This document shows positions 1 through 33,184 of a DNA stretch of 33,184 nucleotides, one piece after another. The translations under genes were made by a program, and so were the position numbers. Position 1 is the stretch's first letter. Each line of letters opens with the position of its first letter. Under the pieces are notes generated by a model. The model saw only the letters and a list, made by a program, of their open reading frames with translations, did not search any database and was not told where the DNA came from. Source of the DNA: a virus; IMG/VR virus record IMGVR_UViG_3300036770_007567, positions 1 through 33,184 of that record; one strand, 5' to 3'.

Positions 1-117
1 TTTGCATCGGTCTGGGACGGGGATGACAGCCGCGGTTTCGTGTTTAAGAAAAGCCACAGCGTGGGCTATGCGCAACTGGTGGCGCTGCACATGAACCTAA
101 TCGAGACTGCGGACTAG
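1..117 (+). CDS. 3' end of an unidentified gene (partial)
   Basis: An open frame runs in from the left edge and stops at TAG 115-117, giving the last 38 residues of a protein (ending QLVALHMNLIETAD). The fragment is too short to name. Its last 21 bases overlap the end of the reverse-strand gene at 97-474, a tail-to-tail arrangement also used by other convergent pairs in this window. The start and upstream context lie outside the window. Confidence 0.55.
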   Translation, partial: FASVWDGDDSRGFVFKKSHSVGYAQLVALHMNLIETAD

Positions 118-474
118 CGTGATGCTTCGGCGCTTGCTTTTGCGCCGGCTGATGTTGCTGAGGCTGCACACAGGCCCGTGCAGTATGGTTAGATCTTTGT
201 TGTTGAAGGTCAGCAGGAACGGGCGGAATGGCTCCCATTCCTGCTTGAGAAAGATATTGATGGGTATGCTGCGGTTGCTTTCCCACCACCAATCACTGGC
301 CAGTTCCAGGAATCTGGCTTTGAGCTCGGCCTGTGCTATGCGCCCAAAGTCATACAGCGTGGTGACTTGATCGTCGCGATTTTGTACTACGCCGATGTAC
401 TCGTTGCCGGCGTACATGCAGATAGTCATAAATGGGTAGCGTTCATTCAGTGTTTTAAGTATGTTATCACCCAT
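97..474 (-). CDS. Conserved phage-type hypothetical protein, 125 aa
   Basis: This small soluble protein begins MGDNILKTLNERYPFMT, then has a beta-rich section with YAGNEYIGVVQNRDDQV, an aromatic patch with three Trp (SDWWWES), and a basic C-terminal tail (SRRKSKRRS). It looks to me like a small conserved protein of T4-like cyanophages, recalled rather than searched, and I cannot assign a function. The start codon (CAT 472-474 on the plus strand) overlaps a plus-strand late-promoter motif at 472-479, so this gene and the virion gene at 495 diverge from the same bases. No clear ribosome binding site precedes the start. Confidence 0.7.
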   Translation of the reverse strand: MGDNILKTLNERYPFMTICMYAGNEYIGVVQNRDDQVTTLYDFGRIAQAELKARFLELASDWWWESNRSIPINIFLKQEWEPFRPFLLTFNNKDLTILHGPVCSLSNISRRKSKRRSITLVRSLD

Positions 475-479
475 AAATA
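472..479 (+). promoter_or_regulatory. T4-type late promoter (CATAAATA)
   Basis: CATAAATA lies 15 bases before the ATG at 495, leaving room for the GGAG at 485-488. By T4 geometry (motif at about -13 to -6) transcription would start near 485. The motif overlaps the start codon of the reverse-strand gene 97-474. Confidence 0.6.
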
Positions 480-494
480 TCAGTGGAGAACCCT

Positions 495-1286
495 ATGTAC
501 TCGACCCCCGCCTATTTATATCAACAAATCCAGACGGTGCTTTTGGTAGACATCTCGGGAGTCGGTGCCACATTTGACCGGAGGTGGAAGCCTGTGTATG
601 CAAAAAGTCTAAAACTCAATCTTGGTGTGGACAATGTTATATTATTCCAATTTCAGAACCAAGATCAAAAACCTGTCAACATCACAGGCGCCACGTTTAC
701 ATTCAGGATCATCAGCCAGAACGGTGACAACCTGTTGTATGCCAAGGAACTGGTGAGTCTCAGTAATGCCCTGGGACGCGCCAAGGTCACTATACCTGCC
801 GCAGACACCTTGAGGTTCCAAGCACAGCCCGCCAGCTGGAGCCTGGAAATATCCAGTGGTGTGCTGGATCAAGCTGTGTTCACCGACGACTATGCTGGTG
901 CTCGCGGCGACATAGACATCGTGGATTCAGTTTTCCCATCTTTTGTGGCCAGCCAAGAGCTGACCATACCCAGCCAAGCGCCTGACAGCAGCATCTACTA
1001 CAGCAGCACCCTGACCACGGGCGGATCCCGCCTCACCACGTTCCAGCTGGACAGCGTGGATTTCACCGGCAGCCTGCGTGTGCAGGGATCATCGGACGCC
1101 ATAGCACAGACCGTGGAATGGTATAATGTGGACTTCCAGGATCTCAACACCGGCAACGTGGTCACACACAAAGACTTCACTGACAGCACCACTCGGCTGG
1201 GCATCAACGTGGAAGGCTTCCACCCTTACATCCGCTTGCAATTCGACGTCACATCAGGCAACGTAGAAACCATCACTTACCGATGA
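495..1286 (+). CDS. Putative virion (baseplate or tail) structural protein, 263 aa
   Basis: The N-terminal part (about residues 30-120: LKLNLGVDNVILFQFQNQDQ, then ITGATFTFRI) resembles the beta-sandwich found at the start of phage baseplate-upper (BppU-like) proteins. The rest is beta-rich with repeated short polar strands and almost no charged helices, typical of virion surface parts. I chose ATG 495 over the in-frame GTG at 483 because GGAG at 485-488 is well spaced from it and the late promoter at 472-479 would start transcription after 483. The stop overlaps the next start (ATGA at 1283-1286), so translation is probably coupled. The exact role in the particle is unknown; the assignment rests on fold impression and context. 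Confidence 0.65.
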   Translation: MYSTPAYLYQQIQTVLLVDISGVGATFDRRWKPVYAKSLKLNLGVDNVILFQFQNQDQKPVNITGATFTFRIISQNGDNLLYAKELVSLSNALGRAKVTIPAADTLRFQAQPASWSLEISSGVLDQAVFTDDYAGARGDIDIVDSVFPSFVASQELTIPSQAPDSSIYYSSTLTTGGSRLTTFQLDSVDFTGSLRVQGSSDAIAQTVEWYNVDFQDLNTGNVVTHKDFTDSTTRLGINVEGFHPYIRLQFDVTSGNVETITYR

Positions 1287-2008
1287 AGTTTGATCGCATA
1301 GTGGCCTTTGGTGACAGCTGGATCTACGGCGACGAGCTGTTAGACCCCCAGTTGCTGGCACAGGATCCCAAGGCCCATACCTGTTTCGTGCAGAACGACG
1401 CCTACAGGCTGGCGCATTGTTTTGCCGGCGTGCTGGCACAACGCCTTGGTGCTGAGCTGGACAACTTTGGTTTTCCCGGCAGCAGCATGCAGAGCGCTGT
1501 GTGGAACCTGCTGTGGTGGTTGGACAATCGAGATCCCGCTCAGAGATGCCTGGTGTTGTTTGGACTCACCGAAGCCAATCGCACCAGTTTCTATAACCCC
1601 CAACATAAGAGCTTTGGCAGCGACCCACCTTGGAATCGTCATGTACACAGTGCCTGGGTGCATGCTGGTGCCAGTGCTGTGCCCCGTGAGTGGCACAAGA
1701 TGGTTCAACAACATTGGACCTTGACCGATTGTCCCGAAACACGCCAACTCAATTATCAACAAACTGTCATGAGCGTGGACGGTATCGCACTGCGGCAAGA
1801 CCTGGATCTGGTGATGTTCAACATCATGACACCACCACGGTCGGTCACAGTGCCCAGTCTGGCCTGGCCCGATCAGGACCTAGACCATTGGCTCACGGCC
1901 CAGGGCGAGGGTCTGCGCTGCGCCGACGGACACCCCAATGAATTGGGTCATGTCATGATCGCTGATCTATTGCAAAAACACATAGACGATGCTATACTAG
2001 CAGGGTGA
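1283..2008 (+). CDS. SGNH/GDSL-hydrolase-like protein, 241 aa
   Basis: The N-terminus has FGDSW at residues 9-13, matching block I of SGNH hydrolases (nucleophile Ser in GDS). A Gly-containing segment NFGFPGSS follows, then a block-III-like LFGLTEANR, and near the C-terminus DGHPNELGH matches block V (DxxH). SGNH enzymes cut ester bonds in lipids or polysaccharide acetyl groups. In phages they occur as virion or tail proteins that may deacetylate surface glycans, so a surface role is likely given the virion gene just upstream. The gene overlaps its upstream neighbour by 4 bases and the primase start by 4 bases. The substrate cannot be read from sequence. Confidence 0.72.
   Translation: MKFDRIVAFGDSWIYGDELLDPQLLAQDPKAHTCFVQNDAYRLAHCFAGVLAQRLGAELDNFGFPGSSMQSAVWNLLWWLDNRDPAQRCLVLFGLTEANRTSFYNPQHKSFGSDPPWNRHVHSAWVHAGASAVPREWHKMVQQHWTLTDCPETRQLNYQQTVMSVDGIALRQDLDLVMFNIMTPPRSVTVPSLAWPDQDLDHWLTAQGEGLRCADGHPNELGHVMIADLLQKHIDDAILAG
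1970..1998 (+). promoter_or_regulatory. Candidate sigma70 promoter for primase/helicase
   Basis: TTGCAA (1970-1975) and TATACT (1993-1998) are separated by exactly 17 bases. Transcription would start at about 2005, on the GTG start codon of the primase gene, implying a leaderless message. The -35 box matches 4 of 6 bases, so this is weaker than the promoters at 23153, 23423 and 27108. Confidence 0.4.
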
Positions 2009-2994
2009 TAGACGTACTTTCTTACCTGCCCGGACGACGCAAAAAGACTGCTTCGGGTTGGATCAGTTTCAATGCTCCATGTTGCATACACAACGGCGAA
2101 AGCGCAGATCGCCGGCAACGCGGCGGCATCAAAGTCACTGATCAGGGCTGGAGCTATCACTGCTTCAACTGTGGGTTCACTGCCAGTTTCATACTGGGAC
2201 GCAACATCAGTTTCAAGGCGCGACGATTGCTGTCCTGGATGAACGTTCCACAGGAAGAAATCGAGCGCATCAATCTAGAGAGCCTGCGCCATCGCAGCAT
2301 GCAGGGCATCTTGGATGATCGGCAGCGCACCGCCAATGTGGTGCAGGGCATTGAATTCGAAGACCGCGACTTGCCCGAAGAGTTTGTGCTGATCGATGAA
2401 AACATGCCCCAGCATTGGCAGTATCTCCGGGATCGCTGTGTGCCCCAGGACTATCCCTGTGGCATGATACACGGCGGAGCTCAGGACAAGTTCGTGGCGC
2501 GCCAAGGGGTGATCATACCATTCACCTATGACGGACGCATCGTGGGCCACACCCGGCGGTTTTTTGATGATCGGAACCCGCGCTACATCCATGACATGCA
2601 GCCGGGTTTCGTGTTTGGTACTGATCTACAGCGGCCCACGTGGCAGCATGCGCTGGTGGTGGAAGGTGTGTTTGATGCTCTCAGCATCGGCGGTCTGGCG
2701 GTGCTGCACGCCGAGATCAACGATGCACAGGCGCGCCTGATACGCAGCCTGGAGCGCGACATCACTGTGGTGCCGGATCAAGATGATGCCGGCATGAAAT
2801 TGGTGGACCGAGCCCTGGAACTGGGATGGGCCGTGAGCCTGCCCGAGTGGCCAGATCATGTCAAGGACGTCAACGACGCTGTGATCTCCATGGGACGCTT
2901 GGCGACCTTGATAACTATCATGCAGGCTCGGGAGACCAGCCGCATACGCATTGAACTCAGGAAGAAACAACTTGCTAAAAGACTACGGCGTTGA
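2005..2994 (+). CDS. 61: DNA primase, T4 gp61 type, 329 aa
   Basis: This primase makes RNA primers for lagging-strand synthesis with the helicase encoded next. The N-terminus carries a zinc-binding ribbon (C26-C27-x-H29, then C53-x2-C56) inside the segment FNAPCCIHNGESAD, which I recognise from gp61 proteins of T4-like cyanophages. The C-terminal half contains a TOPRIM domain: E220 in VVEGVFDAL and the acidic pair D258/D260 in VPDQDDAG, which hold the catalytic metals. The start is GTG 2005, overlapping the upstream stop (GTGA); no better start lies downstream before the zinc ribbon. The end overlaps the helicase gene by 23 bases. Confidence 0.93.
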   Translation: MIDVLSYLPGRRKKTASGWISFNAPCCIHNGESADRRQRGGIKVTDQGWSYHCFNCGFTASFILGRNISFKARRLLSWMNVPQEEIERINLESLRHRSMQGILDDRQRTANVVQGIEFEDRDLPEEFVLIDENMPQHWQYLRDRCVPQDYPCGMIHGGAQDKFVARQGVIIPFTYDGRIVGHTRRFFDDRNPRYIHDMQPGFVFGTDLQRPTWQHALVVEGVFDALSIGGLAVLHAEINDAQARLIRSLERDITVVPDQDDAGMKLVDRALELGWAVSLPEWPDHVKDVNDAVISMGRLATLITIMQARETSRIRIELRKKQLAKRLRR

Positions 2995-4378
2995 TGTACA
3001 GAAACTGTTCTTGGAAATGATGCTGCAGGACGCACAGAGCTATGTGCGTGTGCAAAACATCTACAATCCAGAAAACTTTGATCGTAGCCTGCGTTCGGCT
3101 GCCAAGTTCATCAAGGAACACTGTGACAAGCACAAGACCATGCCGGACCGTGCGCAGATCACCGCGGCCACGGCAGTGCGATTGGATACCATACCCGAGC
3201 TCAATGATGGCCACTTTGATTGGTTCATGGAAGAGTTTGAGTGCTTTACCAAGCGCCAGGAACTGGAGCGGGCCATACTCAAGGCCGCGGATCTCTTGGA
3301 AAAGGGCGAGTTTGATCCCGTGGAAAAGCTCATCAAGGATGCTGTGCAGATCAGTCTCACCAAGGACATGGGCACTGACTACTTTGCTGATCCACGTGCG
3401 CGGTTATTGGCCCTGAAAAACAACAACGGACAGAACAGCACCGGATGGCCGGCCCTGGACAAACTGCTGTATGGCGGATTCAATCGCGGCGAGCTGCAGA
3501 TCTTTGCCGGCGGGTCGGGGTCGGGCAAGAGTTTGTTCATGCAGAACTTGGCCGTGAATTGGGTGGAAGCCGGGCTCAACGGTGTGTACATCACGCTGGA
3601 ACTGAGTGAAGGACTGTGTTCCATGCGCATCGATGGCATGCTGACCAACACAGCGCAGAAAGAAATCTTCCGGGACCTTGACACCGTGGAGATGAAGATC
3701 AAGATGATGGGCAAAAAAGCCGGCAAGATGCGCATCAAGTACATGCCGGCCCAGAGCACTGTAAACGATATCCGCGCCTATCTCAAGGAACTGCAGATCC
3801 AGACAGGTCTCAAGGCAGATTTTTTGTGTGTGGACTACCTGGACTTGCTGATGCCCGTGAGCGCCAAGGTATCGCCCAATGACTTGTTCGTCAAGGACAA
3901 GTACGTCAGTGAAGAGCTGCGTAACCTGGCCAAAGAACTCAACATCTTGTTTGTCACAGCATCGCAGTTGAACCGCAGCGCCGTGGAAGAGATCGAGTTT
4001 GACCACAGCCACATCTCGGGTGGTATCTCCAAGATCAACACAGCAGACAATGTGTTTGGTATCTTTACATCGCGCGCCATGCGCGAACGTGGGCGTTATC
4101 AGCTACAGCTCATGAAAACACGTTCAAGTTCGGGTGTGGGGCAAAAGGTAGAACTGGAGTTTGACATCGAGAGCCTGCGCATACGTGATCTCGCACAGGA
4201 TGAAGGCTATCAGGAATTCAAGAAACGTGCGCCCAGCATCTACGAAAGCATCAAGACCACCAGCCGCATCGCGGAAGGCGAAGCCAACGCCACTGTGGCC
4301 GATCAGCCTGGCAAGATCACTGCGGAAGTGCAGAGCGCCAAGCTCAAGCAACTGTTGGGACAGATCAAGCAGGGCTGA
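2972..4378 (+). CDS. 41: Replicative DNA helicase, T4 gp41/DnaB type, 468 aa
   Basis: This is a hexameric 5'-3' helicase of the replisome that pairs with the gp61-type primase. The RecA-like motor has Walker A at residues about 180-187 (GGSGSGKS, Lys186), a Walker-B-like LCVDYLDLL, and a DnaB-type segment around SQLNRSAVE followed by the arginine-bearing MKTRSS. The N-terminal 160 residues are helical, as in gp41 and DnaB. I place the start at TTG 2972: AGGAAG at 2959-2964 is seven bases upstream, and the resulting MLKDYGVDVQK matches the N-terminus I expect for gp41 homologues. An in-frame TTG at 2951 has no such site. The 3' end overlaps the reverse-strand polymerase gene by 14 bases. Confidence 0.93.
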   Translation: MLKDYGVDVQKLFLEMMLQDAQSYVRVQNIYNPENFDRSLRSAAKFIKEHCDKHKTMPDRAQITAATAVRLDTIPELNDGHFDWFMEEFECFTKRQELERAILKAADLLEKGEFDPVEKLIKDAVQISLTKDMGTDYFADPRARLLALKNNNGQNSTGWPALDKLLYGGFNRGELQIFAGGSGSGKSLFMQNLAVNWVEAGLNGVYITLELSEGLCSMRIDGMLTNTAQKEIFRDLDTVEMKIKMMGKKAGKMRIKYMPAQSTVNDIRAYLKELQIQTGLKADFLCVDYLDLLMPVSAKVSPNDLFVKDKYVSEELRNLAKELNILFVTASQLNRSAVEEIEFDHSHISGGISKINTADNVFGIFTSRAMRERGRYQLQLMKTRSSSGVGQKVELEFDIESLRIRDLAQDEGYQEFKKRAPSIYESIKTTSRIAEGEANATVADQPGKITAEVQSAKLKQLLGQIKQG

Positions 4379-6068
4379 GATATTGGTGTATGGGCAGGGC
4401 CTTGACGTTGGCCCTGTGGCATTGCAGGAACTGGCTACCATCGCGACTGCGCATCTCCCCGTTGCCCACGATCACTGAACCAGCACCATACTTGATGGGC
4501 CGATCCACGATGAGATCCACGTATTCACCTTCGCCCACGCCCAGTGTGATGAAATGTATGTACTGCTTCTTGTCGCGACGGAACACGCGGCTGTTGGCCA
4601 CGATGCCGGCAAACTCATAGTGATCTAGATATAGACCGCGCACACCCATGTTGGGCAAGAAGCCCGGCGAGTTCCATGCACCGTGCTCCAGGAAGCTCTC
4701 CACGGGATCCTCGGTGATCCAGTTGTCAAAGCCCAGGTCACGTAGGTCCCAGCCTGCTCGTTTGGCTTCGTTGCGATAGACCCAACGGGCGTAACTGCCT
4801 TGGCAGTGCAGCAGCGCAGCGCGCCAGAACTCGCGTGGATTGTGTGCCTTGTGATAGGCCAGGGCCCAGATCAATCGACCCAGGTTCACGGCATGCGCAC
4901 GGCAGAGTCCAAATCCTGACAGGCTCTGCATCTCCTGGCGGATCTGTTCACGCCGTGGATGGTCGCCCAGGCGCGCCATGAACTCCATGACCTTTTCTTC
5001 GTTGCGCTTGGCAAACGCACGACGATACATGTCGGCCTCATAGGCGTTGACAGAGATCAGCCGCATGATCTTTTCTATGGCATCGTCTTCGCACACTATG
5101 GCCGAGTCCTGCACGGTCTTCTGTGTCCAGTCATGGAAGAACGATGCCTTTTTGCGTCCTTCCACGGCCACGGGCCGCACCAGGGCCGTGGCAAACACAC
5201 AGTCATGCACCGACGTGGGCTGTATGGCCCGGAACAGTCGCCGCATGGCAGGAGATTCGCCCTGCGTCACACCCAAGACGTCTCCGCGAGCCAAGAGATC
5301 CGCTGTGGCTTCATCAGTGTGCGGATATTCGTGTACACCGCGCGTGGCATCAATCTCCATGAGCTGGCTGAGTCCACGGTTGGCCAGGATGTCCACCTTG
5401 AGATGTTCAAGATCCTCTACTTCGTTTTTGTCCAAGAGTATGAGGTTGTCGTCGCGGAACAGGCTCTGGGGCAGCTTGCGATCAAACACGATAACACCAC
5501 CACAGTGCTTGCTGAGGCAGCGTTTCTTACCAATGAGCTTGCGCTCAATGCGCTGCGCTTCCTCCACGTCCACGCCCAGTTTGTGATAGTCAATTTCCTT
5601 GGGCAAACGACCGCGCACACCCAGGCGCTTGACTGCTTCGCGGCGGGCGCTTTTCTCTTTGTACATCACGTAGTTGCTGATGCGTGCTGTGCGGCCGGGC
5701 CATGCGTCAAATATGCGCTGCATGGCCAGTTCCTGCTGATGATGTGGCACGTCAATGTCCACGTCAGGCAAGTCATCTCGAAAAGGATTTAGGAATCGCG
5801 CCAGGGGTATGTTCCACTCCATGGGATCCACGTCGGTGATGCCCATGAGATAACACACCAAGCTGGAGCCTGCGCTGCCGCGCGTCATGTGTGGTATGTC
5901 GGCGTTGAGATCCAAGACCTGGCGTATCTTTAGGAAGTAATCCGTGAAACGCTGGTTTATGATGATGCCAAATTCTTCCACCAGCCGTTGCTGGTAGCGC
6001 TCGTCTGCAGGACAAGGCCTGCGGAATTGGGCCATGAGACTTTCGATCTGTTCTAGTTCAGTTGCCAT
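4365..6068 (-). CDS. DnaE-like (bacterial Pol III alpha family, C-family) DNA polymerase lacking PHP domain, 567 aa
   Basis: The protein aligns by motif with the polymerase core of bacterial DNA polymerase III alpha. RGSAGSSLVCY at residues 63-73 matches the phosphate-binding palm segment. PDVDIDV (101-107) supplies two catalytic Asp (D104, D106; E. coli D401/D403), and D226 in LKVDILANRG fits the third (E. coli D555). KHCGG at 187-191 and a helix-hairpin-helix-like SGFGLCRAHA are also present, and the C-terminal 100 residues look like the OB fold. The N-terminal PHP domain (about 270 residues) is absent and the start is at the palm, so length is about half of normal. The start ATG at 6068 has AAGG six bases upstream on its strand. 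It is encoded opposite to primase and helicase. It may be a specialised or repair polymerase; whether a T4-type gp43 also exists is outside this window. Confidence 0.85.
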   Translation of the reverse strand: MATELEQIESLMAQFRRPCPADERYQQRLVEEFGIIINQRFTDYFLKIRQVLDLNADIPHMTRGSAGSSLVCYLMGITDVDPMEWNIPLARFLNPFRDDLPDVDIDVPHHQQELAMQRIFDAWPGRTARISNYVMYKEKSARREAVKRLGVRGRLPKEIDYHKLGVDVEEAQRIERKLIGKKRCLSKHCGGVIVFDRKLPQSLFRDDNLILLDKNEVEDLEHLKVDILANRGLSQLMEIDATRGVHEYPHTDEATADLLARGDVLGVTQGESPAMRRLFRAIQPTSVHDCVFATALVRPVAVEGRKKASFFHDWTQKTVQDSAIVCEDDAIEKIMRLISVNAYEADMYRRAFAKRNEEKVMEFMARLGDHPRREQIRQEMQSLSGFGLCRAHAVNLGRLIWALAYHKAHNPREFWRAALLHCQGSYARWVYRNEAKRAGWDLRDLGFDNWITEDPVESFLEHGAWNSPGFLPNMGVRGLYLDHYEFAGIVANSRVFRRDKKQYIHFITLGVGEGEYVDLIVDRPIKYGAGSVIVGNGEMRSRDGSQFLQCHRANVKALPIHQYLSPA

Positions 6069-6075
6069 AAGGTGC

Positions 6076-6083
6076 CTTAAATA
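6076..6083 (+). promoter_or_regulatory. T4-type late promoter (CTTAAATA)
   Basis: CTTAAATA lies 18 bases before the ATG at 6102, with the GGAGG site at 6089-6093 between them. The predicted start of transcription is near 6089. It sits in the short gap between the divergent polymerase gene and the secreted-protein gene. Confidence 0.6.
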
Positions 6084-6101
6084 GTTGTGGAGGAAAAATT
6101 T

Positions 6102-6533
6102 ATGAAAAAAGTGTTACTGAGTTTTCTACTAGGTTTATTTAGTGTGGCTGCCCATGCCTGGCAGGCCAATTTGGTCATCAACAACAACACCGACTACAAC
6201 ATCACTGTCACGCACAACACTGTGGGCGACCTGACCACTATAGCACCGGGCAAGAGCTGGAGCTGGACCACGTCAGACAACAACAACACCAATGCTCTTA
6301 AGTTTTGGCAGCAACCCAACGTATGGTTCATGCAGGGTTCTGCAGCATTCGGTCCCACAGCTGGTGTGTGGGTGGATCGCGGTTGGATGGATCCCAACGG
6401 TCAAAGCATCAAGATGACTGCCAACGCCAATGGTGTGGTGTTTGTGCAGACCGTCAATGGTGGCAAAGAGATCCTGGCCTGGAATCAATTTGAGCAGGGT
6501 GGAACCATCCAGCTCACGTTTGATCGTCAGTGA
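6102..6533 (+). CDS. Secreted or periplasmic protein with signal peptide, 143 aa
   Basis: Residues 1-19 form a clear Sec signal peptide: MKK, a hydrophobic core LLSFLLGLF, and an AHA cleavage site before Trp20. The mature part is a 124-residue beta-rich, Asn/Thr/Trp-rich domain with no cysteine (NNNTDYNITVTHNTVG near its start; APGKSWSW in the middle). I do not recognise the family; the shape suggests a small beta-sandwich, as in aegerolysin-like or envelope-binding proteins, but that is a guess. ATG 6102 is chosen over GTG 6087 because GGAGG at 6089-6093 is ideally spaced. It is a single-gene unit with its own late promoter, ending directly against the reverse-strand radical SAM gene. Export from a late gene suggests a role at the host envelope. 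Confidence 0.8.
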   Translation: MKKVLLSFLLGLFSVAAHAWQANLVINNNTDYNITVTHNTVGDLTTIAPGKSWSWTTSDNNNTNALKFWQQPNVWFMQGSAAFGPTAGVWVDRGWMDPNGQSIKMTANANGVVFVQTVNGGKEILAWNQFEQGGTIQLTFDRQ

Positions 6534-7601
6534 TCACAGTCCCAACACCGCGGCCAACTCAGGCAGGCTCTGCCGCCAGTTGGTTTTCTTGACATAGTCC
6601 TGGGCCTCTAACCGGGCAGCGAACTTTTCCGCGGTGAGTTCCTGCCCGGTGATTTCTACCATGGGTCCAAAAAATTCATGATCGGCCAAGGCCTGTTTCA
6701 GCGCCACTGGAGCAGAAGCAAATCCAGCCCACTGCGGATAATAAACTAGATTGTGATTGTGTCGCAGACCTTGGCTGGCAAACCATCGCAGCGTGTCGTC
6801 ATAATAAAGAGCATTCAGGGCACTGATGGTGTAGCTCACTGACAACAGCGGAGTGGCCTGTCGATATTGCTCCAAATTTTTCAGCATCACATCCCAAGAC
6901 AGTGGCCAACGCAGATATTCAAACACCGACTCCAAGCCATCTATGCTGATGCAGATGTTGAGATCCTGGAATTCCTGCATCATGGCCAGTAGGGATGGAC
7001 TCAGCGTCATGCTGCCGTTGGTGACAAAACTGATGGAGCAGTCGGTGTTGCCGTAGTCCAACAGCCGCGACAGTGCCTGTTCTGTGCTGGGATCGATCAA
7101 AGGCTCGCCACCCTGTAACGTCAATCTTCGAGCCGTGGCCCAGTCGATGCCCAGCTGGTCTAGATCTGCTTGATAGGGGCGATGACGATTGATGTGCATG
7201 CGCTTTTCCATAGCGATCCATTTGGTGCTATAGGCGCCGTTGCAGGTCACGCAGGCGAGGTTGCACAGATTACTGGTCATGATTTGATACACCAGTGTTT
7301 TGTTGCGTCCTTGTTCTACATCCTGCTCGATCAGCTCAATGTCGCGATTCAGCTTGTAATCTAGAAATTCGTTTTCTTGCTGTCGCCGGCTGCGTATGCC
7401 TTGCGATTCCAAGGTCCAGCACTTTTCGCATTCGGGTGGCTTCTTGCCCTCTCGCATGGCCTGTTCAAATGCTTGTTTGTTGTACCTTTCTGGCAGCAAA
7501 CAGCAAGGTGTGGAATGTCCACGGTGACGGCCCATGCCCGGTGACAGCACTTCATGGCTGTACCAAGGCATCACGCAGAAATTGGGATTTTTAAGAGCCA
7601 T
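6534..7601 (-). CDS. Radical SAM enzyme with twitch-type auxiliary cluster region, 355 aa
   Basis: C113-x3-C117-x2-C120 (SNLCNLACVTC) is the canonical motif that binds the 4Fe-4S cluster used to split S-adenosylmethionine. LQGGEPL provides the GGE motif for SAM. Extra cysteines before the core (C9 in FCVMPW, C33/C34, and C58-x2-C61 in ECEKCW) fit an N-terminal auxiliary-cluster region as in twitch/SPASM relatives found in T4-like phages. The substrate is unknown; peptide, sugar or nucleotide modification are all possible. The gene is monocistronic on the reverse strand with its own late promoter at 7614-7621, so it acts late, which hints at modification of a virion or surface component. Its cluster need makes it a candidate client of the phage IscU/IscA pair. 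Confidence 0.88.
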   Translation of the reverse strand: MALKNPNFCVMPWYSHEVLSPGMGRHRGHSTPCCLLPERYNKQAFEQAMREGKKPPECEKCWTLESQGIRSRRQQENEFLDYKLNRDIELIEQDVEQGRNKTLVYQIMTSNLCNLACVTCNGAYSTKWIAMEKRMHINRHRPYQADLDQLGIDWATARRLTLQGGEPLIDPSTEQALSRLLDYGNTDCSISFVTNGSMTLSPSLLAMMQEFQDLNICISIDGLESVFEYLRWPLSWDVMLKNLEQYRQATPLLSVSYTISALNALYYDDTLRWFASQGLRHNHNLVYYPQWAGFASAPVALKQALADHEFFGPMVEITGQELTAEKFAARLEAQDYVKKTNWRQSLPELAAVLGL

Positions 7602-7613
7602 AGTGAGCAGATC

Positions 7614-7621
7614 TATTTAAG
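7614..7621 (-). promoter_or_regulatory. Reverse-strand T4-type late promoter (CTTAAATA)
   Basis: The reverse complement of 7614-7621 reads CTTAAATA and lies 12 bases before the reverse-strand ATG at 7601. It is back to back with the plus-strand late promoter at 7643-7650. Confidence 0.55.
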
Positions 7622-7642
7622 CATATTTGGTTAGGTATCCTG

Positions 7643-7650
7643 TATAAATA
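7643..7650 (+). promoter_or_regulatory. T4-type late promoter, exact TATAAATA
   Basis: This exact T4 late consensus lies 19 bases before the ATG at 7670. The surrounding 14 bases TCCTGTATAAATAT (7638-7651) are identical to those at 28947-28960 before hsp20, suggesting an extended or strong promoter form. Confidence 0.75.
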
Positions 7651-7669
7651 TCATGAGGCCCACAAAAAC

Positions 7670-7930
7670 ATGCAAAAAAAGACACGCAGCATCCTAGAAG
7701 AATTAGACGCCATATACAGTGAAAAATATGCCGCGCGTGATCGCCGTTATATCATAGAAAGCCGTGCTTCCAACGTCATCGCCAGCGCCATACGCTTGGT
7801 GGAACAGATCGAAGCGGCATATCCCGCAGATCAAGCCGAAAATCTCGTGCGCAAATTGCTCAACGCGATACGCGCCAAGGATGCCGGCAAATTCACACGT
7901 TCAGTCAGGCGTACCGATGCGGATCAATGA
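7670..7930 (+). CDS. Small helical hypothetical protein, 86 aa
   Basis: The protein is mostly alpha-helical and strongly charged (STRSILEELD-type start reading MQKKTRSILEELDAIY, then RDRRYIIESRASNVI and a C-terminal FTRSVRRTD). I know no function. It reads like a small conserved protein that precedes the large nucleotidyltransferase-like protein in T4-like phages. It overlaps that gene by 14 bases, implying coupled translation, and both follow the exact TATAAATA promoter, so it is probably a late, virion- or assembly-related partner. Confidence 0.72.
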   Translation: MQKKTRSILEELDAIYSEKYAARDRRYIIESRASNVIASAIRLVEQIEAAYPADQAENLVRKLLNAIRAKDAGKFTRSVRRTDADQ

Positions 7931-9863
7931 AGGCGGCAATGTATTCAAGGACGCCCAGGGCCAACCGCTGACCCAACGCATCCAGAAAGCCGATGTACCG
8001 GCCACGATCCAGTGGCTGGAGCAGCTTACTGGACTGGATCTCACGGGCAAAGAAAGCGACGAAGAAGGGGTCAGTACCAGCTGGCTTGGCAGTACAGGTC
8101 GCAGGACCGACAGCGGTGACGTGGATCTCGTGGTCACGGGCGTGACCAAGGATCAGTTGTATCAAACCCTGCTGGCTTGGTTGAACCGCCAGGGCCTGGA
8201 CCCACGTGAGTGGATCAAGAAAGCCGGTGAGCTGCACTTTCGCACACCCATAGCCGGAGACCCCCAGCGTGGCTATGTTCAGACAGATTTCAACTTTTAT
8301 GCATCGCCCGAAGCCACGGCCTGGGCCAAGTTCTACATGAGCGGCAGCAGCCAGAACTACAAAGGCATGCACCGCAATGTGCTGCTGTCGAGCCTGGCCA
8401 AGAGCCTAAACCTCAAAGTGGGCGGCAACGGCATGCTGAACCGCGCCGACAATGAGCTGGTCAAGGGTGGGCAGGATCCCGATGTGGTGGCCAAGACTCT
8501 GCTGGGCCCGGGACACACACGGGCAGATCTGCGCTCGGTGGAAAGCATTTATCGTGCCTTGGACAAGGATCCCCGGCGCGATGCCAAGCTGGCAGACTTC
8601 CGTGGCTATCTAGAGCGCGAAGGGCTGCAGGAGCCCGACACTCCCATGAGTGAGAGCGACGTCAACTTCATGGCACGACTGCGAGATCGCATAGTCAACA
8701 TGGGCATGCAGGTCATCATTGAGGCCGAGGAAAAGAAAGATCCTCGTATCCCGCATCCCGAAGATGCCGTGTTCTTGCAGGGCTCAGCCGGCGCTGGCCA
8801 GGCCATCGCTGATCTCGAAGGCGCGGTAAAAAATGCCGGCGCCACCACCATCAAGTGGGATGGCAAACCAGCCTTGGTCTGGGGTCGCTTGCCCAATGGA
8901 CGCTTGGCTGTCATGGACAAATACATGTTTGATGCCGGCTTCGCTGCACAAAGTCCCGCGGACTGGCAGCGTTATGATCAGCAAAAGGCATCGGGACGAC
9001 TGCGCGGAGATCTATATCCCAAGATCGAAGCCATATGGCCCGGTTTGGATGCTGCCACCCGGGGCTCAGGCTTTTACTGGGGCGACCTCATGTGGGCCGG
9101 ACGCTTGGAACCACAGCAGGGCGAATATCGTTTCCGTCCCAACACCGTGGAATACTCAGTGCCGGTCAACAGCCAGCTGGGTCGCACCATAGGCGACAAG
9201 ACCGGCGGCGTGGTGGTGCATCAAAAGTTCGCCAACCTAGGCGATAAAAAAGCCCAGGTCTGGGACGGTACCGGGCTGGAAAATGTACCGGGCGGCGTAG
9301 ACATCATACGTCCCAATGTGGGCATCAATTTCCGCCTGCAGATGCCAGCGGCCCAGATCAAGAACGCCAAGGCCGCGGTCAGCAAATATGGCAAGGCCGT
9401 GGACCAACTGCTGAACACCCTGCCCACCAGCACGCGCGAGCGCATCCAGACCTATTTCAACCAGCGCGTCACAGGCGGCACACAGGAGTCCTTGCATTCG
9501 TGGCTGCAAAAAAACATCAGCGCCAAGCAGTATCGGGCCTTGGTCACTGGCACGCCCAACGAACAAGGACAGTATGATGCCCGCACACAAAATCTGCCCG
9601 GCGCCCTGTACATGTTGGACAAGCAAAACCAACCCCAACCCAGCCCCGCCTACACCGGCCTCATGCAGATCTGGGACAGCATATATCAAGCCAAACTCAA
9701 CATGGCACAGCAGCTGGAATCACAGGTACAGGGACTCAAGCAAAGCACCGCGGGCAGACCCGAAGGTGAGGGCTTCGTTATCCCCACACCGCGTGGCTTG
9801 GTCAAGCTGGTGAATCGCGGCGTTTTCAGCGCCCAAAACGTGCAGCAAAACAATCCCAGATAG
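7917..9863 (+). CDS. Two-part protein: pol-beta-type nucleotidyltransferase plus ligase-like (DUF6267-type) region, 648 aa
   Basis: Residues 57-73 (LGSTGRRTDSGDVDLVV) match the active site of the pol-beta nucleotidyltransferase superfamily: GS, then D68-x-D70, with a possible third carboxylate at D124 (VQTDFNF). From about residue 245 a second region begins with DPRIPHPEDAVF. It has KWDG (K313) like motif I of ATP/RNA/DNA ligases, a motif-III-like FYWGDLMW, and GGVVVHQKF (430-438) like motif IV. It resembles the cyanophage family I know as DUF6267, with no proven function. The C-terminal 150 residues are helical and Gln-rich. I chose ATG 7917 because a longer reading from 7764 would cover most of the preceding gene in another frame. 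It lies in a late unit. Confidence 0.75.
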   Translation: MRINEGGNVFKDAQGQPLTQRIQKADVPATIQWLEQLTGLDLTGKESDEEGVSTSWLGSTGRRTDSGDVDLVVTGVTKDQLYQTLLAWLNRQGLDPREWIKKAGELHFRTPIAGDPQRGYVQTDFNFYASPEATAWAKFYMSGSSQNYKGMHRNVLLSSLAKSLNLKVGGNGMLNRADNELVKGGQDPDVVAKTLLGPGHTRADLRSVESIYRALDKDPRRDAKLADFRGYLEREGLQEPDTPMSESDVNFMARLRDRIVNMGMQVIIEAEEKKDPRIPHPEDAVFLQGSAGAGQAIADLEGAVKNAGATTIKWDGKPALVWGRLPNGRLAVMDKYMFDAGFAAQSPADWQRYDQQKASGRLRGDLYPKIEAIWPGLDAATRGSGFYWGDLMWAGRLEPQQGEYRFRPNTVEYSVPVNSQLGRTIGDKTGGVVVHQKFANLGDKKAQVWDGTGLENVPGGVDIIRPNVGINFRLQMPAAQIKNAKAAVSKYGKAVDQLLNTLPTSTRERIQTYFNQRVTGGTQESLHSWLQKNISAKQYRALVTGTPNEQGQYDARTQNLPGALYMLDKQNQPQPSPAYTGLMQIWDSIYQAKLNMAQQLESQVQGLKQSTAGRPEGEGFVIPTPRGLVKLVNRGVFSAQNVQQNNPR

Positions 9864-9882
9864 GCAGTTTTGGCTGCTTCTG

Positions 9883-9890
9883 GCTAAATA
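9883..9890 (+). promoter_or_regulatory. T4-type late promoter (GCTAAATA)
   Basis: GCTAAATA lies 38 bases before the ATG at 9929. A near-match CATAAATT at 9909-9916 sits closer to the start and could be a second or alternative site. Confidence 0.55.
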
Positions 9891-9928
9891 AAAGTAGGGC
9901 TAGACGCCCATAAATTAGGAGAATAGAA

Positions 9929-10411
9929 ATGGCTGTTTTTTATCGTTTCAATGGTGACGCTCAACCAGTATTTGCGCTGGATGTCAACAATGGTCCCCAG
10001 ACCGGCAACATCGGTTCCACCGATGCGCTGGTTCAAATGCAAGGTCCCAAGCTCAACTTCTTCAAGGTCCTCGTGAAGAACACCGGTGGTACTGCGATTG
10101 ACCTCCGTGATGAGCTGGGCACATACACCTCGGGTGTGTTTGATCCCGGTCTCGTGCAGATCCTCAACCAGTCGATCCAGCAGACCGCGACCATTGCTAT
10201 CTACCAAGTGGAAGGCGACGACACAGGTCAGATCTCTTATGCTCTGTACCCCAACGATGCCTACACTGCGGCTGATCTGCAGACACAGATCCGCGCTATC
10301 ACCAACGGTAGCACAGCGGGCAACGTCCAGGTCACCAGCAGCGACGGTACCACAGTTGGTATCGACGTCACTGGCACGCTTGTAACCAACCCTGGCTTCA
10401 AGCTGGCCTAA
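9929..10411 (+). CDS. Putative virion structural protein, probably abundant, 160 aa
   Basis: This small beta-rich acidic protein has no cysteine and starts MAVFYRFNGDAQPVF; it contains a helix-rich centre with QILNQSIQQTATIAIYQ and a Thr/Gly/Ser-rich end (SSDGTTVGIDVTGT). I do not recognise a named family, but composition and setting are those of a capsid decoration or tail part. AGGAGAAT precedes the ATG with good spacing. It forms a transcription unit of its own, with a late promoter before it and a strong terminator after it (10441-10468), which usually goes with a highly expressed structural gene. Confidence 0.7.
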   Translation: MAVFYRFNGDAQPVFALDVNNGPQTGNIGSTDALVQMQGPKLNFFKVLVKNTGGTAIDLRDELGTYTSGVFDPGLVQILNQSIQQTATIAIYQVEGDDTGQISYALYPNDAYTAADLQTQIRAITNGSTAGNVQVTSSDGTTVGIDVTGTLVTNPGFKLA

Positions 10412-10440
10412 TAGCCACACAACACTGTGTTGTAAGGAAG

Positions 10441-10468
10441 ACCCGGTTTCAACACCGGGTTTTTCTTT
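10441..10468 (+). terminator. Rho-independent terminator
   Basis: A perfect 7-bp stem ACCCGGT/ACCGGGT (10441-10447 with 10454-10460) closes a 6-base loop and is followed by a T-rich run (10460-10468). Weaker pairing extends the stem through GGAAG and TTTTC. It ends the message of the 160-aa virion protein just before the next late promoter. Confidence 0.88.
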
Positions 10469-10471
10469 GCC

Positions 10472-10479
10472 GTTAAATA
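10472..10479 (+). promoter_or_regulatory. T4-type late promoter (GTTAAATA), possibly leaderless
   Basis: GTTAAATA ends only 7 bases before the ATG at 10487. By T4 geometry transcription would begin at about 10485, leaving a 2-base leader and no ribosome binding site. Confidence 0.5.
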
Positions 10480-10486
10480 CCACGCC

Positions 10487-10903
10487 ATGAGCGTGACTAT
10501 ATCTTGCCGCACACGTTTCGACATCACTGCCACTGGTGTGCGCAACAACTACAAGCCCCAGCGTCTTCCTTATCAGCGCGACAATGGCGAGATCATCACT
10601 GATCGACTGCACTGGGAACGTGCCCGTAATCAACAAAGGAACTGGGAGACCATGAATCAAGTCATCAGCCTGCGTTGCCTGCCCGAAGATATCACGCAGC
10701 CCCAGCGCGACGGCGATGATTGGATCTTTGAATTCAAGATCGCCAATCCAGCATCCATCATGCTAGGCGAGGATGCCGTGGGACAGCTCAAACAAGATGC
10801 ACAAGGTGTGCCCATGATCATGGATCTTGATGAAACACCAGGTCTAGCGGCATTTATAACGTGTTCGGGACCGGACTGCAACACTTGGTTCTCTGTGAAT
10901 TAA
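10487..10903 (+). CDS. Conserved phage virion-associated protein, 138 aa
   Basis: The N-terminus SVTISCRTRFDITATGVRNN and the motif RNQQRNWETMNQ recall a conserved protein of T4-like cyanophages, by memory only. Its role is not known to me. The second half (WIFEFKIANPAS, then GVPMIMDLDETPG) is beta-rich. It lies between late promoters among virion genes, so a structural or assembly role is likely. There is no ribosome binding site before ATG 10487, and the late promoter is so close that the message may be leaderless. Confidence 0.72.
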   Translation: MSVTISCRTRFDITATGVRNNYKPQRLPYQRDNGEIITDRLHWERARNQQRNWETMNQVISLRCLPEDITQPQRDGDDWIFEFKIANPASIMLGEDAVGQLKQDAQGVPMIMDLDETPGLAAFITCSGPDCNTWFSVN

Positions 10904-10904
10904 A

Positions 10905-10912
10905 GCTAAATA
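10905..10912 (+). promoter_or_regulatory. T4-type late promoter (GCTAAATA)
   Basis: GCTAAATA begins two bases after the stop codon of the previous gene and ends 21 bases before ATG 10934. GGAGA at 10921-10925 serves as the ribosome binding site downstream of the predicted start. Confidence 0.6.
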
Positions 10913-10933
10913 ATCGCATTGGAGATTGTTTAG

Positions 10934-11200
10934 ATGGCTGATACAACTGATATAGAGAAAAAGAGTCTGGAAGCCCACGTTGAGTTGTGTGCAGAACGCT
11001 ACAGATTTCTAGAAAATCAACTGAAAACAGTTGAAGTCAAGGTCAGCGAGCTCAATGGCACAGTGAATGATGTGCATGACCTTGTGTCACGCATGGCCAC
11101 CAAACGATCTGATCAACTCATCGCCTGGGGAGGCACCATCATAGTGACTCTGCTGGGCGTGGTGGGCTGGCTGGCTGTAACTTATATTTTCAAACCTTGA
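10934..11200 (+). CDS. Small coiled-coil protein with C-terminal membrane anchor, 88 aa
   Basis: Residues 1-60 are a charged helix with heptad character (SLEAHVELCAERYRFLENQLKTVE region). Residues about 63-85 are a single hydrophobic membrane span (WGGTIIVTLLGVVGWLAV) followed by a short basic end. This layout resembles XhlA-type haemolysin/holin-associated proteins, so a role in lysis or membrane attachment is possible but unproven. The upstream late promoter fits lysis timing. Its stop TGA shares a base with the ATG of the next gene (TGATG), so the two are probably translated together. Confidence 0.72.
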   Translation: MADTTDIEKKSLEAHVELCAERYRFLENQLKTVEVKVSELNGTVNDVHDLVSRMATKRSDQLIAWGGTIIVTLLGVVGWLAVTYIFKP

Positions 11201-11715
11201 TGCAAGACGATCTGCTGCTGCAAAAACTACATCGCATAGTGGGACCAGACATGCTGTCCCTGCAGCGCCACACCATAACACAGGATCGCGGACGGTATCA
11301 GGTATTTGGCGATTGGGAGATCATCCAGGCCCCGGATCAGGCCCAGGTGTATCACAACGGTGATCTCAAGTTCATGGCCAGCAATGTGCGCACAGCCATG
11401 AGCTGGTGCGTGGCCGAACGGCACCGCAGATTTGAGCTCAGCCGCGACATAGCCCGCTGGGATCAACAGGTGCAACGTGTACAGCGCGACATCGCTCATA
11501 CCGCTGTGTTGCTGCGCCGTGTACAAGACCCTGACCTACGCCACACGATCCAAGACAAATTGCAACTCAAACGACAACTGCTGCGCGAAGCCAAAAACAG
11601 ATTATCGAAATGCATTGGCCGTGCTAAATACATTCAGATAAGAGGATTTAATGATGAAATTGCACGAACTCGGCGACTCACGCCAATCTGCACAACTGGC
11701 ACAGGCTCTCGCTAG
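11200..11715 (+). CDS. Conserved phage hypothetical protein, 171 aa
   Basis: The protein has an N-terminal mixed domain (LHRIVGPDMLSLQR, then YQVFGDWEIIQ and MASNVRTAMSWCVAERHRR) and a long basic helical region (about residues 85-145), ending in KYIQIRGFNDEIARTRR. I associate this pattern with a conserved protein of T4-like cyanophages, but no function is known to me. ATG 11200 is preferred over the adjacent TTG 11197. The 3' end overlaps the next gene by 65 bases in another frame, and the late promoter for that gene (11623-11630) lies inside this one. Confidence 0.7.
   Translation: MQDDLLLQKLHRIVGPDMLSLQRHTITQDRGRYQVFGDWEIIQAPDQAQVYHNGDLKFMASNVRTAMSWCVAERHRRFELSRDIARWDQQVQRVQRDIAHTAVLLRRVQDPDLRHTIQDKLQLKRQLLREAKNRLSKCIGRAKYIQIRGFNDEIARTRRLTPICTTGTGSR
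11623..11630 (+). promoter_or_regulatory. T4-type late promoter (GCTAAATA)
   Basis: GCTAAATA lies inside the 3' end of gene 11200-11715, 20 bases before ATG 11651, with AGAGGA as ribosome binding site between. Confidence 0.6.
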
Positions 11716-12568
11716 CCACACAGGCAAAGCCATAGATTTGGCCCGCATAGGCCCGCGCCGTGCCCAGGGCATGCTGGAACAGGTACGCCGTTTGCTGGGC
11801 GAAGCCCGCAACAGTGCGCGATTCCACCACAGCGAAAAAGATGGTGCATATCTGCAGCTCCTGATGATGGAGCAGGCCTTGGTGGGCCGTCTCAGCGAAC
11901 AGAATCCTCCCCAGGCCGCCGGCGCTGCTGGTCCCGCAGGCAACACCGCTGCTGTGGCCAACCCTGCCCAGGCTGCTGCCAAGATGCGCATGGCTGATCA
12001 AGAGCGCAAAAAGCAACTGCGCGATGCCATCAAAGCCAAGCAAGATGAGCTGCGCGATCTACAGAAGCAACTCAGCGCACCGCCCTCGGCCACCACGGCC
12101 ATGGAAAGCGTGAACTTGGTGGAAAGCGAACTGCAACAGGCCCAGGTAGTGTTGGCCGCGCAGGACATGGTGGACCAAGTGCAGGGCATGATGGAAGACG
12201 TCAGTGAGATGCAGTTCAAAGATCTGCCGGCCTTGAGCCAGAGCATCAAGAATGACATGGGCGTGGAACAGGCCACGGCGTTCCAAGCCGCCGCCAGTGC
12301 TGCACTTACCACTCTGTTGCAGAGTGTGCAGACCGCCAAGACCGCACTGGAAGGCGCGCAGGGTGCCTTGACTGGACAGACCCCAGTGGTGCCCGGTGAC
12401 GTAGGTGCTGAAGTGGGCGCCGCGATGGGTGCTGAGTTGGGCGCTGAAGCCGGTGCCGAAGCCGGTGCCGAAATGGGTGCAGAACTTCCAGCGCCACCTC
12501 CGGCCGACGACGAAGAAGAAGAGCCCGAAAGCGACGATACAGCAGCCCTGGGCCGCGAAAGACGCTGA
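11651..12568 (+). CDS. Putative prohead core or virion assembly protein, 305 aa
   Basis: The protein is long, helical and low in aromatic residues. It has a basic N-terminal helix bundle (1-80), an Ala/Pro/Gly linker (about 83-110), a strong coiled coil (about 113-145, rich in K, E, Q), a second helical domain (about 150-240), an Ala/Gly/Glu repeat (GAEAGAEAGAEMGAE), and an acidic Pro-rich tail with DDEEEEPESDD. This is the look of a scaffold or prohead core protein, and I recall related proteins in T4-like cyanophages, but I cannot show identity. AGAGGA precedes the double ATG 11651/11654. It has its own late promoter inside the previous gene. Confidence 0.68.
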   Translation: MMKLHELGDSRQSAQLAQALASHTGKAIDLARIGPRRAQGMLEQVRRLLGEARNSARFHHSEKDGAYLQLLMMEQALVGRLSEQNPPQAAGAAGPAGNTAAVANPAQAAAKMRMADQERKKQLRDAIKAKQDELRDLQKQLSAPPSATTAMESVNLVESELQQAQVVLAAQDMVDQVQGMMEDVSEMQFKDLPALSQSIKNDMGVEQATAFQAAASAALTTLLQSVQTAKTALEGAQGALTGQTPVVPGDVGAEVGAAMGAELGAEAGAEAGAEMGAELPAPPPADDEEEEPESDDTAALGRERR

Positions 12569-12569
12569 C

Positions 12570-12911
12570 ATGCAGGTCACTGAAGTCACTGGCGTGAGTC
12601 CGGAACGACTGGCGGCAGTGGCCAAGTTTCTCATGGGACGGGCCGAAGATTCTGACGCCGACAAGAAAATCAACATTGGTTCGTTCCTCAACATCGCTTC
12701 CAGCCTGGGCATCAACATCACACCGGCCCAGCTGAGAGATCTCAGCCAGCAGCCACCGCTGAATGGTTTGATCCGCAACATCGACGGGGACAACACATCG
12801 GGTCAAGTGGTGTTTCACGGCGCCAAGGCCGATCCCACACAAATGGCCACTGACAAGGCACAACAAGTGGTGAACAAAAACGCCATGCGAGCAGCAAAAA
12901 AAGGAGCATGA
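12570..12911 (+). CDS. Conserved phage protein, probable assembly partner of the preceding gene, 113 aa
   Basis: The protein starts MQVTEVTGVSPERLAAVAKFLMGRAED, has a helical core (IGSFLNIASSLGINITPAQLRD region), then a short beta segment (SGQVVFHGAK) and a basic helical end. No function is known to me. It begins one base after the stop of the putative scaffold gene, so the two are translated together and may form one complex. A longer reading from 12405 in this frame would run through the scaffold coding region and is not supported. Confidence 0.7.
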   Translation: MQVTEVTGVSPERLAAVAKFLMGRAEDSDADKKINIGSFLNIASSLGINITPAQLRDLSQQPPLNGLIRNIDGDNTSGQVVFHGAKADPTQMATDKAQQVVNKNAMRAAKKGA

Positions 12912-12913
12912 TA

Positions 12914-13030
12914 ATGGACGCACTTTTCTGGTTGTTGATTGGAGCATTCGTTGGATGGAATCTGCCCCAGCCGTTCTGGGCCAAGATGCTGCAGGCCAAA
13001 CTCGTAGACCTAGTCAGCAAAAAGTCGTAA
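12914..13030 (+). CDS. Tiny single-span membrane protein, 38 aa
   Basis: The product begins MDALFWLLIGAFVGWNLPQP and continues with an amphipathic helix and a Lys-rich end (VSKKS). Residues 2-17 can span a membrane. AAGGAG at 12901-12906 is seven bases before ATG 12914, a good site; an in-frame ATG at 12908 is too close to it. The xxGAFxGWNLPQPxWAK pattern is, to my memory, shared with small proteins of T4-like cyanophages. The role is unknown; a lysis-related or inner-membrane peptide is possible. Confidence 0.65.
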   Translation: MDALFWLLIGAFVGWNLPQPFWAKMLQAKLVDLVSKKS

Positions 13031-13033
13031 AAT
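13005..13033 (+). promoter_or_regulatory. Candidate sigma70 promoter for iscU
   Basis: TAGACC (13005-13010) and TAAAAT (13028-13033) are 17 bases apart, placing the start of transcription near 13040, just before the AAAGGAG at 13046-13052. Boxes match 4/6 and 5/6. It would separate the Fe-S genes from the late genes upstream. Confidence 0.42.
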
Positions 13034-13057
13034 ACTACGTGATTGAAAGGAGACGGC

Positions 13058-13447
13058 ATGGCTTATAGCCAGCAGGTCATCGACCATTACGAGAACCCAC
13101 GCAACGTGGGATCATTTGACAAACACGACATTGACGTAGGCACTGGGATGGTAGGCGCCCCGGCCTGCGGTGATGTGATGAAACTGCAAATCAAGGTGGA
13201 CAACCATGGCGTCATCACTGATGCGAAATTCAAAACCTACGGCTGTGGCTCAGCGATTGCTTCGTCAAGCCTTGTCACAGAGTGGGTCAAGGGTAAAACA
13301 CTGGATCAGGCAGCAACAATCCGCAACACCGATATCGCAGAAGAGTTGGCCTTGCCCCCGGTAAAGATACATTGTTCGATACTCGCGGAAGACGCTATCC
13401 GAGCAGCCATAGAGGATTATCGTAAGAAGCATGATAACGCTGACTGA
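13058..13447 (+). CDS. iscU: Iron-sulphur cluster scaffold protein IscU, 129 aa
   Basis: IscU is the scaffold on which 2Fe-2S and 4Fe-4S clusters are built from sulphur given by the cysteine desulphurase IscS. The sequence is close to the proteobacterial protein along its whole length and same size. It keeps the three ligands C37 (GAPACGDV), C63 (TYGCGS) and C106 (VKIHCS), the D39 that allows cluster release, and the LPPVK motif (99-103) that binds the HscA chaperone. It should therefore work with the host IscS/HscA/HscB machinery. ATG 13058 has AAAGGAG with good spacing. It overlaps iscA by 17 bases. Wording such as KGKTLDQA and [10 protein letters not shown] seems closest to betaproteobacterial IscU, an inference about origin. 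Confidence 0.95.
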
Positions 13448-13757
13448 AAATGCTGCTGACAAAGTGCGTCAACAGTTGGCCCGCCGAGGTCAAGGTCTGG
13501 GCATACGTGTGGGAGTCAAGACCACGGGCTGCTCGGGACTGGCCTATGTGCTGGAGTTCGTGGACGCGGCTCCGGCGACACAGGATCAATTTGTGTACGA
13601 GCAACATGGAGTCCGTATCTGGGTGGATGGCAGCAGCCTGCCCTATGTCAACGGACTGACCATGGACTGGCAGCGCCAAGGCCTCAACGAAGGTTTTGAA
13701 TTTATCAACCCCAATGAACGCGACCGCTGCGGTTGCGGAGAGAGTTTCCGAGTCTAA
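13431..13757 (+). CDS. iscA: Iron-sulphur cluster carrier IscA (A-type), 108 aa
   Basis: A-type carriers take iron or clusters from the scaffold to target enzymes. The three conserved cysteines are present: C34 in [13 protein letters not shown], and C100 and C102 in the C-terminal CGCGESF. Length is normal (E. coli IscA has 107 residues). The start ATG 13431 lies inside the end of iscU and the stop TAA overlaps the next start (TAATG at 13755-13759), so iscU, iscA and the nuclease are translated as a chain. ErpA or SufA could be argued, but the [12 protein letters not shown] region and pairing with IscU favour IscA. Confidence 0.92.
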
Positions 13758-14473
13758 TGCTGGTAGAAAAATTTCTGTACACGCCCCTGGATCGCACCAG
13801 TGTGGAAGGGCGTCGTATGTATTCCACGCCCGATGGTGCCCGTGTGCCATCAGTGACCACTGTGCTGGATCGCACCAAACCCGAAGAAGCTCGACGCGCT
13901 CTGCAGGAGTGGAAACGCCGAGTGGGCACTGAGCAGGCCCAGCAGATCACCACCGAAGCTGCCAATCGTGGCACCAAGATGCACACCTATCTAGAACACT
14001 ATATCTTGACCGGTGAGCTGCGTCCGCGTCCCAATAATCCCTTTGCCTGGGCCAGTCATGCCATGGCACAAACTGTTATTGATCAAGGTCTACGGGGGCA
14101 TGTGGATGAATTCTGGGGCGTGGAAGTACCGCTGTATTTCCCCCAGGTCTACGCGGGAACCACGGATGGTGTGGGTCTGCATCAAGGCCAACCCGCGATC
14201 TTGGACTACAAGCAGACCAACAAACCCAAGCGTCGCGAGTGGATCGGGGACTACTTCCTGCAGCTGGCTGCCTATGCTGCGGCCCACAACGAGCTGCACG
14301 GCACAGACATCCGTCGTGGCGTGATCATGATGTGTGTGCGTCCCGAGCAGGATGCCAGCATGAACATCACTGTACCACCGCAATACCAGCAGTTTGTGTT
14401 GGAAGGCGATGAGTTTGATCACTACACTGATCAGTGGTGGAAACGTCTTGAGCAGTACTATCTAAGCGCATAA
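13757..14473 (+). CDS. PD-(D/E)XK exonuclease, RecB/Cas4/MGME1-like, 238 aa
   Basis: The motif order fits the RecB-type nuclease clan: H76 in GTKMHTYLE, E123 in GVEVPL, D137 in GTTDG, the core D150-Y-K152 in ILDYKQT, and Q169-x3-Y173 in LQLAAYA. Such enzymes degrade or process DNA ends and occur widely in T4-like phages for recombination and host DNA breakdown. It contains only one cysteine, so it cannot hold the 4Fe-4S cluster of true Cas4 or AddB nucleases, and its coupling to iscA is not explained by a cluster of its own. ATG 13757 overlaps the iscA stop; upstream in-frame codons would only extend into iscA. Confidence 0.85.
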   Translation: MLVEKFLYTPLDRTSVEGRRMYSTPDGARVPSVTTVLDRTKPEEARRALQEWKRRVGTEQAQQITTEAANRGTKMHTYLEHYILTGELRPRPNNPFAWASHAMAQTVIDQGLRGHVDEFWGVEVPLYFPQVYAGTTDGVGLHQGQPAILDYKQTNKPKRREWIGDYFLQLAAYAAAHNELHGTDIRRGVIMMCVRPEQDASMNITVPPQYQQFVLEGDEFDHYTDQWWKRLEQYYLSA

Positions 14474-14476
14474 ATA
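14469..14476 (+). promoter_or_regulatory. T4-type late promoter (CATAAATA)
   Basis: CATAAATA overlaps the stop codon of the nuclease gene and ends 22 bases before the GTG start at 14499. GAGGAAG at 14488-14494 follows. Confidence 0.62.
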
Positions 14477-14498
14477 CCCTTAGAATTGAGGAAGAAAC

Positions 14499-16085
14499 GT
14501 GGCTATAGTACAAATCTCCAGGATCACCAACCGCAAAGGTCTCACCGAGAACCTGCCACAACTGTCCGGCGCTGAGCTGGGTTGGTGTACCGACAGTCGA
14601 CGACTGTTCATAGGCAACGGCACACTGACCGACGGTGCGCCCGTGATCGGCAACACCGAAATCCTCACAGAATTTTCAGATCTCACTGCCTATAGTTTTT
14701 ATACCTACGAAGACATAGCCGTGGGCTATGCTGCGCAGACCGGCCCCAGCCCCAGCGATCCCATCGTGCGCACCACGCAACAGAAACTGGACGATTTCGC
14801 ATCGGCTCGTGACTTTGGTTGCGTGGGCGACGGCGTCACCGATGACACTGACGCTATACAGCGTGCCCTGGATCAACTCTACACACGCGAAGCCAACACC
14901 CAGGTGCGACGCATGCTGTACTTTCCCGCGGGCACCTACAAGGTCACCGAGACCATCCTGGTACCATCCTTTGCCAAACTCGTGGGCGAGGGCGCAGACT
15001 GTACCATCATACAGTTGGAACCAAGACTGGATGAGAGCTTTGCTGACCGCGTGATGCAATATGCCGACAGCCTGGGCCAAGTTGGTGTCAACATGGGCAG
15101 CGGTGGTGCGGTGTTGCCGCGCAACATCGAAATTTCCAGCATGAGCTTCCGCTCCACTGTGGACACCGATGTGGTCATGGCCGATTCCGGTGTGCAATGC
15201 TACTTTGACAGCGTGAACTTTGTTGGCAACGTCACCCAACTGGAACTGGAAGACTCCGGCAGCATTCCACTACCACAGGTGGCCGGTGTTCGTTTCAATG
15301 ACAATGCTCGCGTCTGCTCTGACATCACCTTTGACAAGTGCGCATTTCTCAACATCGCCTATGGCATCAAGACCAGCAATCCTGCTCGAGCCATCACTGT
15401 CAGCAACAGTAGATTCGAAACCCTGAGCCAGGGCGTGGTGCTGGAATATGCATCAGCGCCGGGACCCACGGGCTTCCGCATCATCCATAACTTCTTTGAT
15501 AATATCTATGCCGAAGGCGTGATATTCAACAACACCAGCCTCAACTGTACCGCCTACAACGTTTTCTACAACGTGGGCTTCAACATTGGTGGCAGCAACC
15601 CAGTGACACCGGTGATTGACTTTATTGGCGATGGATCAGTGTCGGTCAATGACTTTTTCGCGCGCAGCGACGCGGCCAACTTCCAAGTTCCGCGTGTACA
15701 GGTCAGCGCCGGCGGCAGTCCGCTGCTGGGCATGAACCAGGTACAACTGGGACGGTTCACACAGAATCCAGGACGCACCGCGGTGTTGGCCAACAACACC
15801 ACCGATGGTGTGCTGCTGGAAGTCAATACCTTAGACGTGCGAGCGTTCCAATTGAGATACACCATGATCCGCGATGCTGATGTGAGACACGGTGTGCTGA
15901 CAGTGACTTCAGGTCCCGACGACAGTACCACGAGCTGGAGCTACACTGATGACTATACCGAGACCGCAGATGTTGGCGTGACCTGGAACACCGCACAGGT
16001 GTTGAACGTCATGCAGGTGCAGTATGACACCACCAACAGCGGCTTTGATACAAATCTAACCTATACTGTTTCCAATCTAGCTTGA
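14499..16085 (+). CDS. Tail fibre or appendage protein with pectate-lyase-like beta-helix, 528 aa
   Basis: The N-terminal 60 residues (ISRITNRKGLTENLPQLSGAELG region, then DSRRLFIGNGT) match the short repeat unit often found at the start of phage fibre and receptor-binding proteins. From about residue 105 the segment DFGCVGDGVTDDTDAIQRAL is the hallmark of the Pectate_lyase_3 beta-helix, followed by about 270 residues of short beta-strands with Asn/Ser/Gly turns. The C-terminus (400-528) is another beta-rich domain. Such proteins bind or cut host surface polysaccharide. The start is GTG 14499, with GAGGAAG four bases upstream, and a late promoter before it. The next gene starts on the last base of its stop codon and could encode a partner. 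Confidence 0.85.
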   Translation: MAIVQISRITNRKGLTENLPQLSGAELGWCTDSRRLFIGNGTLTDGAPVIGNTEILTEFSDLTAYSFYTYEDIAVGYAAQTGPSPSDPIVRTTQQKLDDFASARDFGCVGDGVTDDTDAIQRALDQLYTREANTQVRRMLYFPAGTYKVTETILVPSFAKLVGEGADCTIIQLEPRLDESFADRVMQYADSLGQVGVNMGSGGAVLPRNIEISSMSFRSTVDTDVVMADSGVQCYFDSVNFVGNVTQLELEDSGSIPLPQVAGVRFNDNARVCSDITFDKCAFLNIAYGIKTSNPARAITVSNSRFETLSQGVVLEYASAPGPTGFRIIHNFFDNIYAEGVIFNNTSLNCTAYNVFYNVGFNIGGSNPVTPVIDFIGDGSVSVNDFFARSDAANFQVPRVQVSAGGSPLLGMNQVQLGRFTQNPGRTAVLANNTTDGVLLEVNTLDVRAFQLRYTMIRDADVRHGVLTVTSGPDDSTTSWSYTDDYTETADVGVTWNTAQVLNVMQVQYDTTNSGFDTNLTYTVSNLA

Positions 16086-16510
16086 TGTGGCCGCCAGTAT
16101 TTGAAGAGCGGTTGCAGGAATGGCATGATCTGCGCCTACAATGCCGAGATCTAGACCTGCCGCAGGCTCTAGAGGTCATCAATAATTGGTGGTGGCGCGC
16201 CCCCATGGTAAATTACTATCTGCACTGGGACGACCGTCGAGGTTGGCCTGGTCCCTGGGATCTTTTGGCCGACAATGTGTTCTGTGATCTTGCACGTGCC
16301 GTGGGCATGCTGTATACTGTGATGATCGTTGATCGCAGCGATGTACATGACATCCAATTGGCGCAGACCCAAGATGACAATTTAGTCCTGGTGAACCAGG
16401 GAATATATGTTATGAATTGGGCGCCGGGTGAGTTGTTAAATATCGCATCGTTGCCCAAGCCTCCCCGAAAATTCATCGACGGCGGTGAACTACGTCACCT
16501 ATTAGGATAG
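16085..16510 (+). CDS. Conserved phage hypothetical protein, 141 aa
   Basis: The protein is rich in Trp and acidic residues: INNWWWRAPM, YYLHWDDRRGWPGPWDLL, CDLARAVGMLYTVMIVD, then LNIASLPKPP. I recall the same Trp pattern in a conserved protein of T4-like cyanophages, without known function. ATG 16085 shares its A with the TGA of the fibre gene, so it is translated with the fibre and may assist its folding or attachment. The nrdA gene begins five bases after its stop. Confidence 0.7.
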   Translation: MWPPVFEERLQEWHDLRLQCRDLDLPQALEVINNWWWRAPMVNYYLHWDDRRGWPGPWDLLADNVFCDLARAVGMLYTVMIVDRSDVHDIQLAQTQDDNLVLVNQGIYVMNWAPGELLNIASLPKPPRKFIDGGELRHLLG

Positions 16511-16514
16511 CATT

Positions 16515-18821
16515 ATGACACAGATACTGGTATTGAAACGAGATGGTCGCAAGGAGCAACTGGATCTAGAAAAACTACACCGCGTGGTGTTTTGGGCCAC
16601 CAAAGACATTACCGGGGTCAGCGCCAGCGAAGTAGAGATCAAAAGCCATCTGCAGTTTTATAACGGTATCCCCACCACGGACATCCAAGAAACACTGATC
16701 AAGAGCGCAGCGGATCTCATCTCGGAAGAAACGCCCAACTACCAGTACGTGGCTGGTCGATTGATCTGCTATCATCTACGCAAGCAGGTCTACAATGATT
16801 TCAAACCCTGGCATGTCTTGGCTCTGGTACGACAAAACGTGGCCGCGGGCTTCTATGATCAAGAACTGCTGACCTCCTACAGCGAGGAAGAGTGGGACCG
16901 TCTCAACAGTTTCATCAAGCACGAGCGTGACGAAGAACTGACTTATGCAGCCATGGAACAGTTCCGGGGCAAGTATCTGGTGCAGAATCGCGTCACCAAA
17001 GACATTTACGAAACACCGCAAGTGGCCTATCTGTTGATCGCTGCCACGCTGTTCAGCCGTTATCCCCGCGAGTCGCGCATGATGTGGATCAAAGACTATT
17101 ATGATGCCATATCCACACACCAGATCTCGCTGCCCACACCTGTCATGGCTGGAGTGCGCACACCCATGCGGCAGTTCAGCAGTTGCGTATTGATCGAGAC
17201 CGATGACAGCCTGGACAGCATCAATGCCACGGCCAGCAGCATCGTGAAATACGTGAGCCAAAAGGCCGGCATTGGCATCGGCGCTGGTCGCATCCGTGCC
17301 ATCAAGTCACCCATACGCAACGGCGATGCCTATCACACCGGCGTGATTCCGTTCTACAAACTGTTCCAGGCCGCCACACGTTCCTGCAGCCAAGGTGGTG
17401 TGCGCAACGGTGCTGCCACACTGTATTATCCCATCTGGCATCTTGAAGTGGAAGACCTCCTGGTGCTGAAGAACAACAAAGGCACCGATGATAATCGTGT
17501 GCGCCACATGGACTATGGCGTTCAGTTCAACAAGGTCATGTATGAACGCCTGCTCACCAACGGTGACATCACGCTGTTCTCTCCACATGATGTGCCGGAA
17601 ATGTACGACGCTTTCTTCAGTGACGTGGATCGTTTCCGTGAACTGTATGAACGTGCCGAACGCAACACCAAACTGCGCAAGAAAACCATCAAGGCCGTGG
17701 AACTGTTCACGCGCTTCATGCAGGAACGCAAAGACACGGGTCGTGTGTATCTCATGAACGTGGATCACGCCAACAGCCATGGCAGTTTCCTGCCCGACGT
17801 GGCACCGGTACGCCAGAGCAACCTCTGCTGCGAGATCGACCTGCCCACAAAGCCCCTCAACAGCGTGGATGATCCCAACGGAGAGATCGCTCTCTGCACC
17901 CTTTCAGCCATCAACTGGGGCGCGTTCCGTGATCCCGAGGACATGGAAAAGGCCTGCACCCTGGCTGTGCGTGGACTTGATGCCCTGCTGAGCTATCAAA
18001 ACTATCCCATCTTGGCCGCACGCCTGGCCACCGAAGGCCGCCGTCCCTTGGGCGTGGGCATCATCAATCTCGCCTACTGGTTGGCCAAAAACGACTACAA
18101 CTATTCGGATCCGGCCTGTTTGCCAGAACTGGATCGCTGGGCCCAGCACTGGAGCTACTACCTCATCCGTGCCAGCGTGGATCTCGCGCGTGAATTTGGT
18201 GCTTGTCCCAAGAGCAACGAGACCAAGTATCACACCGGCATCCTGCCCGTGGATACCTACAAACGCGAAGTGGATGAATTGGTACCGCACCAGGATCATG
18301 TGAACTGGCAAGGACTGCGCGGTGCGCTGCGTCAACACGGTATCCGAAATTCCACGCTCATGGCCCTGATGCCTGCTGAGACCTCGGCACAGATCTCCAA
18401 CGCTACCAATGGTGTGGAACCACCCCGCAGTTATGTTTCTGTGAAACAGAGCAAGGATGGCGTGCTGAAACAAGTGGTGCCTGAATATCGCCGCTTGAAA
18501 AACAAATATGAATTGCTGTGGGATCAAACCAGTCCCGAAGGTTACCTGCGCATCATGGCAGTGCTGCAGAAGTACATTGACCAAGGCATCTCGGTCAACA
18601 CCAGCTACAATCCGCAACACTATGAAGAAGAAAAAATACCCATGAGCGAGATGCTGCGGCACTTGGTCATGTGTTATAAGTATGGCATCAAACAACTTTA
18701 CTACTTCAACACCTACGATGGATCCGGCGAGATCGACGTGGACCGCATGGTCAGTCGCTCCAACACGCCACCGGCTGCCGAAGCCACCCAAGAGGCTGAT
18801 TGCGATAGTTGCGTTATATAA
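16515..18821 (+). CDS. nrdA: Class I ribonucleotide reductase large subunit NrdA, 768 aa
   Basis: NrdA converts ribonucleoside diphosphates to deoxy forms, supplying phage DNA synthesis. An N-terminal ATP-cone (about 1-95, starting ILVLKRDGRKEQL) gives allosteric control. Active-site residues are all present: C224 (SSCVLIE) and C461 (ALCTLSAINWG) as the redox pair, C438 as thiyl site with N436 and E440 (SNLCCEI), and the radical-transfer tyrosines in QLYYFNTYDG. The C-terminal CDSC (C763, C766) is the shuttle that passes electrons from glutaredoxin. Size is close to E. coli NrdA (761). AGGAT lies six bases before ATG 16515. It heads a unit with nrdB and glutaredoxin. Confidence 0.96.
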   Translation: MTQILVLKRDGRKEQLDLEKLHRVVFWATKDITGVSASEVEIKSHLQFYNGIPTTDIQETLIKSAADLISEETPNYQYVAGRLICYHLRKQVYNDFKPWHVLALVRQNVAAGFYDQELLTSYSEEEWDRLNSFIKHERDEELTYAAMEQFRGKYLVQNRVTKDIYETPQVAYLLIAATLFSRYPRESRMMWIKDYYDAISTHQISLPTPVMAGVRTPMRQFSSCVLIETDDSLDSINATASSIVKYVSQKAGIGIGAGRIRAIKSPIRNGDAYHTGVIPFYKLFQAATRSCSQGGVRNGAATLYYPIWHLEVEDLLVLKNNKGTDDNRVRHMDYGVQFNKVMYERLLTNGDITLFSPHDVPEMYDAFFSDVDRFRELYERAERNTKLRKKTIKAVELFTRFMQERKDTGRVYLMNVDHANSHGSFLPDVAPVRQSNLCCEIDLPTKPLNSVDDPNGEIALCTLSAINWGAFRDPEDMEKACTLAVRGLDALLSYQNYPILAARLATEGRRPLGVGIINLAYWLAKNDYNYSDPACLPELDRWAQHWSYYLIRASVDLAREFGACPKSNETKYHTGILPVDTYKREVDELVPHQDHVNWQGLRGALRQHGIRNSTLMALMPAETSAQISNATNGVEPPRSYVSVKQSKDGVLKQVVPEYRRLKNKYELLWDQTSPEGYLRIMAVLQKYIDQGISVNTSYNPQHYEEEKIPMSEMLRHLVMCYKYGIKQLYYFNTYDGSGEIDVDRMVSRSNTPPAAEATQEADCDSCVI

Positions 18822-18833
18822 CACGAGACAACA

Positions 18834-19961
18834 ATGAGCGTACTCAACATCAATGGTGGTCAAGACCACACTAAAAATTTGGCTTTCCTTGACCCGCGCG
18901 GTGGCATGGGCATGCAGAGATTCGACACCTTGAAGTATCGTGCCTTTGACAAACTCACCGACAAGCAACTGGGTTTTTTCTGGCGCCCCGAAGAAGTAGA
19001 TGTGCTGCGCGATGCCAAGGACTTCAAAGAGCTGACTTCCTGGGAGCAACACATCTTTACCAGCAACCTCAAGCGCCAGATCCTGCTGGATTCGGTGCAG
19101 GGTCGCGCACCCAGTCTTGGCTTCCTGCCCGTGGCCACGCTGCCTGAGATTGAGACTTGGATCGCCACCTGGACCTTTAGCGAAACTATACACAGCCGCA
19201 GTTACACGCACATCATCCGCAACGTATACTCGGATCCCAGCCGGGTGTTTGATGAGATGACCGAGATCGAAGACATCATGACCTGTGCCAAAGACATCAC
19301 GCGCTACTACGATGATCTGGTTGAATACAGCAATTGGTACCAGGTACTGGGTCCTGGCCAGCATCGAGTCAATGGTCGCGAAGTCCGACTGGAACTACGC
19401 GAACTCAAACGCCGATTGTGGCTGGCCTTGGCCAGCGTGAATGTGCTGGAAGGTATACGTTTCTACGTGAGCTTTGCGTGTTCATGGGCCTTTGCCGAAC
19501 TCAAGAAAATGGAGGGCAATGCCAAGATCATCAAGTTCATCGCGCGAGACGAAAACATCCACTTGGCATTCACACAGCAGATGCTGAAACTGCTGCCCCA
19601 GGATGATCCCGATTATGTTGACATACGGGAACAGTGCATGGCCGAAGTGACCGCCATGTACCAGTCTGCTGTGGATCAAGAAAAGGCCTGGGCACATTAT
19701 CTGTTCCGGGATGGCAGCATGATAGGCCTCAACGAACAGTTGTTATGTGACTACATCGAGTGGATCGCACACAAGCGCATGACTGCCCTGGGCATTCCCA
19801 GTCAGTATCGCGGTGGCAGCAATCCCCTGCCCTGGACCCAGAAATGGATCGCGGGTGCCGAAGTGCAGGTCGCGCCCCAGGAAACCGAAATCGTCAGTTA
19901 TGTGATTGGTGGTACCAAACAGGATGTCACCGAAAACACTCTCAAAGGACTCAGCCTATGA
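18834..19961 (+). CDS. nrdB: Class I ribonucleotide reductase small subunit NrdB, 375 aa
   Basis: NrdB houses the di-iron centre and tyrosyl radical that drive NrdA. Metal ligands are intact: D86, E117, H120 (ETIH), E206 (NVLEGIRF), E240 and H243 (RDENIH), and the radical tyrosine Y124 is in SRSYTH, seven residues after E117 as in E. coli. This makes it a standard class Ia-type protein. The gene starts 12 bases after nrdA with only a weak ribosome binding site, and its stop overlaps the glutaredoxin start (ATGA). The N-terminal 30 residues carry an extra Gly-rich segment. Confidence 0.96.
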   Translation: MSVLNINGGQDHTKNLAFLDPRGGMGMQRFDTLKYRAFDKLTDKQLGFFWRPEEVDVLRDAKDFKELTSWEQHIFTSNLKRQILLDSVQGRAPSLGFLPVATLPEIETWIATWTFSETIHSRSYTHIIRNVYSDPSRVFDEMTEIEDIMTCAKDITRYYDDLVEYSNWYQVLGPGQHRVNGREVRLELRELKRRLWLALASVNVLEGIRFYVSFACSWAFAELKKMEGNAKIIKFIARDENIHLAFTQQMLKLLPQDDPDYVDIREQCMAEVTAMYQSAVDQEKAWAHYLFRDGSMIGLNEQLLCDYIEWIAHKRMTALGIPSQYRGGSNPLPWTQKWIAGAEVQVAPQETEIVSYVIGGTKQDVTENTLKGLSL

Positions 19962-20233
19962 TCACTGTTTATTCCAAGACCACTTGCCCTTATTGCGATG
20001 CTGCCAAAAAGTTCCTGGAGCAGCACCAACTACGATTCGAAGTCATCAACATCGATCATGACACCGAGGCTCGCGATTTCATCGTGAACCAGGGTCTCCG
20101 CACGGTGCCGCAAATTTTCTATCGCGGCAAGATTCTTGTGGAGGGTGGCTGGGCGGGCTTAAATAAAAAGACCGCAGGCGAACTCCTAACAGAAATGCAA
20201 CTGCGAGACTCACTGGCGAACCAATCCTTATGA
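19958..20233 (+). CDS. Glutaredoxin, 91 aa
   Basis: The protein has the CPYC redox motif at residues 10-13 (TTCPYCDAAKKFLE), the cis-proline loop TVPQ, and the C-terminal GGW that binds glutathione, so it is a dithiol glutaredoxin. Its place directly after nrdB, with overlap of start and stop, says it supplies electrons to the reductase through the CDSC tail of NrdA. ATG 19958 is preceded by AAAGGA; a longer reading from 19760 would lie in another frame inside nrdB and is not supported. Confidence 0.94.
   Translation: MITVYSKTTCPYCDAAKKFLEQHQLRFEVINIDHDTEARDFIVNQGLRTVPQIFYRGKILVEGGWAGLNKKTAGELLTEMQLRDSLANQSL
20158..20165 (+). promoter_or_regulatory. Possible internal late promoter (CTTAAATA)
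   Basis: CTTAAATA lies inside the glutaredoxin gene, 64 bases before the ATG at 20230. It could give late expression of the downstream small genes, PAAR and large structural protein, but it may be a chance match in coding sequence. Confidence 0.3.
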
Positions 20234-20529
20234 ACATACAAATCAACGAAGTACAAAGTTTCAAACTCACCACTGGCGAAGAGATCGTGGCCAAGGTCGT
20301 GGAAATCCGCGAAGATGATGTGGTGTTGGAACATCCCATTCTCACTGCGCTCAGTCCGCAAGGCCTACAGCTCATGCCCGGCATGTTCAGCGCCAATCTT
20401 GAAAAAAACGTGGTACTAAATAAGCACAGCTGGGTTTTGGTAGGCGAAACTCGGGAAGACGTGCGCAACAGTTGGATCCAGATCACCACAGGCATCCAGC
20501 CCGTGAGCAAGCAGATCCTAACTGGCTGA
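20230..20529 (+). CDS. Small conserved hypothetical protein, Sm-like in appearance, 99 aa
   Basis: The sequence opens MNIQINEVQSFKLTTGEEIVAKVVE and continues with alternating short strands (DDVVLEHPI, KNVVLNKHSWVLVGE). The pattern 'KLTTGEEIVAKVVE...VVLEHP' is reminiscent of an Sm/LSm-type small barrel, known in T4-like phages as small proteins of unknown function. I cannot confirm RNA binding. It overlaps the glutaredoxin stop by 4 bases and precedes the next gene by one base. Confidence 0.7.
   Translation: MNIQINEVQSFKLTTGEEIVAKVVEIREDDVVLEHPILTALSPQGLQLMPGMFSANLEKNVVLNKHSWVLVGETREDVRNSWIQITTGIQPVSKQILTG
20415..20422 (+). promoter_or_regulatory. Possible internal late promoter (ACTAAATA)
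   Basis: ACTAAATA lies inside gene 20230-20529, 108 bases before ATG 20531. It is a candidate for driving the PAAR and large structural genes late, with the same doubt as the site at 20158. Confidence 0.3.
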
Positions 20530-20530
20530 C

Positions 20531-20752
20531 ATGCCCCATAGATTCGTGGTCATGGCACAGGGCAAACTGTGTACGTTTGACCGATTTGAAGATATACCCA
20601 ATGACATCGAACACGTCATTGAATTCGCTCCCGAAGTCCCGCCACCGCCGCACACCGATGCCGAGCACGAGCAGTTGCATCAGTGGGAGCAGAGATTTGA
20701 CGAGCTCATGAACAGGGAATATCACAATGCCAGCAGCAGCGAGAAAAGGTGA
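20531..20752 (+). CDS. Small hypothetical protein, 73 aa
   Basis: This short acidic protein starts MPHRFVVMAQGKLCTFD, has a Pro run (EVPPPPHTDAE), and a helical Glu/His-rich C-terminal part. No function can be assigned. Its end overlaps the PAAR gene by 26 bases in another frame. The close spacing on both sides marks it as a real member of the unit running from nrdA to the large structural gene. Confidence 0.62.
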   Translation: MPHRFVVMAQGKLCTFDRFEDIPNDIEHVIEFAPEVPPPPHTDAEHEQLHQWEQRFDELMNREYHNASSSEKR

Positions 20753-21014
20753 CGCCGGAGTCGTACATTGCAGCAAGCACAACGTACAAGGTGCCAGCGG
20801 TGATGTTTACATCAACAACATAGGGGCGGCACGCAAGGGCGATAAGAACACGCCGCACAAAAAGCCCGGCAAGAAGTGCCCCATACACAGCGCCGCCATC
20901 TCGGGCGGCAGCAGCACAGTGTTCATCAATAATCGCAACGCAGCCCGCGTGGGCGACTCCTACAGCAGTTGTACCAAGATTGCCAAAGGCAGTCCCAATG
21001 TCTTTATAGGTTGA
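20727..21014 (+). CDS. PAAR-domain spike-tip protein, 95 aa
   Basis: PAAR proteins form the sharp cone on the tip of contractile-tail spikes. The sequence has the repeated signature: ARKGDAG near the start, VYINNIGAARKGD in the middle, and VFINNRNAARVGDSY near the end, with histidines and cysteines (HCSKH, CPIH, SCTK) suited to zinc at the tip. It confirms a contractile tail. AGGGA lies about eight bases before ATG 20727. The next gene, a 688-residue structural protein, begins three bases after its stop and is likely assembled with it. Confidence 0.92.
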   Translation: MPAAARKGDAGVVHCSKHNVQGASGDVYINNIGAARKGDKNTPHKKPGKKCPIHSAAISGGSSTVFINNRNAARVGDSYSSCTKIAKGSPNVFIG

Positions 21015-21017
21015 CGC

Positions 21018-23084
21018 ATGGCCCTCAGCGCGGTCCAAAGCATAGTCACAGCTGGCATGGTGCCCAACCCACCCAGCAACATAGGCACGGCCATTGGCGT
21101 GGCCGCTGCCCTGGACAACAGCACCAGTCTCTATCTCAGCGTGCCAGTGGTGGGACAGTTTGTGGACCTACTGGAGAGCTGCGCTGCGAATGCCACATCA
21201 GCCTCGGCCAGTCTCAAGAGCTACGGAGCCTCTATATTTCCAGCAGCGGTCAACCAACTGCCAACCGGAGTCACGGCCAACAGCATCTATCCCGTGGCCG
21301 AATTCGACATCAATCAATTTTACACGCTGGGACAGCAAACCACCTATGAAGCCACCAGCGGCAGTCTATACACAGCCGTGGCTGACTTCGTCACTGGCAA
21401 AGATCCTGCCAACCTGGTGCAGTCTGCGGGCTTCTGGACCACGACCATAGATGGTGCCACGGCCACGCTGACCACCTACCTGGACACCTTGAACGATCGC
21501 ATGACCAGCGATGCCAGCCAGTTCGCGCAGATATTTCTCAGCTCAGTGGGCTACCAAAGCCAAAGCAACAGCGTGCTGGCCGACCAAGCAGCCCTGCGCA
21601 GTCTCAATGCCACGTTTGACATCAACACCGGTGGCATGAACACAGTGACCACGGGATCCTTGAATCAGTTCACCAGCAATCTCGTGGCCACCAGCCAAGA
21701 CATGGCGCTGTTGGGACAACTCATAAGCCTGCAGAATCTCAATGACCTAGGCCTCCCAGGTGAACTGCTGGCACAAATAGGTCGTGTCAGCGGCGGCGAA
21801 ATTCCCACCATCAGCAGTTTGCTGAGTGCAGCAGGGGTCAGTGGTACCAGCATCAGCAATACTGCCTTGGGCAACAACACCTTGACCAACCAAGAAGAAG
21901 AGATAGCCTACAAAGTCATGTTGGCCGTGACCGGCGACAACCTGCGCCAGGTGTTGTCAATCCTGGGTGTGCTACAGGTGGGATTCACCAACATGGCGCA
22001 GTTGCTGGACCCGCAGAAAATCTTCCCCAACAGTTTCCAATACCTGCTTTGCCCCAGTACCACCTCCTTGCTGAACCTCTACAAAGGCGGCGGAGGTACC
22101 TGGGCCGTGAACCAAAGCCTGCGGGCATTGTTCGTGGGCGATCCGGTCAATATCTACACCGGTCCCAACAATGTCACGGGCCTAGACATACTCAGCAAGA
22201 TCACACCGCCAGAAGTGGCCTTGGCCAACAAAAGCATGGCACGCAGTCTCCAGCAGATAGCGGGTATCACCAACAGCGATCTGCCTGGCTTGGCCAGAGC
22301 CATGTCCTTGGTAGAGACCAATGCAGGGCTACCTTTAATCGAGCAGGCCACGCAGCCGGTGCCCACGGGCGTGGCAAACTTTTTGGCCAGCAATCTCGGC
22401 AACGGTACCGGCGAGGGCGGCAGCCTCAAAGTGTCCGACATCTGCGGCTCGCCCAGCGGTCTGGGCCTGACCGAACCTTTCAGTCAAGTGGTGGGCAACC
22501 TCCAGGCCATAGACTTCAGCAGCCTCACAGCCAACAGCGGCAGTCCCAGCAGTGGCACCAACGGTATCTACACCTACATGGACTACACGCTCAACACCGA
22601 TGCCTATGTGCAGGACCTAGGGGTCAGCATTGATATCGTGATTCCCGCTGGTCCAGCAGCTGGCACCTACAGCGGCAACACCTTGGTGCAGGCACGAGAA
22701 GCGGCCATGACCTCGGGACTGATACCTGCGGCAACGTCAGCGCTCAACACCGTGGTCACCAACAACAACACGGCCTGGGCCAACGCCACCAACGGTTGGG
22801 CCAACGTGGTGGCCATGATGCAGCGCCAGGTAGACAACTTGGCCTTGGCCGAGATCGACATCAACAACCTCACCGCCTACGATCGCAGCAGCGCCATGAT
22901 TTTTGCCGAGCTCACGCATCAGTGGGGCGTGGATCAAGAATCCGGTGGTCCCAACCAGATGCTGGAGCTCATGGCCCAGACTGGCAATGTCAGTGGGCAG
23001 GCCTTGATTGCCAGCCTGCGCGAGGGGCGCAACATCAAAGCCCTGGGCGATGCGGGCATCAGCACAGTCACTCAGTCCCTGTAA
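21018..23084 (+). CDS. Large virion structural protein (tail or baseplate), 688 aa
   Basis: The protein is rich in Ala, Ser, Thr, Asn, Gly and Gln with few charges and few cysteines, opening MALSAVQSIVTAGMVPNPPS. It alternates helical stretches (QSLRALFVGDP, MARSLQQIAG) with Thr/Gly loops. No enzyme motif is visible. Position directly after the PAAR gene points to a tail-tip, hub-associated or baseplate part; I recall similar PAAR-adjacent large proteins in T4-like cyanophages. A signal peptide is not evident. Its stop lies inside the first copy of a 14-base direct repeat at 23081. Confidence 0.72.
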   Translation: MALSAVQSIVTAGMVPNPPSNIGTAIGVAAALDNSTSLYLSVPVVGQFVDLLESCAANATSASASLKSYGASIFPAAVNQLPTGVTANSIYPVAEFDINQFYTLGQQTTYEATSGSLYTAVADFVTGKDPANLVQSAGFWTTTIDGATATLTTYLDTLNDRMTSDASQFAQIFLSSVGYQSQSNSVLADQAALRSLNATFDINTGGMNTVTTGSLNQFTSNLVATSQDMALLGQLISLQNLNDLGLPGELLAQIGRVSGGEIPTISSLLSAAGVSGTSISNTALGNNTLTNQEEEIAYKVMLAVTGDNLRQVLSILGVLQVGFTNMAQLLDPQKIFPNSFQYLLCPSTTSLLNLYKGGGGTWAVNQSLRALFVGDPVNIYTGPNNVTGLDILSKITPPEVALANKSMARSLQQIAGITNSDLPGLARAMSLVETNAGLPLIEQATQPVPTGVANFLASNLGNGTGEGGSLKVSDICGSPSGLGLTEPFSQVVGNLQAIDFSSLTANSGSPSSGTNGIYTYMDYTLNTDAYVQDLGVSIDIVIPAGPAAGTYSGNTLVQAREAAMTSGLIPAATSALNTVVTNNNTAWANATNGWANVVAMMQRQVDNLALAEIDINNLTAYDRSSAMIFAELTHQWGVDQESGGPNQMLELMAQTGNVSGQALIASLREGRNIKALGDAGISTVTQSL

Positions 23085-23134
23085 GTCATTGATTCTGCTA
23101 GACCCCCTAGATCAGGGCGCGTAAGTCATTGATT
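23081..23134 (+). repeat. Pair of 14-base direct repeats (GTAAGTCATTGATT)
   Basis: GTAAGTCATTGATT occurs at 23081-23094 and 23121-23134, 40 bases apart. The first copy includes the stop codon of the large structural gene. Between them is a short inverted repeat CCCT...AGGG. The pair sits at the border between late and early-type genes, just upstream of the promoter at 23153. Confidence 0.8.
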
Positions 23135-23152
23135 TTCAACGTCTTTTTCTGG

Positions 23153-23181
23153 TTGACCAGAAACCCCAGATTTGCTATACT
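23153..23181 (+). promoter_or_regulatory. Sigma70 promoter (TTGACC-17-TATACT)
   Basis: TTGACC at 23153-23158 and TATACT at 23176-23181 are exactly 17 bases apart, 5/6 matches in each box. It lies in a true intergenic gap and precedes the small gene at 23211, so host RNA polymerase should read this block early. Confidence 0.82.
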
Positions 23182-23210
23182 GTGACTACAGTAAGAAAAC
23201 GGAGCAACAC

Positions 23211-23426
23211 ATGGGATTTTTCGCAAATCAGCAAATCGACATCATTGAAATGTATTTTGATGATGGCATCAAGGAGCCAGAAATAGCTCGCATCCTAGAG
23301 ATTCCCGAAGAAGAGGTACACGAGGTACTGGCGGCATGGGAAGCGGGCGAGTTTGATCAGGACCCCGCTGAGTACGCCGAAGCCTCAGCGGACGCAGATG
23401 CTGAGTACTACGCCACGCACGGTTGA
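23211..23426 (+). CDS. Small HTH-like early protein, 71 aa
   Basis: Residues about 10-45 (IIEMYFDDGIKEPEIARILEIP region) look like a helix-turn-helix of the sigma-region-4 kind. The tail is very acidic (DQDPAEYAEASADADAEYY). It may bind DNA or RNA polymerase, but this is inferred from shape only. GGAG at 23201-23204 supports ATG 23211; an upstream in-frame start at 23172 would fall in the promoter. The next promoter's -35 box overlaps its stop codon. Confidence 0.72.
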   Translation: MGFFANQQIDIIEMYFDDGIKEPEIARILEIPEEEVHEVLAAWEAGEFDQDPAEYAEASADADAEYYATHG

Positions 23427-23451
23427 CAAAACGAATCGTTTCTCATACAAT
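23423..23451 (+). promoter_or_regulatory. Sigma70 promoter (TTGACA-17-TACAAT)
   Basis: A perfect -35 TTGACA (23423-23428) and TACAAT (23446-23451) are 17 bases apart. The -35 box overlaps the stop codon of the preceding gene. It drives the 23480 gene and probably the chain through DNA ligase. Confidence 0.82.
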
Positions 23452-23479
23452 ATTGAAACTGGACAACAAGGAGCACACG

Positions 23480-23734
23480 ATGGCTACCACAGTTTACGAA
23501 TCACTCACCGAACAAGAAAAACGTCAGGTCAGCATGTTTGGTTGCACCGAAGCGCAGATGCGCGAGGCAGTGGAGCAGAGCCTGACGTTCCGGTTTTCCG
23601 GCGCGGGCATGATGGCTATGAGCCTGCTGAGTGACGCCCAGGAAGAGATCAACTGGGAGAACACCGAAGATGCGCGCCAGACGATCAATCGTGCCAAGTG
23701 GATCATCTCTGAATACCTGATGGGAGACAAGTGA
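23480..23734 (+). CDS. Small conserved early protein, 84 aa
   Basis: This is a soluble helical protein that begins MATTVYESLTEQEKRQVSMFGC and contains the Met-rich SGAGMMAMSLLSDAQEEI and an end like INRAKWIISEYL. It has no motif I can name. AAGGAG at 23468-23473 suits ATG 23480; the frame opens earlier at 23423 only inside the promoter. Its stop overlaps the next start (TGATG). The dedicated strong promoter suggests early high expression, as for small host-takeover proteins. Confidence 0.7.
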   Translation: MATTVYESLTEQEKRQVSMFGCTEAQMREAVEQSLTFRFSGAGMMAMSLLSDAQEEINWENTEDARQTINRAKWIISEYLMGDK

Positions 23735-23925
23735 TGGACAACAGCAATCAACTCACCTTGGAGCGCGTGGCGGATCAATGCCAGCAGGCCGGTTTCGTGC
23801 TGTCGCACGAAGGCGAGCAGATCAGCGCGGAAGATCTCTACTTCATCTGTGCGCAATTGGAAAACGCACAGGCAGCATTGTTGACACATGCCAACCGTAT
23901 CGAGCGTGAACATGCGCAAGGGTGA
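23734..23925 (+). CDS. Small early hypothetical protein, 63 aa
   Basis: This helical acidic protein (MDNSNQLTLERVADQC start, then ISAEDLYFICAQLENAQAALL) has no recognised motif. ATG 23734 shares a base with the upstream stop. Its 3' end overlaps the following gene. It is probably a co-translated partner of the 84-aa protein. Confidence 0.62.
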   Translation: MDNSNQLTLERVADQCQQAGFVLSHEGEQISAEDLYFICAQLENAQAALLTHANRIEREHAQG

Positions 23926-24127
23926 GAACATCACTGTCTACAACGATACCGAGCAAGGTCGGGGTCGCGGGGTGCAATGTTCCATCGTGGACGTCGATCA
24001 TGCTGCTCGAAAGGTGTGGGTGAGATTCCCCACCAACCAGGTGTTGGAAATGACCTGGCATGCTCGACGCAACATGTATACAGGCCGCATGGCCCGATTG
24101 GAGTTCACTGCGGACTCTTCTCAATGA
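23912..24127 (+). CDS. Small early hypothetical protein, 71 aa
   Basis: From ATG 23912 the product reads MRKGENITVYNDTEQGRGRG and then has a beta-rich section (VDHAARKVWVRFP, VLEMTWHARRN). It may be a small barrel that binds nucleic acid, but this is only an impression. An earlier in-frame ATG at 23888 has no ribosome binding site and would deepen the overlap with the previous gene, so 23912 is preferred. It lies 27 bases before DNA ligase and belongs to the same early block. Confidence 0.6.
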   Translation: MRKGENITVYNDTEQGRGRGVQCSIVDVDHAARKVWVRFPTNQVLEMTWHARRNMYTGRMARLEFTADSSQ

Positions 24128-24154
24128 TCTGTACCAATAAGTAAGGAGCAACGC

Positions 24155-25525
24155 ATGATTGACTACGGTCGTGCTGAATTCAACGGACAACAAATGGCGG
24201 CAGATTGGATACGTGACCTAGAAAGTTCCGACAGCCGACTGCACAAAGAACGGGTGATTGAAAAGGCCCTGATGGCAGCCAAGTTGGGCAGTGCCGCGGC
24301 CCAGGGTTTCCTGTTCAATTGTTTCTTGGCCTATAACCCTTACTACGTTTATCACGTGCGCAAGGTTCCAGAAAGCGCGGGCTTGACCGGACGACCCAAT
24401 CCTTGGACTCGCTTCTGGGCCCTGTGCGAGAGCCTGCGCACCCGATCCGTCACAGGCGGTCGGGCTCGAGAAGCCATCGAAGAAGTCATGGCCGACTTTG
24501 ACAGCGATGAATGGAATGGCCTGGCGCGGCGTGTGTTGATCAAGGACCTACGCTGTGGTATCAGTGAAAAAACTCTCAACAAAATCTTATCCAAAACCGA
24601 TTGGAAGATTCCAGTGTTCACCTGCCAATTGGCACAGGACAGCACAGATCAACCCACCAAACTCAAAGGCAACAAGCGACTGGAATGCAAATTGGACGGC
24701 GTGCGTGTGCTGGCAGTTGTGTCGGGCGCGTCGGTGGCGCTGTACAGCCGCAATGGCAAGGTGTTTGAAAACTTCCCCCAGATCGCCGAAAGCATCGAAG
24801 AACATGCTCATCTGTTCCGGCAGTACATCAAGACACCGTCATTTGTTTTGGACGGAGAGATCGTGGGCGAGAGTTTCCAAAAGCTCATGAAGCAAGCTCA
24901 TCGCAAGAGCAATGCCAAGACCGATGACATGGTGTATCACATCTTTGACATCCTGCCCTTGGCGGACTTTGAACGTGGACATTGGAACGCCCAGCAATAC
25001 AAGCGATTGGCTGTGTTGGATGGTGCTCGTGAACGTCTGGAGGAATCTTTCACTTGCCTGCGCATCATGCCGGGACTGGAAGTAGATCTCGACACCGCCG
25101 AGGGTCACGACATCATGCGGCGCTTTGCCCAGGATGCAGTGACGCAAGGATTTGAAGGCATCATGATCAAAAGCCTGGATGCACCATACGAGTGCAAACG
25201 CAGCAGTTTTTGGATGAAGTGGAAGCCCACGATCACTGTGGATCTGGAGATCGTGGAATTTGAACAAGGTACCGGGCGCAACGAAGGTCGCTTGGGTGCC
25301 ATGGTCTGCGAAGGAGTAGATGATGGACGTCGTATCCGTGTCAATGTTGGTAGTGGTTTTAGTGATAGCGACCGTGATGAGTATTGGAACCATCGACGTG
25401 ACTTGGTTGGTCACGTGGTTGAAGTCCAAGCTGACGCTGTCACGCAAAACCAAGACGGATCCTACAGCCTCCGATTCCCAAGGTTCGTGAGATTCCGTGG
25501 ATTCGAGGCCGATGAAAAACTATGA
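24155..25525 (+). CDS. 30: ATP-dependent DNA ligase, T4 gp30 type, 456 aa
   Basis: The enzyme seals nicks at Okazaki fragments and repair sites. It has the adenylated lysine K179 in motif I (CKLDGVR), motif III LDGEIVGE (233-240), motif IV EGIMIK (334-339) and motif V WMKWKP (K355, K357). An N-terminal helical DNA-binding region (1-150) and a C-terminal OB fold (about 360-456, RIRVNVGSGFSD) complete the layout, and size is close to T4 gp30 (487). AAGGAG precedes ATG 24155. It follows small early genes under sigma70 promoters, in keeping with early replication timing. Confidence 0.95.
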   Translation: MIDYGRAEFNGQQMAADWIRDLESSDSRLHKERVIEKALMAAKLGSAAAQGFLFNCFLAYNPYYVYHVRKVPESAGLTGRPNPWTRFWALCESLRTRSVTGGRAREAIEEVMADFDSDEWNGLARRVLIKDLRCGISEKTLNKILSKTDWKIPVFTCQLAQDSTDQPTKLKGNKRLECKLDGVRVLAVVSGASVALYSRNGKVFENFPQIAESIEEHAHLFRQYIKTPSFVLDGEIVGESFQKLMKQAHRKSNAKTDDMVYHIFDILPLADFERGHWNAQQYKRLAVLDGARERLEESFTCLRIMPGLEVDLDTAEGHDIMRRFAQDAVTQGFEGIMIKSLDAPYECKRSSFWMKWKPTITVDLEIVEFEQGTGRNEGRLGAMVCEGVDDGRRIRVNVGSGFSDSDRDEYWNHRRDLVGHVVEVQADAVTQNQDGSYSLRFPRFVRFRGFEADEKL

Positions 25526-25778
25526 CAAGGTCTGGATCAGGATCACAAATACCCGCCAATGGTACAGCGTCATGGCGGAGTGCCGCCGCTTGTACGGACA
25601 AGCATGGTCTTGCCAACCTCGATTCCGACGAAAGTTGGAAAGGATGATGTACCTAGGGCAGTATCCTCAGGGATTATATACGTGGTTTAGGGTTCCAGAC
25701 CACCGCTTTGCGGTGTGGATAGCCACGAAGTTGGGGGTTGAAGCGGTACAAAAAGATCGCCCACCATCCAATAAATAA
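25512..25778 (+). CDS. Small basic hypothetical protein, 88 aa
   Basis: The protein starts MKNYDKVWIRITNTRQWYSV and is rich in Arg, Trp and Tyr (ECRRLYGQAW, RFRRKLERMMYLGQ, WFRVPDHRFAVWI). The basic, aromatic make-up suggests nucleic-acid or protein binding, with no named family. ATG 25512 overlaps the last 14 bases of the ligase gene. A late-type motif lies in its last codons at 25770. Confidence 0.66.
   Translation: MKNYDKVWIRITNTRQWYSVMAECRRLYGQAWSCQPRFRRKLERMMYLGQYPQGLYTWFRVPDHRFAVWIATKLGVEAVQKDRPPSNK
25770..25777 (+). promoter_or_regulatory. T4-type late promoter (AATAAATA), possibly leaderless
   Basis: AATAAATA ends 9 bases before ATG 25787, predicting a start of transcription near 25783 and a 4-base leader. 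No ribosome binding site is present. Confidence 0.5.
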
Positions 25779-25786
25779 ATCTTACT

Positions 25787-27259
25787 ATGATCCTGACCTA
25801 CATTATGTTTGTAGTGGCGCTGAGTCTCAGCGCAGTGGCCGCATATTATTCCATTGTGGGTCTCGCCGCGATCTTTTCCGCCGCCACTATACCCATCATC
25901 ATCATGGGCAGCATGTTGGAAGCGGCCAAGCTCAGCACCACGCTGTGGCTGCATGAATACTGGAGCCGATGCCGCTGGATAATGAAACTGTATCTGGTGC
26001 CGGCAGTGATCGCCTTGATGTTCCTGACCAGCATGGGCATCTTTGGTTTCCTCAGCAAAGCGCACCTGGACCAGGCCGTGCCCACGGGTGACGTGGCTGC
26101 CCAGGTGTCATTGATAGATGAAAAAATCCGTATCCAGCGCGAGTACATCCAGACCGAACGTGACAATATCACCGCAGCCCGCAACACCCTTTCACAGTTG
26201 GACGCGCAAGTCAACGAACGCTTGAGCCGAGGCACCACCGAAAGCAGCGCAGAACGCTCGGTGCAGATCCGGGCTCAGCAGCGCACCGAACGGCGTGCTG
26301 TGCAACGCGACATCGATGAATCACAGAAGCGAATCGAGGCCATCAACGCCGAGATAGCCCGGCTCAACGAGCAGCGAGCACCCATCGCAGCCGATCTACG
26401 CAAGGTCGAGGCCGAGGTTGGTCCCATCAAATACATAGCGGCCTTGATCTATGGCGACAACCCCGACAGCAACCTCTTGGAGCGAGCTGTGCGTTGGGTC
26501 ACGATCCTGCTGGTGGCCGTGTTTGATCCCTTGGCCATCATGATGCTGCTGGCCGCCACAGAAAGCCTAAAATGGCACCGTGAGTCCAAGACCGCAGCCG
26601 TGACGCCAGTGCCTGACGCGCCGGCAGAGCCGCCCCAGCCCGAGACACCGCCCGCAGAACCAGATCTCCCAAATGTGCCCGCGGTATTGTATATCAATGA
26701 TGATCTCATCAAACCTTTGGCAGAACCACCTCCGGATCCAACACCCGAGCCCGAGCTGCCTAGCCAAGCTGACAAGCCTGCCGTGGTGGTAGCGGTACCC
26801 ACCGACACCACGCGCGACATGGAAGATGATGAGGATGCCATGGGTACCCATCCCGTGATCAAGCAAGTCAAGGCTCTTTGGAAGGCCGACCATCCCAAAG
26901 CCACATTGAAAGAACAACGTAGATTGGTGGAAGAAGGCAAGATAGCCGGCCTGCCATGGATGGACTATCTTGATGATCCTCGCATCCGGCGGGACGTGAC
27001 ATTTGGAAACTACTTCCCAACACAGGCCCTCAAAGGCGACATGTTCCTGGCCACCAATGGCATGCCCACACAGTTGTTCAAGTTCAACGGCGATAGATGG
27101 ATACAGGTTGACAAAGAGCAAACTGACAGTTATACTTACAATCCTGCTTATATAGATTTCTTGATAGACCGATTGAGCTCGGGCCAGTACGACGCTGATC
27201 TACTGACCGAAAGTGAGAAATCCAAGATTGAAGCCAAACTACGTCCGGAGGGCAAGTGA
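25787..27259 (+). CDS. Membrane protein with long coiled coil, 490 aa
   Basis: Two or three membrane spans lie in residues 1-90 (ILTYIMFVVALSLSAVAAYY, then LYLVPAVIALMFLTSMGIFGF). A long charged coiled coil follows (about 105-215: IDEKIRIQREYIQTERDNI onward), then another span near 235-260 (VTILLVAVFDPLAIMMLL). A Pro/Glu-rich linker (about 275-340) joins a C-terminal soluble domain. The shape recalls DUF4407-type proteins, and cyanophage homologues have been called virion proteins. It may sit in the host membrane, perhaps in DNA entry or exclusion of other phages; this is inference. ATG 25787 has no ribosome binding site. The clpX promoter lies inside its 3' end and its stop overlaps the clpX start. 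Confidence 0.72.
   Translation: MILTYIMFVVALSLSAVAAYYSIVGLAAIFSAATIPIIIMGSMLEAAKLSTTLWLHEYWSRCRWIMKLYLVPAVIALMFLTSMGIFGFLSKAHLDQAVPTGDVAAQVSLIDEKIRIQREYIQTERDNITAARNTLSQLDAQVNERLSRGTTESSAERSVQIRAQQRTERRAVQRDIDESQKRIEAINAEIARLNEQRAPIAADLRKVEAEVGPIKYIAALIYGDNPDSNLLERAVRWVTILLVAVFDPLAIMMLLAATESLKWHRESKTAAVTPVPDAPAEPPQPETPPAEPDLPNVPAVLYINDDLIKPLAEPPPDPTPEPELPSQADKPAVVVAVPTDTTRDMEDDEDAMGTHPVIKQVKALWKADHPKATLKEQRRLVEEGKIAGLPWMDYLDDPRIRRDVTFGNYFPTQALKGDMFLATNGMPTQLFKFNGDRWIQVDKEQTDSYTYNPAYIDFLIDRLSSGQYDADLLTESEKSKIEAKLRPEGK
27108..27136 (+). promoter_or_regulatory. Sigma70 promoter for clpX (TTGACA-17-TATACT)
   Basis: A perfect -35 TTGACA (27108-27113) and TATACT (27131-27136) are exactly 17 bases apart, inside the 3' end of gene 25787-27259 and about 115 bases before clpX. 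It would allow clpX and S21 to be expressed early, apart from the late gene upstream. Confidence 0.68.
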
Positions 27260-28455
27260 GCGAAGCCAAGGCCAAGACATACGAAAACACATGTAGTTTT
27301 TGCGGCAAGCACAAGGACATTGTTTCCAAACTCATAGTAGGTGACGGAGTCGCAATATGTAATGAATGCGTGACCCTCTGCACCGACCTTCTTACCAATC
27401 CTGAGGATGTCGAACAACCAACTAGCATCGACAATCTAGATCCACGCAGCCTCAAGGCCTTCCTGGATCAGTTCATCATAGGTCAAGATGCTGCCAAGGT
27501 GGTTCTGTCGGTGGCGGTGGTCAACCATTACAAGAGACTAAACCGGCCCAAGTCGGCACCGGAACTGGAAAAAAGCAACATCTTGATGCTGGGACCAACT
27601 GGGTCGGGCAAGACCCTGCTGGCGCGTACCATAGCACGTTTCTTGGATGTTCCGTTTGTGATCGCGGATGCCACCAGCCTCACCGAGGCCGGTTATGTGG
27701 GCGATGACGTGGAAAGCCTGATCAGCAGACTGTACGCTGCTTCAGGTTATGACATCAAACGCGCAGAACGTGGCATCGTGTTTGTGGATGAGATTGACAA
27801 GATATCGCGCAAGAGCGAAAGCACCAGCATCACTCGCGATGTCAGTGGTGAAGGTGTGCAGCAAGCTCTGCTGAAGTTGGTGGAAGGCACAGTATGCCGT
27901 ATACCAGGGCAAGGCGGTCGCAAGCATCCCGGCGGTGACATGCTGGAGATCGATACCAGCAACATCCTGTTCATAGCGGGCGGCGCTTTCGTGGGGCTGG
28001 ATGGTGTCATACAGCGACGGTTGCATGGTAGCAGCATAGGATTCACCAATCCTGTCAAGACGCAAAACGATGTGCACCTAGATCAAGTGTCACCAGATGA
28101 CTTGGTAAGGTTTGGTCTGATCCCGGAGTTTGTGGGACGTTTTCCCACCACTGTGGCGCTGAGACACTTGACCGAGGATGACATGGTACGCATCCTCACC
28201 GAGGTCAAGAACAACTACATCCAACAATATCAGTGGTTGTTTGCCCAAGATGGCATCACGTTGGAAGTGGCACCTGATGCCATCTCGGCTGTGGTGCAAC
28301 GGGCCATAAAGACTGGCACCGGGGCCAGGGCATTGCACAGCGAACTGGAAAAGGTGCTGATGCCACACATGTACGAACTTTGCTCGTATCGCGAGCGAGA
28401 CTTGAAACAGCTTAACATCGACGCTGATCAAGTAAATAATCCCACAACAGTATAA
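27256..28455 (+). CDS. clpX: ClpX, AAA+ unfoldase of the ClpXP protease, 399 aa
   Basis: ClpX unfolds tagged proteins and feeds them to ClpP. The four zinc ligands C13, C16, C35 and C38 form the substrate/adaptor domain. The motor has Walker A GPTGSGKT (113-120), pore loop GYVGD (146-150), Walker B VFVDEID (175-181), RKH pore loop (222-224) and sensor-2 region GTGARAL. The IGF tripeptide (261-263) that docks ClpX onto ClpP is kept, so it should couple to host ClpP; no clpP is in this window. It is about 25 residues shorter than E. coli ClpX, mainly at the ends. The start is GTG 27256, overlapping the upstream stop. S21 follows after 10 bases. Confidence 0.97.
28431..28438 (+). promoter_or_regulatory. 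Possible late promoter before S21 (AGTAAATA)
   Basis: AGTAAATA lies in the last codons of clpX, 27 bases before ATG 28466. It could give late expression of S21 in addition to read-through from the clpX promoter. A chance match within coding sequence is possible. Confidence 0.4.
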
Positions 28456-28465
28456 CGAGGAGACT

Positions 28466-28687
28466 ATGGCACTTTACGGACGTTCAGTTTTGGTCACAGA
28501 TGGCAACGTAGAAAAGGCTCTGCGCAAGCTCAAGAAAAAAGTACAGGCTTCGGGTGTGCTGCTGGATCTGCGCGAGCGCGAACAATATATCAAACCCACC
28601 ACACGGCGCAAAACAGCTCGCGCCCTGGCCAAGAAACGCTGGGAACGCTACGTCAAGAGTCAGCAGTTACCGCCCAAGAGCTGGTAA
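28466..28687 (+). CDS. rpsU: Ribosomal protein bS21 (phage-encoded), 73 aa
   Basis: bS21 sits on the small ribosomal subunit near the anti-Shine-Dalgarno region and helps in starting translation. The sequence keeps the family pattern: VEKALRKLKKKVQASGVL, then LREREQYIKPTTRRK, and a basic helix ending AKKRWERYVKSQQLPPKSW. The C-terminal SQQLPPKSW resembles the SQxLPKKL ending of betaproteobacterial S21, suggesting host origin. A phage copy could replace host S21 and favour phage messages. GAGGAG precedes ATG 28466. It is coupled to the next gene (TAATG). Confidence 0.93.
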   Translation: MALYGRSVLVTDGNVEKALRKLKKKVQASGVLLDLREREQYIKPTTRRKTARALAKKRWERYVKSQQLPPKSW

Positions 28688-28941
28688 TGTATCTTGAATT
28701 CCGCCTTCCCACTGGGGCTGGTGGACAGGCGGCTGCGCACGCCAACTATCTGCTGTGTGAAAAATTAGTACGCTGGAGCGAGCGACATGGTGTGCCCATG
28801 CGGCGCAAAACCATCAAATACACCCTGCGTGTGACATTCGACGACGAACGTTTCTACAGTTTCTTTGCCACTACCTGGCAAGCCAGCAATGACTGGCAGC
28901 GATTCCGTGTTATATCTGACCTAAACAATAGACAGGACTGA
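28687..28941 (+). CDS. Small basic hypothetical protein, 84 aa
   Basis: This protein starts MYLEFRLPTGAGGQAAAHANYL, has a basic centre (RHGVPMRRKTIKYTLRVTF) and an aromatic end (FYSFFATTWQASNDW). No family is recognised. Its start overlaps the S21 stop, so the two are made in step; a role near the ribosome is conceivable but unsupported beyond position. It ends just before the hsp20 promoter. Confidence 0.66.
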   Translation: MYLEFRLPTGAGGQAAAHANYLLCEKLVRWSERHGVPMRRKTIKYTLRVTFDDERFYSFFATTWQASNDWQRFRVISDLNNRQD

Positions 28942-28951
28942 CGATTTCCTG

Positions 28952-28959
28952 TATAAATA
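28952..28959 (+). promoter_or_regulatory. T4-type late promoter for hsp20, exact TATAAATA
   Basis: This exact consensus shares the 14-base context TCCTGTATAAATAT with 7638-7651. T4 geometry predicts transcription from 28965, the first base of a hairpin in the hsp20 leader. Confidence 0.75.
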
Positions 28960-28964
28960 TGTTT

Positions 28965-29023
28965 GTAGTGCCGATGGTCGGGCTACATCTAAGTCATTCT
29001 TGCTTAACAAAGGAGAATCTACA
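28965..29023 (+). promoter_or_regulatory. ROSE-like RNA thermometer in the hsp20 leader
   Basis: The second hairpin pairs ATTCTTGCTT (28996-29005) with AAGGAGAAT (29010-29018) around the loop AACA. All nine pairs form, with one bulged G at 29001+1 in the UUGCU segment facing the ribosome binding site. A bulged-G U(U/C)GCU opposite AGGA is the hallmark of ROSE elements that control small heat-shock genes. A first hairpin (GTAG..CCGA with TCGG..CTAC, 28965-28986) starts at the predicted +1. Two hairpins, the last hiding the Shine-Dalgarno, is the minimal ROSE layout. Folding was done by eye. Confidence 0.68.
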
Positions 29024-29464
29024 ATGACTCGTATCACATCTTTTGATCTCACCCCCTTCTACCGCAATTCAGTTGGTATCGATCGCTTGTTCGATCGCAT
29101 CGTGACACAGATCGATGCTGCTGCTGCCGCGGGCAACTATCCTCCCTACGATATCGTTCGTACCAGCGAGGACAAGTACGAAATCCGCATCGCTGCCGCT
29201 GGTTTCCGCCAGGGCGAAATCGATGTTGAATTCCATGAAGGCAAGCTCACCGTGCGCGGCGAACGTCAGGAAGAAGTTCGCCCCGAAGTTGAGTATCTGC
29301 ATCACGGCATCAGCAATCGTTCGTGGGTGCGTACTTTCCCCTTGGCTGACTATGTGGAAGTCAAAAACGCCACTATGAACGAGGGCATCCTGACTGTAGA
29401 GCTGGAGCGCATCCTGCCCGAAAGCCAGAAGCCCAAGAAGATTGAGATCGCTTACCAGAAGTAA
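29024..29464 (+). CDS. Small heat-shock protein Hsp20 (IbpA-like), 146 aa
   Basis: Hsp20 proteins hold unfolded proteins without ATP. The alpha-crystallin domain spans about residues 40-130: YPPYDIVRTSEDKYEIRIAAAGF opens it, followed by KLTVRGER, the strand RTFPLADYVEV, and NATMNEGILTVELER near its end. The C-terminal KKIEI is the IxI-type tail that fits neighbouring subunits. Such genes are common in T4-like cyanophages, where they may help capsid assembly. ATG 29024 has AAAGGAGA seven bases upstream; a start at 29000 would fall in the leader hairpin. Confidence 0.94.
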   Translation: MTRITSFDLTPFYRNSVGIDRLFDRIVTQIDAAAAAGNYPPYDIVRTSEDKYEIRIAAAGFRQGEIDVEFHEGKLTVRGERQEEVRPEVEYLHHGISNRSWVRTFPLADYVEVKNATMNEGILTVELERILPESQKPKKIEIAYQK

Positions 29465-29469
29465 ATTGG

Positions 29470-29477
29470 CGTAAATA
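29470..29477 (+). promoter_or_regulatory. Candidate late promoter before clpS (CGTAAATA)
   Basis: CGTAAATA lies just after hsp20. T4 geometry predicts transcription from about 29483, the first G of the hairpin at 29480-29504, leaving a leader of about 36 bases to ATG 29519. Confidence 0.5.
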
Positions 29478-29479
29478 AC

Positions 29480-29507
29480 GTTGGGGGGACCACGTCCCCC
29501 CAACTTT
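29480..29507 (+). terminator. Strong G/C hairpin between hsp20 and clpS
   Basis: GTTGGGGGGAC (29480-29490) pairs perfectly with GTCCCCCCAAC (29494-29504) over 11 bp with a CAC loop. Only three T follow, so it is a weak terminator by sequence; it may stop hsp20 messages in part or act as a stabilising 5' hairpin on a clpS message. Confidence 0.6.
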
Positions 29508-29518
29508 GAGGATTCAAT

Positions 29519-29833
29519 ATGTCACAGACTGAAACAACCACCAAGACACGTGTGACCCCTGGACTGGCCCTGCAGGAGCCGCCCATGTTCAAGGTCATAT
29601 ACATCAATGACAACACAACCAGCATGGAGTTTGTGGTTGGGAGCCTTGTGGAACATTTTGACTATACCCCTTTGACCGCAGAACGAATCACCATTGACAT
29701 CCACGAAGCAGGATCAGCGGTGGTGGCAGTGCTGCCTTATGAGATAGCCGAACAAAAGGGCATAGATGTCACAGTTGCAGCCCGGCACGAAGGTTATCCC
29801 CTGCAGATCAAACTGGAACCTGAAAGCAATTAA
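29519..29833 (+). CDS. clpS: ClpS-like N-end-rule protease adaptor, 104 aa
   Basis: ClpS hands proteins with N-terminal Leu, Phe, Trp or Tyr to ClpAP. The core keeps the family signature: FKVIYINDN followed by TSMEFV, with N30 and D31 and M36 at positions that bind the N-terminal residue, and H62 (DIHEAGSAVV) as the third contact; the C-terminal YPLQIKLEPE matches YPLxxxLE. One conserved Asp is Asn32. The 20-residue N-terminal arm (TKTRVTPGLALQEPP) is what normally enters ClpA. No clpA lies here, so host ClpA or the phage ClpX would be the partner. GAGG at 29508-29511 precedes ATG 29519. Confidence 0.9.
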   Translation: MSQTETTTKTRVTPGLALQEPPMFKVIYINDNTTSMEFVVGSLVEHFDYTPLTAERITIDIHEAGSAVVAVLPYEIAEQKGIDVTVAARHEGYPLQIKLEPESN

Positions 29834-30624
29834 AAGTCCACAGTGAGCCTGCGCGGATAATATACCGGCTGGTTCATGACAGCATCTCCCCGGCCTCGGC
29901 AGTTGTTGACATAATGCACGCCATCACGAACCGCGTCGATGTGTCCGGGATAACGTCCCACGCACCAGTGCGCTATCTTGTGTTCGGTGTCATTGAGCAG
30001 GGCCGATGACAGGTGATGATTGCCCATGGTATTGATTTGGTATGTGCCCACCAACGCGGGATCGTGCGATACTAGATCAAAGTCTGGTACAGCATTGGTG
30101 ATCAACACGATCCTCTCCACATCTTTGTGTGTCTGAAGCCTGCGTATGCTGTTGCTGATGTATTGGGCTTCGCTTTCGGCAAGACCCTCTATGACTTCGG
30201 TGACATGACTGTGGTAGTGATGATGGTGGCAGAACCAATGTTGCGTTTGGGCCACATCGCCCATGGGATCAAAATCCCAGCTCCACCACCCATTGGTGGC
30301 CAAAAAAGCCACGCCGTGCAAGATACACACGTTGTTGTGCAGGTAAACTAGGTTCTTGATATCTTGGGTACAATCCTGTATAGTTTTATAGTTGGAGGCA
30401 AGATCTTGGCAATGGTCGATGTGTTCGCTGATACCATCAATGAACAGCGTGGCCTGGTAATTGCTGCTGATGTGCTGAAGGGTAGCACGTAATGTGGCAG
30501 CGTCGCCCGACACGTTGCCAGCCACCACACAGATGGGACTGGTGGCTTGATGGGTCAAATCCAAGTGACGGGGCCAAGACTCAACATTGAGATCTGAAAT
30601 TAGGTCAAAGCTAAATTGCATCAT
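29830..30624 (-). CDS. Metallophosphoesterase-like protein with lost metal ligands, 264 aa
   Basis: The fold signature of calcineurin-like phosphoesterases is clear, but the metal ligands are replaced. Motif I SDLH is SDLN (N13), AGD is AGN (N37), GNxEH is GISEH (I65), the THxVP histidine is N177, and GHxH is GRYP (R224, P226). Flanking sequence is preserved, including GTNGWWS-like ATNGWWSWDF and NNCRGRG. A His-rich patch FCHHHHYHSH is at 131-140. It is thus likely a non-enzymatic binding protein. The start may be ATG 30624 or the adjacent ATG 30621; the late motif at 30628-30635 predicts transcription from about 30622, favouring 30621. Confidence 0.82.
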   Translation of the reverse strand: MMQFSFDLISDLNVESWPRHLDLTHQATSPICVVAGNVSGDAATLRATLQHISSNYQATLFIDGISEHIDHCQDLASNYKTIQDCTQDIKNLVYLHNNVCILHGVAFLATNGWWSWDFDPMGDVAQTQHWFCHHHHYHSHVTEVIEGLAESEAQYISNSIRRLQTHKDVERIVLITNAVPDFDLVSHDPALVGTYQINTMGNHHLSSALLNDTEHKIAHWCVGRYPGHIDAVRDGVHYVNNCRGRGDAVMNQPVYYPRRLTVDF

Positions 30625-30627
30625 ACA

Positions 30628-30635
30628 TATTTACG
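30628..30635 (-). promoter_or_regulatory. Reverse-strand late promoter (CGTAAATA), possibly leaderless
   Basis: The reverse complement of 30628-30635 is CGTAAATA, ending 3 bases before ATG 30624. Predicted transcription from about 30622 would leave a 0-1 base leader on the second ATG (30621). Confidence 0.45.
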
Positions 30636-30647
30636 GAACACGACATC

Positions 30648-31004
30648 ATGAACATAATAATCGGTAAGGACAAACTCAACGAGCTGGATGGACGCTATGT
30701 GATCCTGGAGTTGGACATCATGCGCGTGGGCTCGGACCAGCATCAGGCCTATGCCTTGGTGGACAGCCTGGAGCTCAGCGAACTGCAATATCTTGATAGG
30801 TATCGCACCCTGCACAACAAAATGATGGAAAACTATCGCCGTCGTAACTGGGACTTCGTGGACCAGGCCCTGGGACACTTGCGCGGACGCTGGCGCGGCG
30901 CCCTGGACAGTTTCTATGATGAAATGGGTCAGCGCGTCACTGACCTGCGCGGTCAGGATCTACCCGACACCTGGGACGGCATCGTGGATCGCACGCCGGC
31001 CTGA
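30648..31004 (+). CDS. Small hypothetical protein, 118 aa
   Basis: The protein starts MNIIIGKDKLNELDGRYVILELD, with a beta-strand opening and a long helical, charged remainder (YRTLHNKMMENYRRRNWDF, then LRGRWRGALDSFYDEMG). I recall a similar opening in T4-like cyanophage proteins of unknown role. No clear ribosome binding site lies before ATG 30648. It is divergent from the metallophosphoesterase-like gene and its end overlaps the reverse-strand glycosyltransferase gene by 45 bases. Confidence 0.68.
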   Translation: MNIIIGKDKLNELDGRYVILELDIMRVGSDQHQAYALVDSLELSELQYLDRYRTLHNKMMENYRRRNWDFVDQALGHLRGRWRGALDSFYDEMGQRVTDLRGQDLPDTWDGIVDRTPA

Positions 31005-32309
31005 TCGCGCACGGCAGCGTCTGAGCAGAGCTGCTATGTCCCTGCGCGATCTGCGCGGATTATCTTGGCCTATCAATACCGCATGCTCGGCGTTGGACTT
31101 CAACATGCTGCGCAGATGCTGCCAGTTACGTCCTTGGCGCTGTTGAGCGGTATGTTGCCGGGCCTGGGATAAGTTGTCGCGCAGTTCTTGCCATACATCA
31201 TGAATGAACTCAGCACTGAAGAAGCGACGTTGATTGTGTGCAGTGATATCATACAGTTCGCGCTGCATGCGCAGTCTTTCCGCGGTACTGAGCTGTCGGA
31301 TGTGGTCCATGACATCCACTATGGCTTCAAGCCGCTGTACCGGGTCCTGGATTTGGTCATAGGATTCATCAACGATGTCACCAAAGGTCCTGAAGCCGTA
31401 GGTGCGCAGATACTGCAACGAGCCCGGAGTGGCTGCCAACAGGAAAGGTTTGCCACAGGCTATGGGACGCAGTGTTTTTTCCGTGAGATGCCAGCGATCA
31501 TCATCAAACAGTGTTTCCAACACCACGTCCCACCAGCAGGTGGTGTAGTCATGGCGATCATAACTGGCGCTGGAACCAGCTCCGGCTTGATTGATGGGCA
31601 GCCACTCTAGATCATGGCCGACCTTGAACGCATCGTTGCGGTACACATGATCGCGCCAATGCACACCATTGTCGATGGGACTGAAACCCATGCGAGCCGC
31701 AGGCAGCAGAGCTCGGTGCAGCACCAGGTCAGCAAATTTCAAACGGTACTCACGGCTGCCGCCCCAGGCACGATTGTAGCACACAAAGTCTTGATCATAG
31801 TGGCGAGGCTGCTGAGCCAATCTGGCGTCATGTTGCGCATAGCGATACCAATCTCTGGCTATGGCAGCATGACTCCACCAATAAACTGGGTGCAGTCCCA
31901 CGTTTTGGTACAGAGCCACTTGGCTGCTGCGCTGCTCACTGTGGCAAATGATATTGACATCGGCCGTGACATTGCCGTAACATATAGAGGCTAGGTTGAG
32001 GTGACGAACATGCTCCAGGACTTGGCTGTTTTGGGCTTGATAGGCCAGGGGCACCAGATGACGCTGATACCAAGTAGGCAGTTCAGTTGCCAGGCATTCG
32101 GCATCGTACAGCCGGAAGTCCAGGGGTTCTTGATCGTGCATGATCATGATCTGGGAATCCATGAACTTGGTCCAAGATCTGCGGCGGAATTCCAGTTCGC
32201 CTAGGTCCAACAGATTTTTACTGCCATGGGGGTACCAGCGGTAAATTATGATATCGTCGCCCGCGATGCTGCTGATATAGTTATAAATTTCTTCAAAAGG
32301 TACTTGCAT
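30960..32309 (-). CDS. Glycosyltransferase-like protein, 449 aa
   Basis: The segment HLTEKTLRPIACGKPFLL (about residues 270-290), followed by TPGSLQYLRTYGFRTF, is the nucleotide-sugar-binding signature seen in fucosyltransferase/exostosin-like phage enzymes. The N-terminal half has mixed alpha/beta content with many Trp and Tyr (MIMHDQEPLDF, DFVCYNRAWGGSREYR). The C-terminal 70 residues are a basic helical tail. It probably glycosylates a phage or host component; the substrate is unknown. ATG 32309 shares the CATG with the start of the divergent dehydrogenase gene, and it has no clear ribosome binding site. Together with that gene it suggests a sugar-modification pair. Confidence 0.78.
   Translation of the reverse strand: MQVPFEEIYNYISSIAGDDIIIYRWYPHGSKNLLDLGELEFRRRSWTKFMDSQIMIMHDQEPLDFRLYDAECLATELPTWYQRHLVPLAYQAQNSQVLEHVRHLNLASICYGNVTADVNIICHSEQRSSQVALYQNVGLHPVYWWSHAAIARDWYRYAQHDARLAQQPRHYDQDFVCYNRAWGGSREYRLKFADLVLHRALLPAARMGFSPIDNGVHWRDHVYRNDAFKVGHDLEWLPINQAGAGSSASYDRHDYTTCWWDVVLETLFDDDRWHLTEKTLRPIACGKPFLLAATPGSLQYLRTYGFRTFGDIVDESYDQIQDPVQRLEAIVDVMDHIRQLSTAERLRMQRELYDITAHNQRRFFSAEFIHDVWQELRDNLSQARQHTAQQRQGRNWQHLRSMLKSNAEHAVLIGQDNPRRSRRDIAALLRRCRARSGRRAIHDAVPGVG
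32282..32289 (+). promoter_or_regulatory. Late-promoter-like variant (TATAAATT)
   Basis: TATAAATT differs in one base from the consensus and ends 18 bases before ATG 32308, the same spacing as at other late genes here, with AAAGG at 32296-32300 between. Confidence 0.35.
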
Positions 32310-33184
32310 GACTGACAAAACAACCGTTGGATTTATTGGACTCGGAAAATTAGGCCTTGACTGTGCCGAAGTGTTTGCCCAGCACTACAAGGTACGCGGT
32401 TTTGATATTTACCCGCGTACCAGCGACAGTGTTGAAGTTTGCGACATCGTGACTTTGGTTCGCGAAAGCGAGTGGATTTTCATCGCTGTGCCAACTCCGC
32501 ACGAAGAAGGCTATGATGGATCAGTGCCCAGCAGCCACAAAGAGCCCCGGGACTTTGGGCACGAAGCAGTGCTAGATGCGCTGCTGAAAATCAATCTACA
32601 TGCCGATAGGTCCAAGAAGGTGGTGCTGATATCCACGGTGTTACCGGGCACCACACGCCGGAAGTTCATCACTGCCCTGGATGAGCGACATCAGTTCCTG
32701 TACAATCCTTATCTCATTGCCATGGGTTCAGTTAAGTGGGACATGGTGAACCCTGAGATGGTCATGATCGGCACCGAGGACGGCAATCCCAACGCCTTGG
32801 CCCGTGAGCTGATCGAGCTGTATCGTCCCATCATGCAGAACAATCCTCGCTACGAGATTGGTACTTGGGATGAGTGCGAAGCCATCAAGATCTTCTACAA
32901 CACCTTTATCTCAGCCAAGGTGGGCTTGGCCAACATGATCCAAGACTTTGCCATGCGCATCGGCAACATCAACGTGGATGTTGTGACCAATGCGCTGGCC
33001 AGTTCCACCATGCGCATCATGGGACCTAAATACATGACTGCTGGCATGGGCGACGCTGGTGCTTGCCACCCGCGCGACAACATTGCGCTGCGTTGGTTGG
33101 CCAAAGAATACAACATTGGCTATGACATCTTCGATACCATCATGCATGCGCGTGAGATCCAGGCACGCAACCTTGCAGAGTTCC
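32308..33184 (+). CDS. UDP-glucose/GDP-mannose-type nucleotide-sugar dehydrogenase (3' end beyond window)
   Basis: The enzyme class oxidises a nucleotide sugar to the uronic acid with NAD. The N-terminus has GLGKLG (11-16) of the Rossmann fold and VPTPHEE for nucleotide binding. STVLPGTT is the next conserved segment. EAIKIFYNTF provides the catalytic Lys (K194) and Asn (N198), and GACHPRDN holds the catalytic Cys (C253). The first 292 codons are present and no stop occurs before the edge. AAAGG lies seven bases before ATG 32308. Its start overlaps the divergent glycosyltransferase start, suggesting one glycan pathway. Confidence 0.88.
   Translation, partial: MTDKTTVGFIGLGKLGLDCAEVFAQHYKVRGFDIYPRTSDSVEVCDIVTLVRESEWIFIAVPTPHEEGYDGSVPSSHKEPRDFGHEAVLDALLKINLHADRSKKVVLISTVLPGTTRRKFITALDERHQFLYNPYLIAMGSVKWDMVNPEMVMIGTEDGNPNALARELIELYRPIMQNNPRYEIGTWDECEAIKIFYNTFISAKVGLANMIQDFAMRIGNINVDVVTNALASSTMRIMGPKYMTAGMGDAGACHPRDNIALRWLAKEYNIGYDIFDTIMHAREIQARNLAEF

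Follow-up and report, generated by a model that had tools for sequence, protein, structure and literature searches.

Temperature control of a chaperone gene through its leader RNA is described for Pseudomonas ibpA, whose short ROSE leader of about 60 nt forms two hairpins, the second of which pairs a U(U/C)GCU motif with the Shine-Dalgarno (SD) sequence, hairpin I itself not being heat-responsive (PMC3669281). A survey of 900 phages recorded, within 10 genes of ribosomal protein bS21, two families of Clp proteins (50 and 47) as well as Hsp20 (127) (PMC9723584). The accessible part of that paper (Chen et al. 2022) also holds the only published expression study of phage bS21, in which the authors' own phages, with Bacteroidetes hosts, carry bS21 beside structural genes and express it late; this part describes neither a ClpX-S21-Hsp20-ClpS unit nor an RNA element. 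For the giant rhizobial phage Atu_ph07, a Clp set including ClpA was reported in 2018 (PMC6102473). Both Atu_ph07 and its fellow rhizobial phage Phosso encode ClpX, ClpP, ClpS and Hsp20, but have IF-3 rather than S21 after clpX, and clpX lies away from hsp20-tk-clpS. In all 11 cultured records of Wroclawvirus (Pseudomonas jumbo phages of the PA5oct/MIJ3/Paride group), clpX and rpsU are adjacent and overlap, though rpsU is annotated in some records only; the literature searched held no description of this unit or its leader. Paride reportedly replicates on dormant cells. Callisto, a Wroclawvirus, has the order clpX-rpsU-x-x-hsp20(ibpB)-clpS and clpP in its genome.

The window analysed here is the whole 33,184-nt stretch of the IMG/VR record IMGVR_UViG_3300036770_007567. 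It belongs to a phage group separate from Wroclawvirus and has orf84 where Wroclawvirus has two other genes, one of them PTPS-like. The clpX, S21, Hsp20 and ClpS genes are of known kinds. A ROSE-like chaperone regulon in phages appears to be undescribed so far: literature on phage RNA thermometers and Hsp20 yielded one unrelated paper in a search that covered few subscription journals.

A conserved locus around clpX

A sequence-only reading of this DNA had picked out an intact clpX 10 bases before an intact rpsU as a two-gene unit. Both genes are intact and the gap is 10 nt (Table 1), and the adjacency that it proposed to look for in related phages occurs in 83 of 99 non-redundant loci as well as in the cultured Wroclawvirus phages. 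The pair, however, belongs to an extended conserved arrangement, clpX-[rpsU]-[orf84]-hsp20-clpS, carried by a large giant-phage family. Its order is identical in 99 of 99 non-redundant IMG/VR relatives (contigs up to 364 kb), fractions that are not a survey of phages since the loci were retrieved by similarity to window proteins. The two-gene view thus gives way to a constant core of clpX-hsp20-clpS (96-99 of 99) in which S21 comes and goes, with at least nine label changes on the ClpX tree and no S21 anywhere in 5 of 20 large contigs. A tblastn search of cultured phages with the window S21 gave no match, not even to the existing S21 of the PA5oct group; proteins this short and divergent escape such a search, and absence calls by tblastn are therefore weak. 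In 23 loci, dnaK is inserted between rpsU and hsp20. ClpP is encoded in 19 and ClpA in 18 of 20 large relatives, and ClpP also in three cultured phages; neither clpP nor clpA lies in this 33-kb fragment.

Table 1. Features of the locus, in window positions
Feature	Position	Strand	Basis or remark
Upstream gene, 490 aa	25787..27259	+	stop overlaps clpX start; present in 96/99 relatives
sigma70-type promoter TTGACA-17-TATACT	27108..27136	+	11/12 matches; inside upstream gene
clpX, 399 aa	27256..28455	+	GTG start overlaps stop of upstream gene; all functional motifs intact
rpsU, ribosomal protein bS21, 73 aa	28466..28687	+	Pfam PF01165 8.6e-16; alignment; PDB bS21 chains
orf84, conserved alpha/beta protein	28687..28941	+	start overlaps rpsU stop; 27-sequence alignment
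T4-type late promoter TATAAATA	28952..28959	+	0.18 expected, 3 found in window
ROSE-like hsp20 5' leader RNA	28957..29035	+	two hairpins; model R1, covariation, fold
Leader hairpin I	28964-28987
Leader hairpin II	28993-29028
Anti-SD CUUGCUU	28999-29005		in hairpin II, opposite SD
SD AAAGGAG	29009-29015		in hairpin II
hsp20, 146 aa	29024..29464	+	IbpA-like by eye; Pfam HSP20 2.2e-17; phrog_432 1.4e-38
clpS, 104 aa, N-degron adaptor	29519..29833	+	Pfam ClpS 2.6e-22, 78.8 bits; 22-sequence alignment

The zinc domain, ATPase motifs and IGF ClpP-docking loop previously attributed to ClpX are all present by Pfam (zf-C4_ClpX 2.3e-14, AAA_2 1.6e-30) and by alignment, which runs end to end with the E. 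coli and P. aeruginosa proteins. The protein has the zinc cysteines C13/C16/C35/C38, Walker A GPTGSGKT, the pore loop GYVG, Walker B FVDEID, the RKH loop, the IGF loop (261-263), the Arg finger R295 and the sensor-2 GAR, and the GF of the IGF loop is retained in every relative aligned. Its fold matches the ClpX chains of ClpXP complexes (model pLDDT 75, with the IGF loop modelled poorly), and from its motifs it is predicted to dock ClpP and unfold substrates. Phage ClpX forms a single clade on a long branch apart from all bacterial ClpX, so the host cannot be read from this protein and host inference from ClpX similarity was dropped. The rpsU product scores 57.8 bits against PF01165 (cut-off 27) and is a basic helical protein; by homology, it is predicted to be incorporated into 30S subunits. 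ClpS, aligned to solved PDB ClpS structures, has the fold, the N-degron pocket with its Asn/Asp pair and His, and the Pro junction, N30, D31, T34, H62 and E20-P21 (EPP junction) being invariant in 22 sequences.

Promoters and the hsp20 leader

The near-perfect sigma70 promoter noted earlier at 27,108 stands up to comparison. Sites with 11 of 12 matches lie within 200 nt of clpX in 17 of 92 non-redundant relatives, compared with one per 119,600 nt of neighbouring sequence, an enrichment of about 100-fold at this position, although the site is present in some subclades only. A coding accident is ruled out because the hexamers are conserved at silent positions (GAC 23/23, ACT 18/23, GTT 12/17) while adjacent control codons are flat. 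The downstream half of the locus has a promoter of another type, the TATAAATA octamer. Its ATAAATA core stands 66-75 nt 5' of hsp20 in 79 of 101 relatives against 4% of random windows, whereas the motif precedes clpX in 3 of 97, near chance. A gp55-type late sigma factor homologue is encoded by 13 of 15 large relatives, the window itself being a fragment. In some subclades the 3' end of clpX contains a further ATAAATA, which stems from conserved Ile-Asn codons, and no late promoter is therefore claimed before rpsU.

Behind this promoter, hsp20 is preceded by a leader RNA with the plan of Pseudomonas ibpA ROSE_3 (RF02523): an upstream hairpin, a 3'-most hairpin in which U(U/C)GCU pairs with the SD, and a heat-shock gene (hsp20, dnaK or groES) downstream. 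The window leader scores 68.9 bits (E 9.8e-15) against model R1, of which it is itself part. Covariation gives 358 two-sided cells, which shuffling lowers to 118 and sliding to 75 or fewer, with 94.8% of cells paired; hairpin I is 97.4% paired with strong covariation and helix 3 is 97.6% paired. UUGCU with an SD occurs in 94 of 101 hsp20 leaders and in none of 313 other genes of the same loci. Searched with R1, the complete genomes of Callisto, Phosso and Atu_ph07 each give their hsp20 leader as the top match, and further copies of this type precede phage dnaK and groES. Where dnaK is inserted, hsp20, then the second gene, retains the leader but mostly without the late promoter. In contrast to ROSE_3, the element is phage-borne, follows a T4-type late promoter, also precedes dnaK and groES, and has a distinct hairpin I with a bulged G. 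Rfam ROSE_3 matches it in four of seven phage sources (E 0.001-0.024) and in the Atu_ph07 hsp20 leader (E 0.029), but all scores (28-36 bits) are under the gathering cut-off of 43 and Rfam gives no ROSE match within the window itself, so the claim is that the element works like ROSE and not that it is formally a member. R1 also finds the hsp20 leader of one bacterium, Shewanella. Over 119 genomes of its order, R1 gave one match at E<0.01, counted a false positive because it lies inside coding sequence; the stricter filters of that run lose the Shewanella match, leaving one match and Rfam as the bacterial support. Energy folding of 97 leaders showed little temperature response and gave no sign that the hsp20 SD is more hidden or more heat-sensitive than that of rpsU, the control; it was uninformative, and the case for a thermometer is built on covariation and homology. 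The resemblance to bacterial RNA thermometers suggests that these phages themselves control the protein-quality system they carry.

Readings of the locus

On balance we lean towards a phage proteostasis operon working in two phases, with ClpX and S21 early and Hsp20 and ClpS late. Host polymerase would make ClpX and S21 early in infection; ClpX, through its IGF loop, would dock phage and/or host ClpP and unfold chosen substrates, and S21 would enter 30S subunits and maintain or bias initiation toward phage mRNAs. The gp55 homologue would later drive Hsp20, which may hold unfolded virion proteins, and ClpS, which may deliver N-degron substrates to ClpAP of the phage or of the host. The leader hairpin would throttle Hsp20 translation until heat opens it, as in bacterial ibpA.

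The sequence-only reading had ClpX and S21 jointly redirect host ClpP and translation initiation early in infection, which would make Hsp20 and ClpS incidental neighbours. This is now rather improbable as an account of the locus. Its early timing keeps the conserved host-type promoter before clpX in a subset of relatives, the clpX-rpsU adjacency recurs in two phage groups, and the IF-3 after clpX in Atu_ph07 and Phosso is another initiation protein. The late promoter of the downstream half, however, means that "early" does not describe the entire module, S21 is repeatedly lost while Hsp20 and ClpS are retained, and bS21 expression, on which it had proposed a timing check, is late where published, in other phages (PMC9723584). 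The redirection of protein destruction is in keeping with the retained GF, but with phage-encoded ClpP and ClpA the capture of a host protease is unnecessary and neither the only nor the simplest reading. The same late expression, the late promoter within the operon and the chaperones nearby, such as the inserted dnaK, would suit a purely late role in which all the proteins, S21 included, help to make virion proteins in bulk and to fold them late in infection, with the sigma70 site playing a minor part; the near-chance late motif before clpX and the selection on the sigma70 hexamers make this unlikely.

As for the leader, hairpin I might instead stabilise the 5' end of late transcripts or bind a protein there, with the CUUGCUU-SD pairing holding translation at a fixed low rate. 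A late start would place hairpin I close to the mRNA 5' end, folding energies respond little to temperature, and hairpin I of Pseudomonas ROSE is not heat-responsive (PMC3669281), which lends this alternative some weight. It is nonetheless doubtful: a leader kept on hsp20 as second gene fits a pure 5' end function poorly, the element recurs before heat-shock genes, and two hairpins with U(U/C)GCU are the plan of tested short ROSE thermometers (PMC3669281).

The two-phase operon may belong to a wider picture, on which our judgement is evenly poised, in which jumbo phages have a heat-shock regulon of their own. Thermometers of the ROSE-like type would have been captured with proteobacterial hsp20/ibpA, copied before phage dnaK and groES and combined with phage late promoters. 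The regulon would share one locus with a phage Clp protease system and a phage ribosomal protein, letting the virus tune the initiation of translation jointly with folding and N-degron proteolysis. What had looked like a two-gene curiosity becomes a proteostasis module, conserved and widespread, that is open to testing in the cultured jumbo phages of Pseudomonas. Should the leaders prove to be thermometers, phages use an RNA switch of bacterial type to adjust their chaperones to temperature, and direct tests become possible of where phage bS21 and Clp functions came from and when they act.

Other genes of the locus

The span first described ended at 28,941 and covers orf84, a third gene that went unmentioned, as did hsp20 and clpS directly 3' of it and, in the same downstream half, the late promoter and leader RNA. 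The fold of orf84 gave no significant match in the PDB (best E 0.097). The upstream gene has N-terminal membrane segments by eye and a weak Pfam DUF4407 match (1.6e-5, under the cut-off), and the AlphaFold model of orf84 (pLDDT 92) has a ferredoxin-like fold.

Gene order and the ClpX lineage

On the window, a 33,184-base fragment from a virus collection, an intact clpX followed after 10 nt by an intact rpsU, the gene for ribosomal protein bS21 (S21), had been described in the sequence-only reading, and both genes are indeed complete and so spaced; hsp20 and clpS, absent from that description, prove to be central to the locus.

Genes of the locus in the window
Gene	Position	Strand	Remarks
clpX	27256-28455	+	intact; GTG start overlaps stop of preceding gene
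rpsU	28466-28687	as clpX	intact; 10 nt after clpX
orf84	28687-28941	as clpX	start overlaps rpsU stop
hsp20	29024-29464	as clpX	3' of orf84
clpS	29519-29833	as clpX	3' of hsp20

Scanning IMG/VR with ClpX, S21 and ClpS yielded some 240 loci on contigs of up to 364 kb, of which 99 with both clpX and hsp20 were left after removal of near-duplicates. Order and orientation of the genes present are identical in all 99; the gene upstream of clpX is found in 96, clpS in 96, S21 in 83 and orf84 in 30, fractions that are not survey values since the loci were picked by similarity to window proteins. The constant core is clpX-hsp20-clpS. S21 occurs in 31 of 38 loci fetched through ClpX alone, is nowhere on 5 of the 20 large contigs despite the locus being there, and requires a minimum of 9 label changes on the ClpX tree; because it always lies directly 3' of clpX where present, its history is likely one of repeated loss.

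The proposed clpX-rpsU pairing is borne out in related phages, at the 83 IMG/VR loci, and also in cultured phages. The Pseudomonas phage Callisto has the order clpX, S21, two further genes (one PTPS-like), ibpB/hsp20 and clpS, its 68-aa 'hypothetical' protein after clpX being S21 (Pfam 1.1e-15), and the same S21 overlaps the clpX end in 11 of 11 records of the Callisto group, including PA5oct, MIJ3 and Paride. In the giant rhizobial phages Atu_ph07 and Phosso the next gene after clpX encodes translation initiation factor IF-3 (L411, L412), and hsp20-thymidine kinase-clpS forms a separate run, unlike the window's single unit. Initiation-protein genes thus follow clpX in at least two arrangements (S21; IF-3), a pattern that favours the earlier suggestion of a ClpX-initiation link but does not prove it. 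Paride (OR805295, 42244-42393) carries clpS besides the clpX-rpsU overlap. According to a published study (PMC10761892), whose text makes no mention of Clp or S21, this phage replicates on dormant P. aeruginosa; a role in infecting such cells is no more than a guess.

Window ClpX aligns over its full length with the E. coli and P. aeruginosa proteins; every functional motif, the GF of the ClpP-docking IGF loop among them, is kept across 21 diverse relatives. The monomer model averages pLDDT 75, although its IGF loop is ill-defined; among known structures it is closest to ClpX chains from ClpXP complexes. When 99 phage ClpX sequences are placed in a tree with 40 bacterial ones, a branch with full support sets all the phage proteins apart, so that this is an old phage lineage rather than a recent host gene.

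Promoters and the hsp20 leader

The sigma70 site proposed before clpX (27108) lies inside coding sequence. In 23 distinct relatives sharing the same peptide there, the -35 and -10 hexamers are conserved at their silent positions (GAC 23/23 against a usage of 0.44, ACT 18/23 against 0.26, GTT 12/17 against 0.25), whereas comparable control codons next to them vary (13/22 and 15/22); binomial values for the hexamer codons are loose, the relatives being non-independent, and the same phylogeny underlies the control codons. Of 92 loci, 17 have a sigma70 match of 11/12 no more than 200 nt from clpX, while 119,600 nt of adjacent sequence contain a single one. Conservation and enrichment support the promoter in a subset of the relatives.

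Before hsp20, ATAAATA (mostly TATAAATA or AATAAATA) is present in 79 of 101 loci with its core 66-75 nt from the start; only 3 of 97 loci have it before clpX, and it turns up in 4% of random windows. The signal is the T4 late promoter, and 13 of 15 large relatives encode a late sigma factor of the gp55 type. Further (N)ATAAATA sites in the window lie at 25770, 14469, 472 and 7643, the first three, possible late promoters, just 5' of long ORFs (25787, 14499 and 483).

Between late promoter and hsp20 start lies a conserved leader. In hairpin I (e.g. TGTAG-T-G-CC-GATGGTC-GGG-CTACA) stem letters vary freely while pairing is kept; in hairpin II CUU-G-CUU pairs with the ribosome binding site AAG-GAG, leaving a bulged G, and, in hsp20, GUCAU with the start region AUGAC. 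Over 113 matches 94.8% of cells are paired, with two-sided changes in 358 cells against 118 shuffled and at most 75 with the partner slid; the unfitted alignment gives 223 such cells, 74 when shuffled and no more than 71 when slid. Among 101 hsp20 leaders, 94 have U(U/C)GC(U/C) and then the SD, a combination that none of 313 leaders of neighbouring genes shows. This plan is shared with the short ROSE-like thermometers of Pseudomonas, tested elements of two hairpins and about 60 nt with U(U/C)GCU opposite the SD, in which the second hairpin melts (PMC3669281). Of 7 loci searched with Rfam ROSE_3, 4 have a match to the phage element (E 0.001-0.024), as does the hsp20 leader of Atu_ph07 (E 0.029), all of them below cut-off; on the window itself it did not match the leader element. 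R1, an RNA model of the phage leaders, has the hsp20 leader as its best whole-genome match in Callisto, Phosso and Atu_ph07, and across 12 bacterial genomes it matches a single site, the leader of hsp20 in Shewanella fodinae (E 0.029), whose hairpin I has the same fold geometry.

Leader copies and further Clp components

The 20 large contigs carry one to three leader matches each. In 23 fetched loci dnaK sits between rpsU and hsp20, preceded by a leader copy and, at most loci that were checked, by a late promoter; hsp20 there keeps its leader mostly without the late motif, which argues for an action of the leader in translation of hsp20 itself. The phage DnaK is about 626 aa long, and its gene has its own ROSE-like leader (L397, L403; copy at G011 225109-225184). 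In two contigs groES has both TATAAATA and a leader copy before it (L395, L396; G001 120772-120848, G002 306028-306104). A weaker copy precedes the gene for a 91-residue protein, phasin-like by eye, about 2 kb upstream of a divergent second ClpP (L392, L393, L394, L400-L402).

ClpP is encoded by 19 of 20 large relatives, whose translated genes show the catalytic motifs, and also by Callisto, Phosso and Atu_ph07. The second ClpP-like protein, found in 14 of the 20 (e.g. G007 96939-97475) and on many contigs no more than about 4 kb away from the first, could be either a head protease or a ClpP partner. A Clp N domain protein, mostly ClpA-sized, occurs in 18 of 20, with the IGF motif in both sequences read, and phage ClpS retains its pocket residues and Pro-Pro junction. 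ClpX, ClpA, ClpP and ClpS are thus all encoded by most of these phages; such a set has been reported for one phage, Atu_ph07 (PMC6102473), and a review has proposed that phage ClpS feeds host ClpAP (PMC7824862).

Proposed operation and novelty

On balance we lean towards a two-stage scheme. ClpX and S21 would be made early from the host-type promoter in subclades having it, ClpX working with phage or host ClpP and S21 acting on 30S subunits; Hsp20 and ClpS would follow late, ClpS with phage or host ClpA as partner and Hsp20 translation restrained by the ROSE-like leader. The functions of ClpX, ClpS, S21 and Hsp20 we infer from the named families. The main rivals are an early takeover by ClpX and S21 as a pair, an hsp20 leader acting as a stabiliser or as a brake of fixed strength, and an operon serving late assembly, readings that are compatible with each other. 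On the leader, energy folding gives no sign that heat opens the SD of hsp20 more than that of rpsU, so that a temperature response is something we infer.

Phage bS21, ClpX, ClpS and Hsp20 are already known singly, Hsp20 and Clp genes near bS21 have been counted in 900 phages (Chen et al.), and the ordered unit is visible in deposited records of Wroclawvirus, the group of Callisto. The searchable literature, outside which most subscription journals fall, yielded no description of the unit itself and none of phage leaders of the ROSE-like type, and the chaperone leaders are rated the newest part.

Elsewhere the window encodes a NifU/IscU-like Fe-S scaffold (13043-13447; phrog_8429, 2.8e-41) followed by a protein that is IscA/HesB-like by eye (13431-13757), and, on the minus strand, a 567-aa DNA polymerase III alpha-like piece (4365-6068; phrog_405, 5.4e-61) and a radical SAM protein (6534-7601; phrog_1802, 7.3e-14).

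Follow-up and report, generated by a model that had tools for sequence, protein, structure and literature searches.

In Escherichia coli, the small heat-shock protein IbpA binds the 5′ UTR of its own mRNA and represses its translation, an activity that requires Arg93 and the aromatic residue at position 34 and is relieved by aggregates; IbpA also lowers translation of sigma-32 (PMC10474464). The ibpA genes of Pseudomonas carry ROSE-like thermometers of ∼60 nt with two hairpins, in which hairpin I is stable and hairpin II sets U(U/C)GCU against the Shine-Dalgarno (SD) sequence (PMC3669281). The DNA analyzed here (the window, 33,184 nt) is a viral record with a T4-like gene set, including ribonucleotide reductase and DNA ligase, and its hsp20 gene resembles both systems: it encodes an IbpA-like protein with the conserved arginine and aromatic residue, and it follows a ROSE-type leader with the Pseudomonas layout, containing the same bulged module that is read in the E. 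coli ibpA leader. Unlike the Pseudomonas elements, this one precedes a phage gene, has a promoter that appears sigma-70-like rather than sigma-32-like, occurs before dnaK as well and exists in a bulged-A variant. In contrast to E. coli IbpA, the phage element is also borne by dnaK mRNA, changes of the bulged base track another residue, 54, and the phage protein is proposed to bind the leader.

The window hsp20 gene (29024–29464, plus strand; AUG at 29024) encodes a small heat-shock protein of 146 amino acids (Pfam HSP20, E 2e-17; predicted structure, pLDDT 72), in which A59, R99, and Y39 correspond to IbpA A54, R93, and Y34, respectively. It lies in a proteostasis cluster (27256–29833) that comprises a ClpX-like ATPase (27256–28455), a ribosomal protein S21 homolog (28466–28687), an 84-amino-acid open reading frame, hsp20, and ClpS (29519–29833). 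Upstream of hsp20, on the plus strand, a stable hairpin 1 (28964–28987) is formed by pairing of 28964–28969 with 28982–28987 and of CCGA (28971–28974) with UCGG (28978–28981), with a bulged G at 28970. Hairpin 2 (28996–29018) closes the SD sequence AAGGAG (29010–29015); its arms, AUUCUU-[G29002]-CUU (28996–29005) and AAGGAGAAU (29010–29018), are joined by an AACA loop, and G29002 is bulged within UUGCU opposite AGGA. The leader has the features by which ROSE-like elements are recognized, namely a 5′ UTR with two to four hairpins (here two), a U(U/C)GCU imperfectly paired to the SD in the 3′-proximal hairpin with an unpaired G, and a small heat-shock gene downstream. This agrees with the original prediction, which had placed such a leader, with these hairpins and this bulged G, at 28965–29026; a literature search covering mostly open-access papers likewise found no described phage ROSE element.

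Both hairpins of the window leader are recovered by RNAfold; in the minimum free energy structure the outer pairs switch to GUCAUU/AAUGAC and the start codon is also taken up. The folding energy is no better than that of shuffled sequences (z −0.52, 49/200), so folding alone leaves chance as a possible explanation for this leader. The window contains a single copy of the motif CTTGCTTAA(N0-8)AGGAG, which none of 100 shuffles has, and chance is eliminated as an explanation once the leader is compared with those of its relatives. The SD is predicted to become exposed slowly as the temperature rises, from 0.5% at 20°C to 2.7% at 42°C. Because the same energy model misses the behavior of the known E. 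coli ibpA thermometer, used as a control, it argues neither for nor against thermosensing. Against a closed switch, the SDs of the elements are predicted at 20°C to be no better concealed than those in the remaining leaders of these phages (median free 0.027 versus 0.022, p 0.64), and some members, including Melnitz and the dnaK leader of L016, are predicted to be ∼90% open at every temperature. The core of hairpin 2 is only marginally stable, with medians of −1.0 kcal/mol at 37°C and −3.4 at 20°C, and hairpin 1 has a median of −9.5 kcal/mol.

In all sets that we sampled, phage hsp20 usually has the two-hairpin leader, with a bulged base in each hairpin and the SD closed by hairpin 2 through U(U/C)GCU. 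Among 42 viral loci fetched by Hsp20 protein alone, 41 have upstream sequence and all 41 carry the two hairpins, read by eye. All 78 cyanophage loci picked with P-SSM4 Hsp20 also have the element, 60 by pattern and 18 by eye, the latter with GUAC-G-C(UUCG)G-GUAC or alike. In the converse direction, a gene-blind scan with CTTGCTTAA(N0-8)AGGAG matched loci most of which have hsp20 directly downstream, and some dnaK. Loop lengths vary, so that MAFFT misaligned the SD in its alignment of all leaders, and we turned instead to a covariance model whose seed leaders had loops of equal length; this model finds the element in nearly all loci from the pattern scan, with few other matches.

The pairing is conserved beyond the letters. 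Across 92 distinct leaders, all eight pairs of hairpin 1 show two-sided changes, and pairing holds in 88.9% of cells, compared with 75.1% in shuffled controls and no more than 63% in slid ones; the covariation score is 0.379 versus 0.132 for shuffles (0/500). Hairpin 2 is otherwise constrained by the SD, but its outer pair is seen as U-A, C-G, and A-U, and its U·G pair becomes C-G in seven leaders, the Y of U(Y)GCU alternating between U and C opposite the SD G (85 versus 7). Compensating changes, which the original prediction had proposed to look for among related phages, are present.

Cultured phages with the element come from several groups and are Melnitz, S-CAM8, S-RSM4, Syn33, P-SSM4, P-HM1, Syn19, S-SSM6a, and P-RSM4, together with the jumbo phages Phosso and Paride; it is absent from cultured phage S-TIM5. 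The cyanophage genes belong to the same family as that of S-ShM2, whose Hsp20 structure is available (7ck4), and the leader is not annotated in the cultured cyanophage records examined. In P-HM1 (L170, 544–597), the annotated GTG start of hsp20 falls inside the element, and translation probably begins at the ATG at locus position 595. Two loci carry the element before a rubredoxin-like gene, the first of an operon that includes hsp20 (L069, 2228–2279; L136, 4042–4093), and there the leader of hsp20 itself retains only hairpin 2. Element-like leaders also precede a 90-amino-acid phasin-like open reading frame (L052, 2805–2853, minus strand) and a 95-amino-acid acidic one (L114, 1296–1354), the latter with UUUGA in place of UUGCU in hairpin 2.

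The same layout is found in the Rfam consensus of ROSE_3 (RF02523), where hairpin 1 (GCC..GG) and hairpin 2 both contain the bulged base, and the consensus of ROSE (RF00435) shares the bulged base of hairpin 1 with the phage leaders. A search of the window with the Rfam ROSE models, the check put forward with the original prediction, nevertheless gave no match to RF00435, RF01832 (ROSE_2), or RF02523 up to E 10. None of the phage leaders tested rises above the Rfam gathering cut-off: with ROSE_3, for which this is 43, the score is 34.1 bits for Melnitz, which infects Methylophilales, and 24.0 bits for L151. The E. coli ibpA control scores 100.4 with ROSE_2. With our covariance model, the phage-type element is detected in hsp20 leaders of Methylophilaceae and streamlined betaproteobacteria (L182, L187, L188, and L195–L198; E 4e-8 to 6e-7). 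L182 carries the element on its own hsp20 and differs from the phages in its promoter, which by eye is sigma-32-like (CTTGAA..CCCCAT).

Upstream of hairpin 1 in the window lies TATAAATA (28952–28959, plus strand), which can be read as a −10 box, a T4-type late box, or both. The original prediction took it for a T4-type late promoter, a reading that is not supported as it stood: a −35-like box, TAGACA (28929–28934, plus strand), lies 17 nt before it, and a TTGACA-like box, TTGACA itself in most relatives, is conserved at this spacing with 0–2 mismatches at 21/21 element-linked TATAAATA sites of the window clade. Mean mismatches to TTGACA are 3.3 at seven other TATAAATA sites and 3.5 at random positions. 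The simpler reading is a sigma-70-like promoter, which may double as a late promoter.

The element is shared with a second chaperone gene. Phage dnaK genes that follow it occur in several loci (L016, 983–1042; L017, 985–1045; L018, 988–1049; L061, 718–777; L160, 10557–10615, minus strand; and L201–L280), usually ∼2 kb upstream of hsp20. It is found before 78/78 phage dnaK genes chosen by DnaK protein. In 48 of these 78 leaders the bulged base is G, in U(Y)GCY by pattern; in the other 30 it is A, in U(Y)ACU by eye, and there the bulge of hairpin 1 is likewise A, as in L248, AGCAAGU-A-CCUAAUGG-ACUUGUU. Phages of the bulged-A type, which carry UYACU, fall outside the U(U/C)GCU definition of ROSE-like elements. 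Many dnaK and A-type leaders have a third hairpin, of the GGGCAUAGUGCCC type, between hairpins 1 and 2 (L201–L280, e.g., L213 and L257).

The bulged bases of hairpins 1 and 2 agree within a leader. Among 315 unique leaders, 238 are G/G and 52 A/A, the remainder being unresolved or mis-parsed and none truly mixed; apparent mixed-bulge leaders (the CTTGCTTACTT leaders, the CUCACUU leaders, and those with a mismatch in hairpin 1) proved by eye to be parse errors. In a wider parse of 380 leaders the bulges again agree once exceptions are read by eye, except in L531. The type is also identical between hsp20 and dnaK in 64/64 viral loci with both genes (38 G, 26 A). Such concerted change of the bulged base, across two mRNAs and among hairpins with no pairing between them, would have its natural cause in a common reader.

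The only Hsp20 column that fully separates the two types is that of IbpA A54 (in AVAGF), which is Thr in 28/28 A-type and 0/192 G-type proteins. Loci fetched later (L505–L585) agree, with 32 new T/A and 24 new A/G combinations of residue and bulge by parser, two more T/A by eye, and five more T54 A-type relatives of L531; the hand-corrected totals are ∼65 T/A and ∼209 A/G. The sole mixed genome, L531 (2680–3241), has G then A in its hsp20 leader and A then G in its dnaK leader, and its Hsp20 has Ser54 (AVSGF); it looks like an intermediate between the two types. Ser54 seems compatible with G, since the S54 proteins of L025, L028, L071, and L083 accompany a G-type hairpin 2. On an Hsp20 tree built without column 54, a single A-type origin is not rejected (p-AU 0.27), whereas the DnaK tree forces three A-type changes and narrowly rejects one clade (p-AU 0.046). 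Considered together, the trees leave the association with one to three supporting events in addition to the intermediate, and, with so few independent switches, residue 54 might do no more than mark a lineage. No A-type leader was found among the 30 best loci retrieved with an A-type Hsp20 query from 369 genomes of one bacterial class. One bacterial Hsp20, L602, has T54 with a G-type hairpin 2, so either the residue-54 code is not universal or the L602 gene is read by another cellular small heat-shock protein.

Taken together, these data fit a model, which we consider probable though by a modest measure, in which phage Hsp20 recognizes the bulged purine and represses hsp20 and dnaK through a two-hairpin, ROSE-type switch that is released by heat or aggregates. 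Transcription from the sigma-70-like promoter would begin near hairpin 1, which is stable, while hairpin 2, over the SD, would be marginal by itself. The IbpA-like Hsp20 would bind the leader through the bulged purine of both hairpins and keep hairpin 2 closed, repressing hsp20 and likewise dnaK where the phage has one. Heat would melt hairpin 2 and unfolded protein would titrate Hsp20; either would open the mRNAs, such that both chaperones are produced on demand. We favor this view, with Hsp20 closing the switch and heat or aggregates opening it, because the phage parts (an IbpA-like protein, a ROSE leader, a marginal hairpin 2, and chaperone targets) fit the E. coli IbpA scheme. The residues needed there for repression are largely conserved, position 34 being Tyr or Phe in 105/105 phage Hsp20 proteins and position 93 Arg in 97/105. 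The remaining eight have Lys, and their phages still carry the leader; as R93K abolishes repression in E. coli IbpA (PMC10474464), these eight count against repression by Hsp20.

A plain ROSE thermometer, in which hairpin 2 melts by itself with no protein reader and the bulges switch together through the shared ancestry of an hsp20-dnaK cassette, seems unlikely. The U(U/C)GCU architecture is that of bacterial ROSE elements, the stability of hairpin 2 is in the right range, and the short two-hairpin leaders of Pseudomonas are experimental thermometers for which hairpin II alone is enough (PMC3669281). However, local melting leaves unexplained why the bulge of hairpin 1 follows that of hairpin 2, why that of dnaK tracks that of hsp20, and why both are linked to Hsp20 residue 54, and bacterial IbpA does bind its own leader (PMC10474464). 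We think it doubtful, to a still greater degree, that another RNA-binding protein of host or phage reads the bulged hairpins while residue 54 hitchhikes. That two mRNAs have one type in all four of their hairpins points to a common reader without giving its identity, and the independent switches are few; yet the link to residue 54 held in loci fetched after it had been stated, the only intermediate residue in the clade (Ser) falls in the only mixed genome, and A-type phages that lie apart on the DnaK tree sit closer together, if weakly so, on the Hsp20 tree.

The strong conservation of CTTGCTTAA as sequence could also point to a DNA or coding feature (a promoter, operator, or leader peptide) rather than an RNA structure, an explanation to which we attach very little credence. 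The pairing of hairpin 1 is kept while its letters change, and this covariation already refutes it; the promoter boxes, which vary from phage to phage, are situated upstream. A leader peptide from the TTG at 29000 was rejected, as loop lengths vary by non-multiples of three and the reading frame is not kept.

The preferred reading, recognition of the bulged purine by Hsp20, can be extended to a code, for and against which we see the case as evenly balanced: a single Hsp20 residue (Ala, Gly, or Ser for G and Thr for A) would read the bulged purine of the ROSE hairpins, phage hsp20 and dnaK, at times with other genes, would form a two-gene chaperone regulon sensing aggregation and heat, and a switch of the code would have exchanged G and A in every hairpin of the two mRNAs along with the residue itself. 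The dnaK leaders, the bulged-A variant, and the link to residue 54 go beyond the original prediction, which covered one gene. The link between residue and base is directly testable by a one-residue, one-base swap.

The gene hsp20 is a reported core gene of T4-like cyanophages (as cited in PMC9004378), and a ROSE-type leader on nearly all of their hsp20 genes would mean that Hsp20 is produced as needed. The concerted switch of bulge and residue provides natural evidence on how small heat-shock proteins recognize ROSE RNA, a question posed by the finding that IbpA binds its own leader. If true, reading of the bulge by Hsp20 would account both for the bulged G kept in ROSE hairpins and for the conservation of the non-melting hairpin 1. 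Our comparisons show the phage leader to be a ROSE-type element, shared with phage dnaK, in which natural variation points to Hsp20 as the probable reader.
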